From Lactiplantibacillus mudanjiangensis (GTDB taxonomy: Bacteria > Bacillota > Bacilli > Lactobacillales > Lactobacillaceae): DNA of 64,000 nt. The notes below the pieces were generated by a model. The model searched no databases. It was not told where the DNA came from and saw only the letters and a list, made by a program, of their open reading frames with translations. Shown here one piece after another: positions 1 to 64,000 of the stretch. Position 1 is the stretch's first letter. Every line of letters begins with the position of its first letter. The stretch covers positions 434,001 to 498,000 of the forward strand of contig NZ_BJDY01000002.1 of NCBI RefSeq assembly GCF_005405385.1, given 5' to 3'. The translations under genes and the position numbers were made by a program.

Positions 1-2
1 TG

Positions 3-1409
3 AATTACACAACTAAAATGACCAGTTACGCCGCCAAAAGTAATCAGACGTTTAGTCTGATTTTTGAATATCAATTGGCTGCCCAAGCGTTCTTTGTCAG
101 TTCGCATAAGCTAAGCGATATTAATCCGTTGGAAAATGAAGTGGCCGATGCTGGCTACGAACTTGAAAATCCAACGTTACGTGCGCTTAAACGCCGGCTA
201 CTGAAATGGTGGTATCGTTGGTACTGTCTACGACCCATTAAAGCTGATCAAATTTCGTTTGTGTCAGATAGTCGGACGTCAATTTCTGGGAACTTTGAAT
301 TTATTTACCAGACGTTACAGCAAGACGCCACGAACTTTAAGACAACGTTCTATTTAAAGCCTAGTATTAAAGCTAAAAAGAGTTTTCGAGAAGTGCGACA
401 GTTGGCTAAAGCTCTGGCAACCAGTCGCTATATCTTCTTGGACGACTTTTATCCATTGATTTATCCATTGAAGATTCGTGAAAATGCGGATTTAATTCAA
501 GTTTGGCACGCAGTCGGGGCTTTTAAAACCTTTGGCTACAGTCGAGTTGGGATGCCGGGTGGCCCCAAACCGACATCGCTGAATCACCGCAACTATACTA
601 AAGTCTTAGTATCGTCACAACAAGTCGTCGATAAATATGCGGAAGGCTTCGGGATTACTGATGACAAAGTCTTACCATTAGGTATTCCACGGACCGATAT
701 CTTTTTTGATCAGGCTAAACAAGCCGAGATTAAAACGCGTCTCCAAACCGAATTACCATTTATCAATGGTAAAAAAGTCATCTTGTTTGCGCCAACGTTC
801 CGCGGTAATGGGCAACAATCCGCCAATTATCCGTTTGAAACCTTGAACTTCAAACAGTTGTATGACGGTTTACATGAAGATTATGTCTTCTTATTGAAGA
901 TTCATCCGTTCGTTCAAAATAAGCCAACGATTCCATACGAGTACACTGATTTCTTCTATGATGTCTCGGATTACCGTGAAATCAATGACCTGTTACTGAT
1001 TGCTGATCAGTTGATTACTGACTATTCATCCGTTTGTTTTGAATACGCGTTGTTAAAGCGGCCAATGGTGTTCTTTGCGCCTGATTTAGCTGATTATATG
1101 CGATCGCGTAGTTTCTATTTTGATTATTTCGACTTCATTCCAGGGCAGCTCGCCGAAAATATGCCTGAGCTACTAGACCAACTGAAACATCCAAAAATTG
1201 ATCAAACGAAAGTCGACCAATTCGTCGACTACTTCTTTGATGATTTGGATGGTCAGGCAAGCCGTCGCTTAGTCGATGCCTTAAACGATGGGTTCGCGGC
1301 TTCAACCGCAGCTGCCGAACAATTGGATGCTGATGGGCAATTACGGACCGATGATGGAAAAGTGATTCCTGATTGGGGCCGAACCACTAAAAAGAATCCA
1401 CCAGCTTAA
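3..1409 (+). CDS. CDP-glycerol glycerophosphotransferase (teichoic acid polymerase family), 5' end outside window
   Basis: The family transfers glycerol-phosphate from CDP-glycerol during wall teichoic acid synthesis at the cytoplasmic membrane face. The sequence shows the family's C-terminal half: VWHAVGAFKTFGY, a nucleotide-binding-like PLGIPRTD, FAPTFRGNG, LLKIHPF and the late ITDYSSVCFEYALLKRPMVF segment. The frame is open to the left edge, and the first in-window ATG (18) has no ribosome binding site, so the real start is probably upstream. The C-terminal 40 residues are Ala/Asp-rich and look unstructured. A strong terminator follows. Which tag/tar paralogue this is cannot be told. Confidence 0.85.
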   Translation, partial: NYTTKMTSYAAKSNQTFSLIFEYQLAAQAFFVSSHKLSDINPLENEVADAGYELENPTLRALKRRLLKWWYRWYCLRPIKADQISFVSDSRTSISGNFEFIYQTLQQDATNFKTTFYLKPSIKAKKSFREVRQLAKALATSRYIFLDDFYPLIYPLKIRENADLIQVWHAVGAFKTFGYSRVGMPGGPKPTSLNHRNYTKVLVSSQQVVDKYAEGFGITDDKVLPLGIPRTDIFFDQAKQAEIKTRLQTELPFINGKKVILFAPTFRGNGQQSANYPFETLNFKQLYDGLHEDYVFLLKIHPFVQNKPTIPYEYTDFFYDVSDYREINDLLLIADQLITDYSSVCFEYALLKRPMVFFAPDLADYMRSRSFYFDYFDFIPGQLAENMPELLDQLKHPKIDQTKVDQFVDYFFDDLDGQASRRLVDALNDGFAASTAAAEQLDADGQLRTDDGKVIPDWGRTTKKNPPA

Positions 1410-1414
1410 TCCTA

Positions 1415-1450
1415 AAGAATGCCGTGTTGTGATGACACGGCATTCTTTTA
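1415..1450 (+). terminator. Intrinsic terminator after the glycerophosphotransferase
   Basis: A perfect 13-bp stem (AAGAATGCCGTGT paired with ACACGGCATTCTT) with a 7-nt loop is followed by a short T run. Confidence 0.9.
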
Positions 1451-1462
1451 GTTAATGTTTTG

Positions 1463-1491
1463 TTGTAAATACAGCAAAATAACGTTATACT
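1463..1491 (+). promoter_or_regulatory. Promoter of the MarR-GNAT pair
   Basis: TTGTAA and TATACT are separated by exactly 17 bp, 30 bp ahead of the MarR start and just after the preceding terminator. Confidence 0.7.
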
Positions 1492-1521
1492 AGATTTTAA
1501 TTTCTAGCAGGAGGCGATTAA

Positions 1522-1974
1522 ATGCCAGATGTTTTACGACAGATTGGGACGATTGCCCGGGCACTTGACTCGATTAGCAATCGGGAGTTCCAGCAATTAG
1601 CCTTGAGTAAAGGACAATATCTCTATTTAGTCCGTATTTGTGAGCAACCAGGCATTATCGCAGATCGACTCGCGGCTCAACTACAAGTCGATCGCACCAC
1701 GGCAGCCCGGGCCATTCAAAAACTGGTCACTCAAGGACTGGTTGAAAAGCGGGCGGCAATCAATAATCGTAAAAACAAAGCCTTATTTCCAACTGTCTTA
1801 GGACAGCGGCGCGCACAAGTCATTGAACGCGAGAATCAGTACTCTAACCAGGTTGCTTTAACCGACTTAACTGCTACCGAAGCTGAACAATTGACTCATT
1901 TATTGACCAAGGTCAGCCAGCGTGTGACCGCTGATTGGCAAACCGTCAAAGCTGGGCAGTCACGTCCATATTAA
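1522..1974 (+). CDS. MarR family transcriptional regulator
   Basis: A 150-residue protein with the MarR fold. A helical dimerisation segment comes first, then a winged helix at about residues 40-105 (IADRLAAQLQVDRTTAARAIQKL recognition helices, then a wing with KRAAINNRKNKAL), then a C-terminal helix. AGGAGG sits 7 bp before the ATG. The GNAT gene starts 20 bp downstream, so the two are probably co-transcribed and the regulator may control the acetyltransferase and itself. The ligand is unknown. Confidence 0.88.
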   Translation: MPDVLRQIGTIARALDSISNREFQQLALSKGQYLYLVRICEQPGIIADRLAAQLQVDRTTAARAIQKLVTQGLVEKRAAINNRKNKALFPTVLGQRRAQVIERENQYSNQVALTDLTATEAEQLTHLLTKVSQRVTADWQTVKAGQSRPY

Positions 1975-1994
1975 TTTAAAGGAGTTTTATCTTA

Positions 1995-2516
1995 ATGGAA
2001 AATACCACGTTAGTTCCTTTAACACCCGCTGATGCAACTGCATTACAACAAATCAGTATTGAAACCTATCAGGCGACCTTTGCGGCGGATAACACTGAAG
2101 CCAACATGCAAGCCTACTTAGAAGACGCTTATAATTTACCTAAACTAACCGCCGAGCTACAAAACCCCGACTCAAGGTTTTACTTTGTCGTTCGTGATAG
2201 GGAACAACTTGGTTACTTAAAGCTCAACGTTGGTGACGCTCAATCTGAAGCCATGGGACCAGCTGCTTTAGAAGTGGAACGTATTTATATTCGACCAGCA
2301 TTTAAACACCAAGGACTCGGCAGTCTTTTTATGCAACAGGCAATCGATCTTGCAACTGCAGCACACAAAACTGTGATTTGGTTAGGCGTCTGGGAACATA
2401 ATGAACCCGCCAAAGCCTTCTATCAGCATTGGGGCTTTGAACAGTTTAGTTCGCATGATTTTGTGATGGGGGATGATCGGCAAACCGACTTACTCATGAA
2501 AAAATCATTGGCTTAG
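1995..2516 (+). CDS. GNAT family N-acetyltransferase, PaiA-like
   Basis: A 173-residue GNAT enzyme. The acetyl-CoA P-loop is HQGLGS at residues 105-110 after strand VERIYIR, and the C-terminal motif is EHNEPAKAFYQHWGF. The N-terminal pattern SIETYQATFAADNT..NMQAYL resembles PaiA-type polyamine acetyltransferases, so a polyamine or small amine substrate is inferred, not shown. AAAGGAG precedes the ATG. Second gene of the MarR pair. Confidence 0.85.
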   Translation: MENTTLVPLTPADATALQQISIETYQATFAADNTEANMQAYLEDAYNLPKLTAELQNPDSRFYFVVRDREQLGYLKLNVGDAQSEAMGPAALEVERIYIRPAFKHQGLGSLFMQQAIDLATAAHKTVIWLGVWEHNEPAKAFYQHWGFEQFSSHDFVMGDDRQTDLLMKKSLA

Positions 2517-2526
2517 AACCGTTGTA

Positions 2527-2554
2527 TTGACAATTACTATACATTTAGTATGAT
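2527..2554 (+). promoter_or_regulatory. Promoter and probable operator of the relB-like antitoxin
   Basis: TTGACA and TATGAT are spaced by 16 bp. Inside the spacer and -10 lies the dyad TACTA-TACATT-TAGTA (2535-2550), the kind of site a ribbon-helix-helix antitoxin uses for autorepression. Confidence 0.65.
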
Positions 2555-2572
2555 TAAAATGAGGTGATTGTC

Positions 2573-2812
2573 ATGGATAATCCAAAAAACATCGCGGTTT
2601 CATTTCGCGTTAACGAACAAGATAAACAACAAGCGGCCTTGATTTACGATGCTCTAGGCCTAAATCTCTCCACTGCATTCAATATGTTTCTAAAACAAAC
2701 CATTGCTGTTGGTGGTCTACCTTTTAATGCGCAGAATCCGGCTTATGGAGCAGCTAGTGATCCAGCTGTCATACGGCAGTTAACGGAATTGCGCCAATCA
2801 TCCGTTAATTAG
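2573..2812 (+). CDS. RelB/DinJ family antitoxin, orphan
   Basis: About 79 residues with the RelB/DinJ N-terminal ribbon-helix-helix: IAVSFRVNEQDKQQAALIYDALGLNLSTAFNMFLKQTI, then the conserved GGLPF. The ATG at 2573 is chosen over an in-frame GTG at 2564 because the GTG falls inside the ribosome binding site (GAGGTG). No toxin gene follows; the next 130 bp hold hairpins only. It is either an orphan repressor or the survivor of a lost toxin-antitoxin pair. Confidence 0.85.
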   Translation: MDNPKNIAVSFRVNEQDKQQAALIYDALGLNLSTAFNMFLKQTIAVGGLPFNAQNPAYGAASDPAVIRQLTELRQSSVN

Positions 2813-2833
2813 CTCTTTGTTGCTGTAAAGAGC
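2812..2833 (+). terminator. Weak hairpin after the antitoxin gene
   Basis: GCTCTTT pairs with AAAGAGC immediately after the stop codon. There is no strong T run, so it may be only a partial terminator. Confidence 0.45.
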
Positions 2834-2869
2834 ATGAAGCTTTCAAGTCTAATCGCCATTAATCTATAC

Positions 2870-2911
2870 GTAAAAATAAGCCTAGGACTGCTGTCTCAGG
2901 CTTATTTTTAC
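2870..2911 (+). terminator. Strong terminator-like hairpin
   Basis: GTAAAAATAAGCCT (2870-2883) pairs perfectly with AGGCTTATTTTTAC (2898-2911). The A/T-rich arms allow bidirectional use. Confidence 0.75.
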
Positions 2912-2945
2912 ACTCAATTTACAGAACTTAACACTCAAAAATCAA

Positions 2946-3175
2946 ATGGTAATAACTTGTGGGTTTAGCAACTATTTCAGTGACATGGCAACTTGGAATT
3001 TGTTGAACAACATCACCGTCTTAGATAACTTTATGGGCGATACTGACGAAACTAATCAACAACTATATACCCTTGACGGCACGACTATTTATAATGCTGA
3101 TGGCACTAAAAACACCGATAGTCTTAATACCGGCATCATAACAAATATGCAATATCCAATTACCAATCTTATTTG
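2946..3175 (+). other. Short open stretch, possible gene fragment
   Basis: An open frame (MVITCGFSNYFSDMATWNLL and following) runs through a Thr/Asn/Asp-rich segment of surface-protein flavour, then enters the 3' end of the opposing Abi gene. It has no convincing ribosome binding site, promoter or recognisable domain. It is best read as a fragment or a chance frame. Confidence 0.25.
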
Positions 3176-4053
3176 TTACTTCAAAATATCATACCAGTTG
3201 TCAGGAAAGCCCCAGTCATGTAAACTAACATGGCTATAAGCTTGTTCATCAGCTTTAAGCTCATCAATACATGATTGATAATAATTTTGACTAAAACACA
3301 GCTTGCTTAAAATGTACAGTGCAGAAAAAACCGACTTGGTAGCTAAATTCGGACAAAACTCAAGGTCTTCCGATGAAAACTTAGGATAGGTAGCAAAAGA
3401 TCTCTTAAATGTTCGACTATTATGTGCACAGCAATTTCGAACCAGTGTAAATAATGTAACCAATTTTCTAACCGCTTATTAGTGACACCACCATAAATGT
3501 TTCTGGAAAACGCTTTTTGATCAGCTGTCTTCATATCTGAAAAGAATTTGGATAAGGTTCCTAGAGAACACATTTCGAATGCTACCCAAATTGGAAATGT
3601 ATTCTCATATGTGCCGCGATAGTGGCTAGCATATAACTCGTGACGGTTTTCTGCTTTTGCTTCATCATCAGTCATTTTATTCAGAAAACTACTTTGATAT
3701 TCCGAAGCCCTAAAGAAATCTTCATCTAGGTAACAAAGAGGACCATACTTCAAAGCTAAAAAGCTACCTAGTCGTGATTTAACTTGTGCCTCAACTCGCA
3801 CGATTAAACCCAACAGGCATAAATGTAATTTTTGATCCATAACATACGATTCATACACCTGGTCAAAGGTTATACCTGATGAAAAATGATCTTTTTGATC
3901 ATAAAACGGGAAACAATATCCTTTTAGTTTAAAATAACCGATATTTTCAATTTTTTGGCGAACTTCAGTAGAATTTGTTATATCTAATCCCCGAGAAAAA
4001 AGAATATCTACTTGCTTTTCCACAGTCGTCGCAACACGATTATATTTTCCCAT
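3176..4053 (-). pseudogene. Abi_2 (AbiD/AbiF-like) abortive-infection protein, frameshifted
   Basis: The first frame has the Abi_2 N-terminus: VEKQVDILFSRGLDI, then IENIGYFKLKGYCFPFYD, and a central FPIWVAFEMCSLGTLSKFF. After about LENWLHYL the family's conserved VRNxCAHxxR segment appears only in another frame (LVRNCCAHNSRTFKRSF, then 65 more residues to 3176). One frameshift near 3445-3460 therefore separates the two halves. Translation probably starts at ATG 4053 (MGKYN), preceded by GGAG at 7 bp, with ATG 4065 as alternative. Abi_2 proteins are phage-defence effectors; this copy is probably inactive unless the shift is a sequencing error. Confidence 0.8.
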
Positions 4054-4183
4054 TATTTTCTCCATATACAAAAAAGTCCTCACTTGGGCCACATTGTTAA
4101 GAGGTGTGTGAGGTGCTGTTACAAGTATAATACTTCAGATAACTATTTATTTCAAGTATATCAACAGGATTTTTCTATTATCA

Positions 4184-5212
4184 TTAACTCAGTTGTGCTA
4201 ATTTAGTCAAAGTTCGAATTAACTGGCAAGTAAACCCGTATTCATTGTCATACCAAGCCACTGTTTTAACGAGTTGCTGATCACCGGCTGTTACAATTTC
4301 AGTCTGAGTCGGATCAAAAATTGACCCATAGGTTGTGCCAATAACATCGCTAGAAACCAACTGATCAGCATTATAACCATAAGAAACGTTATCTTTAGTT
4401 GCAGCTTGCATCACGGCATTAATCTGATCAGCGGTTACGGGTTGTTGCAAAATGGTTACTAATTCCGTTAAAGACCCTGATACGACACCAACTCGTTGTG
4501 CATGCCCTTGAAGTTTACCATTCAGGTGTGGGAGAACTAGTCCAATCGCTTTAGCCGCACCTGATGAATGGGGAATCGTATTTACTCCAGCAGCCCGAGC
4601 TGCTCGGAAGTTACCCCCACGAACTGGGCCATCTAATAGCATCTGAGTACTGGTATACGCATGAACTGTTGTCATAGTGCCGACCTGAATTCCAAAAGCC
4701 TGATCCAAATAATAGGCCATCGGTGCTAAACAATTAGTCGTACATGAACCGGCTGACACAATTTGGTCGCTGGCCTTTAAAGTTTGATCATTGACACCCA
4801 TCACAATCGTCCGCACATCATTACCAGCAGGGGCTGAAATTAAGACCTTTTTAGCGCCCGCTGCTAAATGTGCTTGCGCTTTCGTCTGAGATGTATAAAA
4901 ACCGGTACATTCTAAGACGATATCGACACCATTAGCCGCGACCCATGGTAAGTCGGCTGCTTGTGCTTTTGCATAGACTGGATACTGCTGACCATTAACC
5001 AAAATGGCATCGTCGGTTGCACTGACATCTGCGGCCAATGTACCGTGTGTTGAGTCATACTTCAATAAATGTGCTAATAAATTCGGGGCAGTTAAGTCGT
5101 TAATTGCAACCACCTCTAAATCGGTTTGTCCTTGTTGTTGCAAAGCCAATAACCGCCGAAAAGCTAACCGACCAATCCGTCCAAAACCGTTAATCCCAAT
5201 TTTTACTGTCAT
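4184..5212 (-). CDS. gap: Type I glyceraldehyde-3-phosphate dehydrogenase
   Basis: A 342-residue NAD-dependent GAPDH. It has the Rossmann start INGFGRIGR (residues 7-15), Asp39 in AINDL favouring NAD, the catalytic pair Cys157 (SCTTNC) and His184 (HAYT), and the C-terminal WYDNEYG. The usual NASCTTN reads AGSCTTN. TTAGGAGG precedes the ATG. It stands alone rather than beside cggR or pgk and is divergent from an XRE regulator across a 19-bp perfect dyad, so it may be a second, separately regulated GAPDH. A role in central glycolysis versus a side role cannot be decided here. Confidence 0.95.
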
Positions 5213-5322
5213 GTTGAATTCCTCCTAAAATTAAATGGTATACTTGACTGACAATCATCATCTCTCTCAAGTACAACCTTATTATGCCAAGTGTGATGAT
5301 TAGTAACCAGATCCAGATCATC

Positions 5323-5341
5323 CTAGGATAACTTATCCTAG
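5323..5341. promoter_or_regulatory. Perfect 19-bp dyad between gap and the XRE gene
   Basis: CTAGGATAA-C-TTATCCTAG: 9-bp arms with a 1-bp centre, 22 bp upstream of the XRE start. It is a likely operator for the adjacent XRE regulator, which could control itself and gap. Confidence 0.6.
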
Positions 5342-5362
5342 TTAACAGAAAGCGGGGGAATC

Positions 5363-6169
5363 ATGAACGAAAAAGTTGTGGGTCATTTTTTAGCTTATAA
5401 ACGTTCATTGCTGACGCCAGCAACCTATGGATTACCAACAACTCATCGACGAGTAACTGGCTTACGACGTGATGAAGTCGCTGATTTAGCACACATTAGT
5501 AGTGATTGGTATACCAGGTTAGAGCAGGGACGACCAGGCGTTAAACCATCGGTCGACGTCTTACAAACGCTCAGCCAAGTTTTACAATTGACGTTAACTG
5601 AGGAACAGTACTTATTCAATCTAATTGGCGCCAAATTACCAGTTGATCATCAACAAACCATACAAGTACCAGAAAGTTTAGTTCAATTGATGCAACAACA
5701 ACTGCCTAATCCAGCGGTCATTTTGGATCAACACTTAACCATCATCAATTGGAATACTAGCTATGCCGCCCTATATGGTGATTTAACTGGCAGGGGGGCG
5801 TTGACACGAAATCTTATTTGGCAAACGTTTAAGTCACCACTATTACAGACTTTAATGCCAGATTGGGGCACTTACGCTCAGCAACGTACCGCTCAATTTC
5901 GACAACTTTACAGTACGATGCCAACAGACGACACTTTATACCAAGTTTTTATGGCCATTCGCGATTTAGATCAGTTTCAGCAACCTTGGCAAAACCTAAA
6001 AACACAAGCTTTAACGCCGTTACCATTATTACTGAATCATCCACAAGTTGGGGCGTTATATTTGACCGAATTACCATTAAAAACCAGTTCTGATCATTAT
6101 TTATTAGTTCAGTTAGCCAATGACCAGGCCACAGCCACCAAACTAAATCTTTTAAACGGAGTTGATTAA
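5363..6169 (+). CDS. XRE family regulator with MmyB-like ligand domain
   Basis: A 268-residue protein. The N-terminal helix-turn-helix carries the family signature THRRVTGLRRDEVADLAHISSDWYTRLEQGR (residues about 26-58), followed by a C-terminal PAS-like domain (PNPAVILDQHLTIINWNTSYAALYGDL) typical of MmyB/MLTR regulators. A G-rich ribosome binding site (GCGGGGGAA) precedes the ATG. The next gene starts 2 bp after the stop. The 19-bp dyad upstream suggests autoregulation. The inducer is unknown. Confidence 0.88.
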   Translation: MNEKVVGHFLAYKRSLLTPATYGLPTTHRRVTGLRRDEVADLAHISSDWYTRLEQGRPGVKPSVDVLQTLSQVLQLTLTEEQYLFNLIGAKLPVDHQQTIQVPESLVQLMQQQLPNPAVILDQHLTIINWNTSYAALYGDLTGRGALTRNLIWQTFKSPLLQTLMPDWGTYAQQRTAQFRQLYSTMPTDDTLYQVFMAIRDLDQFQQPWQNLKTQALTPLPLLLNHPQVGALYLTELPLKTSSDHYLLVQLANDQATATKLNLLNGVD

Positions 6170-6171
6170 CC

Positions 6172-6735
6172 ATGTCTGATGACGCTTTAGTCCGTCAAAT
6201 TATTTTAAACAATCCTGAATTGTGTCAATTGTTAAAAATCATCCAACAATTGAAGCTGCCTCAAGGCGCATTAGCGGCCGGTAGTTTACGGAACACGGTC
6301 TGGTCAATACTCAGTCAGCAGCCAGTCGTCTTTAAAAGTGATATTGATGTCGTTTTTTTTGATCCACAAAGTCCAGTTGAACGTGATTTAGAACTATATC
6401 AGCAACTGCAACAACAATATCCGCAATACCACTGGCAAGTGAAAAATGAGGTTTACATGCACCATTATAATTTTGCTAACCAGGCGCCATTTAAATCAGT
6501 TTCAGATGCCATTGGTCATTTTGTCGAAACACCAACGTGTATTGGTGCTTATTTAGATGGCGACAATGCGTTGCAGCTCATTGCACCACATGGCTTACAT
6601 GATCTGACACATTGGATTTGTCGACCAGTGCCATATTTACGTGATGACGCGGATCATATGGCGGTATTTAAGCAACGCATCATGCAAAAGAATTGGCAGC
6701 AACAATATCCGCAGCTGATTGTTGAATTTAAATAA
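6172..6735 (+). CDS. Nucleotidyltransferase family protein (NTP_transf_6/DUF925 type)
   Basis: 187 residues with the nucleotidyltransferase core: GSLRNTVW at 37-44 and the metal-binding SDIDVVFFD at 56-64, as in the family annotated nucleotidyltransferase-like, whose substrate is not established. The later region has the family's YMHHYNF and APHGLHDL segments. It starts 2 bp after the XRE gene and is surely translated from the same message. A strong terminator follows. Confidence 0.82.
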   Translation: MSDDALVRQIILNNPELCQLLKIIQQLKLPQGALAAGSLRNTVWSILSQQPVVFKSDIDVVFFDPQSPVERDLELYQQLQQQYPQYHWQVKNEVYMHHYNFANQAPFKSVSDAIGHFVETPTCIGAYLDGDNALQLIAPHGLHDLTHWICRPVPYLRDDADHMAVFKQRIMQKNWQQQYPQLIVEFK

Positions 6736-6764
6736 CCAGATCAGTTAGTTTAGCGCCAATCCAC

Positions 6765-6800
6765 AGCAATTAAAAATCATTATCAGGATTTTTAATTGCT
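6765..6800 (+). terminator. Terminator of the XRE-nucleotidyltransferase operon
   Basis: A perfect 14-bp stem (AGCAATTAAAAATC / GATTTTTAATTGCT) with an 8-nt loop. The A/T-rich arms mean it could act in both directions. Confidence 0.75.
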
Positions 6801-7530
6801 AAATTTCTTTCTGACAAAAAATTCAAATTTCAAAATTCTGATTTAGTTTATTAATCTTTATTTAAAATCAAAAACATTGCTAAAACAACGGCATCATGCG
6901 TTAAAACCATTAAATGGCTGATTTAAACCGAGAGAAGTGGTCAACTTGAAGACTAGCTGTTTTTGTTTATATTCTAGTTTACATAATATATATTATACAA
7001 AGTAGAAGCTGAAACAAAAAGTAGTCCCCCACGACCTAATTCACGCTTTTTGGCATCTTTTTTGCTTAACTCGTTTGTGTTGAGTTTTGACTGTTGCTAT
7101 TTTATGTTTGCATTTTTATTGTGGCAGTTTCTTGTTAGCCATTTTATATTTTTCAATTTTAGAATGACTTGTTTTAATTTTTTGATTTGAATTTAGATTT
7201 CAATCCATACGAATTTTAAGCAAGTATCAAGATTCCAATTCATAAATCAGCAAATTTCAATTATTGCTGTAAATTTGCTGATTGCCATTATCAAACATAT
7301 TTTAAATCTCAGTTTGTAGTTTTGGCGGCTAGTTTTAATAACTGCTAAATCCTTTGTTGATCATGCTCATATATGGCTTTTTTGAATCCGTCATTTCAGG
7401 CTATTTAGACCATCAAGTACCCGTTTAAGTAACGAACTTGTTCTTAGAATGCGCCTGACAGCACCTCGTTTAATGGCTTGTTTTTGCTTATTTTTTTATT
7501 TTAAGTTAAAGTAAACATATACGAACCGAA
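6801..7530. other. AT-rich gene-free region of about 730 bp
   Basis: No open frame with a start and ribosome binding site was found. The stretch is strongly AT-rich with many TTT/AAA runs. It contains a perfect 13-bp inverted repeat, AATCAGCAAATTT (7245-7257) with AAATTTGCTGATT (7271-7283) around a 13-nt loop, and a C-run at 7026-7030. It may be a decayed region or a long leader; no known RNA was recognised. Confidence 0.5.
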
Positions 7531-7544
7531 AGGATGTGTCTCCG

Positions 7545-8393
7545 ATGTCAACGCACTTTCCGTACGAAAAAAGCTTTATTAACCAGTTAACGATGGCTGA
7601 CAAACATCCACAGACCATCGCACAATATCAACTAACACTAACTGACTTCTTTAACTATCAGCAGCACTTCAATGAGACGTTTGCAACTAGTGGCTTGTTA
7701 GCGGATCTTACCGAAAATGACATTAAGGTCTATCTAGCCATGCTAAAAAACCAGCGTGGCTATCAGCAATCCACAATCAATAAAAGTTTGTCGAACTTAA
7801 CTGGTTATTTTAATTATCTCTTTGAACATCGAATTATCACGACATTACCAACATTTGGCGTTAAAGGCCAACCGTTAACCAGTGCGCAACAACTCAGCAA
7901 CTGGCCAGAACAATTGGCGGACTGGTTAGCTAATGATGATTTGCACGTTTATACCCGTGCTTGTTTGCTGTTCACCAGTAAAGCTTATGAAGCTAGTGAA
8001 ATGTTAGCACCAGATTTTTATCAGGACTTAGCCAAGCTTAATTTTTCCACTAGCGAACATATATTCTTGTCTAAATTCAAAGCCTATATTGAACCCTTAC
8101 AAAGTCAATATCAAACCAAAGCGCTCTTCTTAAAAACACGTCGACGTGGCCCTGAACCACAGTTATCGCTCTCCGCGCTACACAAGTACTTAACTGGTGA
8201 TAGTCAACGCTTAGGCGTGCCTCTAAAGCCAGTTGCCCTTTATCAGCAATATATCTTATGGTATTTACGACAACACCGGTTGGACGAACCCACGACAATT
8301 ATGCAGACCTTGCGCCTGGATGCCACTAGTCTGGGTTACTATCAAAACTTATTGCGACGTCAGGATTTGCGGACGCTAAAAGCAAATCAGTAG
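7545..8393 (+). CDS. Tyrosine-recombinase-like protein lacking the catalytic residues
   Basis: 282 residues. The N-terminal 90 match the core-binding (SAM-like) domain of XerC/D recombinases: TIAQYQLTLTDFFNYQ, DIKVYLAML, QSTINKSLSNLTGYFNYLFEHRII. In the C-terminal half the expected GLRxSE arginine is replaced (TSKAYEASEM), the HxLRHT box is absent (VALYQQYILWYLRQHRL), and no clear nucleophile Tyr motif remains (LGYYQNLL). It probably binds DNA without recombining it. The ATG at 7545 with AAAGGATG upstream is preferred to the GTG at 7536. There is no adjacent mobile element. Confidence 0.7.
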   Translation: MSTHFPYEKSFINQLTMADKHPQTIAQYQLTLTDFFNYQQHFNETFATSGLLADLTENDIKVYLAMLKNQRGYQQSTINKSLSNLTGYFNYLFEHRIITTLPTFGVKGQPLTSAQQLSNWPEQLADWLANDDLHVYTRACLLFTSKAYEASEMLAPDFYQDLAKLNFSTSEHIFLSKFKAYIEPLQSQYQTKALFLKTRRRGPEPQLSLSALHKYLTGDSQRLGVPLKPVALYQQYILWYLRQHRLDEPTTIMQTLRLDATSLGYYQNLLRRQDLRTLKANQ

Positions 8394-8470
8394 CCAAGTT
8401 GCATATCAATTGCATTAGTTACGACTATCTGGCAAACTAAAGGTAATTCTTATCAAGGAGGTTATCTAAT

Positions 8471-8689
8471 ATGAGTTTAGACGACAAGTTAGACCGCACC
8501 AAGGATAAAGTTAGTGGTAAAGCCAAAGAAGTCGAAGGCAAAGTCACCGGTGATAAGGCTCGTGAAACTGAGGGCAAGACGGAAAACGCGATTGGTAAAG
8601 CTAAAGACAAATTAGCTGACGCCAAAGACTCTGTTAAGGGCGCCGTTGATGGGGTTAAGAAGAAATTAAAACAGCATGATGATCAATAA
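8471..8689 (+). CDS. CsbD-like stress protein
   Basis: A 72-residue, highly charged, Lys/Asp/Ala/Gly-rich protein with CsbD repeats (DKVSGKAKEVEGKVTGDKARETEGK). CsbD-family proteins are small general-stress proteins of unknown biochemical role. AAGGAGG lies 8 bp before the ATG, and a strong terminator overlaps the stop codon, so it is a single-gene unit. Confidence 0.88.
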   Translation: MSLDDKLDRTKDKVSGKAKEVEGKVTGDKARETEGKTENAIGKAKDKLADAKDSVKGAVDGVKKKLKQHDDQ

Positions 8690-8735
8690 AAACAAGCGTT
8701 CCAGTTGGATTAAACCAGCCGGGACGCTTGTTTTA
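8689..8735 (+). terminator. Terminator of the csbD-like gene
   Basis: AAAACAAGCGT (8689-8699) pairs with ACGCTTGTTTT (8724-8734), extended by a G/C-rich inner part. Confidence 0.85.
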
Positions 8736-8965
8736 GTCAGCTATCCACTTCTAGATCTTCATGGATAGGTCAGAAATAAAGTCGCAAGCGGATATACCAT
8801 CTAAAATGAATTTCTTTTGACGATTCGATGTATAATTTCAATTTTATGTCGGTTAGATAACAAGTTTACAACTGATTTTCATCTAAGTTAAGAAGCTGTA
8901 AATCGCTGTACATTAACCTTTTGAGCCGTTAGACTAATACTAACAACTCTTGAAAGGATGATCAG

Positions 8966-9166
8966 ATGACTTTTTATCGCTGGCTTGAACCGTTTGTTAA
9001 TCAACATGGTCCCTATTATCCGGCCGCGTGCTATGCGCATTCCGACTTCGACTTTCCGTTAACGAGTGATGTGCATGAACTATCTGACTACATCACCTAC
9101 TTAAATATTCGTGACACCATTAAACAATCATTTTACTCGGCACTTGATGCTTATCAAGCTGCCTAG
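8966..9166 (+). CDS. YozE-like SAM-fold small protein (UPF0346-like)
   Basis: 66 residues: MTFYRWLEPFVNQHG, then AHSDFDFPLTSDVHELSDYI. The pattern of an N-terminal FYxWL, a HxDxxFP turn and a following HELSDY helix matches the YozE/UPF0346 sterile-alpha-motif-like family, whose function is unknown. AAAGGATG precedes the ATG. It is monocistronic and ends at a strong bidirectional terminator shared with msrA. The family assignment is by pattern only. Confidence 0.65.
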   Translation: MTFYRWLEPFVNQHGPYYPAACYAHSDFDFPLTSDVHELSDYITYLNIRDTIKQSFYSALDAYQAA

Positions 9167-9174
9167 ATAAGCAA

Positions 9175-9212
9175 AAAGGTCGACCCAAATTTCGGGTCGA
9201 CCTTTATTTTTT
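9175..9212. terminator. Bidirectional terminator between the YozE-like gene and msrA
   Basis: AAAGGTCGACCC (9175-9186) pairs with GGGTCGACCTTT (9194-9205). An A run lies on one side and a T run on the other, so both converging genes are served. Confidence 0.9.
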
Positions 9213-9214
9213 AA

Positions 9215-9733
9215 CTATTTATCTGACCAGTGTTGCTTAATAAAGCTAGTTCGGCCGCCCATTTCTTCAATCTGATACCGAAATGGATTGCGCCGGTAAA
9301 AGTCTTGATGTTCCAGTTCAGCCGAATAAAATGGTTGGACTGGTTCAATCTGGGTCACGATTGGTTGATCAAACTTTTCACTGGCCGCTAATGCCGCTTT
9401 AGACGCTTCCGCAATTTTACGTTGTTCAGGACCATCAACAAAAATTACTGGTCGATAGCTATCACCACGATCTTGAAACTGGCCCATTGCATCAGTCGGA
9501 TCAGTTTGGCGCCAATAAATATCAACTAAAGTGGCATAATCAATCACCGCTGGATCGTACGTAATTTCAACGGCTTCGGTATGACCGGTCGTATGACTGG
9601 CCACTTGTTCATAAGTCGGATTTGGTACCGTACCACCGGTATAGCCAGAAATAACCTTTTGAATACCCGGCAAGCTATCGAATGGTTTCACCATACACCA
9701 GAAACAGCCACCGGCAAAAATCGCTGTTGCCAT
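9215..9733 (-). CDS. msrA: Peptide-methionine (S)-S-oxide reductase
   Basis: A 172-residue MsrA that reduces the S epimer of methionine sulfoxide. The catalytic motif GCFWC is at residues 9-13 (nucleophile Cys10), with the conserved [32 protein letters not shown] and SYRPVIF segments. No C-terminal resolving Cys cluster is visible, so recycling may use Cys13 or an external thiol. It starts 2 bp after msrB, giving an msrB-msrA operon for repair of oxidised protein. Confidence 0.97.
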
Positions 9734-9735
9734 TG

Positions 9736-10173
9736 TTAGCCCTTCTTTTTAAACAGGCTGAGATAATCACCATAGCCCGCTGACTTCAAATTCGCGACTG
9801 GAATAAATTTCAATGCGGCCGAATTAATACAGTAGCGCAAGCCTCCTTGGGCCATTGGACCATCAGTAAAGACATGCCCTAAATGTGATTTAGCTTCCTG
9901 ACTACGGACTTCCGTGCGCGCCATACCAAATGAATCATCATAATGTTGTTTGATGTGACTTTTATCGATCGGCTTAGTAAATGACGGCCAACCACACCCG
10001 GCATCATATTTATCGGTTGAACTGAATAAAGGCTCGCCACTCACAACGTCCACATAGATGCCGGTTTGATAAAAGTCATCATACTCGCCACTAAACGGTC
10101 TTTCTGTGGCCGCTTCTTGGGTCACCGCATACTGTTCTGGCGTTAATTTTTGACGTAAATCCTTTGATTTCAT
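9736..10173 (-). CDS. msrB: Peptide-methionine (R)-S-oxide reductase
   Basis: A 145-residue MsrB. Catalytic Cys115 lies in [11 protein letters not shown] and a resolving Cys60 in [18 protein letters not shown] is the conserved His/Gly loop. The two CXXC zinc motifs of many MsrB proteins are missing ([13 protein letters not shown]), so this is the zinc-free form. First gene of the msrB-msrA operon, behind a promoter that carries a 14-bp palindrome. Confidence 0.97.
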
Positions 10174-10232
10174 CTCATCAATCCCTTTCTATCCGAACCA
10201 AATTAAGTTGTGCCCTAGCTAGTTACATTATT

Positions 10233-10260
10233 ATCATACAACAATTTAAATTGTGTGCAA
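10233..10260 (-). promoter_or_regulatory. Promoter of msrB-msrA with a palindromic spacer
   Basis: On the minus strand TTGCAC and TATGAT are spaced by 16 bp. The spacer holds the perfect palindrome ACAATTTAAATTGT (10241-10254), a possible operator of an unidentified regulator. Confidence 0.55.
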
Positions 10261-10273
10261 CTGATCTGCTTAT

Positions 10274-10302
10274 AAAAAAAGCACCCCACATTGGGATGCT
10301 TC
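10274..10302 (-). terminator. Terminator of ppaC
   Basis: On the minus strand AAGCATCCC and GGGGTGCTT form a stem followed by seven Ts. Confidence 0.85.
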
Positions 10303-10312
10303 ATCATGATGC

Positions 10313-11242
10313 TTAAGCGTTAAAAGCGTCAGTCAATGGTGGTACAACTTGCTTCTTACGTGAAACAACGCCTGGTAAGCTAATCCGATTGTTTTCAATC
10401 TTCTTACCAAAGGCTGCTTCAACGGGTGCAGTTGGGGCACCAACAACTAACAATTCAGAGTTACTATCTAAAATGTTAGTAGCTAAGATTAAGAACAAGT
10501 CATAACCGTTAGCGTCATTTTCAGCTTTAGCAGCAGCTTCGAAAGCGGCTTGACGATCAAAGACTTCAGCCAAGTCAACCGTGTTAACTTGAGCGACGCG
10601 AACCGTTGACCCATTAAGGTTAAATGATTTTGCGTCAGCTTCGATTAATTCAGTTTCAGTCTTACTTGCTAAGTTAGTCCCTGCCTTAAGCATGTCCAAA
10701 CCATAAGCTTCGTAATCAGTCCCACTGATCTTAGCTAAGTCTTTAACAACATCAACATCAGTTTGCGTTGTGGTTGGTGATTTCAACAATAACGTATCTG
10801 AGATGATTGCTGATAACATTAAACCGGCTAATTTAGCTGGAATTTCAACGTTATTTTCTTTGAACATCTTGTAAATAACGGTACTGCAGCAGCCAAGTGG
10901 TTCTGCCCGGTAGAACAATGGTTGAGCGGTGTTAAAGTTTGCAATCCGGTGATGGTCAACCACATGAGTAACCGTCACGTCAGCAATATCGCTAACACTT
11001 TGTTGTGGTTCGTTATGGTCAACTAACATCACGTCTTCAACTTCAGCTGATGCTTTTTCAATGATCCGTGGAGCTGGTTCATCGAAATGATCTAAAACGA
11101 ATTTAGTTTCTTCATTAGGTTCGCCCAAAGCGACCGCTTCAGTGTCACGACCTAACTTATTTTCTAAATATGAAAGGGCCTTGGCAGCCACAATAGCATC
11201 GGTATCTGGACTTTGATGACCGAAAATTAATTCCTTACTCAT
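10313..11242 (-). CDS. ppaC: Manganese-dependent inorganic pyrophosphatase
   Basis: A 309-residue family II (DHH) pyrophosphatase that hydrolyses PPi to phosphate. Metal ligands are visible: His9, Asp13 and Asp15 in [11 protein letters not shown], Asp75-His76 in LVDHNE and Asp96-His97-His98 in VVDHH. The C-terminal DHHA2 domain ends in the substrate-binding [13 protein letters not shown] 11242 with AAAGGAG at 9 bp is chosen over a TTG two codons upstream. It follows the LysR gene by 22 bp and is probably co-transcribed. Confidence 0.96.
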
Positions 11243-11264
11243 TATCAAATAGCTCCTTTAATAA

Positions 11265-12224
11265 CTAATTTTGATTAATTTTTTGTAACCGTGAGATATA
11301 ATCCTCAGTACGAAGATAATTATCAAATTCGTCCAGGAAGTTCTTAATCCGTGGAATTTGGTCCTTATCTTTCCGGAAGACGAAGTTCAAATCAAACTTA
11401 ATCGCAGGTTCAAAGGAAACCGTGTTCAAGTCATCATTAGCTGGATTTGCGACCATAAATGAATTAGGTAAGGCAGTATTCGTCCCTGTTGCAGCCACAA
11501 AACGGTAAATTTGTTGTGGTGTCGTAAAGCGCGCAACCGCTGTTGGTAAATCAGCTAATTGATTCTTGTAAGATTCTTTGATCACTTGATCCAAGTAGTA
11601 GTTTTCAGGATACATGACCCATGGTTCGCTGATCGTATCCTTAAACTTGATCCGCTTCTTCTTCGCTTGCTTAGGATCGCTAGTAATAAACAGCAATTCA
11701 TCTTGAATAATCTTCTTCGATTGATATGGCTTCCAGTTCTTGATGCTTTCGTCTGGTAAATACATCACCGCTAAATCAATCCGGTTATTTTCTAACCGTT
11801 CCCAAATTTCTTTCCGAGTTAACATGTGGAATGAAATTTGAACATTAGGGTTCGCTTCATAATACTTAATGGCGAAATCTTCAAAGACATGATCTTCAAT
11901 TGAAGCCAAGATCCCGATGTTAATGGACCCTTGAGTGGCACTAGTCGTTTGTTGAATTTCGTCAGTCGCCTTGTTTAAGACGTTATAAATACTATGGGTC
12001 GCATTTAACATCGTGTAACCGGCATCGGATAACCGAAGTTTTTTACCAACTGAATAGAATAAAGGTGCGCCCACCGTGCGTTCCAACTTTTTAATTTGTT
12101 GGGTTAATGCAGGTTGGGTAATCCCTAAGATTTGTGCTGCTTGCGTATAATTCATCGTTTCAGCAAGTTGCAAGAAATACGTTAAGGTTTTTGATGAAAA
12201 AATACTTTCTTGTGTTGTTTTCAT
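11265..12224 (-). CDS. LysR family transcriptional regulator
   Basis: 319 residues. The helix-turn-helix at about 14-75 has the LTTR pattern (TLTYFLQLAETMNYTQAAQILGITQPALTQQIKKLERTVGAPLF). A periplasmic-binding-like effector domain follows from about residue 95 (GSINIGILASIEDHVF). AAAGGAAC precedes the ATG. Its position directly upstream of ppaC suggests a shared transcript, but no target can be named. Confidence 0.9.
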   Translation of the reverse strand: MKTTQESIFSSKTLTYFLQLAETMNYTQAAQILGITQPALTQQIKKLERTVGAPLFYSVGKKLRLSDAGYTMLNATHSIYNVLNKATDEIQQTTSATQGSINIGILASIEDHVFEDFAIKYYEANPNVQISFHMLTRKEIWERLENNRIDLAVMYLPDESIKNWKPYQSKKIIQDELLFITSDPKQAKKKRIKFKDTISEPWVMYPENYYLDQVIKESYKNQLADLPTAVARFTTPQQIYRFVAATGTNTALPNSFMVANPANDDLNTVSFEPAIKFDLNFVFRKDKDQIPRIKNFLDEFDNYLRTEDYISRLQKINQN

Positions 12225-12406
12225 ATCGTTACCTGTTCCTTTCGTCTTATAGCCTTCTTATGATATCTATAATATTATACAAAACTGACGACGAAAGCAA
12301 GTAATCATTATCGGTAAATAAACCTTAACTAATTATTAAACAACTGCTAACCATAAATTCAGTGTAAGCTAATGTTCAGCCGCATGCAAGGTCAGTTAAT
12401 GATTTC

Positions 12407-14857
12407 TTAAACGGTTAACGGGATTGGGTGGGGTTGCATGGCAACTGGTACCCCTTCTGAATCCGTATCTAAAACAAATGACCCATTGGAATAACGGGCA
12501 CTGACTGGATGATCATCGCTTAAAATAGAGTGATGTTTGCCACGATCAGTTAAGACCTCTAAGGCTACGCCAACGCGACCGGCGGCAATTAACGTAAAGT
12601 CTGCAATCCGATGAGGGTTACTCTTGAGTTCACGTAAGACTTGAACCCCACGACGCGCACGGCTCGTCAATGGAATATCAGCAACTTTCATCTTCTTAAA
12701 TGACCCACGTTGGGTGATCATCGCTAATAGATCAGCATCGGCTGCCACGGCTGCCCGAACAATTAAGTCATCGCGTAAGTCCATCGATTTGACACCGACA
12801 GCCTTTGCCCCAATCGTTGGCACTTCACTAAGGTCATAACGTAAGCCATAGCCATGTTGCGTTAGTAAGACCAAACTACCTTCAGGAACGGTTTCAAAGT
12901 ATTTGACCGTCACTACTTCAGAGTCGGCGCCTTTAAGCTTAATGAATTGACTAGCCCGCGTCTTATAAGTCCGACCGGGGGTATAGTCCGCAAATTCAGT
13001 TTGCTTGATGTAACCATCGTTGGTCGCAACTAGGAACTTACCGCTAGTCTTCAACGTTGGGAAGCTGTAAACCCATGTGATCCGCTCATCAGCTGCTAAA
13101 CCAATCGTTTGTGAGATATGTTCGCCGGTATCTTTCCATTTGGCATCTGAGATCTCATAAACTGGCCGATAGATTAAATGTCCTTTATTCGTAAACATCA
13201 TCAAATGGTCCAGCGTACTATTCTTCGCCAAGTAAATTGGAAAGTCTTCGTCCTTTAAGCCATTGTCATCCGCATCAGAAGCAGTATATGACCGCAAGCT
13301 GGTCCGTTTGATATAACCATCATGACTAATCATGACGACAACGTCTTCTTGTGGCACAACATCTTCCGTCTTAATCTTAATTTCTTGAATTTCAGATTGA
13401 ATTTCAGTCATTCGTTGACTTGGATAAGCTTTTTGAATGGCCTTTAATTCTCGGCGTAAGACTTTATCCAATTCCTTAGAATTTTCCAAAATTGCATGAT
13501 AACTTGCAATGGCTTTAGCCAATTCAGCGGCTTCCTTTTCCAATTGGGTAACATCGGTGTTGGTTAACCGATACAACTGCATCGTCACAATCGCTTCGGC
13601 TTGTAACTCGCTAAAGTCAAATTGGCTGACTAAGTTGTTCTTAGCATCCTTTTTGTCTTTACTGCCCCGAATCGTCTTGATCACTTGATCCAGAATCGAC
13701 ATCGCTTTGATTAACCCTTCAACGATATGTTGCCGATCAGCGGCTTTTTGCAAGTTAAATTGGGTCCGGCGCGTAATGACTTCGCGTTGATGTTCCAAGT
13801 AAGCTGACAAAATCGTCTTTAAACCGACGTGTTCTGGCCGTTGGTGATAAATAGCCACCATGTTGAAATTATAGGTGATTTGCAAATCGGTATTCTTAAA
13901 CAAGTAGTTTAAGATGCCTTCTGCATTCACATCCCGTTTTAATTCCACGACAATGGATAACCCTTTACGGTCACTTTCATCCCGGACTTCAGCAATCCCT
14001 TCGATCTTCTTCATGATCCGGATTTCGTCCATCTTCTTAACCAGTTGAGCTTTGTTCACTTCATAAGGAATCTCTGAAATCTCAATTTGCGATTTATTCC
14101 CTTTTAATGGCACAATTTCAGTTCGTGACCGAACCACAATCCGACCACGACCCGTTTCATAGGCTTTCTTAATGCCGTCAAGCCCTTGAATAATCCCACC
14201 AGTTGGGAAATCAGGGCCTTTGACAAAGTCCATCAGATCGTTTAATTCAGCCTTAGGATGATTCATTAAGTAGAGGACCGCATCGATGACTTCACCCAAA
14301 TTATGCGGTGGAATTTCGGTCGCATAACCAGCCGAGATCCCGGTGGCCCCGTTAACGAGTAAGTTAGGGAAACGCGCGGGTAAGACCGTTGGTTCATATT
14401 CGGTATCATCAAAGTTTAAGACCATGTCAACAGTCTTCTTATCAATGTCCGATAACATTTCCCCAGCAATCTTGCTCAACCGTGCTTCGGTATACCGCAT
14501 GGCTGCCGCTGGATCACCATCCATTGACCCGTTATTCCCATGCATTTCAATCAGTGGTTCGCGAAGCTTCCAATCTTGACTTAACCGGACCATCGCTTCA
14601 TAAATCGACGAGTCCCCATGGGGATGAAAATTCCCCATGACGTTCCCGACGGACTTCGCAGACTTCCGGAAAGCTTTATCAAACGTATTGCCGTCTTGAT
14701 TCATCGCATACAAGATTCGCCGTTGCACCGGCTTTAAACCATCCCGAATATCCGGCAAGGCCCGTTCTTGAATAATGTATTTTGAATAGCGACCAAAGCG
14801 ATCGCCCATGACGTCTTCGAGCGTTAATTCTTGAATCTTTGGTTGTTCAACTGCCAT
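12407..14857 (-). CDS. parC: DNA topoisomerase IV subunit A
   Basis: 816 residues of a type IIA topoisomerase breakage-reunion subunit, which decatenates daughter chromosomes with ParE. The active-site Tyr122 is in AMRYTEARL. The quinolone-resistance region reads HPHGDSSIYEAM, with Ser83 and Glu87 as in susceptible enzymes. The C-terminal beta-propeller repeats follow after about residue 500. AAGGAGG precedes the ATG, and parE ends 12 bp upstream. The ParC rather than GyrA assignment rests on the pairing with parE and the overall pattern. Confidence 0.96.
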   Translation of the reverse strand: MAVEQPKIQELTLEDVMGDRFGRYSKYIIQERALPDIRDGLKPVQRRILYAMNQDGNTFDKAFRKSAKSVGNVMGNFHPHGDSSIYEAMVRLSQDWKLREPLIEMHGNNGSMDGDPAAAMRYTEARLSKIAGEMLSDIDKKTVDMVLNFDDTEYEPTVLPARFPNLLVNGATGISAGYATEIPPHNLGEVIDAVLYLMNHPKAELNDLMDFVKGPDFPTGGIIQGLDGIKKAYETGRGRIVVRSRTEIVPLKGNKSQIEISEIPYEVNKAQLVKKMDEIRIMKKIEGIAEVRDESDRKGLSIVVELKRDVNAEGILNYLFKNTDLQITYNFNMVAIYHQRPEHVGLKTILSAYLEHQREVITRRTQFNLQKAADRQHIVEGLIKAMSILDQVIKTIRGSKDKKDAKNNLVSQFDFSELQAEAIVTMQLYRLTNTDVTQLEKEAAELAKAIASYHAILENSKELDKVLRRELKAIQKAYPSQRMTEIQSEIQEIKIKTEDVVPQEDVVVMISHDGYIKRTSLRSYTASDADDNGLKDEDFPIYLAKNSTLDHLMMFTNKGHLIYRPVYEISDAKWKDTGEHISQTIGLAADERITWVYSFPTLKTSGKFLVATNDGYIKQTEFADYTPGRTYKTRASQFIKLKGADSEVVTVKYFETVPEGSLVLLTQHGYGLRYDLSEVPTIGAKAVGVKSMDLRDDLIVRAAVAADADLLAMITQRGSFKKMKVADIPLTSRARRGVQVLRELKSNPHRIADFTLIAAGRVGVALEVLTDRGKHHSILSDDHPVSARYSNGSFVLDTDSEGVPVAMQPHPIPLTV

Positions 14858-14869
14858 TGTGCGACCTCC

Positions 14870-16879
14870 TTAATCTTGTTTGAGTTGTTGAGCAAGTTCA
14901 GCATCGACTTGTTCATGTGCTGAGCTAACTGCTTCGTTATCTAAGATTGACCCATCTTCATCCAAACTAAATTGAACGTTGTTTTCAATCCATTTACGAC
15001 GTGGTTCAACCTTATCACCCATTAACGTGGTGACCCGTTTTTCCGCTAAAGCTGCATCATCGATTCGAACCCGAACTAAAGTCCGCTTTTCAGGGTCCAT
15101 TGTGGTTTCCCACAACTGTTCGGCGTTCATTTCACCAAGACCCTTGTACCGTTGTAAGGCATAGCCTTTACCAAAGGTCTTCGTCCGTAAGGCGAGTTCT
15201 TCATCGGTCCAAGCATATTCCGTCCGCATTTGTTTGTTTTGCTTCTTCTGTAACCGGTATAACGGTGGTAGGGCGATATAAATCTTCCCCGCATCGATCA
15301 TTGGCCGCATGTATTTATAGAAGAAGGTTAACAATAGAATCTGAATATGGGCCCCATCGGTATCGGCATCGGTCATGATAATGACCTTGTCGTAGTTGCT
15401 GGCCTTAATATCAAATTCAGTTCCGACACCGGCACCAATCGTATAGATCATCGTGTTGATTTCTTCATTCTTGACGATATCTTGTAGTTTCGCCTTTTCA
15501 GTGTTTAAGACTTTCCCACGTAAAGGTAAGATGGCTTGGAACTTCCGATCACGTCCTTGTTTAGCGGAACCACCGGCCGAATCCCCTTCGACTAAGAAGA
15601 GTTCGTTACGCTTAGCATTCTTCGATTGAGCGGGGGTTAACTTACCCGATAACAAGCGTTCTTGTTTATGGCGTTTCTTCCCGTTTCGACTTTCATTACG
15701 AGCCTTACGAGCAGCTTCACGCGCTTCACGAGCCTTAGTTGATTTTCGAATCAGCATTTGCGCAAACTCACCATTTTCCATTAAGAAGAATTGGAGTTGT
15801 TCGCTGACAACGTTGTCCACAATCGTTCGAGCTTCCGGTGTGCCCAATTTTTCTTTGGTTTGGCCTTCAAATTGCAACAAATTTTCAGGAATCCGCAAGG
15901 AAATGACGGCAGATAAGCCTTCACGTACATCGGAACCTTCTAAGTTTTTATCTTTTTCTTTTAATAAGCCAATCTTGCGGGCATATTCGTTGAACGCTTT
16001 CGTCCATGCACTCCGGAATCCTGCTTCATGCGTCCCACCATCGGGCGTCCGCACGTTGTTGACAAATGAGAGTAAGTTTTCGGAATAGCCGTCATTGTAT
16101 TGCGCGGCCACTTCAACTTCAACCCCGTCTTTGGTGCCATCAAAGGACATGACGTCACCTAACGTGTCTTTATCTTCATTTAAATAGGTGACGAATTCTT
16201 TGATGCCGTCTTCATAATGGAAGATTTCTTCTTGTTCTTGCCCCGCACGTTCATCGGTTAAGGTAATCTTAACGCCCTTCAGTAAGAACGCAGATTCCCG
16301 CAACCGTTCGGCTAACGTTTGAAAATTATAAACAGTTGTCGTAAAGATGCTGGCATCGGGCTTAAACGTCATCGTCGTTCCAGTTGGCTTGTTGGTTTTC
16401 CCTTTTTTCTCTAACGTGCCGACCGGTTGACCGCCATTTTTGAACTTTTCTTGGTAGCGATAACCATCACGAATAATCGTCACGGTCAATTCCGTAGACA
16501 AGGCGTTAACGACACTGGCACCGACCCCATGGAGGCCCCCAGACGTTTTATAGCCACCTTGGCCGAACTTCCCACCGGCATGTAAGACCGTTAAGATCAC
16601 TTCGGGTGTTGGAATTCCAGACGCATGCATTCCGACTGGCATCCCACGGCCATGATCGACAACGGTAATACTATTATCCGCGTGAATCACGACATTGATT
16701 TCTTTCCCATAACCGGCTAAAGCTTCATCAACCGCGTTATCGACAATTTCATAAACTAAATGATGTAATCCGCGGGTATCGGTCGACCCGATATACATCC
16801 CGGGCCGTTTACGAACGGCTTCCAAGCCTTGTAACACTTGGATGGATGAATCATCATATTTTGGTGTATTTTTGGCCAT
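14870..16879 (-). CDS. parE: DNA topoisomerase IV subunit B
   Basis: 669 residues of the ATPase subunit. The GHKL domain shows EIVDNAVDEAL, DHGRGMPVG and GLHGVGASVVNALS; the Toprim domain shows LVEGDSAGGSAKQGRDR and DADTDGAHI. The C-terminal EGEMNAEQLWETTMDP-like segment (here GLGEMNAEQLWETT) is typical of GyrB/ParE. Of two overlapping ATGs the second (MAKNTPK) keeps AAAGGAG at a good distance. First gene of the parE-parC operon, divergent from plsY as in many Firmicutes. Confidence 0.96.
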   Translation of the reverse strand: MAKNTPKYDDSSIQVLQGLEAVRKRPGMYIGSTDTRGLHHLVYEIVDNAVDEALAGYGKEINVVIHADNSITVVDHGRGMPVGMHASGIPTPEVILTVLHAGGKFGQGGYKTSGGLHGVGASVVNALSTELTVTIIRDGYRYQEKFKNGGQPVGTLEKKGKTNKPTGTTMTFKPDASIFTTTVYNFQTLAERLRESAFLLKGVKITLTDERAGQEQEEIFHYEDGIKEFVTYLNEDKDTLGDVMSFDGTKDGVEVEVAAQYNDGYSENLLSFVNNVRTPDGGTHEAGFRSAWTKAFNEYARKIGLLKEKDKNLEGSDVREGLSAVISLRIPENLLQFEGQTKEKLGTPEARTIVDNVVSEQLQFFLMENGEFAQMLIRKSTKAREAREAARKARNESRNGKKRHKQERLLSGKLTPAQSKNAKRNELFLVEGDSAGGSAKQGRDRKFQAILPLRGKVLNTEKAKLQDIVKNEEINTMIYTIGAGVGTEFDIKASNYDKVIIMTDADTDGAHIQILLLTFFYKYMRPMIDAGKIYIALPPLYRLQKKQNKQMRTEYAWTDEELALRTKTFGKGYALQRYKGLGEMNAEQLWETTMDPEKRTLVRVRIDDAALAEKRVTTLMGDKVEPRRKWIENNVQFSLDEDGSILDNEAVSSAHEQVDAELAQQLKQD

Positions 16880-17230
16880 TCATATTGCTCCTTTGACTGA
16901 CGCCTTAACGAAGGTTTCCAGTAACCAACCCAAGTAAGGCGCTTTCTTTTCGCTGATACCGCGACTCGTTAAAACCGCGCAGATTAAATTATAGCACAGC
17001 TTTTTTAATTTCAACGGCTTTTTCATACTTTTAATGCTTATCAGGCGAGTTTTAAGCCAATTTTATCAGACAATCTTCATAACTTTAGCGTACTCGCTGC
17101 TAAAAATCATGTGTTATGGTAAATCAACTTAAAAAATGTCCCTTTTCGACACTACGAATGTATGTTCGTTTAATTGTAAACAACGCCGCCCTAAATTGTC
17201 AAACTTTTTTCTTCACCCTACGGCTAACTA

Positions 17231-17239
17231 TGCTAAAAT
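17231..17239 (+). promoter_or_regulatory. Probable extended -10 promoter of plsY
   Basis: TGCTAAAAT matches TGnTAnAAT-type extended -10 elements, with a weak TTCACC 16 bp upstream. It lies 32 bp before the start codon. Confidence 0.4.
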
Positions 17240-17271
17240 ATGGATTGACGCTATTTCAGGAGGAACCAACC

Positions 17272-17886
17272 GTGAAAATATTAATGATGTTGGTCATCGC
17301 CTACTTACTCGGCTCAATCCCTTCCGGCGTGATTATCGGGAAACTCTTTTTCCATACCGATATTCGTGACGCCGGCAGTGGTAATATTGGGACAACCAAT
17401 ACGTACCGAGTGCTAGGTCCCACGGCCGGAACGGTCGTCATGGCGATGGATATTTTAAAAGGGACGTTAGCTGCCGCCCAACCGGCACTATTACATTTAC
17501 CCGTTAACGCCTTACTTATTGGATTGGCCGCTATTTTAGGCCATACGTTCTCGATCTTCATTGGCTTCAAAGGTGGCAAGGCCGTCGCAACCAGTGCCGG
17601 TATTCTGCTGGCTTACAACTGGCACTTCTTCTTAATTGCCAGTGCGATTATGTTCAGTCTGGTTTATATCACTAGCATGGTCAGTGTCGCTAGTATGGCG
17701 TCACTTAGCATCGTCAGCTTGATTGCGATCTTTTATTACCAAGATTGGATCTTATCGGTCATTGCGGTGATCTTAACGATCTTTATCTTTTACCGTCACA
17801 AAGCAAATATTGCCCGGATCAAAGCCGGAACCGAATCAATGGTTCACTTTGGCATCGGGTGGCATCGCCGTCAAAAGCGCGCCTAA
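17272..17886 (+). CDS. plsY: Acyl-phosphate:glycerol-3-phosphate acyltransferase
   Basis: A 204-residue integral membrane enzyme that makes lysophosphatidate from acyl-phosphate, the first acylation in phospholipid synthesis. The three family loops are present: GSIPSG near the N-terminus, [15 protein letters not shown], and [21 protein letters not shown]. About five membrane helices. The GTG at 17272 with AGGAGG at 7 bp is the start; the longer upstream frame has no ribosome binding site. Divergent from parE. Confidence 0.95.
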
Positions 17887-17893
17887 ACATTGA

Positions 17894-17922
17894 AGTCACC
17901 GTTAATAACGGTGGCTTTTTTT
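17894..17922 (+). terminator. Terminator of plsY
   Basis: GTCACCGTT and AACGGTGGC form a stem (one G-T pair) followed by a seven-T run. Confidence 0.85.
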
Positions 17923-18026
17923 GCTACGCATTAATCGTTAAAATTGACGTTCACAGCGTTTTCCGGCAAAATATATAAGTAACAGATTACCGTTTTTATT
18001 ATTATTTTGTTAAAGGAGGGCTAACG

Positions 18027-19532
18027 ATGCGTAAAAAAGTCACGATTATTGGTGCCGGGATCGGCGGGTTAAGCGCGGCCGTTCGTCTACAAAAATTAGG
18101 CTATGCCGTCACCATCTATGAACAAGCCGCTAAGCCCGGTGGCAAGATGAACCAGATTAAGTCGCAAGGGTTTACCTTTGACGTTGGCCCTACCATCGTG
18201 ATGATGAAAGCCGTCTACGAAGAGCTCTTCGAGTTTTGTGGTGTTGATCCTAAAGATTACGTGCCGTTTGAGCCGGTCGAACCAATGATGCAACTGGTCT
18301 TTGGTGATCAGACATCGATGGCGTTGTCACGTGACCTCCCCACCTTAATCCAAGAAATCGAACGCATCGCCCCGGAAGACGTCCCAGGATTTTTAGGCTT
18401 CTTGGGCGATATCTATCAACGATATGCCATCGCCAAACCAAACTTTTTAGAACAAAGCTTTCGGCAGTGGTCAGATTTCTATAATCGACGGTCATTACTA
18501 GCCGGCTTACGCCTTAAAACCTTTAGCAATGCTTACAAAAACTTGAGTCAATTCATCACCAATGAGCACTTGCGCCAAGCCTTAGCCTTTCAAACCCTCT
18601 ACATCGGCATTTCACCGTACCAAGGGCCATCGCTATACAATATGATCCCGATGATCGAACTCTTCTACGGGGTTTACTTCTTAAAAGGTGGTATGTATAC
18701 CGTAGTTCAGAGCCTGGTTCGGTTATTCGAAGAACTCGGTGGCACTATTCATTTAAACCGCCCCGTTACGAAGATCTTAATTCGTGATCGCCAAGCATAT
18801 GGCGTGCAACTCGGTAATCAAGTTGTTCTCAGTGATTACGTCATCGGCAACGTGGATTTCCCAACCGCCATGACAACCCTATTACCCGAATCACAACGTG
18901 GAAAATACACCGATCGCCACTTGGCCCGCGCCAAGTATTCTTGTTCATGCTTCATTCTCTACTTAGGGCTCGACCGAACTTACCCGGACCAAGCACTACA
19001 CACGATTCACTTAGCTACCGATTTCCAACGTAACGTCGACGAACTCTTCCAAACGGGGACGTTACCAGGTGATCCGTCTTATTACCTCTACCGACCACGC
19101 AAGATGGACCCCAGTTTAGCGCCCATGGGCCACGATGCGTTATACGTCTTAGTCCCAGTACCTGAATTATCAAAGTTCGATGACTGGTCACCTGAGACCA
19201 TTGCGGATTACCGCGACCTGATCTTAGACAAAATTAGCCAACAACCAGGCTTTCACGACCTAGCCGACCACATTATCTTTGAACGCCATTTCACACCACA
19301 AGATTTTAAAACTGAATTTGGGGCGTACAATGGCGCGACGTTTGGCTTACGACCAACTTTAGGCCAAAGCAACTATTACCGCCCGCAACCAAAGTTTCCA
19401 TATGCCGAGAACCTCTACTTCTGTGGCAGTAGCATCCATCCCGGTGCCGGCGTACCGATTGTCATGCAGAGTGCCAAATTAGCCGTAAAGGAGCTGTTGA
19501 AAGATGACCACGCTAAATCCAACCTTATTTGA
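18027..19532 (+). CDS. crtN: Dehydrosqualene (4,4'-diapophytoene) desaturase
   Basis: A 501-residue FAD-dependent carotenoid desaturase. The N-terminal dinucleotide motif is VTIIGAGIGGLSAAVRLQKLGY (residues 4-25), and the C-terminal signature is YFCGSSIHPGAGVPIVMQSAK. With CrtM it gives the yellow C30 pigment 4,4'-diaponeurosporene in lactobacilli and staphylococci. AAAGGAGGG precedes the ATG. It overlaps crtM by 29 bp, so the pair is translationally coupled. Confidence 0.95.
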   Translation: MRKKVTIIGAGIGGLSAAVRLQKLGYAVTIYEQAAKPGGKMNQIKSQGFTFDVGPTIVMMKAVYEELFEFCGVDPKDYVPFEPVEPMMQLVFGDQTSMALSRDLPTLIQEIERIAPEDVPGFLGFLGDIYQRYAIAKPNFLEQSFRQWSDFYNRRSLLAGLRLKTFSNAYKNLSQFITNEHLRQALAFQTLYIGISPYQGPSLYNMIPMIELFYGVYFLKGGMYTVVQSLVRLFEELGGTIHLNRPVTKILIRDRQAYGVQLGNQVVLSDYVIGNVDFPTAMTTLLPESQRGKYTDRHLARAKYSCSCFILYLGLDRTYPDQALHTIHLATDFQRNVDELFQTGTLPGDPSYYLYRPRKMDPSLAPMGHDALYVLVPVPELSKFDDWSPETIADYRDLILDKISQQPGFHDLADHIIFERHFTPQDFKTEFGAYNGATFGLRPTLGQSNYYRPQPKFPYAENLYFCGSSIHPGAGVPIVMQSAKLAVKELLKDDHAKSNLI

Positions 19533-20376
19533 AACTAATCGTGCCGCCTTTGAAATTTGCGCCGCAATCACGAAACGCGCGTCACAGTCGTTTTACACGG
19601 CCTTCTCACATTTACCCCGCCACCGTGCTTGGAGTATCTATGCCGTGTATGCCTTTTGCCGGACCGCCGATGACTTAATCGATGTGCATCACGATCTCGC
19701 GGGTCTCGAACAGCTTCAACAAGAGTTAGTGGCCTTTACGACTGGTGAGGTTCCCGCTAAACCAATGTGGGAAGCTTTAGCCGTAGTCTTTGCCACCTAT
19801 GATATGGATCACACGGCCTTCTTCGACATGCTACAAGGTCAACGCCAGGATGCGACCTTCACGCAACCGACAACGTCAGCCGCGTTAACGGACTATCGTT
19901 ATTACGTTGCCGGGTCGGTTGGCCTGATGATCTTACCGATTCTCTCCAGCCAGCATCGCCAAATCCGTCAATCAGCGATTGCGTTAGGTAGTGCGATGCA
20001 GCTCACTAACATCTTACGCGACGTTGGTGAAGACTATCAGCAAGGTCGTATCTATTTACCGAAGTCACAGTTAATCGCTCACGGGGTGACCAACGCTGAC
20101 TTTGAAACCGTCACCCCCAGTGATCACTTCATCGCCCTGTGGGAAGCGACCGCTAAAGTCGCAGAGCAAGATTACCAACAAGGGTTGACCATGTTGCCAC
20201 TCATTGACGATGCCGCCCGACCAGCGTTAATGGCCGCGACTTACTTATACCGCGAAATCTTAACCGTTGCCCGTGAGCAAGGTTACGCCGTCTTAACACA
20301 ACGCACAGTCGTTCCAAAATTGCGGCAAGCACAAGTTTTACGACAAGTTCAACGCGCCTTGAAACAACGCGCTTAA
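19504..20376 (+). CDS. crtM: Dehydrosqualene (4,4'-diapophytoene) synthase
   Basis: 290 residues of the squalene/phytoene synthase family, which joins two farnesyl diphosphates head to head. Both Asp-rich motifs are intact: DDLID at residues 56-60 and DVGED at 173-177, with AVYAFCRTADD and the RIYLP tail of the second motif. It overlaps crtN, and a terminator follows at once, so the pigment operon has only two genes and lacks further oxidation or glycosylation steps here. Confidence 0.95.
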   Translation: MTTLNPTLFETNRAAFEICAAITKRASQSFYTAFSHLPRHRAWSIYAVYAFCRTADDLIDVHHDLAGLEQLQQELVAFTTGEVPAKPMWEALAVVFATYDMDHTAFFDMLQGQRQDATFTQPTTSAALTDYRYYVAGSVGLMILPILSSQHRQIRQSAIALGSAMQLTNILRDVGEDYQQGRIYLPKSQLIAHGVTNADFETVTPSDHFIALWEATAKVAEQDYQQGLTMLPLIDDAARPALMAATYLYREILTVAREQGYAVLTQRTVVPKLRQAQVLRQVQRALKQRA

Positions 20377-20385
20377 AACTGACTT

Positions 20386-20417
20386 AGCGATTCGCTGCGA
20401 TGGTGAATCGCTTTTTA
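20386..20417 (+). terminator. Terminator of crtN-crtM
   Basis: AGCGATTC (20386-20393) pairs with GAATCGCT (20405-20412), followed by TTTT. Confidence 0.8.
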
Positions 20418-20471
20418 TTACGTCGCCGTTAACCTATAATAAAAGGTAATCACATCTAGGGGGAATGTTCG

Positions 20472-20969
20472 ATGCGTCAACTCTATATTAATCAGAAGAT
20501 CTTTTCGTTGCGCGATAAATTTGCGGTCATCGATGCCGCCCAGCAACCGGTCTATCAAGTCGTCGGGAGCTTATTTAAAATTCCCAAACACTTTGATATT
20601 TTAGATCAACATGAAAAAGTCGTGGCGACGGTCACTAATCAACCGTTTACGTGGTTGCCAAAGCTGCAAGTAACGATTAACGGCCGGCAAGCCGCGACAA
20701 TAAAAAAGCAATTTACGTTATTTAAACCACGTTATAACATCGACGCGTTAGGCATGACCATTACCGGGGACTTTTGGGATATGAACTTTGACGTTCGCCA
20801 AGGAAACCATGTCGTGGGAACGGTCGCTAAAAAATGGCTGAGCTTTGGTGATCAATATGAACTAACCATCAACGACTATGACAGCGAATTACTATTAGTC
20901 GGCTTGGTCATTGCGATTGACTATGTTAAGCAACAAGAACAAGCTGCCGCTAGTAATTCCAATACTTAA
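20472..20969 (+). CDS. LURP-one-related/scramblase family protein (YxjI-like)
   Basis: 165 residues with the tubby-like LURP pattern: QKIFSLRDKFAVIDAAQQPVYQV, then a FDILD and a GDFWDMNFDV segment, ending in a hydrophobic C-terminal strand-helix (LLLVGLVIAIDYV). Members are small beta-barrel proteins of unknown function in bacteria. GGGGG lies 7 bp before the ATG. Single-gene unit. Confidence 0.8.
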   Translation: MRQLYINQKIFSLRDKFAVIDAAQQPVYQVVGSLFKIPKHFDILDQHEKVVATVTNQPFTWLPKLQVTINGRQAATIKKQFTLFKPRYNIDALGMTITGDFWDMNFDVRQGNHVVGTVAKKWLSFGDQYELTINDYDSELLLVGLVIAIDYVKQQEQAAASNSNT

Positions 20970-20983
20970 TCCCACTACAAAAA

Positions 20984-21030
20984 GGTTCAACACTCACATG
21001 ACGGCGGCCGTGTGAGTGTTGAACTTTCGC
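20984..21030. terminator. Bidirectional terminator
   Basis: GTTCAACACTCACA pairs with TGTGAGTGTTGAAC (14 bp). On the minus strand the stem is followed by CCTTTTT, so it serves the opposing AraC gene best. Confidence 0.8.
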
Positions 21031-21046
21031 TTTTTCATCAAAGAAA

Positions 21047-21616
21047 TTAACCTCGATACTGAGTTAACGTTTGCCCCGTCCAGCGTTTAAAGGCGCGCGT
21101 AAATGAACTAACTTCCGTATACCCAACCAGATAGGCAATTTCGGTAGTCGTCAATTGTGGATTCTTAGCAAACTCAATTGCCATCTTTTGTTGAACTAGT
21201 TGTGTCTCCACTTTAAAAGTCGTCTGTCCGTTTGCTAAATAGCGCTGCAGTGTCCGTACACTAACACCTAGCCGACTCGCAATTGTGTCAATTGAATAGT
21301 CACCCGCCGCAATAGCGCGATACAATATTTGCCGCATCGACTGGATAAATGACTGATCATCGGTAATACTGGCAAGTTGGCGTTTAAATTCCGGTTCTAA
21401 ATAGTGCCACATTGAATTGTTTTGTGTCAAAAATGGTTGTTCTAAGTCGCCACGTTTAAATACAAGCGCGTTATTGCTTGTTGATGTCGCCCTAACGCCC
21501 AAGACTTGTTCAATCGAGTGACCATATGCATACGGACCTGCCACCCGGCTTGGCACAATCGGGTTGCCAGTCCCCATCCGAATAATACTCAAAATGATCA
21601 ACTGCTCATTAAGCAA
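21047..21616 (-). pseudogene. AraC family regulator, N-terminally truncated
   Basis: The C-terminal 95 residues are a full AraC double helix-turn-helix (SIDTIASRLGVSVRTLQRYLANG, then TTEIAYLVGYTEVSSFTRAFKRWTG). The preceding part matches only the last third of the Arabinose_bd (AraC-type effector) domain. Full members have about 330 residues; here about 190. The open frame continues upstream a dozen codons (FHQQTLSRFA) to a TAA without any ATG or ribosome binding site. It is most likely the 3' remnant of a longer gene, though a TTG start at 21616 cannot be excluded. Confidence 0.65.
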
Positions 21617-21726
21617 TGCAAACCGCGATAATGTTTGCTGATGAAAATTATTTTACGGTGAAATCGACTAAAATCATATGACAATTTGTGCCAAGTGATA
21701 TGCAATACGCGCCATCAGTTATGGTA

Positions 21727-21757
21727 AAACAGACCTGCCAAAATGACAGGTCTGTTT
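21727..21757 (-). terminator. Terminator of the small secreted-protein gene
   Basis: On the minus strand CAGACCTG and CAGGTCTG pair around a 9-nt loop and are followed by TTTT. Confidence 0.75.
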
Positions 21758-21761
21758 AGTC

Positions 21762-22139
21762 TTAATATCGCTTAATTTTTGAGATACTGTATTGATCATA
21801 TAGGCCTAAAAAGCCAACTCGATGATGGACTAATTTGACGGTAATACTGACATTTTTCTTGTTCAATATCCTAAACATGACGTTATCACCTAGTTCAAGT
21901 TCTTTCATATTAGCAACAAAATCAACGCCACCACTTTGTTTTAGTTGCGTTAACAACTTAGTATCTGACCCCGTCCAGCGTTTTAGTGTGGCCCAATGCT
22001 TGTTTTTGATCTCACGATTAATGGTTTGGCTCGCATAAGTATTAGCGGTCGGTATTCGACCATGTTGAAGCCAGCCAGATAAGCCTAATCCTAATATCAC
22101 AACTGTTCCTAAAAATAAGACCCATGTCCGACCTTTCAC
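21762..22139 (-). CDS. Hypothetical membrane-anchored or secreted protein
   Basis: A 125-residue protein of no recognised family. One N-terminal hydrophobic segment (WVLFLGTVVILGLGLSGWL, about 6-24) acts as signal anchor; the rest is a small soluble outer domain (INREIKNKHWATLKRWTG, LGDNVMFRILNKKNVSITVKLVHH). The GTG start is preceded by AGTGGGA, a weak binding site. It is single-gene and divergent from the four-helix membrane protein. Confidence 0.6.
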   Translation of the reverse strand: MKGRTWVLFLGTVVILGLGLSGWLQHGRIPTANTYASQTINREIKNKHWATLKRWTGSDTKLLTQLKQSGGVDFVANMKELELGDNVMFRILNKKNVSITVKLVHHRVGFLGLYDQYSISKIKRY

Positions 22140-22182
22140 GTCTTTTTCCCACTTTCAATTCGCGCTAGCCGCTTAATACACC

Positions 22183-22211
22183 TTGTTAACAGTTAGCTGT
22201 TTGTTTATAAT
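22183..22211 (+). promoter_or_regulatory. Promoter of the 22.2-kb membrane protein gene
   Basis: TTGTTA and TATAAT spaced by 17 bp, 29 bp ahead of the start codon. Confidence 0.7.
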
Positions 22212-22240
22212 AAACTTATTATATCAGTCAGGAGTTCATC

Positions 22241-22756
22241 ATGCCAATCAGTTTTGTTAATGTTATTGCCCACTACTTATATGGCTTTGATCCTGAAATC
22301 ACTCAAGGACAAGTCGTTGAAATTCAGCGAAGCCAACAAAGATTATCACTATATTTGGATCTTTACCTAAGCCTTAGCCTCTTGGTCGCCCTGATCACGG
22401 CTATCTGGTTCCATAAGGGGACTTGGTTAATCTTAGGTCTCGCAGTTATCATGACCATTGTTTTCGTTGGCCGTTGGGTCGTCAGCCTCATTAGGGATTT
22501 GACGCCCGCAACACCGATTAAACGTACTTGGCGCTATACATTGCGGCGACTACTGTGTAGCACTATTTTTATTTTTTTGATCTCGCCATTCGTCTACACT
22601 ATTTTCGACATCGGCTGGCGTAACCAAGACTTTTGGCCAAGTATTTTCGATAATCTTGATCGATCCATACTCGTCGCTATCGTCTGGATTTTTCTTAATC
22701 TGTTGACTAGCTTACGACACGCTTTCAAAAAGAGAGCCACGAAAAGAGCCAATTAA
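22241..22756 (+). CDS. Hypothetical four-helix membrane protein
   Basis: 171 residues. Hydrophobic segments at about 37-57, 61-81, 101-121 and 142-158 suggest four membrane helices, with a charged cytosolic loop containing TPATPIKRTWRYTLRRL and a basic C-terminus (KKRATKRAN). TCAGGAG precedes the ATG behind a consensus promoter. No family was recognised. It converges on the DUF2000-like gene across a shared terminator. Confidence 0.65.
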   Translation: MPISFVNVIAHYLYGFDPEITQGQVVEIQRSQQRLSLYLDLYLSLSLLVALITAIWFHKGTWLILGLAVIMTIVFVGRWVVSLIRDLTPATPIKRTWRYTLRRLLCSTIFIFLISPFVYTIFDIGWRNQDFWPSIFDNLDRSILVAIVWIFLNLLTSLRHAFKKRATKRAN

Positions 22757-22774
22757 TTATTAACCTTACAACTA

Positions 22775-22828
22775 AAAATCGCGTGTGCCTATGAACTCTA
22801 TTAGAGTCGTTAGGCACACGCGATTTTA
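22775..22828. terminator. Long bidirectional terminator
   Basis: A 17-bp perfect stem (left arm 22775-22791, right arm 22811-22827) with A-rich and T-rich ends, between two converging genes. Confidence 0.85.
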
Positions 22829-22832
22829 GTTA

Positions 22833-23201
22833 CTACGATAAAATGCTGAACTTCTTTGTTAATTGACGAATTACCGACTCTTCACCCGTCATAATTAAGC
22901 CAACAGGTTTTAAAGTCGCTAGGTCGTTGTCACTAACGATCTCGGCATATTCTTCAAAGCGATTGCTTAACGATTGCCCTTTCGCTGTAAAGACTAAGCT
23001 TTCAACCGTATCATCGGCACTTAACTTCATCGCCAAATTGGTAATTTGTCCAAAACCGGCTTTCAAAACTACCGTACTATTCTTAATCCCGGCATGTCGC
23101 ACGCCATCTTGATCTAACACAGGTTTGTCCGCAAACAAATCTGGATTAAGTTGAGCAAGTTGTCCCATTAAAATTGCGGCCATGTTACCGACAACTAGCA
23201 T
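22833..23201 (-). CDS. DUF2000-like protein, apparently N-terminally shortened
   Basis: 122 residues. The body follows the DUF2000 pattern: NMAAILMGQLA helix, DQDGVRHAGIKNSTVVLKA (compare the family's DxDGxxHxGI), and the terminal PVGLIMTGEESVIRQLTKKF. The family's first beta strand (about 15 residues before NMAAIL) is missing, and an in-frame TAG lies six codons upstream of the ATG. Another frame upstream reads MLNERLEKTTVNAS, so a frameshift or small deletion at the 5' end is possible. Function unknown. Confidence 0.6.
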   Translation of the reverse strand: MLVVGNMAAILMGQLAQLNPDLFADKPVLDQDGVRHAGIKNSTVVLKAGFGQITNLAMKLSADDTVESLVFTAKGQSLSNRFEEYAEIVSDNDLATLKPVGLIMTGEESVIRQLTKKFSILS

Positions 23202-23332
23202 TGACCGTTGTCTTCTCTAATCGCTCATTTAACATTAATCAGCTACTTCAAACACCTCCAGCCAATAAGCTATCACATTATTGATTGGAGGTGTTTTTTA
23301 GGTTTATTTTCTCAAAAATTAAAAAAACAAGA

Positions 23333-23378
23333 TTGACAGGTGCATCTAAAAGATATATGATTTTTACATCTTTTAGAT
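23333..23378 (+). promoter_or_regulatory. PadR-efflux operon promoter with embedded operator
   Basis: TTGACA and TATGAT (23356-23361) are spaced by 17 bp. The -10 is bracketed by a perfect inverted repeat, ATCTAAAAGAT (23344-23354) and ATCTTTTAGAT (23368-23378), 13 bp apart. This is the expected layout for PadR autorepression. Confidence 0.85.
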
Positions 23379-23398
23379 ACAAAGGAGGATCAACACTG

Positions 23399-23926
23399 AT
23401 GATGAATGAACTCTTCGTTTTGGGAGAATTAATGGAAGAACCCCAAAATGGTTACCAACTTCGTACCGCGATGCAGGTCTCACTAGGCCATCATCGACGT
23501 ATCAGTTTCGGTGTCATTTATCCGCTCTTCGAACGCCTACAACAACAAGGGTTAATTACGTTGCAAGTGATCGAAGCGCCGAAAAAAACAAAAATCGCCA
23601 CGATTACCGATGCCGGTAAAGACCGCTTTCTTGAACTTATGGCCACACCAATTCCAGCCGGTGCCCACAATAACGACATCTTTTTGATCAAACTTGATGT
23701 CATGCAACACTTACCACTCGAACGGCAACTCACGTTATTAGACGCCTACGCCACCGAGCAAAGCGCCATCATTACTGAGGCCCAATTAGCCGCTCAACAT
23801 TTACAACAACATGATCGCCCTGATCATTGGTACGCCGCGCAAAAACTTACCTTGCGCATTGCACAAGCTCAGGTTGCCCAGAAATGGGTAGCCGACTTTA
23901 AACAACAATTACAACAACGAGGTTAA
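23399..23926 (+). CDS. PadR family transcriptional regulator
   Basis: About 175 residues. The N-terminal winged helix (ELFVLGELMEEPQNGYQLRTAMQVSLGHHRRISFGVIYPLFERLQQQGLI, then KTKIATITDAGKDRF) is the PadR form, with a C-terminal helical dimerisation domain. ATG 23399 after AAAGGAGG is used; the longer upstream frame covers the promoter. It ends 2 bp before the efflux gene, so it represses its own operon; the inverted repeat in the promoter supports this. Confidence 0.92.
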   Translation: MMNELFVLGELMEEPQNGYQLRTAMQVSLGHHRRISFGVIYPLFERLQQQGLITLQVIEAPKKTKIATITDAGKDRFLELMATPIPAGAHNNDIFLIKLDVMQHLPLERQLTLLDAYATEQSAIITEAQLAAQHLQQHDRPDHWYAAQKLTLRIAQAQVAQKWVADFKQQLQQRG

Positions 23927-23928
23927 TC

Positions 23929-25299
23929 ATGTCAAAAACAATTAAAATCGCCCTCTTAATGGCGGCCAGTCTTTTCATGGAAATTCTGGATGGCACCATT
24001 GTCACCACCGCACTGCCCAAAATTGGAGTGACGTTCAATCGTTCGGCGGCTACCACGGCACTTTTAGTCAGTGTTTATCTGATTACCGTGGCCGTCTTCA
24101 TTCCCTTAAGCGGTTGGCTGGCCCATCGCTTTGGCAAAAAGATTATTTGGCTCAGTGCTGTGGCGCTATTTACAGCTAGTTCTTTAGGAAGTGCCCTAGC
24201 ACCAACATTCACAATTTTGTTAGCGATGCGCTTATTGCAAGGTGTCGCTGGTTCTTTAATGACACCAACGGCGCGATTGATCGTGCTAGAAAAGACTGAA
24301 CCTAGTCAGTTGCTACGGATGGTGAGTTATCTGGTCTGGCCAGCGTTGATCGCCCCAGCAATTGCCCCGGTTTTAGGTGGCTTTATCATTACCTACTGGA
24401 GTTGGCACTGGATTTTCTTCATTAACTTACCAATTGGAATCGTCATCTTAGCCATCGGTACCTGGTGGTTAGCCCCTGATCAACATAACACCGCCCAACC
24501 TTTTGACTGGATGGGCTTTTTAGAAATTGCTGCGTCTTCCATCTTAATCTTAGTTGGGGCTGAAGCCGCAACCCGGACCAATGCGAACTGGGGGCTAAGT
24601 TCAGCCTTAGTTATCATAGGACTCTTAGGTATTGGCTTGGTCGGCTACCACCTTAGTCATGCGGCACAGCCGTTATTTGCTGTTACTGCGCTAAAAACAG
24701 CGTCATTTAGAATCTGTCAAACCGGCGGCTCACTACTCTGGTTATCAGTCGGAGCTTTACCCTATTTATTAACCGTTTATTTACAAACGATTTTTGGCTG
24801 GGCCGCAGTCAAAGCTGGGGGCTTTGTGCTCTTTATCTTTGTGGGAAATATTGGAATCAAGCCGTTTACCACCATTATCATTCAAAAGCTCAGTTACCGT
24901 GGGGCTTTATTAGCCGCCTTCCTAATGGTCTTAGTTAGTGGCGTGGCGCTGGCCTTCATCCGTGAAAACACTGCGGCCCCAATCATTGCGTTGCTTGCGA
25001 TGGTTGCCGGGATGGGCCGTTCTCTAGCCCTGACTGCCTATAACGGTTTGAGTTTCGCTGAAATTGCACCTCAAGATCGCAATAGTGCCAACACCTTAAG
25101 CGCTGTGGTGCAAACGATGGCGCAAGGATTGGGTGTCTCCTTGATTACGGTTGTCGTACATGTCATCAGTATGTACACTGCACTAGCAACTGCTTACGAA
25201 TATGGTTTCGCGATTTTAGGGTTGCTAATGTTATTCCCAATTCTAGAAGTTTGGGGCTTGCCAAAAACTTTGGGTAATGCGACTTTATCCGCATCCTAA
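23929..25299 (+). CDS. DHA2-family (EmrB/QacA) major facilitator multidrug transporter
   Basis: 456 residues with about 14 membrane helices. The N-terminal DGTIVTTALPKIG motif in helix 1 and the antiporter motif region around GSLMTPTARLIVL are typical of EmrB/QacA drug:proton antiporters. It is the second gene of the padR operon with a 2-bp gap, so a toxic hydrophobic compound is the likely inducer and substrate. Substrate unknown. Confidence 0.92.
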   Translation: MSKTIKIALLMAASLFMEILDGTIVTTALPKIGVTFNRSAATTALLVSVYLITVAVFIPLSGWLAHRFGKKIIWLSAVALFTASSLGSALAPTFTILLAMRLLQGVAGSLMTPTARLIVLEKTEPSQLLRMVSYLVWPALIAPAIAPVLGGFIITYWSWHWIFFINLPIGIVILAIGTWWLAPDQHNTAQPFDWMGFLEIAASSILILVGAEAATRTNANWGLSSALVIIGLLGIGLVGYHLSHAAQPLFAVTALKTASFRICQTGGSLLWLSVGALPYLLTVYLQTIFGWAAVKAGGFVLFIFVGNIGIKPFTTIIIQKLSYRGALLAAFLMVLVSGVALAFIRENTAAPIIALLAMVAGMGRSLALTAYNGLSFAEIAPQDRNSANTLSAVVQTMAQGLGVSLITVVVHVISMYTALATAYEYGFAILGLLMLFPILEVWGLPKTLGNATLSAS

Positions 25300-25304
25300 C
25301 TACA

Positions 25305-25380
25305 GATCAATTCTAAATAAAACCAAAGTGCCACGTTAAGATCAGCTTTAGAATTGATCTTAACGTGGCACTTTGGTTTT
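25305..25380. terminator. Long bidirectional terminator with a competing hairpin
   Basis: A perfect 26-bp stem (25319-25344 with 25355-25380, 10-nt loop) lies between the efflux gene and the converging DUF2316 gene. A second 13-bp arm at 25305-25317 (GATCAATTCTAAA) is complementary to 25347-25359, which overlaps the loop and right arm, so two mutually exclusive folds exist. Confidence 0.85.
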
Positions 25381-25384
25381 ATAG

Positions 25385-25684
25385 TTAACTCAGTAACCCC
25401 CGCCGAATCCGACCTTGATTCAAAAACCAATGCCGCATCGGTGAGCCATTCAATCGGCTATATGGCACTGGCGTTTGTCCCTTGGCTTTCAATTGACGAT
25501 CCAAATAACGTAATAAAATCCATGGATCTTCAATTCTTGACACTTGTAAGTTCAGTACGGCTTCAATATGCTCCGGCGTTGTTGCCAAATCCGCCGCCAC
25601 TTGTTCATAGGTCAAACCAGATAGTTTAAAATTAGCTTGTAGTTCGGCTTTAGTTTCACTAGTTTCTTGTTCAGTTAATGACAT
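25385..25684 (-). CDS. DUF2316 family protein
   Basis: 99 residues with the DUF2316 pattern: TKAELQANFKLSGLTYEQVAADLATTPEHIEAVLNL, then DPWILLRYLDRQLKAKGQTPVPYSRL. The first half looks like a helix-turn-helix, so a DNA-binding role is possible but unproven. It follows the MarR gene by 2 bp and is surely in the same operon. Confidence 0.85.
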   Translation of the reverse strand: MSLTEQETSETKAELQANFKLSGLTYEQVAADLATTPEHIEAVLNLQVSRIEDPWILLRYLDRQLKAKGQTPVPYSRLNGSPMRHWFLNQGRIRRGLLS

Positions 25685-25686
25685 AT

Positions 25687-26115
25687 TTAGTCTTCTTTCG
25701 TTAATTGCTGCAGTAAAGTCGTCAATGTTTTCTCCAGCGGGGTAACTTGTTCAACTGGCACCGCTTGATGAATCTGCTGCTCAACTTGTTGAAAAGCGGC
25801 TTCAATCTGTTGCGCACATTGTTCACCAGCTGGCGTTAGCCGTAATTGTTTTTCACGATCATTATTTGGCGCCGGTTCTCGAGTCACTAATTCCCGTGTT
25901 AACAAGCTTTTCATTAAATTCGAGGTGCTCGCAGCTTGACGACCTAAATAATCCCCAACTGCGCGTTGATTGGTGGCCGGATGTTGCCGGATATAATTCA
26001 GCGCTCGTGCCTGTTCATTCGTCAGATTCTGCTGACTTAAAGCTTGATTTAAAAGTTGCGTTTCAACATTGGCTAATTGATACAACAAACTCATGATCGA
26101 ATGTGATCTTTCCAC
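25687..26115 (-). CDS. MarR family transcriptional regulator
   Basis: 142 residues from GTG 26115 (135 from ATG 26094; the ribosome binding site does not decide between them). The winged helix lies at about 45-105 (TNQRAVGDYLGRQAASTSNLMKSLLTRELVTREPAPNNDREKQLRLT). An upstream 31-bp imperfect palindrome covering the -35 suggests autoregulation. Operon with the DUF2316 gene. Confidence 0.88.
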   Translation of the reverse strand: MERSHSIMSLLYQLANVETQLLNQALSQQNLTNEQARALNYIRQHPATNQRAVGDYLGRQAASTSNLMKSLLTRELVTREPAPNNDREKQLRLTPAGEQCAQQIEAAFQQVEQQIHQAVPVEQVTPLEKTLTTLLQQLTKED

Positions 26116-26150
26116 TTATCATCATCTCACCATCTTTAAGGAATAAATTG

Positions 26151-26195
26151 AGTATAGCACTAATGGTTTCAAATGCAACCGTTTCATTTAAAACC
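26151..26195 (-). promoter_or_regulatory. Promoter and operator of the MarR-DUF2316 operon
   Basis: On the minus strand TTGCAT and TATACT are spaced by 16 bp (26151-26178). A 31-bp imperfect dyad (26165-26195; GGTTTcAAATGcAAC / GTTtCATTTaAAACC) overlaps the -35. Confidence 0.7.
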
Positions 26196-26197
26196 AA

Positions 26198-26229
26198 TAA
26201 AAAAAGATCGACCAAAAATACGGTCAATC
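26198..26229 (-). terminator. Terminator of the Spx-like gene
   Basis: On the minus strand GATTGACC and GGTCGATC pair with one mismatch, followed by seven Ts. Confidence 0.7.
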
Positions 26230-26254
26230 GTTCTAAACGTAGCGTTTATTTCCC

Positions 26255-26653
26255 TTACCAAGCAATTTTAGTCAGGGTTTCATTAAAATTTAACCGGCGA
26301 ATGTGCCGTGGAATAAATTGACGGATGTCGTCCGCGTTAAATCCAATTTGTAGCTTATTTTCACCTAAGATAATTGGCCGCCGTAACAATTGGGGGCGCT
26401 CGCATAACAAGGTTAAGATTTCATTGAATGACATATCCGGTAACTGCTTAGCGATCTTGGGATAATGTTGTGATCGTGTTGAGATAATATCGTCTAACCC
26501 ATTTTCCGTTAAACATAAAATTTGTTTGAGTTCCGCATGAGTCGGAGCTTCCGAACTGAAATTTTTCTCTTCAAACGCCACCTCATGGTCCCGTAACCAA
26601 CTGCGAGTCTTCCGTGATGAGCTACAACTTGCTTGCGTAAATAATTTAATCAT
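26255..26653 (-). CDS. Spx/ArsC-family protein with a CXXS motif
   Basis: 132 residues with the ArsC/Spx fold and the Spx C-terminal signature RRPIILGENKLQIGFNADDIRQFIPR. Spx binds the RNA polymerase alpha C-terminal domain and remodels transcription under thiol stress. The usual CXXC switch reads CSSS (Cys10, Ser13), so disulfide switching within the motif is impossible; this paralogue may be redox-blind or need a partner thiol. GAGGAGG precedes the ATG. Single-gene unit. Confidence 0.85.
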   Translation of the reverse strand: MIKLFTQASCSSSRKTRSWLRDHEVAFEEKNFSSEAPTHAELKQILCLTENGLDDIISTRSQHYPKIAKQLPDMSFNEILTLLCERPQLLRRPIILGENKLQIGFNADDIRQFIPRHIRRLNFNETLTKIAW

Positions 26654-26818
26654 AAATTTGCGCCTCCTCTTGTTCGTTAAATATTATCATCTTCATAACT
26701 TATAAATTATTATATCGATTTATTTCGACTTTGAAAACCCTTTTTGGCAAAAAAACACACTTTTTTCACAATTTTCTTATCAAAACAATTAGTTTTACTA
26801 TTTAACTAATCATCAAAG

Positions 26819-26848
26819 TTGCACTTTTTGGCCTGAATATGCTACGCT
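26819..26848 (+). promoter_or_regulatory. Promoter of the HEPN-like gene
   Basis: TTGCAC, an 18-bp spacer, and TACGCT with an upstream TG (TGCTACGCT, extended -10). Confidence 0.5.
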
Positions 26849-26874
26849 CCTGCTAAAGATACTCATTAAAGGAG

Positions 26875-27768
26875 GTGGCGACTATCAATCGTCAACAACA
26901 ATTACAGGCTGGATTACGAGCCATTATTCAACCAGAAGTGACCGCCCAAACAATTACTTGGCCGTTACTTACACAATTAGCAACTCCCACATTAGTCCAA
27001 TTGCTAGAGTTACATGGCCTATTCATGCCATTTGAACAACACTTGAGCTTTACAGCCGATTCTTTACCGGAGAACTTGCTTAAACATGTCCCAGACGCGC
27101 CGTTAATTGCCGCCCTGAATGCCAAAATTGAGCTAGTGCCCGGCAATAATCTCACTACAACCGAGCTACGTTACCCAGCCGCGGAAACGGTTCGACGGCC
27201 AATCGTCGCAACGTTACGCCAATTAGGTGTTCCCGAAGGTAAACTCAAGCTATCCGCAACACCGAAACCAGTTAAAGCAACACCAGAAAGTGAAAACTAC
27301 TATTTATATGCGCATACACCGATTACCTTAGAACAGCATTTGGCAGCTCTAGCGGATTTGCAAAAAGCCTTAACGCACCAAAATAATCCACTATTGCAGA
27401 AATCACTCTTACTATCGGCATTTGTCTTAACAGAAGGTTTCCTAAAATCACAGCTCGTGGCGGTAATTCCAAACGTGGCCGCTAATGTTCAAGGCCACGC
27501 TTTTCAAACGCTCGTTGTTCGCGATATTTCACAGAAGCTTCGCAGTCCGCGTGGGCGAGCTGATCTCTATCACTTGTTCTTCGAAGGACAGACATTGCCG
27601 ACCATTCCCCATTTTGAACTGCGTAATCTGTTGGCCCACGATAATGCCGCTACAACGATTACTAAAGGGCAAGTCACGTATATGGACGAAGATCATCAAC
27701 TTACGACAGTACCTTTCAAAGCAATCATTGGTGGCTTGCGAGGATTTGCTGAACATATTAGTCATTAA
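26875..27768 (+). CDS. Putative HEPN-domain protein, unusual start
   Basis: About 297 residues, family not recognised as a whole. The C-terminal half (about 155-262) has a HEPN look: helix LLLSAFVLTEGFLKSQLV, then HFELRNLLAHDN, giving the RX4H motif (Arg250, His255) of HEPN ribonucleases. A beta-rich linker follows (GQVTYMDEDHQLTTVPF). The GTG at 26875 overlaps the Shine-Dalgarno AAAGGAGG itself; the correctly spaced codon (8 nt) is ATC at 26884. There is no partner nucleotidyltransferase gene, so a classic HEPN-MNT module is not seen. Confidence 0.6.
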   Translation: MATINRQQQLQAGLRAIIQPEVTAQTITWPLLTQLATPTLVQLLELHGLFMPFEQHLSFTADSLPENLLKHVPDAPLIAALNAKIELVPGNNLTTTELRYPAAETVRRPIVATLRQLGVPEGKLKLSATPKPVKATPESENYYLYAHTPITLEQHLAALADLQKALTHQNNPLLQKSLLLSAFVLTEGFLKSQLVAVIPNVAANVQGHAFQTLVVRDISQKLRSPRGRADLYHLFFEGQTLPTIPHFELRNLLAHDNAATTITKGQVTYMDEDHQLTTVPFKAIIGGLRGFAEHISH

Positions 27769-27859
27769 AGGTTTAGTTTGTTCAATTTAACTTCAAACCC
27801 TTCTTTTTGCCTTCAAGCCAGGATCAGGTTAGCCTTTTAAATAAAAATAGGTAAAAGTC

Positions 27860-28276
27860 ATGCTAAAGAATATGAAGGCTTTAATGCGATCACGCGAGAT
27901 GCATTTCCAAATAATCGATTGGTTCTTGCTAACAACGCTTGTTTTCTATTTCAAAAATCGCACTTGGAACTTAATTATCGGTCTATCGCTAGTCATCTTT
28001 ATCGGCTGTTTCTTTCTCATAAATACACTGCGTCGCCGGAAAAATATCTCCCAGTATCCAGCAGATCTGCCAAAAAAAGCTCAACCGACAGTCACAACTC
28101 TAGCAATCGAACTGTCTTTCTTTCCCGAAATCGGATTCTGGTATTTATTTCCGTTATTAGGACATCAACCAACACCTTCGCTAGAAACGGTCATGCTACA
28201 GTTAGGCGGCATCTCAGGATTAACAATCCTCACTAGCCTGTATTTGAACGTTAAATTAAATAATCTAAAGCCGTAG
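27860..28276 (+). CDS. Hypothetical four-helix membrane protein
   Basis: 138 residues with hydrophobic stretches at about 18-31, 36-54, 88-102 and 110-128. The central cytosolic loop is basic (LRRRKNISQ). The ribosome binding site is weak (AATAGGTAAA). No family was recognised. It lies downstream of the HEPN-like gene with an 91-bp gap and may share its transcript. Confidence 0.55.
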   Translation: MLKNMKALMRSREMHFQIIDWFLLTTLVFYFKNRTWNLIIGLSLVIFIGCFFLINTLRRRKNISQYPADLPKKAQPTVTTLAIELSFFPEIGFWYLFPLLGHQPTPSLETVMLQLGGISGLTILTSLYLNVKLNNLKP

Positions 28277-28309
28277 TGACGTAAGAATGGCATGATTACG
28301 GTTGCCTAT

Positions 28310-28823
28310 CCCTATAACGAACGTGTAGATAATCAGCTCGTGCACAGATTAGCAACATTAACCACGATTTACGATCAACCAAAGTTACTAAAGCTGAACG
28401 TCCGGTTTTACCACGAACGGTAATCACCTTCCCAATGGCCGAATCGACTTAGGACGATCATGAACCGAAGGCACGTCATTAAAACGACCGTGACGTTCAT
28501 TGACCGTTCCTTTAACTTTACGAATTTTACCACCTGAAATTTATTCTGGTGACCAATGACTAACCATAATTTTTCTGACAACAAAGTTGCGCAAATCATC
28601 ATTTTCCAAAAGTCTAAGACGCCGACTATTTAATCGCCGACGTTGATAATTGTCTTGCGCTTGAATTGCAGAGTACTCCTTATAACCACCATTTCGGTTA
28701 AGCTCACGCGAAATAGTTGTTTTAGAACAACCAACTTTAGTCGCAATTTTTTGATAAGACAACTCCGAAGTAACACAAGTCAGTATCTCGGTCTTTTACG
28801 TTAAGATGTTTGTATAGGCTCAT
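28310..28823 (-). mobile_element. IS30-family transposase remnant
   Basis: Read on the minus strand, pieces of an IS30 transposase follow in order: MSLYKHLNVKDR, then in another frame EILTCVTSELSYQKIATKVGCSKTTISRELNRN (helix-turn-helix), RKIMVSHWSPE, a TAA at 28541-28543, GGKIRKVKGTVNERHG, HDRPKSI, GHWEGD, and after another shift TVRGKTGRSALVTLVDRKSWLM. There are at least two frameshifts and one stop, and the catalytic C-terminal half is gone. No terminal repeats are recognisable. Confidence 0.85.
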
Positions 28824-28869
28824 AGTCAGAATTATCCTTGTAATTGGTGTTGTGGTGATTCCATTTTAC

Positions 28870-28897
28870 AAAGACTCAGGCGATGAGTCTTCTTTTA
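28870..28897 (+). terminator. Hairpin in the IS30-CDF intergenic region
   Basis: AAGACTC (28871-28877) pairs with GAGTCTT (28885-28891), followed by CTTTT. Confidence 0.5.
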
Positions 28898-28931
28898 TTT
28901 ATCGTTGCACTTCAATTGTAAATTCGTCACT

Positions 28932-28966
28932 TAAAAAAATCGCTGCACAATTGGCAGCGATCTTTT
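28932..28966 (-). terminator. Terminator of the CDF transporter gene
   Basis: ATCGCTGC (28939-28946) pairs with GCAGCGAT (28954-28961). On the minus strand a seven-T run follows. Confidence 0.8.
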
Positions 28967-29072
28967 TATTCATTTATGACACGAATTAATAACATTTTAA
29001 ATAAAACGTCTCTTTTTCCTAGTAATTCAAGGAGCTCCCCCTTTTTCATCTATTAAAAATTCAATTGCTCAT

Positions 29073-30080
29073 CTAAAACTGAACATCGTTTTCATCCAGA
29101 CTTTCTGGATCTGGAACTATTTGCATCGAAACGTCAAAAACCTTAAACTTAGCGTCCAGCTCTGACTCTATTCTTTCATTTAACTGATAGACCTCAAATG
29201 CGGACATCTTGGCATCCACCATAACAATCATGTCAACAAGTAGAACGTTGCCATTATATCGGCCTTTTAATTCTACTACCTTACAGACTTCACTTAATTG
29301 CTCAACCGTCTTTTTGATATTATTTTCTAGCGTTGGGTCAATATAGTCAGCCAAATTAAGTGTGCATTCCTGAAAGATTTGTAATCCCGACCAGAGAATA
29401 AAACAACCAATTACAATACTGACAACACTATCCAACCAAGCAACTTTAAAAACAAAAGCACACAAGACAGTCAATAGCGTTCCTAAACTGGTTATCACAT
29501 CACCTAAACTATCCTTAGCTGCGGCTAGCAGTGCAGAATTTTGCAACTTTTTACCATTTTTTAAGTTAATCTGCCAAACAATTAGCATCAGTATCGTTGC
29601 AATTCCAGCTCCAATTGCAGAATATAAGTTAGGATGCGACTCTGTTCCTAAATTAAACAATGATGTCGCACTTTGAATAATAATTTGTCCTGAAATTAAA
29701 ATAATAATAAAACTAGTAATCAACGTGAAAATAGTTTCTAAACGAAATCTAGATAGTTGAATAGTTTCTTTATCACGAGTTGTGTCAGACGGGATTGTCT
29801 TTCCAACAAAATCATCATCCTTCATATTCGTTGCAACATGCAGACCCACTATCAATACAAAGGTAGATATTACGCCAGATAAATTGTTGAAAGCATCGGC
29901 TCGTAATGCTTGTGAATGGCCAATTGAAGCAAGCCAATATTCAATTACTGTTATGAGCAAGTATATAATCACATTTATCCAAAGTGATTTCGTTGCATTT
30001 AACAACTTTGTTACTTCGGCTTTTTGTACTAAATCTTGACGTCTAGCCTCACTAAAAAAGTGTTTTCGCAATTTGTTCAT
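29073..30080 (-). CDS. Cation diffusion facilitator family transporter
   Basis: 335 residues: six membrane helices and a C-terminal cytosolic dimerisation domain (from about 245). Helix 2 carries ADAFNNLSG and helix 5 KDSLGDVITS; these Asp/Asn-containing metal motifs, without His, fit CDFs that export Mn or Fe rather than Zn, which is an inference. A long acidic loop (MKDDDFVGKTIPSDTTRDKE) joins helices 2 and 3. ATG 30080 follows GGGGGGA. Single-gene unit in AT-rich DNA. Confidence 0.9.
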   Translation of the reverse strand: MNKLRKHFFSEARRQDLVQKAEVTKLLNATKSLWINVIIYLLITVIEYWLASIGHSQALRADAFNNLSGVISTFVLIVGLHVATNMKDDDFVGKTIPSDTTRDKETIQLSRFRLETIFTLITSFIIILISGQIIIQSATSLFNLGTESHPNLYSAIGAGIATILMLIVWQINLKNGKKLQNSALLAAAKDSLGDVITSLGTLLTVLCAFVFKVAWLDSVVSIVIGCFILWSGLQIFQECTLNLADYIDPTLENNIKKTVEQLSEVCKVVELKGRYNGNVLLVDMIVMVDAKMSAFEVYQLNERIESELDAKFKVFDVSMQIVPDPESLDENDVQF

Positions 30081-30083
30081 CAA

Positions 30084-30682
30084 ATCCCCCCAAAAAATAA
30101 TCTATCCAAAATGTATACTAACAGATTGCTAATATTAAAATTGATCATTATTAAAATCTTAATTAAAAAAATGAAGCTTTCAAACCAGCTCTTACCTTTG
30201 AAGATGATCATCTGATTGCTGAGCAAAACTCCACAATTAATGTCATTAGTTGTCAGGAGATTCATCACACACTTAGGGGATGAAGAATTTCTTTAACTTG
30301 ATGAAACGGACTTAAAATTCAATTGCCCGTTTAAAAAAATAATACCCATTCACTAAAATCGTTAAAATTAGTCCAATCAGTGTTAACCAGATAGTACACT
30401 CAAAAAAATATTACTTTAACCAGAAACTAAAGTGATTTTACAATTAACGGATTAAAAATTATCGAATCACTCATGACCAAATTCAAAAATCTTATCAGAT
30501 ACGTCGCAAACATAGGGAAAAACAAATGATTTATTTGAATGATACTCTCATCATTGTGAATTGATAACTAACAAAGCTGCCGCAAAAAGTTGGCCTATGT
30601 AATAATTAATGTTACAATATCTCTAGAAACTTAAATATATATACACTCATTTTTCGTTCTTAAAAAGGATCTGAGGTTAATT
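30084..30682. other. AT-rich intergenic region with a membrane-protein C-terminal fragment
   Basis: No complete gene. On the minus strand 30312-30413 encodes a 33-codon fragment (TIWLTLIGLILTILVNGYYF, then FKRAIEF and a stop), which looks like the last helix of a decayed membrane protein; a stop lies directly upstream. The 3' part is the leader of the HxlR gene. Confidence 0.4.
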
Positions 30683-31042
30683 ATGGAACAACAAGTATTT
30701 GAAAAAATGGTTGCTCGATTCAATACAGAAATGCCTGAATACTGTCCAATCACTTATTCAATGAAAATCATCGGTTCAAAGTGGAAAATTCCGATTCTAT
30801 GGAAGTTAATGCTCGATGATGGACAACATTACAATCATTTGAAACGTATGGTTGGTAATATTACCAATACAATGCTAACAAAAAGTCTCCGTGAACTTGA
30901 AGAAAACAAGCTTGTTTATCGTCATGACGATAAAACTGTCCCACCATCGGTTACCTATCATCTCACAGACTTGGGAAAAGAATTAATCTATACAATGAAT
31001 GGCTTATTTGATTGGGGTCAAAAAATCCATAACAGTAACTAA
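30683..31042 (+). CDS. HxlR family transcriptional regulator
   Basis: 119 residues. HxlR winged helix: CPITYSMKIIGSKWKIPILWKLMLDDGQHYNHLKRMV, TNTMLTKSLRELEENKLVYR, then YHLTDLGKELI. Cys21 sits at the position used for electrophile or oxidant sensing in several HxlR/DUF24 proteins, so it could control the Old Yellow Enzyme operon that converges on it; that link is inference. AAAGGATC lies upstream of the ATG. Confidence 0.88.
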   Translation: MEQQVFEKMVARFNTEMPEYCPITYSMKIIGSKWKIPILWKLMLDDGQHYNHLKRMVGNITNTMLTKSLRELEENKLVYRHDDKTVPPSVTYHLTDLGKELIYTMNGLFDWGQKIHNSN

Positions 31043-31061
31043 AACAGTAATATCTATAATA

Positions 31062-31117
31062 AAATAGGAACCAAAACTACTTAAATGACAATCATCAAGT
31101 AGTTTTGGTTCCTATTT
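31062..31117. terminator. Bidirectional terminator between HxlR and the OYE operon
   Basis: A perfect 21-bp stem (left arm 31062-31082, right arm 31097-31117) around a 14-nt loop, between converging genes. Confidence 0.9.
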
Positions 31118-31153
31118 GCTATATCACAATATAAATGTTGTTAATCAATAATT

Positions 31154-32029
31154 TTACGTCATATCAAACACTTGTGGTTTCTTATAAAACACCGTGTTTT
31201 TCACCCGCTTGCTTACCAAACCATGATGTGCCATTTCTTGAATAACTTTTGTTTCATCATTCACATCAAACGCTTCTTTCAATTCAAGACTCGAAATATG
31301 CGGATGACGTTCGAGTAAGCGAGAAACAGCTTTCCAATCAAAAACAACCTCATTAGGCTTAAACGCTCCTTCACTAATTTTACTAATAATATCTAGCCAG
31401 TCCGCATACTTTGGCAACCCATTAATAATGTAACTCTTGTCATCATAAATCACGATATACGCAGGCATTTGTTTAATCTTCAATTGACTAAGTACCTGCA
31501 ATTCTTTATCCAAATTCGTTTCCATGTCAGTTGCTTGATAACGATTCATAAACTGAGCCGATTTAACACCAAAACTTTCTGCAAGTTTAACCAAATAATC
31601 AATATCAGTAGTTTGATAATTATTGATAACCGTATCATATTGCATCTCATATAACACCTGATTTTCTAACTTAGCATTATGATTGGAGATTGCTCGCAAC
31701 CCTTTGTCAAGCGATATTGACGAGATATGATCAGTATCAAACAACCGTTCATTTTGACCCATCTGAATAGGCATGCCCGTAATTGATTCTTCTTGCAAAT
31801 AGATTTGCATCAATTTCACCCAATACTGATTAAGTGCGACGTTCTTGCCATAATTCTCTAGTACAGTTTGGTCAACCAAATCATAAACATTTTTAACCAG
31901 TTGTCCCATCAACATTTCAAACTTAATTTGATAATCAAAATGTGTTTCAAGCTTGCGTTGCGTAGGCCAAGTCTCCCACAATAACCCCATCATTGGATCA
32001 GCTACAGTGATAATTTTTAATTCTTTCAT
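31154..32029 (-). CDS. DsbA-fold SpxH/YjbH-like protein without CXXC
   Basis: About 291 residues. The N-terminus has the DsbA/YjbH start VADPMMGLLWETWPTQRKLE, where the family's DPxCxxCW motif has become DPMMGLLW. A helical insertion follows, then the thioredoxin-fold cis-Pro segment QMPAYIVIYDDKSYIINGLP, and a C-terminal winged-helix-like tail (HISSLELKEAF through HHGLVSKRVKNTVFYKK) like that of YjbH/SpxH, the ClpXP adaptor for Spx. ATG 32029 with AAAGGTG is preferred to TTG 32047. Last gene of the OYE operon. Confidence 0.7.
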   Translation of the reverse strand: MKELKIITVADPMMGLLWETWPTQRKLETHFDYQIKFEMLMGQLVKNVYDLVDQTVLENYGKNVALNQYWVKLMQIYLQEESITGMPIQMGQNERLFDTDHISSISLDKGLRAISNHNAKLENQVLYEMQYDTVINNYQTTDIDYLVKLAESFGVKSAQFMNRYQATDMETNLDKELQVLSQLKIKQMPAYIVIYDDKSYIINGLPKYADWLDIISKISEGAFKPNEVVFDWKAVSRLLERHPHISSLELKEAFDVNDETKVIQEMAHHGLVSKRVKNTVFYKKPQVFDMT

Positions 32030-32058
32030 TTTTATCACACCTTTCAATCATAACTATC

Positions 32059-33174
32059 TTAACCTTGCTTAACTTTTGGAAACATTGCATTTCCTGTTAA
32101 AGTCCCGTACAACATTGAAGGTGTAAAACGATATGAATCCATTTTATTCCAATCAAACTCACTCTGAATCTCATCTTCCCGACCATCTTTAATTTGATTA
32201 ACCAAGTGTGGATTCAATTCAACTGAGCCACCAACGGCTAGAAAGTCTGCCCAACCGGTATTAAAAGCCTCTAAGCCTTGCTCCTCAGCGAATAAATCGC
32301 CAACCCCAATAAATGGCACACGGCCGTTAATTCTCTCGTGAACAGCTTCCATTCGGGTCATATTTGTATCACCACCACGTCGGATTTTTTTGTAAAAATT
32401 CCAAAGCGAGATGTGAATATACTGTAACGGTTTCTCAACTAGTAAATCTATCAATGCTAACGTTTCTTCCATAGTCAAACCAGCCTCACCAGGTTCCTCT
32501 GGCGAAAAGCGATAGCCTACAATGAAATCTGGGCGCTGATATTTCTGCCGAACTTCGTCAATCGCATCAATAATGGCCATTGGAAAGTTAAATCGTTTCT
32601 CCATGCTGCCACCCCAATGATCAGTACGTTGATTATATGTCGCCGATACAAATTGTTGTATTAACCAACCATTGGCACCATGAATTTCAACGCCATCAAG
32701 TCCAGCTTTTATTGCCAGTTCGGTCGCGTAGGCGAATGAATGTACCATTTCACGTACTTCATCGTCAGTCATGCCACGAATTCCCATATATGGTAAATCA
32801 CTTGGTCCCATTAGATCATAGCCTTGTGTCATATCAGGTGCTGCATGAATTCCTGCATGGGCTAACTGAATTACGGCCTTAGCACCTTGCTTATGTGAAA
32901 TATCTGCATACTCTTTTAACGTTGGTAGATTTTCTTCATGAAAAGCATTCGGTGACTCAAATCCAATTCCGCTAGGGTGGACATTGGCAAATGGAATAAT
33001 CCACATGCCAAAGCCTTTAAAGCGATCCTCCCAGAAATTACGAGCAGCCCCTGTTAATTCACCATCTGGACCTGAATCATAGACCGTTAACGGCGCAACC
33101 ACCAACCGATTCTTAATCTCGACATTATTATTCAAGGTGTATGGTTCAAAAAGCTTATTGTACTTATCTTGCAT
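32059..33174 (-). CDS. NADH:flavin oxidoreductase (Old Yellow Enzyme family)
   Basis: 371 residues, a single-domain FMN TIM barrel. Start KNRLVVAPLTVYDSGPDGELT, active-site region VEIHGANGWLIQQF then NQRTDHWGGSMEKRF, and C-terminal phosphate-binding IGVGDLF and DFLAVGGSV. The family reduces activated C=C bonds of enals, quinones and hydroxycinnamates. It lacks the extra iron-sulfur domain of dienoyl-CoA reductases. It sits in an operon with a hydrolase, a tautomerase and the SpxH-like protein. Confidence 0.92.
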   Translation of the reverse strand: MQDKYNKLFEPYTLNNNVEIKNRLVVAPLTVYDSGPDGELTGAARNFWEDRFKGFGMWIIPFANVHPSGIGFESPNAFHEENLPTLKEYADISHKQGAKAVIQLAHAGIHAAPDMTQGYDLMGPSDLPYMGIRGMTDDEVREMVHSFAYATELAIKAGLDGVEIHGANGWLIQQFVSATYNQRTDHWGGSMEKRFNFPMAIIDAIDEVRQKYQRPDFIVGYRFSPEEPGEAGLTMEETLALIDLLVEKPLQYIHISLWNFYKKIRRGGDTNMTRMEAVHERINGRVPFIGVGDLFAEEQGLEAFNTGWADFLAVGGSVELNPHLVNQIKDGREDEIQSEFDWNKMDSYRFTPSMLYGTLTGNAMFPKVKQG

Positions 33175-33199
33175 TTCAATTACTCCTTTATGATTACGT

Positions 33200-33586
33200 T
33201 TAATCGTCCACTATTCCTTCAGGGACATGTACACCATTTTCATCAATGAGGTATCCACTAGTTCCCCAAACCTTGATATCTTCATAATCAATGAAGATAT
33301 TTTCTGGATTAATATGGAGTGTTTTATAAAACAACTCCGTAATGGCAAGGTTTAGTTTGATGTAGCCCTCATGTTGAGGTGTTCCATAAATTGCTACTGA
33401 AATATAGGCTAAGGCTTGTTCACCATCACCACGTAGATACAAATCATATTGATCTTCAATCCCAACCATGAGTACATCTTCCGATTTTCCCGGGACAAAA
33501 CTAATTGCTTTGCCCAAACCAGTTTTCAATTGTAGCTTTTGTTTACTTGTAATTTTGGAATTAACCTTGGCCATAATAAAGGGCAT
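33200..33586 (-). CDS. MIF/tautomerase-superfamily protein
   Basis: About 128 residues. After removal of Met the chain begins with Pro (MPFIMAKVNSKITSKQ), the catalytic base of the superfamily. KSEDVLMVGIED, then YIKLNLAITELFYKTLHINPENIFIDYEDI and WGTSG, follow the MIF layout of two beta-alpha-beta units. ATG 33586 is chosen because it has GGGGAGG at 8 bp and gives the N-terminal Pro; the ATG at 33592 is too close. It overlaps the hydrolase 3' end by 26 bp, so the two are translationally coupled. Confidence 0.8.
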   Translation of the reverse strand: MPFIMAKVNSKITSKQKLQLKTGLGKAISFVPGKSEDVLMVGIEDQYDLYLRGDGEQALAYISVAIYGTPQHEGYIKLNLAITELFYKTLHINPENIFIDYEDIKVWGTSGYLIDENGVHVPEGIVDD

Positions 33587-34448
33587 TATCATTACCTCCC
33601 CATTTCTTTAACAACTTTAAAATAATATCTGCTAACTCTTGTTCTTTATCTTGGTACGTATGGCCTGTCCCTCTCACAAATATAAGTTCATTACGATCTT
33701 TATTTTGAAAGTGCTCATTAATCGTTTTCAAGTACTGACTGGGATCGCCATAAGTAAAACTGTCCATAGTTCCAATTAACAATGCACCATTATGTTTTAC
33801 ATGTTCAACTTGTGTAAAATCTGCGTTTTCATCAGAATGAACGTTATCTAATGTTTTGGAATAAATCCACTGATATGCCGTGCCGGCCGTACAGGGTAGC
33901 CATCCAAAAAGTTGAAATGGCAATAATTGTTCATCTTGGCCGCTTTCAACTAATGACTTTACATATTGCTTCTCATTGTCTGATACCGTATCGGTCAACC
34001 GTTTAATATTAGCTGGACTTAACAACAAAAAATTGTCAACTCTGGTTGCCACATGATGGGCTAAATAGTGAATAACCTTATTCGCACCTAAAGAATGGCC
34101 ACCCAGAATGACATGTTGATAATGATATTGCTCCGTATACTCAAGATAAGCATCAATATCACCATCCGCATCATCAAAATTCTCAGACCACGAGCCTACC
34201 AATTCCGCTTCACCGGTCAACTGATTGACTGAGGAAACTTGACTGCAAGCATCTCGTGTTTGCGCATATATGAAATCAATTCCAGCTTTCATCAACGTTT
34301 TTCCAATATTGACATAAAAAGGATTCGAATAAAAATTACCGTGAACACCCGTAATAGCAATTAACACAGTGGTTGCTCTTTTGGCTTTGAAAATAGTGCC
34401 CTTCAACGCGGTTCCCGATTTTGTAAATACATTCAACGTTTCAATCAA
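33561..34448 (-). CDS. Alpha/beta hydrolase
   Basis: About 295 residues. The nucleophile elbow is GGHSLGANK with Ser119. TGVHGNFYSNPFYVN is the oxyanion-side strand-loop, and the late RGTGHTY His and an Asp before it (TMDSFTYGDP) complete a plausible triad. TTG 34448 with GTGGGGGAG at 8 bp is the best start; the longer frame upstream is hydrophobic and unsupported. First gene of the hydrolase-tautomerase-OYE-SpxH-like operon. Confidence 0.8.
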   Translation of the reverse strand: MIETLNVFTKSGTALKGTIFKAKRATTVLIAITGVHGNFYSNPFYVNIGKTLMKAGIDFIYAQTRDACSQVSSVNQLTGEAELVGSWSENFDDADGDIDAYLEYTEQYHYQHVILGGHSLGANKVIHYLAHHVATRVDNFLLLSPANIKRLTDTVSDNEKQYVKSLVESGQDEQLLPFQLFGWLPCTAGTAYQWIYSKTLDNVHSDENADFTQVEHVKHNGALLIGTMDSFTYGDPSQYLKTINEHFQNKDRNELIFVRGTGHTYQDKEQELADIILKLLKKWGGNDNALYYGQG

Positions 34449-34662
34449 AGTTGCTCCCCCACTCTCTAGAGTTAATATTTGAGTACAAAAGCAATTATAA
34501 ATTGTAAAAAGAAAAAAACAAGTACGCATATTTTTCTTCCCTATTTTTTTGCGAACATCACCTTACTAATTGCTCAAAAATCATTCGAATAAGTAAATGC
34601 TATAACTATAGTGTTCTTTCATTCAGAATGATTCTTACATCAAACTAAGAGAAGCCCAATCA

Positions 34663-34706
34663 AAAACTGTCCTTTCTGAAGACTTATTTTCAGAAAAGAC
34701 AGTTTT
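34663..34706. terminator. Bidirectional terminator between asd and the hydrolase operon
   Basis: AAAACTGTC (34663-34671) pairs with GACAGTTTT (34698-34706), with an inner TTTCTGAA/TTCAGAAA stem. A and T runs flank both ends. Confidence 0.75.
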
Positions 34707-34761
34707 AAAATTCATTATGAATAACACTTAGTACGCACTCTTGGCCTCGCCACACTATACA

Positions 34762-35842
34762 TCAGAATAGATTTGCAAATTCTTGTGACCCATGAACCTC
34801 ATCTTGCTTGATTAATTCTTCAGCAATTTGCACAGCATTCCACGCAGCACCCTTAACTAAATTGTCGGCAACAACCCACATATGATAGGCACGATTATTT
34901 TCCATATCCGAACGGATGCGCCCAACGAAAGTTTGTTGACTTCCAACAACTTCAACCGGCTGTGGATAAATTTGACGCTTAGGATCATCCTGTACGATTA
35001 CTCCGGGAGCAGTCTCTAACGTGGTCCGAATTTCATCAGGCGTTGGCGCTGTATCGGTCATAAAGTAGATTGTTTCACCATGTGTAATAGGAACCGGAAC
35101 ACGAACACAAGTCGCTGTGACTTTTAATTGTTGACTGTTCTTATCTCCACACATAATTTTCTTTGTTTCATGAATCATTTTCCACTCCTCATGAGTGTAG
35201 TCTGCATCCTCAAAAACATCGATTTGTGGTAATAAGTTGAAAGCAATTGGATAATGCTTTTGACCACCTTTTACAGGCAAGATTTTACTTTCCATAGGTT
35301 CATCGTTCAAATACGCGGTTGCCTCTTGGTATAGTTCATCAATACCAGCTTGTCCAGCACCACCCGCTGCTTGATATGTCGAAACAATAATCTGATTTAA
35401 CCCATACTTTTGTCGTACCGGATTCAGAGCCACTGCCATTTGAATAGTCGAACAATTTGGATTGGCAATAATTCCATGATGCGCTTTTACACATTCTGCA
35501 TTCACTTCAGGAACCACCAACGGAACATCATCATTCATTCGAAAATATGATGTGTTGTCGATACAAACAGCCCCCCCGCTTAACGGCTTCGGGAAGCAAG
35601 CTTGCAGACACCTTACCACCTGCAGATGCCAATACAATATCAATACCATCAAATGACTCGGGAAAAGCTTCTTGAACCTTCAGATGCCGTCCACGAAAAA
35701 CCAATATTTTTCCAGCTGACCGCTTGGAAGCCAGTAAACACAGCTTAGACACTTTAATATCAGATTTTGCCAGCTGATCGATCATTCGCGTTCCTACAGC
35801 TCCTGTAGCACCCAAAATTGCAATCGAATAACTTTTAGACAT
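34762..35842 (-). pseudogene. asd: Aspartate-semialdehyde dehydrogenase, frameshifted at a G7 tract
   Basis: Two adjacent frames make one 359-residue enzyme of lysine/threonine/diaminopimelate synthesis. The first (from 35842) gives YSIAILGATGAVG through LLPEAVKRG; the second resumes at GAVCIDNTSYF and contains catalytic Cys130 in ANPNCSTIQM and the TYQAAGGAG and WVVADNLVKGAAWNA segments. The break lies at seven consecutive Cs (35571-35577; G7 in the message). Six Gs would restore KRGAVCIDN exactly. AGGTGG precedes the ATG. Real inactivation, slippage-controlled expression or a sequencing error are all possible. Confidence 0.88.
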
Positions 35843-36137
35843 TACTTTAACGCCACCTATCTAGAATTCATGTCATTTATATAAAAATGCACAGCTTCAC
35901 TATACATCCACGAAATCAAAAAAATAAGTACGCACTTTTTTCTTTCTTAATATGACCCCAAAAGACAACATACCTAAACTTAAATTAACAAAGGAAACGG
36001 CAATTCATAGTTTAACTTCTAGGCCCAATTCAAAATGAATCAGGCCACTTTTAAATTTTCTCATCAAACATCTTTAGCTTTAATTCCTATCCAATCCATT
36101 CTGAATCTTTCACGGTGACTAATACCGTGGCAATTTC

Positions 36138-36540
36138 TTATTTAGACAGATCGGCCCGACCATAAACATTTAACTGTTGTTTCAACTATTTACGATTCTG
36201 CCGAAATAATTCACCAACATGAGCATTGGTATCGTCACTCAAATTATTAGTATCTATCGCCAACTCGCTGCATAGACACCACTTTACCTTGTTCAAGGTT
36301 GCATCTGTAAAGTGAAACATAAGACTGCAAATTGACTTTAAAATGTTCAAAAAAGCACCGGAATCGTGAATTGGTCACGCACTTCATCCTGATACTTAAT
36401 ATTTTTATATGCGACCATCGTATCGACCTCACGGCTTGCAGTTTGCGCGAATGTGCCAATATCATAAATCGACCAGACTGGCTAGGAAACGATTTTTCTA
36501 ATTCAACCAAATCGCCAAGGTGGTCTCATCCCAAAAACTA
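36138..36540 (-). pseudogene. Heavily decayed unidentified gene
   Basis: On the minus strand protein-like stretches alternate between frames: DLVELEKSFPSQSG, DIGTFAQTASREVDTMVAYK, KYQDEVRDQFTIPVLF then stop, and LSDDTNAHVGELFRQNRK, stop, LKQQLNVYGRADLSK and a final stop at 36138. There are at least two frameshifts and several stops. The family was not recognised. It lies next to the TetR gene, so it may be an old partner of it. Confidence 0.45.
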
Positions 36541-36574
36541 TCCTTGTTCACTTACCAGCCCTTAAATTGACAAT

Positions 36575-37120
36575 TTATCGAAACAGCTGTTGAACCTTAG
36601 CAATACTTGCAACTAGCCTAGTAGCAGTTGGCAACTCGCCCGTCTCAAAAATATAGTCCAATTCAGCCATCATTAAATGGGCAATAAAACTTTGCGTCAA
36701 TTGGTCCATTTCACCTTGATAAGCGTCACTCAATGTTGTTTTTAAAATTGATTTCAGTCGAGCATCAAACCCATTTTGTCCTAATGGTAATTTTCTTAAA
36801 GCGACATAATCCGCGCGCTTTTCGAGCAACTCAGTAGCCAGCATTGGGGCCATTTCCTGATAAGTTACGGCAAATGACTTATCCTGCATTGCGTTAACTC
36901 GTGCTTTCACGGTCTGTTTGATTGGCGCTAGATACACCGTTAATACTGCCGTGGCCAAATCAAACAAACTAGGATAATACGTGTAAAACGTTTGACGTGA
37001 TACTTGTGCTTGCTTAGCAATTAACGAAATTGTCATCATGTCAAACGACCTTTCCTGCAATAATTTCAAAAAAGCCATTTGAATATCTCGTTGACTTCTA
37101 TTCATTGACGACAGGTTCAT
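36575..37120 (-). CDS. TetR family regulator (PhlG-like pair 1)
   Basis: 181 residues. The helix-turn-helix is at about 12-55 (IQMAFLKLLQERSFDMMTISLIAKQAQVSRQTFYTYYPSLFDLATAV). The C-terminal domain shares LRKLPLGQNGFDARLKSIL and AELDYIFETGELP with the TetR protein at 61.9 kb (LRQINLGQNSFDAQCRRLF, SDFDYILQHQRAP). It is divergent from the PhlG-like gene across a dyad-bearing 128-bp region, and so probably represses it. Confidence 0.88.
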   Translation of the reverse strand: MNLSSMNRSQRDIQMAFLKLLQERSFDMMTISLIAKQAQVSRQTFYTYYPSLFDLATAVLTVYLAPIKQTVKARVNAMQDKSFAVTYQEMAPMLATELLEKRADYVALRKLPLGQNGFDARLKSILKTTLSDAYQGEMDQLTQSFIAHLMMAELDYIFETGELPTATRLVASIAKVQQLFR

Positions 37121-37143
37121 TTGTTACCTCCTAATATCTGACA

Positions 37144-37175
37144 AAGTGTTCATTTTTGTCCAAAATTGGACACTT
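37144..37175. promoter_or_regulatory. Dyad operator between TetR and PhlG-like gene 1
   Basis: The inner palindrome TGTCCAAAATTGGACA (37157-37172) is perfect apart from its 2-bp centre. Outer arms AAGTGTTCA (37144-37152) and TGGACACTT (37167-37175) form a second, overlapping near-perfect dyad. Confidence 0.6.
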
Positions 37176-37248
37176 CATTGATCCTCGTACTGGCCCCGTA
37201 AGACCGTTCCCTAAATAATAGCACTAGATAAACTAAGGAGGCCCCATC

Positions 37249-38031
37249 ATGACAAATTTAACTTATAAAGTCTTCATTGACGACACAGCATACACGCAGA
37301 CACAACTCGATCGCTACCAATATGAACGAACATTACATGTTTTACACGAACTGAAGGCACTCGGCGTTGATTTGAGATTAGATAACCAATCACTAAGTCA
37401 TACTGATTTAAACTGGTTGGCTCCTGAAGTTGCCACTAAAATTTCTTATCAAGCACGTACCACTTTAGGCGAAAAAGGTATGTTGCAACTATTCAGAGAT
37501 GTTGAAGCTGATGCCGAACGTCGTTGGAAAGCCTATAATCAGGATTATGATCCCCGGAAGTCACACATCGGCACTACTATTACAGAAGTGTCCGGCATTG
37601 GCTTTCAAGAAACGATGTCGGTTATCAATGGTAGTTTTGACAGCAATGCCGCACTCAGTGTGAATCCAGAACATTATATTATCATTGGTGATATTCATTC
37701 AGGTCAACGTGGCATGGAAGCCTTCGGAATGTTTGGCGAACCCGTCTATGTTCACGGTATTGCCAGCCAAACAATCCCTGGTGGGTTACCCTTCGAGCGT
37801 GATTTGGATTATCCAATGATCGTCTGTGGTCAATTCTTACTCAAAAGTGATGATACGCCAATCCACGTTGGTGCCTGCCACCAGTTTCGACCAAGTGCTA
37901 CTGGATTTACATTAAAATCAACATTTTTCTGTCCCGGCAAAGCGCCGCAAGCAATTGCTGATGGCCACAAATTACATTTTGCAACTGAAATTGTCAATTC
38001 GGCTAAATATGCGTTTATGCATCAACAATAG
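37249..38031 (+). CDS. PhlG-like (DAPG hydrolase-like) protein, copy 1
   Basis: 260 residues. The C-terminal half keeps a set of possible metal ligands: His in NPEHYI, Glu in GMEAFGMFGEP, and HxxxE in GHKLHFATE. This order resembles the zinc site of the C-C hydrolase PhlG; that assignment is by pattern and tentative. The N-terminal 100 residues (DRYQYERTLHVLHELKALGVDL) look helical. It is paralogous to the 61-kb protein with the same ligand pattern and the same kind of divergent TetR neighbour. AAGGAGG precedes the ATG. Confidence 0.6.
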   Translation: MTNLTYKVFIDDTAYTQTQLDRYQYERTLHVLHELKALGVDLRLDNQSLSHTDLNWLAPEVATKISYQARTTLGEKGMLQLFRDVEADAERRWKAYNQDYDPRKSHIGTTITEVSGIGFQETMSVINGSFDSNAALSVNPEHYIIIGDIHSGQRGMEAFGMFGEPVYVHGIASQTIPGGLPFERDLDYPMIVCGQFLLKSDDTPIHVGACHQFRPSATGFTLKSTFFCPGKAPQAIADGHKLHFATEIVNSAKYAFMHQQ

Positions 38032-38092
38032 CTTCACTATATTACCCAACACGGTTTCCAGGACTCAGTTATAATTTCATTTTAACGAAACC

Positions 38093-38127
38093 AACTAGAC
38101 TCAATTACAGAATCTAGTTGTTTTTTT
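38093..38127 (+). terminator. Terminator of PhlG-like gene 1
   Basis: AACTAGA (38093-38099) pairs with TCTAGTT (38113-38119), followed by GTTTTTTT. Confidence 0.8.
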
Positions 38128-38150
38128 AATGTGCTTTCACTAATCTTACT

Positions 38151-38333
38151 CACAAAATTATTACTACCGTTACTCAAGCAAAACATGATTATCGAGCAAT
38201 GGCTGCCTATTTCCAGTCAAAACTGGCCTTGATTATGTTAACGTATGGCTTAGCAAATGAATCTTATGATTATGGTGTACTGGTAAATGCGCTACATCCA
38301 GGTAATGTTAGGTCAAATTTCAATAATGGCTAA
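38151..38333 (+). pseudogene. Short-chain dehydrogenase 3' fragment
   Basis: A 60-codon open stretch ending in TAA reads AMAAYFQSKLALIMLTYGLA (the YxxSK active-site helix), then GVLVNALHPGNVRSNF, the typical SDR strand after it. Start, Rossmann domain and C-terminal part are missing. It is a remnant with no ribosome binding site. Confidence 0.7.
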
Positions 38334-38466
38334 TGATTGTGTATTTTTAATCGTTCGTATGCCGTAGCTAAGCAGAGAGAGCAGCCATTTGTCACACATT
38401 TCGACTATATCTATTCGAAGATGCAAAAAATGTCCTTTATTAATGACAATTCGGCTAAAAAAATAA

Positions 38467-38506
38467 AAGATCAACGACTGCGTTTTTATACCAGTCGTTG
38501 ATCTTC
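38467..38506. terminator. Terminator of the dipeptidase gene
   Basis: AAGATCAACGACTG (38467-38480) pairs with CAGTCGTTGATCTT (38492-38505). On the minus strand TTTTATTTTTTT follows. Confidence 0.85.
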
Positions 38507-38559
38507 TTTCGTTTATATTCCTATTTGACTCTAGGTGAATTTTTCTAACTTTTTTATAG

Positions 38560-39924
38560 TTAATCCAATAAGTCATAGCTTAATTTCATTTGTTGTGATC
38601 CAAGCACAGTCATCTTTCCGAGTAACGCCATCGCATCAGCAAACATTGTTTCAGCGATACGTTCATTAACCGCTTCTAAGTTATCAGTAGGCTTCGTACT
38701 TAATAACATACTTCGCATTTTAGCCATGACCTGTTCCTGAAAATTAGCCACTAATTCTTGATATAGCTCAAAGTTACGATCACCCATTAACGCCAACGTT
38801 TTATTCAACCAAAAAATCGTTTGTGCGTCAAAACTCGTCGGCGTATCACGATAACGCATTGGTGTATCAGTCACATGAGCATAGAAAGGTGCTAACTCAT
38901 TAAACGTATTGGGACCAAAAGCTAACCAATGAACACCTGCCAAATCGGCCGGTACATGATTACGAATTTGTAAGACATGCGTTTCTAAGTTTCTGTTAAG
39001 TGCGATTGCTCGATACTGTTCTTTTTCTATCGAGGAACCGTGTCCATATGGATCGAAGGGTGTGTTTTGATAATGTGAGCTTAATGCCCATTTCACATCG
39101 GATACGGTTAATTTACGACTTGCACGCTGAATAAAAGGCAACTCTTGATCAATAGGCGTTCGATTACTGGTTGGCGTGAAATGCTGCTGGACATACCAAG
39201 CACGGGGGTTATTATAAGCCGTATCTTTTATAGTGGCACTACCAAACGTATGCCGTAAGTTTAACCCTTTTAAGTCAGGATTTAAGTGATGTTCCACAAT
39301 AAAAGCTTCTAAATCTGCAGAACACAATGTCATATCGGATTTTATATCAAACTGATCAATGTTCAACCGATTAGGGGCAATGACATAGGCATCATCAGGA
39401 ATTTTCATGGCAGCCCAGTGGTGACCACCCAAAGTTTCCATATACCAAACTTCATCGCAATCTGAAAATGCAATCCCATTCGCTTCATAAGTCCCATACT
39501 TTTCAAGCAAAGCGCCCAAGCGTTGTACCCCAGCTCTGGCAGAATGAATGTATGGTAACACGATGGTTAAGAAATCAGCTTCTCCTAATCCATTGGCCAC
39601 GAAAGGATCTGCCCCTTGTACTCGGCTATTTGTTGTAATTGTTTCGGTGGCCGTCATTGCTACGTTGGCCCCATTAATGCCAGCCCCCGCCCAAATTCCA
39701 GCCGACGAATCAACATCTGGCGTAGCAGTGTAACTTAACGGACTTGCAGGAAGCGGAACCGTCACACTCGTTAAAATAGCGTGATAGGTTTTCGGCTGTT
39801 GATCAGGAGTCACGACCACAAACTTTTGCGGATTTGGACCATCACCGCCGTCTTCTGCACGCGCAATCATCGTTGAGCCATCCACGCTAGCGTTTTTTCC
39901 GACCAAAAAAGTTGTACATGCCAT
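38560..39924 (-). CDS. pepD: C69 family dipeptidase
   Basis: A 454-residue N-terminal nucleophile hydrolase. After a short N-terminal removal Cys3 ([25 protein letters not shown]) is the catalytic residue. Other family segments are [35 protein letters not shown] and [16 protein letters not shown]. The family is cytosolic and cleaves a broad range of dipeptides for peptide use. GAGGTG precedes the ATG, and it forms a single-gene unit. Confidence 0.93.
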
Positions 39925-40106
39925 TTCAACACCTCATTCAAAAAATAATTGATTAATATTTTAACAGATAAGTAATCACAGAACTAATAAAAGTTTTAAT
40001 CAGTGGCGTTATTATTCAGAAAAGCAGTCTCAAAAATGGCGTGATTCATGTCTATTTTTACACAGTAAAACCTGGCATGCCGAGACTTTACTGTAACCTT
40101 TAGTTG

Positions 40107-40140
40107 AAAAAAATCTGTAAAACCAAGTTTGGCTTTACAG
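40107..40140 (-). terminator. Terminator of the AAA ATPase gene
   Basis: CTGTAAAaCCA (40115-40125) pairs with TGGcTTTACAG (40130-40140), and the minus strand ends in ATTTTTTT. Confidence 0.75.
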
Positions 40141-40172
40141 AACTAAATACACTTCCTATATAACTGTTTGAT

Positions 40173-41438
40173 CTAAACCTGTGCCTCGTTGTCTTTATCC
40201 AATAATTCATTTCTATGTTCACGAACATAAGCTTTAAACATTGGATCAAAGTAATGCCACTTATTTCGAGTTTCTTGTGTCAATACATTCATTGACTTTA
40301 GCTTTGACAAAGCAGGGCTAATAGAACTAATTTTCAAATCGGAGTCTTTACGCAATTCATTAACAGCCTTAAGAACCTCTTGACTTGTCATGCTCATTTC
40401 ATCACTGTTTGCCATCACATACAACACATTGTTTCTAACACGAGTCTTCGTTTTATTTCGATTTTTAGCACTTTCCAAAATCTCTTCATAATCTAATTCA
40501 TTAACATCTAAAATGTCATGAATTGCGGTATCAATATGTTCATCTTTAATTTGTAATGTTTCATCGTCAATAGCAGCATAACCTGTCTTTTGTCCAATTT
40601 CATGAACGACTTTACCAATCCCACTTGAGATATAAGTCGCACGTTTAACTTGTTCCTCAGAACTACTTAGTGAAGACTTACGCCAACCATTTTCAAGAAT
40701 AGCATTACTTTCATCATGATTTAAGTAGGGTACTTTAATCGTCGCCAAACGACTCTTTAAAGATTGAACATCATGCCATAATTGCTCAGCAGTTTCCGCT
40801 ATACCGACAAAGATAATTTTAGCATAGGAATTTGGATAATTAATCGCATCATCTGACATATTTTTTGCAATCTCAGCTAACCGTATTCTTAATGGACGAG
40901 CAGCATCCGTTAAGTTCTCCATATCATCCACAATCAATACTGTATTTGTTGTAAACAATACGTTTTCTAAAACTGAGAAGTCATCAGTTCCAGTATAATG
41001 TTCAGTAATCGTTTACTTTGAAACTTTATCTTGAACACCAGCAGAAATATCAAACCATTTTAATATTTTAAGTCCGCCCTTTATGCTTTGACCATTTTCA
41101 TCAGTTTTAATAACTTGCACATCACGTTCCAAGTTTAACTGATTGGCAACATCCGCAATAAAAGATTCAGTTGTTGTTTCATTAGTCATCGTGACACGAA
41201 CATATTTAGTCTGGTATTGTTCTTGCAATCGGCCCAAATTATCAAGTACCATGCTTGTCTTACCTGCACCGGTTGGACCATATACTAAAACTTGGCGACC
41301 TTTTTGTGCAAATTCACGAAAAATTTTCTTATCTAAAATTCCCCGATCAACATAATTATCAACCGCTGGTAAGCTTGGTGTAAACCACTCTCCCAATGAT
41401 TTTTCAGATTGCATTCCTTTTTTTTCGCTCCAAGGCAT
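40173..41438 (-). pseudogene. AAA/ATP-binding protein split by an in-frame TAA
   Basis: About 421 codons in one frame. Walker A GPTGAGKTS is at 54-62. After DISAGVQDKVSK a TAA (41013-41015) interrupts, and the same frame continues TITEHYTGTDDFSVLENVLF, Walker B TVLIVDDMENL, a helical domain and a C-terminal winged helix (SPALSKLKSMNVLTQE through WHYFDPMF). The layout resembles Orc1/Cdc6-like or STAND-type archaeal-style ATPases found in prokaryotes. GGGAGCGA precedes ATG 41438. The downstream part could restart internally, but no good ribosome binding site is visible. Confidence 0.8.
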
Positions 41439-41651
41439 CTAAAATCGCTCCCTTCTGTATAGTCCTCGTATATAAAATATTATGTGTGTAATAAATATTA
41501 TATGCTATATTGTACCATTAATTACGCGTGCATGACTCGTGAACCAATCGTCTCTAGATCGTGCAAAAAGAACGACGCTAGCTTTTCCTAGTTGCTGGGA
41601 TTGTTATTAAGATTTTAGTTAAAGTAACAATTTACAAAAACGTTTTTTCAA

Positions 41652-41918
41652 TTATGCACCTAGCACTGCACACGCTTTAAAATAGGCTTTTAAAATCTGC
41701 TTTTTATCCGCTGGCAATTTTTGATAAGGACAATTTTCAATCGCCCCTTCTAACGAATACAACAATTGAATACAGGCAGTTGGATCTTGCGCTTTAATTG
41801 CCGCAAAGGCCGCTTGACTCCCTTGCTGTGCAAGATCCTGCGGTGTTTCAATCCCCGCTTGAATTAATTTTTGCGCCAATACTTTCCCAATGTTTGGTAA
41901 TGCCATTAAGTCTTTCAT
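41652..41918 (-). CDS. TfoX C-terminal-domain protein
   Basis: 88 residues, only the TfoX_C helix-hairpin-helix domain: LMALPNIGKVLAQKLIQAGIETPQDLAQQGSQAAFAAI, then CIQLLYSLEGAIENCPYQKLP. Full TfoX/Sxy proteins have an N-terminal domain as well; stand-alone TfoX_C proteins exist and their role is unknown. Its ATG overlaps the preceding stop (TAATG), with GAGGAAG upstream, so it is translationally coupled to the Zn-ribbon gene. Confidence 0.88.
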   Translation of the reverse strand: MKDLMALPNIGKVLAQKLIQAGIETPQDLAQQGSQAAFAAIKAQDPTACIQLLYSLEGAIENCPYQKLPADKKQILKAYFKACAVLGA

Positions 41919-42175
41919 TAGCGATCTTCCTCTTGATAATGTGCTTGCCACGCCGGTAATTGCCGCATGCTAGCATCGACTTGCGCCACTGCGACCGCGC
42001 GATCAAGGCCTTGCGTCTTTACCATTAAGTTTACCAGCCGGTGTTGATTCTCTTCAAAACTGCACATACGCCCATCCGGTCGCGTACAATACTTACAGTA
42101 ATCTAGATCTGGATTGCCTTGCGCAAAATCACTCGCTTGCCGCATCGGCATACCACAAGCAATACATTTTTTCAT
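41918..42175 (-). CDS. Zinc-ribbon domain protein
   Basis: 85 residues. The N-terminal putative zinc ribbon reads MKKCIACGMPM, then LDYCKYCTRPDG and MCSFEEN, giving two CXXC pairs plus another Cys. The helical C-terminus (LVNLMVKTQGLDRAVAVAQVDASMRQLP) is typical of this small family, which often sits with TfoX_C or AraC-type partners. AGGAGG precedes the ATG. Middle gene of TetR-Zn ribbon-TfoX_C. Confidence 0.85.
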   Translation of the reverse strand: MKKCIACGMPMRQASDFAQGNPDLDYCKYCTRPDGRMCSFEENQHRLVNLMVKTQGLDRAVAVAQVDASMRQLPAWQAHYQEEDR

Positions 42176-42186
42176 TAAATTTCCTC

Positions 42187-42741
42187 CTAGCTAATAAGCC
42201 GTTCAAAGGTGTCAATTAATGTGTCTCCGTATCGGGCTAATACCGATCCGGTTGGTGCGAACTGTTCCGAATTAAGTAAATAATACTGGACTAACCCTTG
42301 CCACGTATTGAACAACAGTCCCGGTGCGATCGACTTAACTGAGGTGGTTGCTAAGGCCGCCTGAAAATGAACCGCCACCGTTGCTTGTGCCGCGACCAAT
42401 ACTTGTTTAGCCGCCGCAGGTAATGCATCTTGTTCGCTAATGAACCGCCGATATAACGCTTCATACTTGGTCAATACCGCGATATGTTGTTGTAAAAAGT
42501 CGGGTAATGAAGTTGCCGCGTCGGTTGCCGTCACCAATGGCGTACAAACTTGCTGTACCATCGCAATTAGTAAGTCATCTTTAGTCGGAAAATGGGCAAA
42601 GATCGTGCCATGTGAGACATGAGCTGCTTTTGCAACAGCTAACGTAGACGTGCTTAAGTTCTGCTCTGCATAGACTTGCATAGCCACGTCGACAACCTTG
42701 GCACGCGTTTGGCTTTTTTGTAGTTGTCGTTGATTCGGCAT
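42187..42741 (-). CDS. TetR/AcrR family regulator
   Basis: 184 residues with the helix-turn-helix at about 12-58 (KVVDVAMQVYAEQNLSTSTLAVAKAAHVSHGTIFAHFPTKDDLL). GGAG precedes the ATG. It leads the operon with the Zn-ribbon and TfoX_C genes, and a perfect 26-bp dyad stands 13 bp upstream of its start, a strong sign of autorepression. Confidence 0.9.
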   Translation of the reverse strand: MPNQRQLQKSQTRAKVVDVAMQVYAEQNLSTSTLAVAKAAHVSHGTIFAHFPTKDDLLIAMVQQVCTPLVTATDAATSLPDFLQQHIAVLTKYEALYRRFISEQDALPAAAKQVLVAAQATVAVHFQAALATTSVKSIAPGLLFNTWQGLVQYYLLNSEQFAPTGSVLARYGDTLIDTFERLIS

Positions 42742-42754
42742 TTAATCATCTCCA

Positions 42755-42780
42755 TTTCATTGAGTCGCAACTCAATGAAA
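42755..42780. promoter_or_regulatory. TetR operator
   Basis: A perfect dyad of 11-bp arms, TTTCATTGAGT and ACTCAATGAAA, with a 4-bp centre (CGCA), directly upstream of the TetR gene. Confidence 0.75.
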
Positions 42781-42861
42781 TTGTAGAACTTTAATCATTA
42801 AATTGCAACCCTAACAAAAAAGCCGCTAACCGATTAACTCAGTTAACGACCGCTAATTAAA

Positions 42862-43902
42862 TTAGTCACTAATTACCAACAACGACTTAATTGCTTTGCG
42901 TTGATCCATGGCTTCATAAGCTTGTTGCACGTGATCTAAATCAAACCGTTGCGTAAAGACTTTACCAGGATGAATCTCGCCTTTTAATACGGCGTCTAGT
43001 AGCGTTTCGCGATCATATGTTGTAACAGCGGCAATCCCACCGCGTAAGCCAATATTGCGCCAGAACAAGTCATTCGTATTCATCGTGGCTTTTTGTGGGA
43101 CACCAACGCGACCAACGACAGCTCCGGGGCGGCCAACTTTGACGGCCGTATCAACCGACTGCTCCATCCCAACACATTCTAAGACAGCATCGGCGCCACC
43201 ATCCGTTAAAGCCATGACGCGTTCAACCGCTTCATCGCCACGTTCAGGCACAATATCCGTTGCGCCAAAGGCTTTAGCCAACTTTTGACGGTCTTCATGC
43301 CGACTCATGGCAATGATGCGTTTGGCTCCTAATAATTTTGCACCAATCACTCCACACAACCCAACAGCGCCATCACCCATCACAACGACAGTGTCGCCAG
43401 CTTTGACTTCCGCCATTTTAGCCGCATGGTAGCCGGTGGCCATGACATCGGACAAGGTCAACAAATCGTTTAATTGATCATCGGTATAATCACTAGGTTG
43501 CCCTGGAATCTTCACTAACGCCCAATCGGCATTCTTAAATCGTAAATATTCCCCTTGATAGCCCACGACTTCTTTATCATCTGAATCGCGATTCAAACAA
43601 TCACCATCAAAACCGGCTAAACAAGCGGCACAGTGTCCACAACCATGCGTAAATGGCGCAATCACAAAGTCACCGGGTTTGACATTAGTGACGTCATCAC
43701 CGACAGATTCCACGATTCCAATCGCTTCATGACCAACGGGTGATGGTTCACGTTTAGAAATGCCACGATACCACCATAAATCTGAGCCGCACACACATGC
43801 CCGGACAATTTTTAAGACGGCATCGGTTGGCTTTTCGACTGTTGCTTTGGGTAAGTCTTGTGCTTCAACTTTACCTGGTTCAACAAAAAATGCTGTTTTC
43901 AT
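42862..43902 (-). CDS. Zinc-dependent alcohol dehydrogenase
   Basis: A 346-residue medium-chain dehydrogenase. Catalytic zinc ligands are Cys38 (CVCGSD) and His58-Glu59 (GHEAIG); the structural zinc site is Cys88, Cys91, Cys94 and Cys102 (GCGHCAACLAGFDGDC). The cofactor motif is VVVMGDGAVGLCGV. The second-shell pattern resembles IMP-type alcohol dehydrogenases of lactobacilli. GGAGGT precedes the ATG. It is separated by a terminator from the TetR gene upstream, which may still regulate it. Confidence 0.93.
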   Translation of the reverse strand: MKTAFFVEPGKVEAQDLPKATVEKPTDAVLKIVRACVCGSDLWWYRGISKREPSPVGHEAIGIVESVGDDVTNVKPGDFVIAPFTHGCGHCAACLAGFDGDCLNRDSDDKEVVGYQGEYLRFKNADWALVKIPGQPSDYTDDQLNDLLTLSDVMATGYHAAKMAEVKAGDTVVVMGDGAVGLCGVIGAKLLGAKRIIAMSRHEDRQKLAKAFGATDIVPERGDEAVERVMALTDGGADAVLECVGMEQSVDTAVKVGRPGAVVGRVGVPQKATMNTNDLFWRNIGLRGGIAAVTTYDRETLLDAVLKGEIHPGKVFTQRFDLDHVQQAYEAMDQRKAIKSLLVISD

Positions 43903-43973
43903 GTTAGAAGACCTCCGTTAATTAATAAGTTCACTTTACACCTTAAAGTCCACTTCAAGGCAAGCGGAACACT

Positions 43974-44011
43974 CAAAAAAACAAGCATTTAGGTTAACGA
44001 CCAAATACTTG
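43974..44011 (-). terminator. Terminator of the TetR gene at 44 kb
   Basis: On the minus strand CAAGTATTTGG and CCTAAATGCTTG pair with one mismatch, followed by seven Ts. Confidence 0.75.
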
Positions 44012-44020
44012 CGTTGCTAC

Positions 44021-44581
44021 CTATTTCATCAATGCTTTAACCACTAGGTCAATGGCTTGCGTCAAACTAGCCGCGTCATCATCGGCTGTTTGCAAAATCA
44101 ACGTTGGGACACTTGCAAAAGCGGCTAATACCGGTATCGGCGCATCCACAATCTTATCATCGGCCTGCAACCGCTGATAGAGCGTTAATAGTGGCCCGGG
44201 TGCTGTGTTACCACTCGCTTTAGCCGCGTCATCTAATAATTCTTGACTCGTCCAAAGGGTTGAAACAAAATGCGATTCTTTGGGAAATTCTCGTGCTCGA
44301 TCCACTGAAAATTGTAACATCGCGCGTAGTTGCGCCGTTACATCGTCACCGGCCGCCGTGATTGCCCCAGCCAAGCCACGATGTAAATCATCTTTAACTT
44401 CTTCATAAAGTCGACTTAAAAGATCCGTTTTATCTTGATAATACAAATAAATGGTTGCCGGACTAACCCCAGCTTCTTTAGCAACTTTAGCCGTCGTCAT
44501 ATTGGCTAAGCCGATCGTATCACACAACTCAATCACCGCTTGTTTGATCGCTTTGACCTTGTTTTCATCTTTAGTACGCAT
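44021..44581 (-). CDS. TetR family regulator
   Basis: 186 residues. Helix-turn-helix at about 10-55 (KAIKQAVIELCDTIGLANMTTAKVAKEAGVSPATIYLYYQDKTDLL). GAGGTG lies before the ATG. It is upstream of, and on the same strand as, the alcohol dehydrogenase, but a terminator lies between them. Target unknown. Confidence 0.88.
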   Translation of the reverse strand: MRTKDENKVKAIKQAVIELCDTIGLANMTTAKVAKEAGVSPATIYLYYQDKTDLLSRLYEEVKDDLHRGLAGAITAAGDDVTAQLRAMLQFSVDRAREFPKESHFVSTLWTSQELLDDAAKASGNTAPGPLLTLYQRLQADDKIVDAPIPVLAAFASVPTLILQTADDDAASLTQAIDLVVKALMK

Positions 44582-44641
44582 CTCGTCACCTCATTATTAG
44601 CTTCTATGCAATACTAACTAATCATTCAGTTATCGTCAACC

Positions 44642-44677
44642 AAAAAAAGCAACGATCCGCGGGCTAAGATCGTTGCT
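44642..44677 (-). terminator. Terminator of the ABC-TetR operon
   Basis: AGCAACGATC (44648-44657) pairs with GATCGTTGCT (44668-44677). On the minus strand seven Ts follow. Confidence 0.85.
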
Positions 44678-44684
44678 CATTCAT

Positions 44685-45338
44685 TTAGTTACTTGGTGCC
44701 AAACCACGCATCAAGAAAGCAACTGCTTCTTGACTAGCCTGGTCGATATCAAACGATTGATCCGTCTCCATAATTATTCGTGGCATGACGTACCCCATCA
44801 TGGTGCTTGCCATATATTGCATAATCCGACTAGTGGACCAAGCAATAATTTCCCCATTTTGCTTAAATTGATCAAAGATTCGGCTCAAATTGCCTTGGAT
44901 CAGTAGTTGCCAGCGATCGCCAACAAGTTCAATCAGCTGAGGATTACGAATAATCTCTTGGATAAAAATTTTAATTTGGCGTTGATTTTCCATAGCAAAG
45001 GTCATTCGATCCTTAATCAAATAAGTAATAAACGCTTCAAAATTCGCGAATGTATTTACCTTAACCTCTTGGAAAAACTCTTCAAACGCCATCGGGACGA
45101 CCTGAACAATAAACGGTTGTAAAATAGCATTTAAGATCCCTTGCTTGGTCTTAAATTGCTTGAAAACAGTGCCTTCTGCAACCCCAGCTCGCGCCGCAAT
45201 TTCGCTACTCGTCGTCCGATCAAAACCTTGCGTTGAAAACAGCTCTAAACTCGTTTTCAAGACCCGCTGCTGTTTGATGGACAAGTCTGACTCAGCCAAC
45301 GTTTTTTCAAATAGCTTTTCAACACTATTAACTTGCAT
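44685..45338 (-). CDS. TetR family regulator of the ABC exporter
   Basis: 217 residues. Helix-turn-helix at about 24-70 (VLKTSLELFSTQGFDRTTSSEIAARAGVAEGTVFKQFKTKQGIL). ATG 45338 with AAGGAG at 8 bp is preferred to GTG 45347. It is the third gene of an operon with the ABC ATPase and permease, a common arrangement for a drug-exporter repressor. Two GTGAGT-type dyads in the operon promoter are its likely sites. Confidence 0.88.
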   Translation of the reverse strand: MQVNSVEKLFEKTLAESDLSIKQQRVLKTSLELFSTQGFDRTTSSEIAARAGVAEGTVFKQFKTKQGILNAILQPFIVQVVPMAFEEFFQEVKVNTFANFEAFITYLIKDRMTFAMENQRQIKIFIQEIIRNPQLIELVGDRWQLLIQGNLSRIFDQFKQNGEIIAWSTSRIMQYMASTMMGYVMPRIIMETDQSFDIDQASQEAVAFLMRGLAPSN

Positions 45339-45381
45339 CAAAGTCACTCCTTATTTTTAAACGACTTAGCAATCACGATCA

Positions 45382-46572
45382 TTAAACCTTCCGATAACGA
45401 CGTAACCCGACAATGTTTAAAATCGTCAATACTACGAGGAAGATTAACAACATCCCGATATTAAAACCAAGATCCATGATTGACGTCCCCCGCATGATAA
45501 TTGAATTAACGGCATCGCCAGAATACTTCAATGGAATGATGTAAGAAATCCCTTTAATCCAGTTGGCCATTGAATCGAGCGGAATTAATCCGGAGAAGAA
45601 AATTTGTGGCACAATCACGATTGGAATGAATTGCATCATTTGGAATTCGGAATTGGCAAACGTTGACAGTAAGATCCCGAAGGCCAATGCCACTAACGCC
45701 AACAGCAAGTTAATTATTACCACACTAACGAGGCTGCCGACCACTTCAATCCCTAATAACCAAACCGTGACCATAACGATTTCAATCGTTTGGATAATGG
45801 CTAAAATACCATAACTTAACATGTACCCAAAGACAATTGATGACCGTTTCACGGGGGTCGCGAGTAACCGATCCAACGTCCCCGTAGTCCGTTCTTTTAA
45901 TAACGCCATCCCGGAAATCAAGAAGACGAAGAAGAACACGAAGAAGCCCATTAAGATTGGTAACATTTTGGCGAAGTAACCAGTATCCTTGTCACCATAA
46001 ACATAAGAATTGGTGATTTTGGGTGTCTTTTGACTCGTTGACTTAGTTGCCATATTGTTGGCAGTTGCTTTAGTACTAGTCGTCTTTGCCGTTGTTTGAC
46101 TGGCAGCGGCTTGTTTTTGTAGAGCTTGCAATTGTGCTTGTAATTTCATCGTTGCCTTGGTGCTTTGTTTCAACGCACTTTTGAGTTTGTTAATACTGGT
46201 TGTGGTGACCGCATTTTTAAACGCTAGCTTAACTGTCGCCGTTTTAGTTGAGTCGGTGTTGGCGTACGTTAAATGGTAGTTGTTCCCATTCTTTTTGATG
46301 ATGGCATCAACTTTGTCATCCTTCAACGCCTTTTTAGCTTTAGCTTTAGTCGTGTACTTTTTAACGCTGACGTGCTTGATTCCATCGAGTTCTTTATTCA
46401 ACGATTTGGTAACACCAACCGTCCCAATGCTGACATCGGTCGTTGAATTCGTATTAAAAATCACACTCATTAGTAACATAATCAAGATTGGTGCAATAAA
46501 CATTAACGCTAATGTTCGTTTGTCCCGGAATAATTCCTTCAGGACCCGGTTCATAATGGCAATTGTTCGCAT
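45382..46572 (-). CDS. ABC-2 type exporter permease
   Basis: About 396 residues. One N-terminal helix (LALMFIAPILIMLLMSVIF), a large external domain of about 170 residues including a Thr/Lys/Ala/Ser low-complexity linker (about 150-190), then five C-terminal helices with the ABC-2 pattern LLKERTTGTLDRLLATPVKRSSIVFGYML. ATG 46572 overlaps the end of the ATPase gene. The family exports drugs, peptides or lipids; the substrate is unknown. Confidence 0.92.
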   Translation of the reverse strand: MRTIAIMNRVLKELFRDKRTLALMFIAPILIMLLMSVIFNTNSTTDVSIGTVGVTKSLNKELDGIKHVSVKKYTTKAKAKKALKDDKVDAIIKKNGNNYHLTYANTDSTKTATVKLAFKNAVTTTSINKLKSALKQSTKATMKLQAQLQALQKQAAASQTTAKTTSTKATANNMATKSTSQKTPKITNSYVYGDKDTGYFAKMLPILMGFFVFFFVFLISGMALLKERTTGTLDRLLATPVKRSSIVFGYMLSYGILAIIQTIEIVMVTVWLLGIEVVGSLVSVVIINLLLALVALAFGILLSTFANSEFQMMQFIPIVIVPQIFFSGLIPLDSMANWIKGISYIIPLKYSGDAVNSIIMRGTSIMDLGFNIGMLLIFLVVLTILNIVGLRRYRKV

Positions 46573-46573
46573 A

Positions 46574-47296
46574 TTAGTCAACTCCCTCGGCTTTTAAGAA
46601 AACATCTTCAATACTGTCGACACCATAATCGTGTTTCAAGACGACCGGTTCATCGAAGGCCATTACTTTACCATCTAGTAATAAAGCCACCCGATCAACT
46701 AATTCCGCTTCATCCATCACGTGAGTCGTGATGAGAATACTACGCCCAGCATCACGAATCCGTCCCAGTTCGGCCCAGATTTGACGGCGTAGTGCTGGAT
46801 CAATCCCAACAGTTGGTTCATCTAAAATCAACAGGTCCGGATCACCTAACAAGGCAATGGCTAACGACAAGCGTCTCATCATCCCACCGGAGTACCCGGC
46901 AACTCGCTTCTTTAAATCTTTTGTTAAGTCGACGACTTCGGCCACATGTTGAATCGCTTGAGGAAGGTCGTCTTTACTTATCCCTTTCATCTGGCCGTAG
47001 AATTTCAAATTTTCATAACCGGATAAACTATCATAGAGCGCATCGGTTTGGGCCATATAGCCAATCCGACTTAACAATTGTCGGTTAGGCATTTGCGTAT
47101 CGAAAACTTTTGCGGAACCACCACTAGCAACTTCCATGCCCAACGTTACCTTGATGACTGTCGACTTACCGGCCCCAGATGGCCCGATCAAACCAACGAT
47201 TTCACCAGCGTTAACGGTTAAATTAATATCTTTTAAAACAGTTTGCTTGCCGAATATTTTGGCTAAATGTTGTAAATCAATAATTGCAGTTGCCAT
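46574..47296 (-). CDS. ABC exporter ATP-binding protein
   Basis: 240 residues. Walker A GPSGAGKST (38-46), signature YSGGMMRRLSLA, Walker B DLLILDEPTVGIDP, and the H-loop ITTHVMDE. AGGAGG precedes the ATG. First gene of the ATPase-permease-TetR operon, divergent from a second ABC system. Confidence 0.94.
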   Translation of the reverse strand: MATAIIDLQHLAKIFGKQTVLKDINLTVNAGEIVGLIGPSGAGKSTVIKVTLGMEVASGGSAKVFDTQMPNRQLLSRIGYMAQTDALYDSLSGYENLKFYGQMKGISKDDLPQAIQHVAEVVDLTKDLKKRVAGYSGGMMRRLSLAIALLGDPDLLILDEPTVGIDPALRRQIWAELGRIRDAGRSILITTHVMDEAELVDRVALLLDGKVMAFDEPVVLKHDYGVDSIEDVFLKAEGVD

Positions 47297-47328
47297 TTTA
47301 AAGTCCTCCTAAAAGTTCTTTTTCTCTT

Positions 47329-47388
47329 TGTGAGTAATCACTCACTCATCAACATAAATGAGTATACACTCACCACAAAAATTCGTCA
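47329..47388 (-). promoter_or_regulatory. Promoter with two TetR dyads for the minus-strand ABC operon
   Basis: On the minus strand TTGACG (47383-47388), a 17-bp spacer and TATACT (47360-47365). The dyad TGAGT-ATAC-ACTCA (47358-47371) covers the -10, and a second, GTGAGT-AATC-ACTCAC (47329-47344), lies just downstream. Confidence 0.8.
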
Positions 47389-47421
47389 ACACTTTGATGC
47401 AAACTTTTTTTCGATCGTCAG

Positions 47422-47479
47422 TTGACAATCGCGTCTAAAAGAATTATGGTACTACAGTACCAATAGAGTACCACGGTAC
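47422..47479 (+). promoter_or_regulatory. Promoter with dyads for the plus-strand ABC operon
   Basis: TTGACA, a 17-bp spacer and TATGGT (47445-47450). The dyad TGGTAC-TACA-GTACCA (47447-47462) overlaps the -10, and a second GTACC-AC-GGTAC site lies at 47468-47479. The likely binder is the TetR protein at 49.2 kb. Confidence 0.75.
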
Positions 47480-47502
47480 CATTTTAACAAAGGAGTGATT
47501 TT

Positions 47503-48435
47503 ATGGCCGCAATTACGACGACTAACTTAACCAAACGCTATTCAAAATTTATTGCCGTTAACCAGGTGAATTTAAACGTTGAGGCCGGAGCGATCTACGG
47601 CTTTATCGGCCTTAATGGTGCCGGTAAAACAACGACCATGCGTTTATTATTAAATATGCTCAAACCAACAGACGGTAAGGCAATCTTGCTCGGCCAAGAT
47701 GTTCGACGGGCACCCGCCGCCTTTTGGAATCAGGTTGGTTACTTAATTGAAACCCCACATGCCTATCCCCATCTGACCGTAGCCGAAAATTTAGATCTTT
47801 ACGGCCAACTGCGCTTAATTCCTAAAACAATTCGGCAACACCGGATTACTGACTTAATGGACCGACTAGAATTAACCCCATATCGTAACGTCCCCGTGAC
47901 TAACCTATCCTTGGGCAACAATCAAAAAATCGGCTTAATTAAAGCGTTAATCCATCGGCCACGGGTTTTGTTATTAGATGAACCGACCAATGGATTAGAC
48001 CCGCAAGGCTTAGCGGTTGTCCGCCAACTGCTCACCCATTTAGCCCAAGACGAAGGTGTGACGGTTTTAATTTCTAGCCATATCTTAGGCGAAATGGAAA
48101 AAATGTTCACCGCTATTGGCATTCTGGATCACGGCACGTTACTCCGGCAACAAACCCGCGCTGATTATTTAACGGCCGCGACCCAACACGTTGCCTTAAC
48201 GTTCGCCGATGCCACCACAACTGCGCAAGCGCGACAATTACTCACCACTAAACAAATCGCCGTGACGACCACTGCGACGACCCAACTTCAACTGAGTGAT
48301 ACTCGCGATACCGCTGCCAAATTACAGTTATTACTCAGTCATCACCTATTGCCATTAGATTGGCATCAGGAAGTGGAATCCATGGCTCAATATTTCCTAA
48401 ATATCATCCATCAGGAGGTTGCTAACCCATGCTAA
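47503..48435 (+). CDS. ABC transporter ATP-binding protein (BcrA-like)
   Basis: 310 residues. Walker A GLNGAGKTT, signature LSLGNNQKIGL (degenerate, as in bacitracin/lantibiotic-resistance ATPases), Walker B LLLDEPTNGLDPQGL, H-loop ISSHILGE, and a C-terminal regulatory extension of about 90 residues. AAAGGAG precedes the ATG. It overlaps the permease gene by 7 bp. Confidence 0.92.
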   Translation: MAAITTTNLTKRYSKFIAVNQVNLNVEAGAIYGFIGLNGAGKTTTMRLLLNMLKPTDGKAILLGQDVRRAPAAFWNQVGYLIETPHAYPHLTVAENLDLYGQLRLIPKTIRQHRITDLMDRLELTPYRNVPVTNLSLGNNQKIGLIKALIHRPRVLLLDEPTNGLDPQGLAVVRQLLTHLAQDEGVTVLISSHILGEMEKMFTAIGILDHGTLLRQQTRADYLTAATQHVALTFADATTTAQARQLLTTKQIAVTTTATTQLQLSDTRDTAAKLQLLLSHHLLPLDWHQEVESMAQYFLNIIHQEVANPC

Positions 48436-49139
48436 GAACTAAATTGTTAGCGTTAAGTACGGTGACTCGGATTGAATTGAAAAAGATCTTTGCCAGTCAT
48501 CTGATCGCCATGACCGTAGCGGCCTTCACCGCTTTACTACTAATTAAGCGTGGTGAAAACTGGACCACGTTTAGCAACAACGCGTTAATGTTCTTAGTTG
48601 CCGTAATCGGGCTCGTGGGCTTTGGCGTTATTAGTAGTTGGGTCTTTGCACGTGAATATACCGATGGCACCTTTAAAGACTTGCTCGCTTTACCGATTAA
48701 TCGGGCCACCTTATTTGCGGGGAAGTTAATTGCCATTGAACTCACTGCAGCCATCGTTACTTTGTTAGCAAGCGTGATCACGTTAGGCCTAGGCTGGCTA
48801 TTGTTTCCAAGCGCCATAACAACCGCTTCAGTCGGCGCATTAGTCAATAAAATCGGGCGAACTCTGGTGTTAAATTTACTGTTAGCGGACTTCTGGCCCT
48901 TAATCGCCGTGAAAACCAAAAGTACCATCATGCCAGCAGCATTAGCATTCATCACCTTAATTGTCGGCATTATCTTTGCTAGTCGGCCGTTGGGACAAGT
49001 CATTCCATGGGCAATTCCAGGATACCTTCTAGCCCATCCTGGCAATCTGCCAATCATTAGTCATTTAATTGTTTGGGTAATCGCTGACATTGGTATCCTC
49101 GGTACCTTATATTGCTGGTGCCGACAAGATCAAGCTTGA
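48429..49139 (+). CDS. ABC transporter permease (ABC-2 type)
   Basis: 236 residues with six predicted membrane helices and the exporter motif REYTDGTFKDLLALPINRATLFAGKL. It overlaps the ATPase gene, so expression is coupled. The size and pairing resemble two-gene antimicrobial-peptide or bacitracin resistance exporters; the substrate is unknown. Confidence 0.9.
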   Translation: MLRTKLLALSTVTRIELKKIFASHLIAMTVAAFTALLLIKRGENWTTFSNNALMFLVAVIGLVGFGVISSWVFAREYTDGTFKDLLALPINRATLFAGKLIAIELTAAIVTLLASVITLGLGWLLFPSAITTASVGALVNKIGRTLVLNLLLADFWPLIAVKTKSTIMPAALAFITLIVGIIFASRPLGQVIPWAIPGYLLAHPGNLPIISHLIVWVIADIGILGTLYCWCRQDQA

Positions 49140-49195
49140 AAGCTCAGTCATTTATCGGCATAATAAAGCTATTAATTAAGATGGGGTGAACAACT

Positions 49196-49792
49196 GTGGC
49201 TGAACATCGCTGGGGTAAAGAACTGGATACGGTCATTTTAACGGTAACATGGGACCTACTAGCCGAGGTCGGCTATGCCAAACTCACCATGAGTGCGATC
49301 GCTAAAGTGGCTCATACAAATAAAAATGCGATTTATCGCCGCTGGCCTAATAAAGCAGCCTTAGTTTTATCGACGATTCAGCAACAAGCGCCCGCCATTG
49401 TGGTGACCGCACCGAACACCGGTGATTTAAAAACCGACCTGATAACCTTGTTTAGTCGGTTCACCCCGTTACTAGCGACCGTTGATGCAACCATTTGGCA
49501 ACAACTATTACCAGAAGCCCTGTTAACCATGCCAAATGAAGCTGGTGTGAGTGGCTTACTGGTTGCCATCAACGGCGATAATCTGATTACCACTGCAGTG
49601 ACCACGATTCTAGACCATGCTAAAGCTCGGCATGACCCATTGCGGCCAACGATTACTGACGACCAACGACAACTACCCGCATTATTATTGATTAACCAAA
49701 TTATGTTGACCGGGAGTTTGCCTAGTGACAAAATTGATGAACTTGTGACGCATATGCTGCTACCGCTTTATTTACAAACAACTAAAGGTTGA
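49196..49792 (+). CDS. TetR family regulator, 3' end altered by a mobile element
   Basis: 198 residues from GTG 49196 (GGGGTG at 8 bp). Helix-turn-helix at about 12-56 (VILTVTWDLLAEVGYAKLTMSAIAKVAHTNKNAIYRRWPNKAAL). It is third in the operon with the BcrA-like ABC pair and is the probable repressor of the GGTAC-type dyads. The last codons and the TGA stop come from the left terminal repeat of the inserted element at 49782; without it the frame would read QTT and stop at TAA. Confidence 0.88.
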   Translation: MAEHRWGKELDTVILTVTWDLLAEVGYAKLTMSAIAKVAHTNKNAIYRRWPNKAALVLSTIQQQAPAIVVTAPNTGDLKTDLITLFSRFTPLLATVDATIWQQLLPEALLTMPNEAGVSGLLVAINGDNLITTAVTTILDHAKARHDPLRPTITDDQRQLPALLLINQIMLTGSLPSDKIDELVTHMLLPLYLQTTKG

Positions 49793-50322
49793 AAGTTAAG
49801 TATGACGGTAAAAGCTTTACTAGAATTGACTTAAGTCATGCTAAATTGATCACCTACGCCAGCCAGCGATTCTGCCTGCTGTGGGGACCGGTTCCAGCCA
49901 AAGTGCGGGCTTCCACCTCGCTTTTGAGCCTAGCACAAACCGTTAGTCTCAAAAGTCGTCCACATCGTAAAGTCCGGAAAAATCGTCCGGACTAACGATG
50001 TCTTCACGGCCGGCGCCATCACTGGCTGACTTCGGTTAGTTTGTTATGTCAATTTAGCGATCGCTACTATAACCGAGAGTGAGTCCACATTGAGCCCAGC
50101 CGTGGGAGGCCCTTAGCGATTTATCGCTTAGAGCCTAACGTTTTTGAAACACGGTTTTGGTGGCTCAAAACGACGGTTCAGACCGCCTTTTGGCTGAACC
50201 GGTCCACCCACAGCGTTCCGGCTCAAAGTGGGCGAACGGTAGGTGGCAAGTATGACCAATTTTGATCAATGAATGCTTATCATATCAACGATTATTGCTA
50301 AAAAGTAGCTTTCAACCTTTAG
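49782..50322. mobile_element. MITE-like non-coding element, long copy (541 bp)
   Basis: Bounded by 14-bp perfect terminal inverted repeats CTAAAGGTTGAAAG (49782-49795) and its complement (50309-50322), and flanked by an 8-bp target duplication ACAAACAA (49774-49781 and 50323-50330). There is no coding frame; GC is higher than the flanks, and it is rich in hairpins, for example GTCCGG with CCGGAC near 49970-49993 and CTTTTGAG with CTCAAAAG near 49920-49950. It is homologous in inverted orientation to the element at 62414, but carries about 250 bp extra in the middle (roughly 49960-50210). It lies between the TetR stop and the TetR terminator. Confidence 0.88.
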
Positions 50323-50333
50323 ACAAACAACCT

Positions 50334-50382
50334 AAAATAAGGATTGACTGATCAATAGCTGACCAGTCAATCCTTATTTTTC
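50334..50382. terminator. Bidirectional terminator, originally of the TetR gene
   Basis: AAAATAAGGATTGACTG (50334-50350) pairs perfectly with 50364-50380. It now lies 540 bp beyond the TetR stop because of the insertion, and it also serves the converging NAD(P)-binding gene. Confidence 0.88.
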
Positions 50383-50385
50383 ACG

Positions 50386-51036
50386 CTAACTATTTTCCGC
50401 CATCAGTTGAGCTAACTTGTCATCAGATCCTGGTTGAGAGATTCCCAAACTAGTACGCCGATATTTTTGGGGATCGGCGATGATCTTTAAAATAAGATCC
50501 GCGATACTGGCCCGAGAAATGATTGTGCCTCTGAATTGCTCACCTTTTTGCGTCAACTCATAATCTATTTTAGGATCATCAGTCATGTAGGCTGCCCGAA
50601 TAATCATATAATTCAGCTTGGAAGCTTCAATCACAGCCGCTGCTCGGCGTGTATCTTCTTTAGCCGCATGACCGACCATCGCTTCTACCCAAGATCCAAA
50701 CGGCTCCGGCGTTTCATGATACAAACCAGACCCCGTCACCCAAATCAGTGGCTTAATCTCATTTTTAGTCATGACATCAACAATTCGTTGCGCTAATACC
50801 GCCATATTGCCAGCTAAGTTAGCGTACACCACATCTTGCTTGACCATCACGCGTGCTAACAATTGTGAATCACTAACATCGCCCTCAATAATCGTTTCAC
50901 GGGTTGCCGAAATAACCGGCAGACATTTAGCGTTTCTCAAAACCAATGTTAAATGAGCATCCGTTTCCGTTAATAATCGCTGTTCAACTAATCTAGCAAT
51001 GCGCCCATTCGCGCCTAAAATTAAGATATTCTTCAT
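50386..51036 (-). CDS. NAD(P)-binding protein (NmrA/SDR-a5-like), copy 1
   Basis: 216 residues. Rossmann start NILILGANGRIARLVEQRLL, then DVVYANLAGNM and the INVTGSGLY-like LIWVTGSGLY strand; no classical YxxxK is obvious, as in atypical NAD(P)H-binding SDRs. ATG 51036 after GGGGGAC is preferred over the longer frame. It is paralogous to the gene at 51.9 kb. Last gene of the operon running from 53341 down to here. Confidence 0.85.
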   Translation of the reverse strand: MKNILILGANGRIARLVEQRLLTETDAHLTLVLRNAKCLPVISATRETIIEGDVSDSQLLARVMVKQDVVYANLAGNMAVLAQRIVDVMTKNEIKPLIWVTGSGLYHETPEPFGSWVEAMVGHAAKEDTRRAAAVIEASKLNYMIIRAAYMTDDPKIDYELTQKGEQFRGTIISRASIADLILKIIADPQKYRRTSLGISQPGSDDKLAQLMAENS

Positions 51037-51055
51037 GCTAGTCCCCCTATCTAGT

Positions 51056-51409
51056 CTAGGCTTTCTCAAACGTCATCATGACATTTCCAGCATGACGAAG
51101 CACGTTTAAGTCTCCATGATTAATATGGCCAATTTTTTGTAAGGCGCTGATAACTTCTCCAGTTTGCCGATAAAAGATCACGAAACTGTGGCGCGGTGCC
51201 CAATAAGCAATATCACCAACGGTATAACCCGAGGTTCGTTGTTCATTGGCCGGTAACGCATTTTTGAACCGATACGTTAATTCACGCGAATACAAATTCA
51301 GCATCGGTAATTCCAGCGGTATTTTTGCCAGTAACGCTGCTGTAGTGGCGTTATCTTCAATGTTTGCGGTAAAAACTTGATTGTTCATCGTTATTTTGAT
51401 TTTTTGCAT
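51056..51409 (-). CDS. Cyclophilin-like fold protein
   Basis: 117 residues matching the small cyclophilin-like family: KIKITMNNQVFTANIEDNATTAALLAKIPLELPM, YTVGDIAYWAPRHSFVIFYRQTG, then IGHINHGDLNVL. The family has a cyclophilin-like barrel but no demonstrated isomerase activity. AGGAG precedes the ATG. It is inside the SDR/PEBP operon. Confidence 0.85.
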   Translation of the reverse strand: MQKIKITMNNQVFTANIEDNATTAALLAKIPLELPMLNLYSRELTYRFKNALPANEQRTSGYTVGDIAYWAPRHSFVIFYRQTGEVISALQKIGHINHGDLNVLRHAGNVMMTFEKA

Positions 51410-51421
51410 TTATCTTTTCTC

Positions 51422-51925
51422 CTAATCTAATGATGACTTAACTGAGATTTGACTACTCGCTTGCGTTAACACGTTTCCGGTCAAGGCTTTTAGAAAATCG
51501 TTGTAATAGAAACTATCTGCTAAACCAAGCCGTTCTTCAAGCGCGAACAAGGTTAACGTGTAGTCATGCGATTGTTCTGGCGGATTGGGACCGGCATAAT
51601 GATTTTTAAAATATGAGTCGTTTAACTGATAAAACCGTGACATCCAAGATGTTTGACCTTGAGGACCCTCAAAGTGACGACTAAAGTCAGTCGGAATTTT
51701 GGTCATGATCGGGATATCGGTAGCTAGCCAGTGGATAAATGGAAAACCGGTTCTTGGCACCGCATCATAATCAATTAAAGACACTGCCAAAAATTTGGTA
51801 TTTTGAGGAATCGCCTGAATTTCAATTGGAAAAGACACAATTGGTTGCTTGTTTCGTGTCGCACTGACCTTATTCGTATAAACATCAGCTAAATAACCTT
51901 GATTTAACGGTACTTTAAGTTGCAT
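51422..51925 (-). CDS. YbhB/YbcL-family (Raf kinase inhibitor-like, PEBP) protein
   Basis: 167 residues with the PEBP pattern: FLAVSLIDYDAVPRTGFPFIHWLATDIP and YAGPNPPEQSHDYTLTLFAL, the conserved ligand-binding loops. Bacterial members are cytosolic phosphatidylethanolamine-binding-like proteins of unknown role. AGGAGG precedes ATG 51925. Operon member. Confidence 0.88.
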   Translation of the reverse strand: MQLKVPLNQGYLADVYTNKVSATRNKQPIVSFPIEIQAIPQNTKFLAVSLIDYDAVPRTGFPFIHWLATDIPIMTKIPTDFSRHFEGPQGQTSWMSRFYQLNDSYFKNHYAGPNPPEQSHDYTLTLFALEERLGLADSFYYNDFLKALTGNVLTQASSQISVKSSLD

Positions 51926-51937
51926 CAACCTAACCTC

Positions 51938-52573
51938 CTAGTAAAATGATGGCTTATCCCAAGCCGTATTTGGTTCGGCCACGCCGATACTCGTTCGTTG
52001 ATACAGTTTCGGATTCCGAATAAGTTCATTAATGAAGTTTGCTACAGCTTGGCGAGTCACCTGTGTCTCTTTAAACGGCTCACCTTTTGGAATCACCTGA
52101 TAATCAATGTGCTGATCATTGTTATATAGCCAAGCCATCCGTAAGAATGTATAATTCAAGCCACTATCGTCAATGACTTTGGCCGCACGTTTGATTTCGG
52201 TGTAATCACCCATCATCTGCGCATTCCACGCCCCAAACTTACCAACTACCTCATCGTAGATCCCTAAACCACCGGCAACGATTAAGCGTTTGACGTGATT
52301 CTGTTTCATTGCCGCCACCGCATTCTCGTTAGCCGTCGTAAAATGACCTGTAGCTAAATAAACAATGTCTTGGCCAGCAATGGCGTGAACCAAGTCATCA
52401 CGATTATTCCAATTGCCATCAACTAGCGTGATTTGTTCGTTGTGTTGGTAGGCCGTTAACCGGCGGGTCGCTTGACGTGCGAATAGCGTTAAGTCGATGT
52501 CTTGTTCTAGTAACAACGGAATCAGATACTTTGAAATATTACTGGTTGCACCTAATAAAAGAACCTTTTTCAT
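51938..52573 (-). CDS. NAD(P)-binding protein (NmrA/SDR-a5-like), copy 2
   Basis: 211 residues. VLLLGATSNISKYLIPLLLEQ at the N-terminus, DIVYLATGHF, then RLIVAGGLGIYDEV and YTFLRMAWLYN. It aligns along its length with the 50.4-kb protein, including the ends RRTSLGISQP / QRTSIGVAEP. It follows the SDR gene by 24 bp in the same operon. The substrate is unknown. Confidence 0.86.
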   Translation of the reverse strand: MKKVLLLGATSNISKYLIPLLLEQDIDLTLFARQATRRLTAYQHNEQITLVDGNWNNRDDLVHAIAGQDIVYLATGHFTTANENAVAAMKQNHVKRLIVAGGLGIYDEVVGKFGAWNAQMMGDYTEIKRAAKVIDDSGLNYTFLRMAWLYNNDQHIDYQVIPKGEPFKETQVTRQAVANFINELIRNPKLYQRTSIGVAEPNTAWDKPSFY

Positions 52574-52597
52574 TCATTTACCTTCTTTCTAGATGGC

Positions 52598-53341
52598 TTA
52601 GCCTTGTTTGGTTGGATAAATCGTAAATTCATTGACGTTAACATCATCGGGTTGGGCAACCGCAAAGTCCACCACGCGCGCCACCGCATCCGGCGTAATC
52701 CCGACTGACTCATATAAATGATTCATGCCTTGCTTGGCATTAACATCGGTAATGGTGTGTAAGAGTTCAGTGTTAATCGCCGCCGGATACAAACTAGTGG
52801 TGCGAATGTTCGTGTGTTCTTGGGCACTTTCCATCCGAATAACTTCCATTAAATTACGAACCGCAAACTTTGTGGCTCCATAAACGCCGGAGCCGGCAAA
52901 ACTCTTTAGGCCAGCAACCGATGAAGTCGTGATAATCTGGCCATGCTTTTGCTTGATGAAATCAGGCATCACCGCCGCAACCCCATTTAAAACGCCGTTC
53001 AAATTAACCTCAATCATGGCCGCCCATTCGTCAGTCTTTAGTGCGCTAATTGGAGACGTTGGCATGATCCCTGCATTGTTAAAAATCACGTCGATCCCAC
53101 CAAACGTTTGCTTGGCTAAACTAACCAGTGCGATTAGATCAGTTGGCTTGGTCACATCGGTCACCCGATAGACCGCTTCTCCGCCGTGGGCCTTAATCTC
53201 CATGACTAAGTCGGCCAGCCGATTTTCTCGACGCGCCCCTAAAACGACTTTGGCGCCATGACTGGCTAACAACTTGGCACTAGCTTCCCCAATTCCTGAC
53301 GAAGCGCCGGTAATAACAATCACTTTATTTTCAACTGACAT
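52598..53341 (-). CDS. Classical short-chain dehydrogenase/reductase
   Basis: 247 residues. Cofactor motif TGASSGIG (residues 11-18), NNAG at about 88, catalytic Ser in ITTSSVAG and YGATK (Tyr/Lys). AGGAGG precedes the ATG. It is the first enzyme gene of the operon SDR, NAD(P)-binding 2, PEBP, cyclophilin-like, NAD(P)-binding 1. The LysR gene divergent to the operon is the likely activator. Confidence 0.92.
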   Translation of the reverse strand: MSVENKVIVITGASSGIGEASAKLLASHGAKVVLGARRENRLADLVMEIKAHGGEAVYRVTDVTKPTDLIALVSLAKQTFGGIDVIFNNAGIMPTSPISALKTDEWAAMIEVNLNGVLNGVAAVMPDFIKQKHGQIITTSSVAGLKSFAGSGVYGATKFAVRNLMEVIRMESAQEHTNIRTTSLYPAAINTELLHTITDVNAKQGMNHLYESVGITPDAVARVVDFAVAQPDDVNVNEFTIYPTKQG

Positions 53342-53357
53342 CGTTGTCTCCTCCTAA

Positions 53358-53792
53358 TTAATCGCTTTGTTTAGTTAAAATATGATGGTAATTTAAAACG
53401 TTCATCGTCTTGAAACCCTTGCCGGACAATCGAATTATTTCCCCATATGGGGCTAAAGAAATCTCGTGATGACCCACAAGTTTCCAAGTACCAGAATAAA
53501 TATTCGCCACATGATGTTGATTCTCTTGCCATTGATGATCCGCAGTAAAGGTGATCTTTTGATGAATCTCTTTGTTGTGGTGATTAACCCAAACCCCAAT
53601 AACGTCTTGCTCGGTTAGTGCCTTTTGGTTCACACTTAGAACACTGGTATGGCTACTTGCCGCCACCGCTGAATTGGTTGCCGGTTTGACTTTGGTATTT
53701 GTTTGTTGACTCTGATTGGCAATCATCCCTAAGACTAATCCAACAAAAATAGCAATACTTCCTATAAATACAGCTAGATTTCTTTGCTTCAC
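53358..53792 (-). CDS. Hypothetical membrane-anchored protein
   Basis: 144 residues. N-terminal signal anchor (LAVFIGSIAIFVGLVLGMIA, about 6-25), a Ser/Thr/Ala-rich linker, then a small beta-rich outer domain (EQDVIGVWVNHHNKEIHQKITFTADHQWQ, YSGTWKLVG) resembling lipocalin-like lactobacillar lipoprotein domains, without a lipobox Cys. GTG start with GAGGCG. First gene of the SDR operon, 16 bp before the SDR. Confidence 0.65.
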   Translation of the reverse strand: MKQRNLAVFIGSIAIFVGLVLGMIANQSQQTNTKVKPATNSAVAASSHTSVLSVNQKALTEQDVIGVWVNHHNKEIHQKITFTADHQWQENQHHVANIYSGTWKLVGHHEISLAPYGEIIRLSGKGFKTMNVLNYHHILTKQSD

Positions 53793-53819
53793 TTGCTCGC
53801 CTCATTCCATTTGCTCATC

Positions 53820-53850
53820 TTGCAACAATGACTAGTATAGGGGGATACTA
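53820..53850. promoter_or_regulatory. Divergent promoters with a central dyad
   Basis: Plus strand: TTGCAA, 18 bp, GATACT. Minus strand: TTCACG, 17 bp, TATACT. Both -10 regions fall in the dyad TAGTAT-AGGGGG-ATACTA (53833-53850), so one regulator could control both directions. Confidence 0.55.
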
Positions 53851-53924
53851 CCTTGCCGTGAAGAATCCAATAGTTGACTTACCATCAACAAAAAGTTCAT
53901 ACTAACTTTAAGGAGATGATTTTT

Positions 53925-54827
53925 GTGGATATCACTCAATTACAAACTTTTTTACGTGTTTGTGAATATGGCAGCTTTACTAAGGCTGGTGAACAGAGCT
54001 TTATCTCGGGGACCGCCGTGATGAAGCAAATTAATCGCTTAGAAACTGAACTCAACTTAAAACTGTTTGTTCGAACACCGACTGGGGTTAAGCTCACCCC
54101 ACAAGGCAAGAAATTCCAACCTTATGTTCAACAACTACTTGATTTATTGAATACCGCCATTGAAGAAACGCGGCAAGTTCGCACTGATGATAAACGCATC
54201 ATTAAATTAGGAACATCATTACTGCATCCGGCTGATCCATTCATGACATTATGGACTCGCGTGGCACCGATGATGACTAACTTTCAAATCCGGTTGGTGC
54301 AGTTACAAGAAGATCTTAATTCTAGTAACCGCGAATATGCCATGCTTGGTCGCAGTAGTGATCTGATTGTCGGTACCTTCGACAATACAACCTTGAAGCA
54401 ATCATTTGATGCCATTCAATTAGGCACTTATCACTTTGGTATTGCCATTCGCAGCGACAATCCACTGGCTCAGCTGACGACCATTTCATTTAGTGATCTA
54501 GCCGGTCAAAAAATCTTAATGGTACCAACTGGCATTAGCGAAAAAAATGACCTAGTCCGGCACCAACTATTAGCTGCGGTCCCTGATATTCAAATCATCG
54601 ATACGCCCGGTCGCTATGATATCAATACGTTTAACAAAACCGTCGAAGAAAATATTGCCATGATTACGTTAACGCCGTGGAAAAACATTCATCCAAACTT
54701 AGTGACGGTTCCGTTAAAGACCGATACTACCGTGCCTTATGGGTTATTGAGCACTAAATTCCCGGGGAAAAAGACGGCTGATTTTTTGCATGATTTTGTT
54801 CAGATTAATCGTGATGATCCTCATTAA
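53925..54827 (+). CDS. LysR family transcriptional regulator
   Basis: About 300 residues. Helix-turn-helix at about 1-60 (ITQLQTFLRVCEYGSFTKAGEQSFISGTAVMKQINRLETELNLKLF), then an effector domain. The GTG at 53925 with AAGGAG at 9 bp is the start; the longer frame covers the promoter. It is divergent from the SDR operon, the usual LysR arrangement. Confidence 0.9.
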   Translation: MDITQLQTFLRVCEYGSFTKAGEQSFISGTAVMKQINRLETELNLKLFVRTPTGVKLTPQGKKFQPYVQQLLDLLNTAIEETRQVRTDDKRIIKLGTSLLHPADPFMTLWTRVAPMMTNFQIRLVQLQEDLNSSNREYAMLGRSSDLIVGTFDNTTLKQSFDAIQLGTYHFGIAIRSDNPLAQLTTISFSDLAGQKILMVPTGISEKNDLVRHQLLAAVPDIQIIDTPGRYDINTFNKTVEENIAMITLTPWKNIHPNLVTVPLKTDTTVPYGLLSTKFPGKKTADFLHDFVQINRDDPH

Positions 54828-54863
54828 TAGTGATAGCAGCCAACTTTTAGACAAGACAAATAG

Positions 54864-54910
54864 ACCCGTTGTGATTAATCATTACTAATCACAACGGGTT
54901 TGGTATTATT
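54864..54910. terminator. Terminator of the LysR gene
   Basis: ACCCGTTGTGATTA (54864-54877) pairs with TAATCACAACGGGT (54886-54899), followed by a T-rich stretch. It may also serve the converging membrane-protein gene. Confidence 0.8.
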
Positions 54911-54968
54911 TTTAAGATTTTTTATGACGTGATGAACCAAATATACGTATAAATATTAGTTAGCCTTT

Positions 54969-55487
54969 TCAATAATAGACACCGTAATTCAGCATGTATA
55001 TCATATAGGTTAGACTCATAACCATCTCCGCAACAAGCGCACTCTTAAATAACGCCATCCTTACTTTAAAAACATCTTTAGAAGCTAATGTAAATTCTTT
55101 ATTTGCTGATGCATGTTCTTCCCAATATTTTCTTTGCATGTAGGCCGCCCTGCTAGACCACCACGCTAATATATATATAAAACAGGCGATCACCGCCGTT
55201 TCAATTGGATACCCGTAGGCCATCACATAAAATTGACCAACAGTCGTTAGAACAACCAATATACCTATAATCGTGTAGCCAATGAACGCTTTACGAATTT
55301 TTTCATCATTCTTAACTGGCTCCCAGATATACTGCTTCCGAACACTCAGTCTTGCTTTAAAATGTAATCGTCCGACTGTAATATGGAAACTCCGAAAAAA
55401 CGTCAAAATGATAGTTACTACGATAAAATACATGATCACCATCGCAAGAATACAACTTAATATCATTGCTAGAATCCTATCCTGCAT
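54969..55487 (-). CDS. Four-helix membrane protein, paralogue 3
   Basis: 172 residues. Helices at about 9-30, 72-90, 95-113 and 145-165. The segment YMQRKYWEEHASANKEFTLASKDVFK before the last helix corresponds to FQYKYWLKHEPSDFTLLAQDKF in the 56.3-kb protein. No known family was recognised. ATG 55487 follows GGGAG. Third of three related genes downstream of the lysin-like gene. Confidence 0.65.
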   Translation of the reverse strand: MQDRILAMILSCILAMVIMYFIVVTIILTFFRSFHITVGRLHFKARLSVRKQYIWEPVKNDEKIRKAFIGYTIIGILVVLTTVGQFYVMAYGYPIETAVIACFIYILAWWSSRAAYMQRKYWEEHASANKEFTLASKDVFKVRMALFKSALVAEMVMSLTYMIYMLNYGVYY

Positions 55488-55587
55488 CACTCATTCTCCC
55501 TTCAAAATTACAATTGCTGTCCAGTTCAAAGAACCAAATAAAAACTGTCAAACATTATTTAATCCTTTTAAATTCATTCCAAAGAAA

Positions 55588-55616
55588 AACGGCCAGTATC
55601 TAAACCGACCGTTTTA
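55588..55616 (-). terminator. Terminator after membrane paralogue 2
   Basis: On the minus strand AAAACGG and CCGTTTT pair around a 16-nt loop, with T-rich sequence after. Confidence 0.55.
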
Positions 55617-55636
55617 GCTCAGTCACCAATTTCAGA

Positions 55637-56134
55637 TCAATATATACCAATGATAATTTGGACAACCCAAAATGTGACCGCTGGTGTAAGAAAAAGCAAC
55701 CATATTAACAATAATCGAATGATTCTGAGCGTAATAATCAGCCTGAATCTTTTTCTGTCAACTAGATCTACTGAAGTAACAGGTTTTTCATCCCAATGAT
55801 TGTAACGATAGCTTATTGGAATTACAGTTAAACCAAATTGGCATAACGGGATAAACGAAACTACCAGAAAGGCTAGAATCCACTTGTGCAAAAATATTAA
55901 TGCGATATATGCTAAAAGTAAACCAAGTATTATTAACCCAGAAACTAGGCCACAGCGTCCCACTATTGGATTCATTTGTTTAACATCAACAAGGATTTGC
56001 CGCTTGAAATTTCGATCACCATTATTATGATTAACCTTAAAGATATTTCCAATAACTAGTAAGAACACTGAAATAATGATTAAACTAATAATATCTAGTC
56101 CCATTAAAATAAAGAGCCATGTAAAAACTAACAT
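55637..56134 (-). CDS. Four-helix membrane protein, paralogue 2
   Basis: 165 residues with helices at about 5-28, 65-82, 85-103 and 135-158. A basic cytosolic loop (KVNHNNGDRNFKRQILVDVKQ) and a pre-helix-4 segment YRYNHWDEKPVTSVDLVDRKRFR follow the layout of the neighbouring paralogues. GAGGAG precedes the ATG. No family was recognised. Confidence 0.65.
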   Translation of the reverse strand: MLVFTWLFILMGLDIISLIIISVFLLVIGNIFKVNHNNGDRNFKRQILVDVKQMNPIVGRCGLVSGLIILGLLLAYIALIFLHKWILAFLVVSFIPLCQFGLTVIPISYRYNHWDEKPVTSVDLVDRKRFRLIITLRIIRLLLIWLLFLTPAVTFWVVQIIIGIY

Positions 56135-56326
56135 AACATCTCCTCTTGTCGATAGTTGTTCAAGAATACTTTTAGCTAGTACCTGCTTAAATCAAAACCT
56201 TTTACCAGGCACCAGTGTGAACACTGTACGAGAAAGTTCCTTTCAATGATCTCAGCCTTATTGATGATATTATTATGGACCACTACTCCACCACGAACAA
56301 ACTAGCAATCAGCCATATAACGCTAC

Positions 56327-56863
56327 CTAATAACCCATGATTTTTGAAATTATCGCTACAAAGATCGCTAGAAACTGCTCATAGAAAACTGCTGGTAGTA
56401 AAAAGAGCCCTATCACACATGCCGTAAGAATAACTCGTAAAATGATAAATTTAGAAAACTTATCTTGCGCTAGTAACGTAAAGTCAGAAGGCTCATGCTT
56501 TAACCAATATTTATATTGAAAACTTGGCAGCATAACTCCTAAAAACGGGTATAAGGCGGCTGCTAATGCAATTAATCCCATAGAAAGTACAAAATGATCT
56601 AACACCATTGCAAACAAGGCAAAAAGATAGATCAGAATTGATAAGATACCACCATAAATACTCGTTCTAAATAATCGATTATGCTTATACTCAGCAAGTG
56701 GTCCAGCAGCGATAGTGCGTTTAACCTGCTTTTTTTCAGTTCGGTTCAAGTTATCTCCGGGTTTAAAAACTTTAGGCGTTATTAAATCAATTATTGTCAT
56801 AACTATTATCACTACCAATAAGAATAGCCAAACACTTAGTAATGTTATTGATGCTGTATTCAC
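56327..56863 (-). CDS. Four-helix membrane protein, paralogue 1
   Basis: 178 residues with helices at about 7-28, 68-90, 92-112 and 142-165. The first cytosolic loop reads ITPKVFKPGDNLNRTEKKQVK, and FQYKYWLKHEPSDFTLLAQDKF precedes helix 4. GTG start with AAAGGAG at 8 bp. It lies 200 bp downstream of the lysin-like gene. No family was recognised. Confidence 0.65.
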   Translation of the reverse strand: MNTASITLLSVWLFLLVVIIVMTIIDLITPKVFKPGDNLNRTEKKQVKRTIAAGPLAEYKHNRLFRTSIYGGILSILIYLFALFAMVLDHFVLSMGLIALAAALYPFLGVMLPSFQYKYWLKHEPSDFTLLAQDKFSKFIILRVILTACVIGLFLLPAVFYEQFLAIFVAIISKIMGY

Positions 56864-57062
56864 AATTGTCTCCTTTCTATATACTATTATCTTTTGTTCG
56901 AGCTATGCTACTATTTAAATAATGTACAACTAGTTTCGTATTTATGACTATTTTGGCAATTTTTATACTTACTTCTGTTTAAAATGCTCATTATCTTTTA
57001 CAACAACCGTATCAAATTAACACTAATTATATTTTCCGGTCTTTCCTTGCCTTGATAATTAA

Positions 57063-59270
57063 CTAGATTGCCCCAACCGCTAGTGCAACAGCATCCACCA
57101 AGTAACCTACAACAAATGTGCCGCTCGCAATAAGTCCGGCTATAGCAATCGCACCAATTGCTAAACCAACCACAACTGCCGCACCTTCCATAATTCTTAC
57201 AGCATCTCCCTGTATCTCAGTCAATGCAGAATTATGCGCATCAGCTTCGGTGGCCGTAATCCAGTCCGGCAAGGGCGTAATAATTGAATGAAAACTTACT
57301 ACTAAAGTGATTTCATATTCAATTTCATACGTTTTACCATTATTACTTTCATGTTCAAAGGTCGAATCAAGTTTAAACGTAATAGTAGTTGCCGTTGCAC
57401 TTACATCTATCTTATTCTTTATCTCACCGTTTTTTATAACAGATCCAACACTATCTAAAGAAGCAGTAACCGCCGTATCTGTAAAACCGGCAGTATTTTC
57501 TGTTAGCAGCTGAGAAATATCATCTCCAAGATCTACATGAACAGATCCATCATTTACGTTATACGTGACCGAAGTATCGCCATCGTCGTCACTAATACTA
57601 CCCTCAAGATCAACCTTTAATGATAGATCCATCGCCGGCGTCGTCACTTTATATTCTTCACTGGTTGCTTCAATTTTAACGTCTTTCACGAAATTGAAAA
57701 TACTATCTGTATCTCCCAAATCTGAAATGATTTCATTGATTTTTGCTAAATCATCAGCGCCACCAACAGCACCACCGGCTGTAAAATCACTAACCGCAGT
57801 CGAGCGACTACTATTAGAAGCCACCTTATCAATATAAAAGTCATCGAAAGCCACTTCACTGAATTGATCAAAAGCCCATTCAGTAGGCATCGCGAATCCA
57901 AGGTTACCTGAGAAACCAGTCGACATGTCAGAGACAAACGCTTTTTCCGCTAAACCATCAGTAATAATCGTATTGACAACGTTTCGAGTGGCGTAAATAC
58001 CGACATTAAAGTCAAAGCCAGCAATTCCACTGGCGACACCAGTGAAATATGGTGCAATTGTTCCCGCAATATCGCCATCTTGAATATCAACATCAACGGC
58101 AAAGTAAATAATCGCGTCATCTGGGAAACCTAATTCCATTGCAGCTAAGCCAGCTTTACGACCATCACTTTTTCCTTTAGCTTCCGTAAAATAGTCTTCT
58201 GAGTCAGAAGCACCATCTTGATAAATTGGAAAAATCTTCAAACCAGCATCAGTGAGTGTACTAATTTCAGTAGTGGTAAGATTTTTAGCAACTTCATTAT
58301 CACCAGTGCCGGCCGTTCCAGTCAAATAGCGGCCAACATATTCATAACCAGCAGTATTTAACGCAGCGGCTTCACTTGCATTAATTTGATGTGACGTATC
58401 ACACGCAACCGCCGCACGATTAGGATTACCGGCCGAAGTTAACAGACTCATAAAGACATCTAATCCGGCCGAAGCACCTGACGTCGATGGCAAGGCCATA
58501 TCAGTTTCAAAAGTTGACACCGCACTAGAGACATCTAGTGAATAAGTCCCATCAAAATCGCCCGTGTAGGTTTGGTTATTAACGTATAATCCCCATTGCA
58601 AGATACGAACAAAGTTATTAGTATCACCTTCATAGACCGTTGGCGTTAACTCTTGCGTCATTGGACCATACGTACCAGAAGCCGTGTCGGTATCCAATCC
58701 TTCTTCGGCTTGTAACGCATATAAAAGGGCTGTATTCGTATCACGTTGATAGATCCCATCACACGGCAAGATGCCAGTATAAGCTAAGTAGTCGTGATTA
58801 AGTTGTTGCTGCATGGTCCGAATCTTTTCATAACCATCAGCCACCAACGTAAAGGCCGACATATTAAGTAAAGCGGCCATAAATTGTGAATTAAGTGTCC
58901 CAGAAGTATCACTCAATCCGGCATATTCTTTCATCGTTGATACCGCAGATTCAGTATCCGAAGAAAACTCACCATCAAACGCGACTGGATCAATCCCTTT
59001 ACACCAGAACCCACCTTGAATAATGTAGGCGATATTGCCAGAATAACCAGGAACGATCTCATCAGCAATTTCATCAAAAAGACTTGCAGTCGTTGGCCCA
59101 AAATTATCAACTAGGTCGGTGATGCCCAATTCGTGTTGCAGTGCACGAGTTAATCCATAAACGGTATCCCAGCCTGTAAAGCCATCTTCGGGAACGCTAC
59201 CAAAACCAGAAACATCACCATATGTGGCGTTCAACCACTTCTGCGTTTCTAAAACCAATTGATCTGCCAT
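57063..59270 (-). CDS. Signal-less DUF1906 glycoside-hydrolase-like protein with PGBD-like repeats and a hydrophobic tail
   Basis: 735 residues. The N-terminal 285 hold about four peptidoglycan-binding-like repeats (ETQKWLNATYG.., YIIQGGFWCKG.., IRTMQQQLNHDYLAYTG.., VRILQWGLYVNNQTYTG..). At about 288-500 comes a DUF1906/Rv2525c-like TIM-barrel domain: VACDTSHQIN, YEYVGRYLTG, LKIFPIYQ, IIYFAVDVD, VGIYATRNVV. A beta-rich region follows, and the C-terminal 45 residues are Gly/Ala-rich and hydrophobic. No signal peptide or wall anchor. ATG 59270 with AGGAGG. Export must use another route, or the tail acts in the membrane. Confidence 0.82.
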   Translation of the reverse strand: MADQLVLETQKWLNATYGDVSGFGSVPEDGFTGWDTVYGLTRALQHELGITDLVDNFGPTTASLFDEIADEIVPGYSGNIAYIIQGGFWCKGIDPVAFDGEFSSDTESAVSTMKEYAGLSDTSGTLNSQFMAALLNMSAFTLVADGYEKIRTMQQQLNHDYLAYTGILPCDGIYQRDTNTALLYALQAEEGLDTDTASGTYGPMTQELTPTVYEGDTNNFVRILQWGLYVNNQTYTGDFDGTYSLDVSSAVSTFETDMALPSTSGASAGLDVFMSLLTSAGNPNRAAVACDTSHQINASEAAALNTAGYEYVGRYLTGTAGTGDNEVAKNLTTTEISTLTDAGLKIFPIYQDGASDSEDYFTEAKGKSDGRKAGLAAMELGFPDDAIIYFAVDVDIQDGDIAGTIAPYFTGVASGIAGFDFNVGIYATRNVVNTIITDGLAEKAFVSDMSTGFSGNLGFAMPTEWAFDQFSEVAFDDFYIDKVASNSSRSTAVSDFTAGGAVGGADDLAKINEIISDLGDTDSIFNFVKDVKIEATSEEYKVTTPAMDLSLKVDLEGSISDDDGDTSVTYNVNDGSVHVDLGDDISQLLTENTAGFTDTAVTASLDSVGSVIKNGEIKNKIDVSATATTITFKLDSTFEHESNNGKTYEIEYEITLVVSFHSIITPLPDWITATEADAHNSALTEIQGDAVRIMEGAAVVVGLAIGAIAIAGLIASGTFVVGYLVDAVALAVGAI

Positions 59271-59410
59271 GTGCAAAAACCTCCTGTAAATTAATTTACT
59301 GATCTAACAAGTTTATTATGTGACTGCGTTTACGCATTAACAAGTTAAGTCAAAGAAACATGGCAAAAAAGTCAAAAGATCATCATATTTTACGAACAGA
59401 TGACATGACA

Positions 59411-59452
59411 CAAAAAGCCACCCAAAATTGATTCATCAATTCCAAGTGACTT
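59411..59452 (-). terminator. Terminator of the 7TM protein gene
   Basis: On the minus strand 59436-59451 pairs with 59416-59431 (about 16 bp with G-T pairs) and is followed by TTTTTG. Confidence 0.75.
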
Positions 59453-59462
59453 AGTTAACATC

Positions 59463-60260
59463 CTACCAAATAGATTTCTTTCCATTTGGTAAGACTTTTG
59501 GCTTATCCGGCAAACGATGTAAGACCAGTAGTGACCGGATTGAAAAGGCAATCGCGACCACCCCAACAACATAGAACCACGGATTGTTCTGAACACTAAA
59601 ATATGAACTGACCGCAGCCCACATGTTCGTTGGTAAAAACGAGTTGATCGTCCCAATCATAATGACAATTGCTAACCCTTTTGACGCGCCTAATTGCGTG
59701 CCGCGCTTTTCCCAATACAGTCCAGGCATTATGCCCATCAAAATATTGGTGAAGATATACCATTTAAGCATTGCGGGATCATTCATGAAGATTCTAAACA
59801 AGTTAACTGTCGGAATCATCACGACTAACCAACCAGCCACGCGCCACCAAGCATCACGTACGGTGACATCTTTACCCCAGATTTCTTCACGTTCTACATA
59901 GACGCACTTGACCAAATTATAAACTTCAAACAAGGTCCACACGACTTCGGCCACCGCCGCAAACTGGAAAATCCAGAAACCACCAACGGCATGCGATGCG
60001 GTGGCGAATACGAAGATTCCCATCGAATCAATCGCAAAATAATACGAATGCATCAAAAAGTTATATGGCGACTTACCCTCCCGATTAACCAAGCGAAAAC
60101 TATAAATATACTCAACAAAGCCAATCGCAAAGGTTAACCCTGCGACACAAAAAGTCGACCAAAAGTGCGGATTGCTCGTACTAAAAGCCCTCACAAAATC
60201 CTGTAATTGATACGTAGTGCCATGATACGTTGCAAATAAACTATCTAAAAATTGCCACAT
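59463..60260 (-). CDS. Hypothetical multi-pass membrane protein
   Basis: 265 residues, about seven membrane helices (for example FCVAGLTFAIGFVEYIYSF, VAGWLVVMIPTVNLFRIF, WFYVVGVVAIAFSIRSLLVL), rich in Trp, Phe and Tyr. ATG 60260 follows AAGGAGC. It is divergent from a TetR gene and probably controlled by it. The family was not recognised; similar proteins in lactobacilli are annotated only as membrane proteins. Confidence 0.65.
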   Translation of the reverse strand: MWQFLDSLFATYHGTTYQLQDFVRAFSTSNPHFWSTFCVAGLTFAIGFVEYIYSFRLVNREGKSPYNFLMHSYYFAIDSMGIFVFATASHAVGGFWIFQFAAVAEVVWTLFEVYNLVKCVYVEREEIWGKDVTVRDAWWRVAGWLVVMIPTVNLFRIFMNDPAMLKWYIFTNILMGIMPGLYWEKRGTQLGASKGLAIVIMIGTINSFLPTNMWAAVSSYFSVQNNPWFYVVGVVAIAFSIRSLLVLHRLPDKPKVLPNGKKSIW

Positions 60261-60292
60261 TTTATACACGCTCCTTCAACTCAACTAAAGCT

Positions 60293-60321
60293 TTGTGTAT
60301 TAGCATAAGCTTTTATATAAT
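60293..60321 (+). promoter_or_regulatory. Promoter of the TetR gene at 60.4 kb
   Basis: TTGTGT, 17 bp, TATAAT. The region repeats GTGTATTA directly (60295-60302 and 60349-60356) and carries a TAAAGCTT/AAGCTTTT near-dyad (60286-60315), possible operators. Confidence 0.55.
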
Positions 60322-60377
60322 GGCTTTAGCATCATTTTTAATAAAAGTGTGTATTAACTAATGAAAAGGTGATTTTT

Positions 60378-60917
60378 TTGGATCAACGCGTTATCAAAAC
60401 CAAACAGGCCTTAACAACGGCATTGTTTAGCCTCTTACAAACACAAACCATCGACACCATTACCGTAACCGCCCTGTGCCGTACTGCCAAGATCAATCGA
60501 CGAACATTTTACATTCACTACGATCATGTCAGTGACATTTTTGAAGACTATCAATTACAACTCGCTGATCAAGTCGCGAATTCACTAGCTGGTGAACGGC
60601 ACAATCTCAACAATCTCGTACAGACCTTTGATAAAATCCTGATGGCCAATTTTGACGGCTTTAAGTACCTTTGTTTAAACCGCCAACAACACCACTTAGT
60701 TGAAGATTTACAACAAATGCTATTCGAGACGCTCTGTGATACCTTATTAACTTCACAGGCTGCCCCTACTGATAGCTTGATCTTGAGTGCTTTAGCTTCG
60801 GGTCTCATTAATACCTATGTCTATTGGTTTAGTCATGATGATCAGATCACATATGACGCCTTGACTGAAACCAATCAGCAGCTCGTTAAAACCCAAGTCG
60901 CATTACTAACCAAATAA
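60378..60917 (+). CDS. TetR family regulator
   Basis: About 179 residues. Helix-turn-helix at about 6-50 (KTKQALTTALFSLLQTQTIDTITVTALCRTAKINRRTFYIHYDHVSDIF), and a C-terminal domain of the DhaS-like type (YVYWFSHDDQITYDALTE). TTG 60378 at 8 bp from AAAAGGTG is the best start; the GTG at 60369 overlaps the binding site. Divergent from the 7TM gene. Confidence 0.87.
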   Translation: MDQRVIKTKQALTTALFSLLQTQTIDTITVTALCRTAKINRRTFYIHYDHVSDIFEDYQLQLADQVANSLAGERHNLNNLVQTFDKILMANFDGFKYLCLNRQQHHLVEDLQQMLFETLCDTLLTSQAAPTDSLILSALASGLINTYVYWFSHDDQITYDALTETNQQLVKTQVALLTK

Positions 60918-60954
60918 TGACGGTCACCTCAACTGGCGATCGTCATTATTTTTA
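60914..60954. terminator. Terminator between TetR and PhlG-like gene 2
   Basis: AATGACG (60916-60922) pairs with CGTCATT (60941-60947), followed by ATTTTT. Confidence 0.65.
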
Positions 60955-60964
60955 CACACTAATT

Positions 60965-61735
60965 TTAGCCATTGGCAACCGCGTATTTCACCATTTCGGA
61001 AAATTCAACCGCTAAATGCCACTTGTGACCATTGATAATTTCAGTTGGAGTGGCCGATGGCAGATAGGCGGCTAAGATCGCATCAAACCCGTTCGCCGTT
61101 GGTCGAATTTGGTGATACGCTCGCCAGCCACGGCCAAGATCATCGTCATCACTTGCTAATGCCACATAGCCACCCATCTGAATGGGATATGATGGATCAG
61201 GCGTTGTTGGTTTAAAATCACCTTTTTCTGGATACAGTGTCATTTCGGTCGGTTCACCAAAACAGCCAAATGTTTCAATAATATGTTGACCCGTAACCGT
61301 ATTACCGACTGAGTAAAAGTGTTCGGGATTAATAATCGCCGCAAAAACACTACCGAGTTCCGCACCCATGACTTTTTGTAATTGTGGCATCGTGATACCT
61401 TCCACGTGCATCATAACTTGCCCTTCTTGTAAGTCGGCCGTACCGTTCGACTTAGCCGCTACATCCTTCCAAAACCGATCCGAACTCGCCAGTGGTGATT
61501 GATACAAAGCCTTCATCTCAGCCAAATCTGCATATTTTGCTTTAGTGGTTAGTAGTAATTGTTTAGCGTCAGAATAAGAGAGCCAGTTAATTTCCGTATG
61601 CGATTCGGCAATAGCTGCGCCCAACGTTTTCATTTCATTTAAGACATGCTTGATCCGACTTTCTTGGACCTTCGCCAATTCTGCTTGCGTTACCGGGGTC
61701 CCATCAATGGTAACTTCAATTTTTAATTCAGTCAT
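60965..61735 (-). CDS. PhlG-like (DAPG hydrolase-like) protein, copy 2
   Basis: About 256 residues, paralogous to the 37.2-kb protein. It keeps the same ligand order: INPEHFYSVG, IIETFGCFGEP and GHKWHLAVEF (HxxxE). It also shares LNEMKTLGA near the N-terminus and RAYHQIRPTANGF before the last motif (HQFRPSATGF in copy 1). ATG 61735 with AAGGAG at 8 bp is preferred over GTG 61744. It is divergent from a TetR gene related to that of copy 1. Confidence 0.6.
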   Translation of the reverse strand: MTELKIEVTIDGTPVTQAELAKVQESRIKHVLNEMKTLGAAIAESHTEINWLSYSDAKQLLLTTKAKYADLAEMKALYQSPLASSDRFWKDVAAKSNGTADLQEGQVMMHVEGITMPQLQKVMGAELGSVFAAIINPEHFYSVGNTVTGQHIIETFGCFGEPTEMTLYPEKGDFKPTTPDPSYPIQMGGYVALASDDDDLGRGWRAYHQIRPTANGFDAILAAYLPSATPTEIINGHKWHLAVEFSEMVKYAVANG

Positions 61736-61866
61736 ACCAATCACTCCTTAGGTTTTTGATGAGATTATCATAACCAAAATAACGTTAAATCAGAACCACG
61801 ATATTAAGATGTTTGTTGTGTTAAACTACAAGTGTTGGAAAAGTAATTAAAAAAGGAGTTGTTTCC

Positions 61867-62409
61867 ATGGCTGATCATCGTTATCAACGTACCGACAATG
61901 ACATTAAACGGGTCTTCTTAGCTAGTCTACAAACGACCGCATTTGATCAAGTCAGCATTACGCAACTCACCAAAAGTTGTTTAATCGACCGATCAACATT
62001 TTACGCTCATTATGACAGTCTATATACCTTGGCTCAGGCTGTCATCACCGATGTTATCAGTGATCTACAAACGACCCTAAAAACCAGCCTCGTGAAACAA
62101 CATGAGCCTGAATTTAATCACTATCAATACTTCCGTGACTCACTCGTTCGACTATTTAATGACAATAATGCAAAAATTATCTTATTACGCCAAATTAATT
62201 TAGGTCAAAATAGCTTTGATGCGCAATGTCGCCGTTTATTTAGTGACTACTATACACAAGTCTTCCATCTATCCGCTGACAACTTCACCATTTACTTATT
62301 GGTGAACCTTGCGATGAGTGATTTCGATTACATTTTGCAACATCAACGTGCACCTGAATTGGCTGAAATACGGTCCGGGTTAAAAGGCATTGAACGAATT
62401 TTTAACTAA
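61867..62409 (+). CDS. TetR family regulator (PhlG-like pair 2)
   Basis: 180 residues. Helix-turn-helix at about 11-55 (DIKRVFLASLQTTAFDQVSITQLTKSCLIDRSTFYAHYDSLYTL). The C-terminal domain resembles the TetR of pair 1 (RQINLGQNSFDAQ; SDFDYILQHQRAP). AAAAAGGAG precedes the ATG. Its stop lies 4 bp before the short mobile element, which separates it from its terminator. Confidence 0.88.
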   Translation: MADHRYQRTDNDIKRVFLASLQTTAFDQVSITQLTKSCLIDRSTFYAHYDSLYTLAQAVITDVISDLQTTLKTSLVKQHEPEFNHYQYFRDSLVRLFNDNNAKIILLRQINLGQNSFDAQCRRLFSDYYTQVFHLSADNFTIYLLVNLAMSDFDYILQHQRAPELAEIRSGLKGIERIFN

Positions 62410-62413
62410 CATT

Positions 62414-62706
62414 CTAAAGGTTGAAAGCTACTTTTTAGCAATAATCGTTGACATGATAAGCATTCATCGATCAAAACTAGTCATACTTGCCACCTGCCGT
62501 TCGCCCACATTGAGCCGGAACGCTGTGGACGACTTTTGAGACTAGCGGTTTTATCTAGGCTCAAAAGCGAGGTGGAAGCCCGCACTTTGGCTGGAACCGG
62601 TCCCCACAGCCGGCAGAATCACTGACTGGCGTAGGTGACAAATTTAATCCAACTTAAGTCAATGTTGGTAAGGTTTCGACCAATACATTTAACTTTCAAC
62701 CTTTAG
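62414..62706. mobile_element. MITE-like non-coding element, short copy (293 bp)
   Basis: Terminal inverted repeats CTAAAGGTTGAAAG (62414-62427) and complement (62693-62706). Flanks CTAACATT (62406-62413) and CTAACATC (62707-62714) are an 8-bp target duplication with one mismatch. It matches the 49.8-kb element in reverse orientation over both ends (about 80 bp each) and the central hairpin module, but lacks the extra 250 bp. No open frame. It again separates a TetR stop codon from its terminator. Confidence 0.88.
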
Positions 62707-62716
62707 CTAACATCCT

Positions 62717-62763
62717 AAAAAACAGTCGTTAGCACTACCATCTGAGCTAACGACTGTTTTTTT
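62717..62763 (+). terminator. Terminator, originally of the TetR gene
   Basis: AAAACAGTCGTTAGC pairs with GCTAACGACTGTTTT (15 bp), followed by further Ts. It now lies about 300 bp beyond the TetR stop. Confidence 0.88.
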
Positions 62764-62790
62764 AGGGCTCACAACAACCTCAAGCACAAG

Positions 62791-62819
62791 TTGACAAACT
62801 AAATTTTTAGCGATTTAAT
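62791..62819 (+). promoter_or_regulatory. Promoter of the MarR-YczE operon
   Basis: TTGACA, 17 bp, TTTAAT, 37 bp ahead of the MarR start codon. Confidence 0.65.
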
Positions 62820-62855
62820 GGATAAGTCCACTAATTTAAGCGAGGTATCTCATTT

Positions 62856-63305
62856 ATGGTCACAATTGCACCGTTTAACAAGTATATTGCTAGCATTTAC
62901 CGGCAATCAAAAAACGAGTTTAATCAACAAGTTGCTGCCTTGGATATCCGGGCGACTGAAGGTGATTTATTACTTTTCATCAGCGATCATCCCAATATCT
63001 CACAACGCCAAATTGCCCAACAGATGGTCTTAGATCCTAGTTTAGTTGCGCGGGATTTACGCGATCTCGTTACTCGGCAACTGGTCACTCGAACCGCCGA
63101 TCCCCACGATGGTCGTGCCCATTTAATTGCGCTAACCGTTTTGGGTCAGCAACAAGCCAATGAAATTCGCCAAGTTATGGCTAATTGGTGGGCGGCGTTG
63201 TTTGCGGCCACACCTAAAGCCGATGCGCAAACAACCAGTGACCAATTAGCCGCCATTTATGAGACCTTGCAAAACCGTTTGAGAGGAACTGATGCATCAC
63301 GTTAA
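62856..63305 (+). CDS. MarR family transcriptional regulator
   Basis: 149 residues. Winged helix at about 50-110 (NISQRQIAQQMVLDPSLVARDLRDLVTRQLVTRTADPHDGRAHLIALT). GCGAGG lies upstream of the ATG. It leads a two-gene operon with the membrane protein that starts near its stop codon, which it probably regulates. Confidence 0.9.
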   Translation: MVTIAPFNKYIASIYRQSKNEFNQQVAALDIRATEGDLLLFISDHPNISQRQIAQQMVLDPSLVARDLRDLVTRQLVTRTADPHDGRAHLIALTVLGQQQANEIRQVMANWWAALFAATPKADAQTTSDQLAAIYETLQNRLRGTDASR

Positions 63306-63331
63306 AGCTATTATCTTTTATTAAACATTAT

Positions 63332-63952
63332 TTGACCCTAACCTTGGGGCTGATCCTCATGGCCATCGCTGTCGCGTTATCAAAGTTAGCTGGTCTAGGC
63401 ACATCGCCTATTTCCAGTATTCCAAATGTCATGAGCATCTTAACACCACTCACGATTGGTCAAATGACTATCATCTTCATGTTCGTTCTCATTGCTTTGG
63501 AACTAGTCTTTTTACGCCGGGAATTTTCACCTTGGGCGTTGCTTCAATTAATTCCATCAATTATTTTTGGTGGCTTAATTGATTTATTTACTGATTGGCT
63601 CCGATGGCTACCACTAAATAACTACGGTGCCCAACTCATTGCCACCTTTATCAGTATTTTCATTTTGGCATGGGGCGTCTACTTTGAAGTCAACTCCCGC
63701 ACCATTTTAATGGCTGGTGAAGGACTAGCAACAGCTGTGGCGATTGCGACTCAAAAAGCATTCCCACGCGCAAAAGTTTGGTGTGATGCGTCAATGGTGG
63801 TTGTCGCCATCATCATTGCTTTAGTCGGGCTCCATGGCCTAGTTGGTGTTCGTGAAGGGACGATTCTTTCCGCCTTAATCACCGGGCGACTCGTTAACTG
63901 GTACACCGATATGAATCCTAAATTAACACATTGGCTACATATTAAAGCCTAA
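63332..63952 (+). CDS. YczE/YyaS/YitT-family membrane protein
   Basis: 206 residues from TTG 63332. About five helices: LGLILMAIAVALSKLAGLGTSPISSIP, the QMTIIFMFVLIALELVFL segment, LLQLIPSIIFGGLIDLF, LIATFISIFILAWGVYF and VVVAIIIALVG, as in the YczE family of unknown function. The frame continues upstream (ITLKLLSFIKHYL, fitting the family's N-terminus), and an AGAGGA lies 8 nt before ATC 63296, so the natural start may be this ATC. Coupled to the MarR gene. Confidence 0.78.
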   Translation: MTLTLGLILMAIAVALSKLAGLGTSPISSIPNVMSILTPLTIGQMTIIFMFVLIALELVFLRREFSPWALLQLIPSIIFGGLIDLFTDWLRWLPLNNYGAQLIATFISIFILAWGVYFEVNSRTILMAGEGLATAVAIATQKAFPRAKVWCDASMVVVAIIIALVGLHGLVGVREGTILSALITGRLVNWYTDMNPKLTHWLHIKA

Positions 63953-64000
63953 CTGGTATGATTAAAAATGGTTGTTTTTCATTAAGCTTTTGCCTAGTGA

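Follow-up and report, generated by a model that had tools for sequence, protein, structure and literature searches.

Within the 64-kb stretch of DNA that was analysed as a whole (hereafter the window), a 541-bp MITE occupies positions 49782..50322 on the + strand. It is bounded by a left TIR, CTAAAGGTTGAAAG (49782..49795, +), and by its perfect 14-bp partner, CTAAAGGTTGAAAG on the - strand (50309..50322), and is flanked by an exact 8-bp target-site duplication, ACAAACAA, which carries no strand (49774..49781 on the left, 50323..50330 on the right). This much had been described in a sequence-only reading of the locus, and it is exact to the letter. The claim that the element has no coding capacity holds as well: its longest listed ORF is 68 aa, and a transposase of its own is absent. 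Between the TIRs lie two structured units recognised by a covariance model, R1. Unit A is at 49857..50027 on the + strand (119 bits, and itself a member of the 17-sequence training set), and unit B is inverted, with its 5’ end outward, at 50089..50231 on the - strand (61.6 bits, E 2.6e-15, and outside the training set). These two inverted units replace a candidate description of the interior as one long palindrome.

The stop codon of a TetR-like ORF (49196-49792) falls inside the left TIR, giving the protein the C-terminus LQTTKG. By our reading, the ORF would end in LQTT without the MITE, and the insertion would have added two codons before the stop. On the other side, the MITE stands in front of a terminator-like hairpin (50334..50380), an inverted repeat outside the element that is listed without a strand and is terminator-like on the - strand. 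A second, shorter relative had been reported 12 kb away, and a TIR search finds it at 62414..62706 on the - strand: 293 bp with the same TIRs, a single reversed unit (62479..62631, -, 72.7 bits by R1), and flanks CTAACATT and CTAACATC that are alike in 7 of 8 letters. The four exact TIRs of the window are thus two pairs, and at up to two mismatches the window holds five TIRs where shuffles predict 0.79.

The element is one of many. Counted at up to one mismatch, the TIR occurs 132 times in the genome that contains the window, 63 times forward and 69 times reverse, while a reversed-pattern control gives none in either direction. BLAST with the element finds at least 41 places, 40 of them long (405-556 bp, 83-100% identity to the window copy) and one of only 30 bp, a count that is a lower bound since scoring covered 40 of the 227 first-look candidates. 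Thirty loci of this genome were inspected for duplications, and 27 of them allowed both ends to be located; exact target duplications flank 20 of these (ten of 8 bp, eight of 7 bp and two of 9 bp), against 3 of 702 when left and right flanks of different copies are mixed, and the duplicated letters are 78% A+T. An exact duplication is absent from the other seven, as it is from 6 of 12 copies in the sister genome G001. The 27 aligned copies have a mean pairwise identity of 71.6% and range from 50.4 to 95.4%, which speaks to an old and uneven MITE family. These numbers agree with the earlier suggestion of a non-autonomous, TIR-bounded, multicopy element.

A search of related genomes for the same ends, proposed in the sequence-only reading, finds the exact TIR in 12 of 21 genomes of the genus, that of the window included. 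In G001, the 12 exact-TIR pairs examined all span 336-544 bp, share a mean identity of 95.8% among themselves, and carry exact 7-9 bp duplications in 6 of 12 cases compared to 0 of 132 flank mixtures. Nine of them hold two units and three hold one. The consensus from the window’s genome has no BLAST match at 1e-5 in any of these 12 copies. The MITEs of the two genomes are alike in ends, size and architecture and different in sequence. No empty site was found when the flanks of both window copies were searched in 20 sister genomes: the left flank (578 bp) matched in 3 of 20 only over stretches of 48-75 bp, 513 bp flanking the short copy matched in 0 of 20, and these genomes thus offer no usable orthologue of the flanks in which an empty site could be shown.

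The same reading had recognised no insertion-sequence family with these termini, and here it has to be corrected. Its own proposal of searching for a transposase with the same ends leads to IS4-type elements in three sister genomes, with ends at 0 or 1 mismatch: 1565 bp in G004 (Lactiplantibacillus dongliensis), 1567 bp in G001 and 1559 bp in G012. The exact 7-bp duplications ATAGGAG and GACTTTA flank the IS of G001 and G012, respectively; on the short contig of G004 a matching duplication was not found. In G004 the two TIRs enclose an open transposase frame of 451 aa, counted from the first ATG, and the frame is also open in G001 (457 aa), while it is in pieces in G012, G013 and G017. A transposase match of any kind occurs in 7 of 21 genomes of the genus. 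The window’s own genome has only remnants, covering residues 1-51 and 422-451, and present movement there would therefore need a foreign copy. A truncated IS4-type remnant of this genome (locus L045, G000:C2, ~537758-538130) joins the first 51 to the last 30 transposase residues and keeps one TIR end.

The transposase scores 481.6 bits against the NCBIfam model ‘IS4 family transposase’ NF049925 (IS4_4; cut-off 250), contains the Pfam domains DDE_5 and DDE_Tnp_1, and carries the motif Y-(2)-R-(3)-E-(6)-K as YGRRWQIECYFKVAK and, in a second instance, YARRWQIEGYFKIAK. The table of the ISPepr1 subgroup in PMC2266710 gives ends of the form YT-AA-YTT---A, a size of 1500-1600 bp and duplications of 7-8 bp. 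As far as that table goes, the partner’s 1559-1567 bp and its 7-bp duplications (two of three elements) lie within the subgroup ranges, and the TIR agrees at seven of the eight named end positions, with G at position 7 where the table has Y. Judged on sequence features, then, the partner agrees with the ISPepr1 subgroup of the IS4 family in size and duplication length, and its ends do so in most positions. Largely similar ends, an autonomous partner of the right size, duplications of 7-8 bp, the YREK motif and AT-rich targets are the points of likeness to that subgroup as set out in PMC2266710, whereas the MITE differs from it at end position 7 and by encoding no transposase.

Shared ends, a matching duplication length, repeated copies and an intact-looking transposase in sister genomes all support mobilization of the MITE in trans, which had been suggested and is very probable. 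We infer that this transposase moved this MITE. In such a scheme, an IS4-family transposase would bind the 14-bp ends, excise the MITE and insert it at AT-rich sites with a 7-9 bp duplication, and a new insertion would often come to lie directly behind a stop codon. The sequence that MITE and partner IS have in common is limited to roughly the outer 14-18 bp, and the MITE thus did not arise from these IS simply by losing their interior. Presumably the MITE took up a pair of units, or TIRs were added to such a pair. We hold with considerable confidence the joint interpretation that the MITE is mobilized in trans by an ISPepr1-subgroup IS4-family transposase and that its filling is a covarying pair of units drawn from a wider repeat family.

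Bacterial MITEs are comparable in being non-coding, in having TIRs, target duplications and repeated copies, and in sharing their ends with an autonomous partner. At 541 bp the present element is larger than the 70-300 bp given for bacterial MITEs in PMC3733652, and where remains of an IS might be looked for it contains two structured units, inverted to each other and conserved as a pair. The interior is therefore not arbitrary filler. The earlier label of an uncharacterised element holds insofar as we found no paper describing it in a literature search that had subscription journals largely outside it; it fails for the termini, which are those of a known IS group, and it missed the structured units of the interior. 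A very numerous repeat, apparently undescribed and present in a bacterium of food and gut, is now tied to a known group of transposases, making mobilization in trans directly testable.

The interior of the MITE consists of two cloverleaf-like units of ~160 nt, inverted to each other with their 5’ ends pointing outward, and all 30 of the 30 MITE loci of the window’s genome contain both A and B. The unit model has 160 positions and 53 pairs in four helices. In a MAFFT alignment of 17 units from several species, made without structure, double changes occur in 41 of the 53 pairs, and among 124 distinct model-aligned units they occur in 52 of 53, with 92.0% of cells paired versus 64.6% after shuffling and at most 45.0% after sliding. 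Alignments A3, A4 and A5 consist of hand-chosen loci fitted to the model, and such alignments lean to structure. Among the A units of the window’s genome (59 rows, two of them duplicates) we count 227 double Watson-Crick cells and 152 single changes, with 38 expected after shuffling. Once duplicate loci are dropped, 105 of 110 adjacent distinct unit pairs are inverted with 5’ ends outward: 45 of 45 in the window’s genome, 31 of 35 in other species of the genus, and 29 of 30 in other genera.

The units reach well beyond the MITE. A first hint came from repeats that match the element core and occur in 9 of 20 sister genomes, including G005, which has no exact TIR. With the covariance model, units are found in 19 of the 21 genomes of the genus, from 14 to at least 140 per genome, and only G018 and G019 have none; the window’s genome has at least 150, a lower bound from 150 scored of 649 candidates. 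In a family-wide scan, where 14 candidates per genome were scored under stricter filters, at least 45 of 201 Lactobacillaceae genomes and at least 11 of 40 genera carry units. Since presence differs between genera, gain and loss of units can be followed.

A TIR with at most two mismatches lies near 72 of 96 units in the window’s genome. For other species of the genus the count is 21 of 45, for G005 it is 1 of 45, and for units that the model fetched from other genera it is 0 of 77, where allowing up to three mismatches again gives 0 of 77; duplicate loci were dropped from these counts too, and a decoy TIR gives 0, 2, 0 and 0 in the same four groups. The lack of TIRs near these model-fetched units indicates that the unit family reaches beyond the MITE. 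Among loci fetched by the TIR pattern, a sample biased by the way of fetching, TIRs lie near units in 15 of 22, including loci of Companilactobacillus huachuanensis and Levilactobacillus yonginensis. A few of the G005 copies (loci L186-L210) have the flanks TTAGCAGTTGG and AAGTATATGAA in common, possibly the sign of ends that differ from the IS4-type TIR.

What, then, maintains the pairing? If a single RNA strand were selected, G-U pairs should be tolerated and A-C mismatches should not. In the unit helices of the model alignment G-U and A-C occur 180 and 210 times, in the MAFFT alignment, which is not fitted to structure, 38 and 35 times, and in alignment A5 of other genera 65 and 98 times, whereas 23 distinct tRNAs from the same loci, a small control sample, have 25 G-U and no A-C. 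The near-equal frequency of the two in the units suggests that the folds are preserved as DNA or on both strands. We suggest that the pairing is maintained copy by copy and without strand preference, most likely because the unit pairs are kept complementary at the DNA level (as hairpins or cruciforms whose arms correct each other) or in RNA transcribed from both strands, and this is the weakest step of our argument. Counted against upkeep at the DNA level are the structure-leaning alignments, the small tRNA control, single helices that are lopsided both ways (G-U to A-C is 6 to 50 in P3 and 28 to 8 in Pb), and the lack of a significant difference when units are split by the direction of the neighbouring gene (163:102 sense, 95:81 antisense, p 0.14, a few loci having entered twice). 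Pairing kept by double changes in which G-U is not favored over A-C raises the question of whether DNA hairpins, and not RNA, are what is maintained.

A possible explanation, though one we would not put at even chances, is that the MITE is an old palindrome, hence its inverted order, and that the covariation is a passive and functionless outcome of quasi-palindrome correction by template switching. The element as a whole folds far above shuffles (z -12.3 and -11.3), and states specific to single copies show an excess of double Watson-Crick changes over slid controls, 23 versus 3-10 in the A units and 14 versus 1-6 in the B units of the window’s genome. Copy-specific single changes to G-U and to A-C are also alike, at 17 versus 12 in the A units and 12 versus 10 in the B units. 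Correction alone leaves unexplained why certain letters in P2 and next to the junctions do not vary, and also why units are spread so widely over genera.

Somewhat doubtful in our view is the proposal that the units are functional RNAs of 3’ untranslated regions, acting in messenger stability, RNase III processing or termination, with RNA selection keeping their folds. The strong covariation would suit this, and so would the position of the copies behind genes. With ORFs called mechanically, the 30 loci of the window’s genome have 13 convergent, 16 tandem and 1 divergent pair of neighbours, and in 19 of 30 an ORF either terminates no more than 10 bp from the element or extends into it at its 3’ end. 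Among the 46 window gaps of at least 50 bp, 10 are convergent, 25 tandem and 11 divergent, making divergent sites nominally rarer for the element (p 0.022), while the excess of convergent sites is not significant (p 0.073). This position could equally reflect insertion where it does little harm. Moreover, G-U is no commoner than A-C, unlike in the tRNAs, and inverted pairing means that one unit of each pair is always antisense. Rfam has no family over its gathering score in the window (0 matches), and at E up to 1 the region of the element gives only sub-threshold matches, to the neighbouring terminator hairpin and to the MITE end. The Rfam RNAs of Lactobacillales, which according to the pertinent part of PMC2864571 include Lacto-rpoB and Lacto-usp, resemble the units in being intergenic structures with covariation in lactobacilli, and differ in that none of these families reaches threshold here.

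The inverted arrangement invites comparison with REPINs and REP elements, which, in the accounts drawn on here (PMC3116915, PMC3733652), are likewise inverted doublets that are extragenic, lie mainly behind genes and fold back. The present units of ~160 nt with four helices contrast with the 20-40 bp palindromes described there, and the presence of a Y1 transposase does not follow them, so that the paired units are a REPIN-like architecture with much larger units and no sign of a common Y1 driver. That the pairs form a REPIN-like system which a Y1 (RAYT-type) transposase moves in single-stranded form, with IS4-type ends added later in some lineages, would suit the inversion of adjacent pairs, the absence of TIRs near model-fetched units of other genera, and the hairpins in ssDNA or mRNA predicted for REPINs in PMC3116915, but it is improbable given that Y1_Tnp (PF01797) matches occur in 20 of 45 unit-bearing genomes and 38 of 156 others without tracking the units, that G019 has seven matches and no units while G004 and G009 carry units although PF01797 is unmatched in both, and that the single match of the window’s genome holds a stop codon. 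PF01797 covers IS200/IS605 as well, making this a blunt test; a RAYT as the common driver of the units is not supported by it.

Beyond the trans-mobilized MITE itself, we entertain only tentatively the broader idea that the inverted cloverleaf pair represents a class of structured mobile DNA that is old and independent within Lactobacillaceae. Such a class would be kept folded at the DNA level and would spread by a route of its own, with the IS4-type TIRs seen in Lactiplantibacillus as one of several vehicles. In plasmid and phage collections, from which records of this or near genomes may have been left out, the element has no match at 1e-5. The TIR 17-mer occurs in 14 stretches of the viral collection, and the exact unit motif in none of that collection. 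Among the matches listed for GTDB genomes the 17-mer is found in unrelated organisms too, and alone it proves nothing.

In L. dongliensis the partner IS interrupts an ABC-transporter-like ORF (locus L031, G004:C61), and a further palindromic repeat of related look adjoins it in the first 300 bases of locus L033. Several contigs of this genome start ~61 bp inside the IS, as expected for a recent amplification that breaks the assembly. In the plasmid collection the transposase has matches in 212 records, the best at 97.1% over 91% and in two pieces, and L. plantarum plasmids carry fragments of the IS, with no intact full-length copy seen there. At loci L333, L334 and L335 on such plasmids the fragments are unannotated in the gene table and lie next to a flippase gene or nadC.
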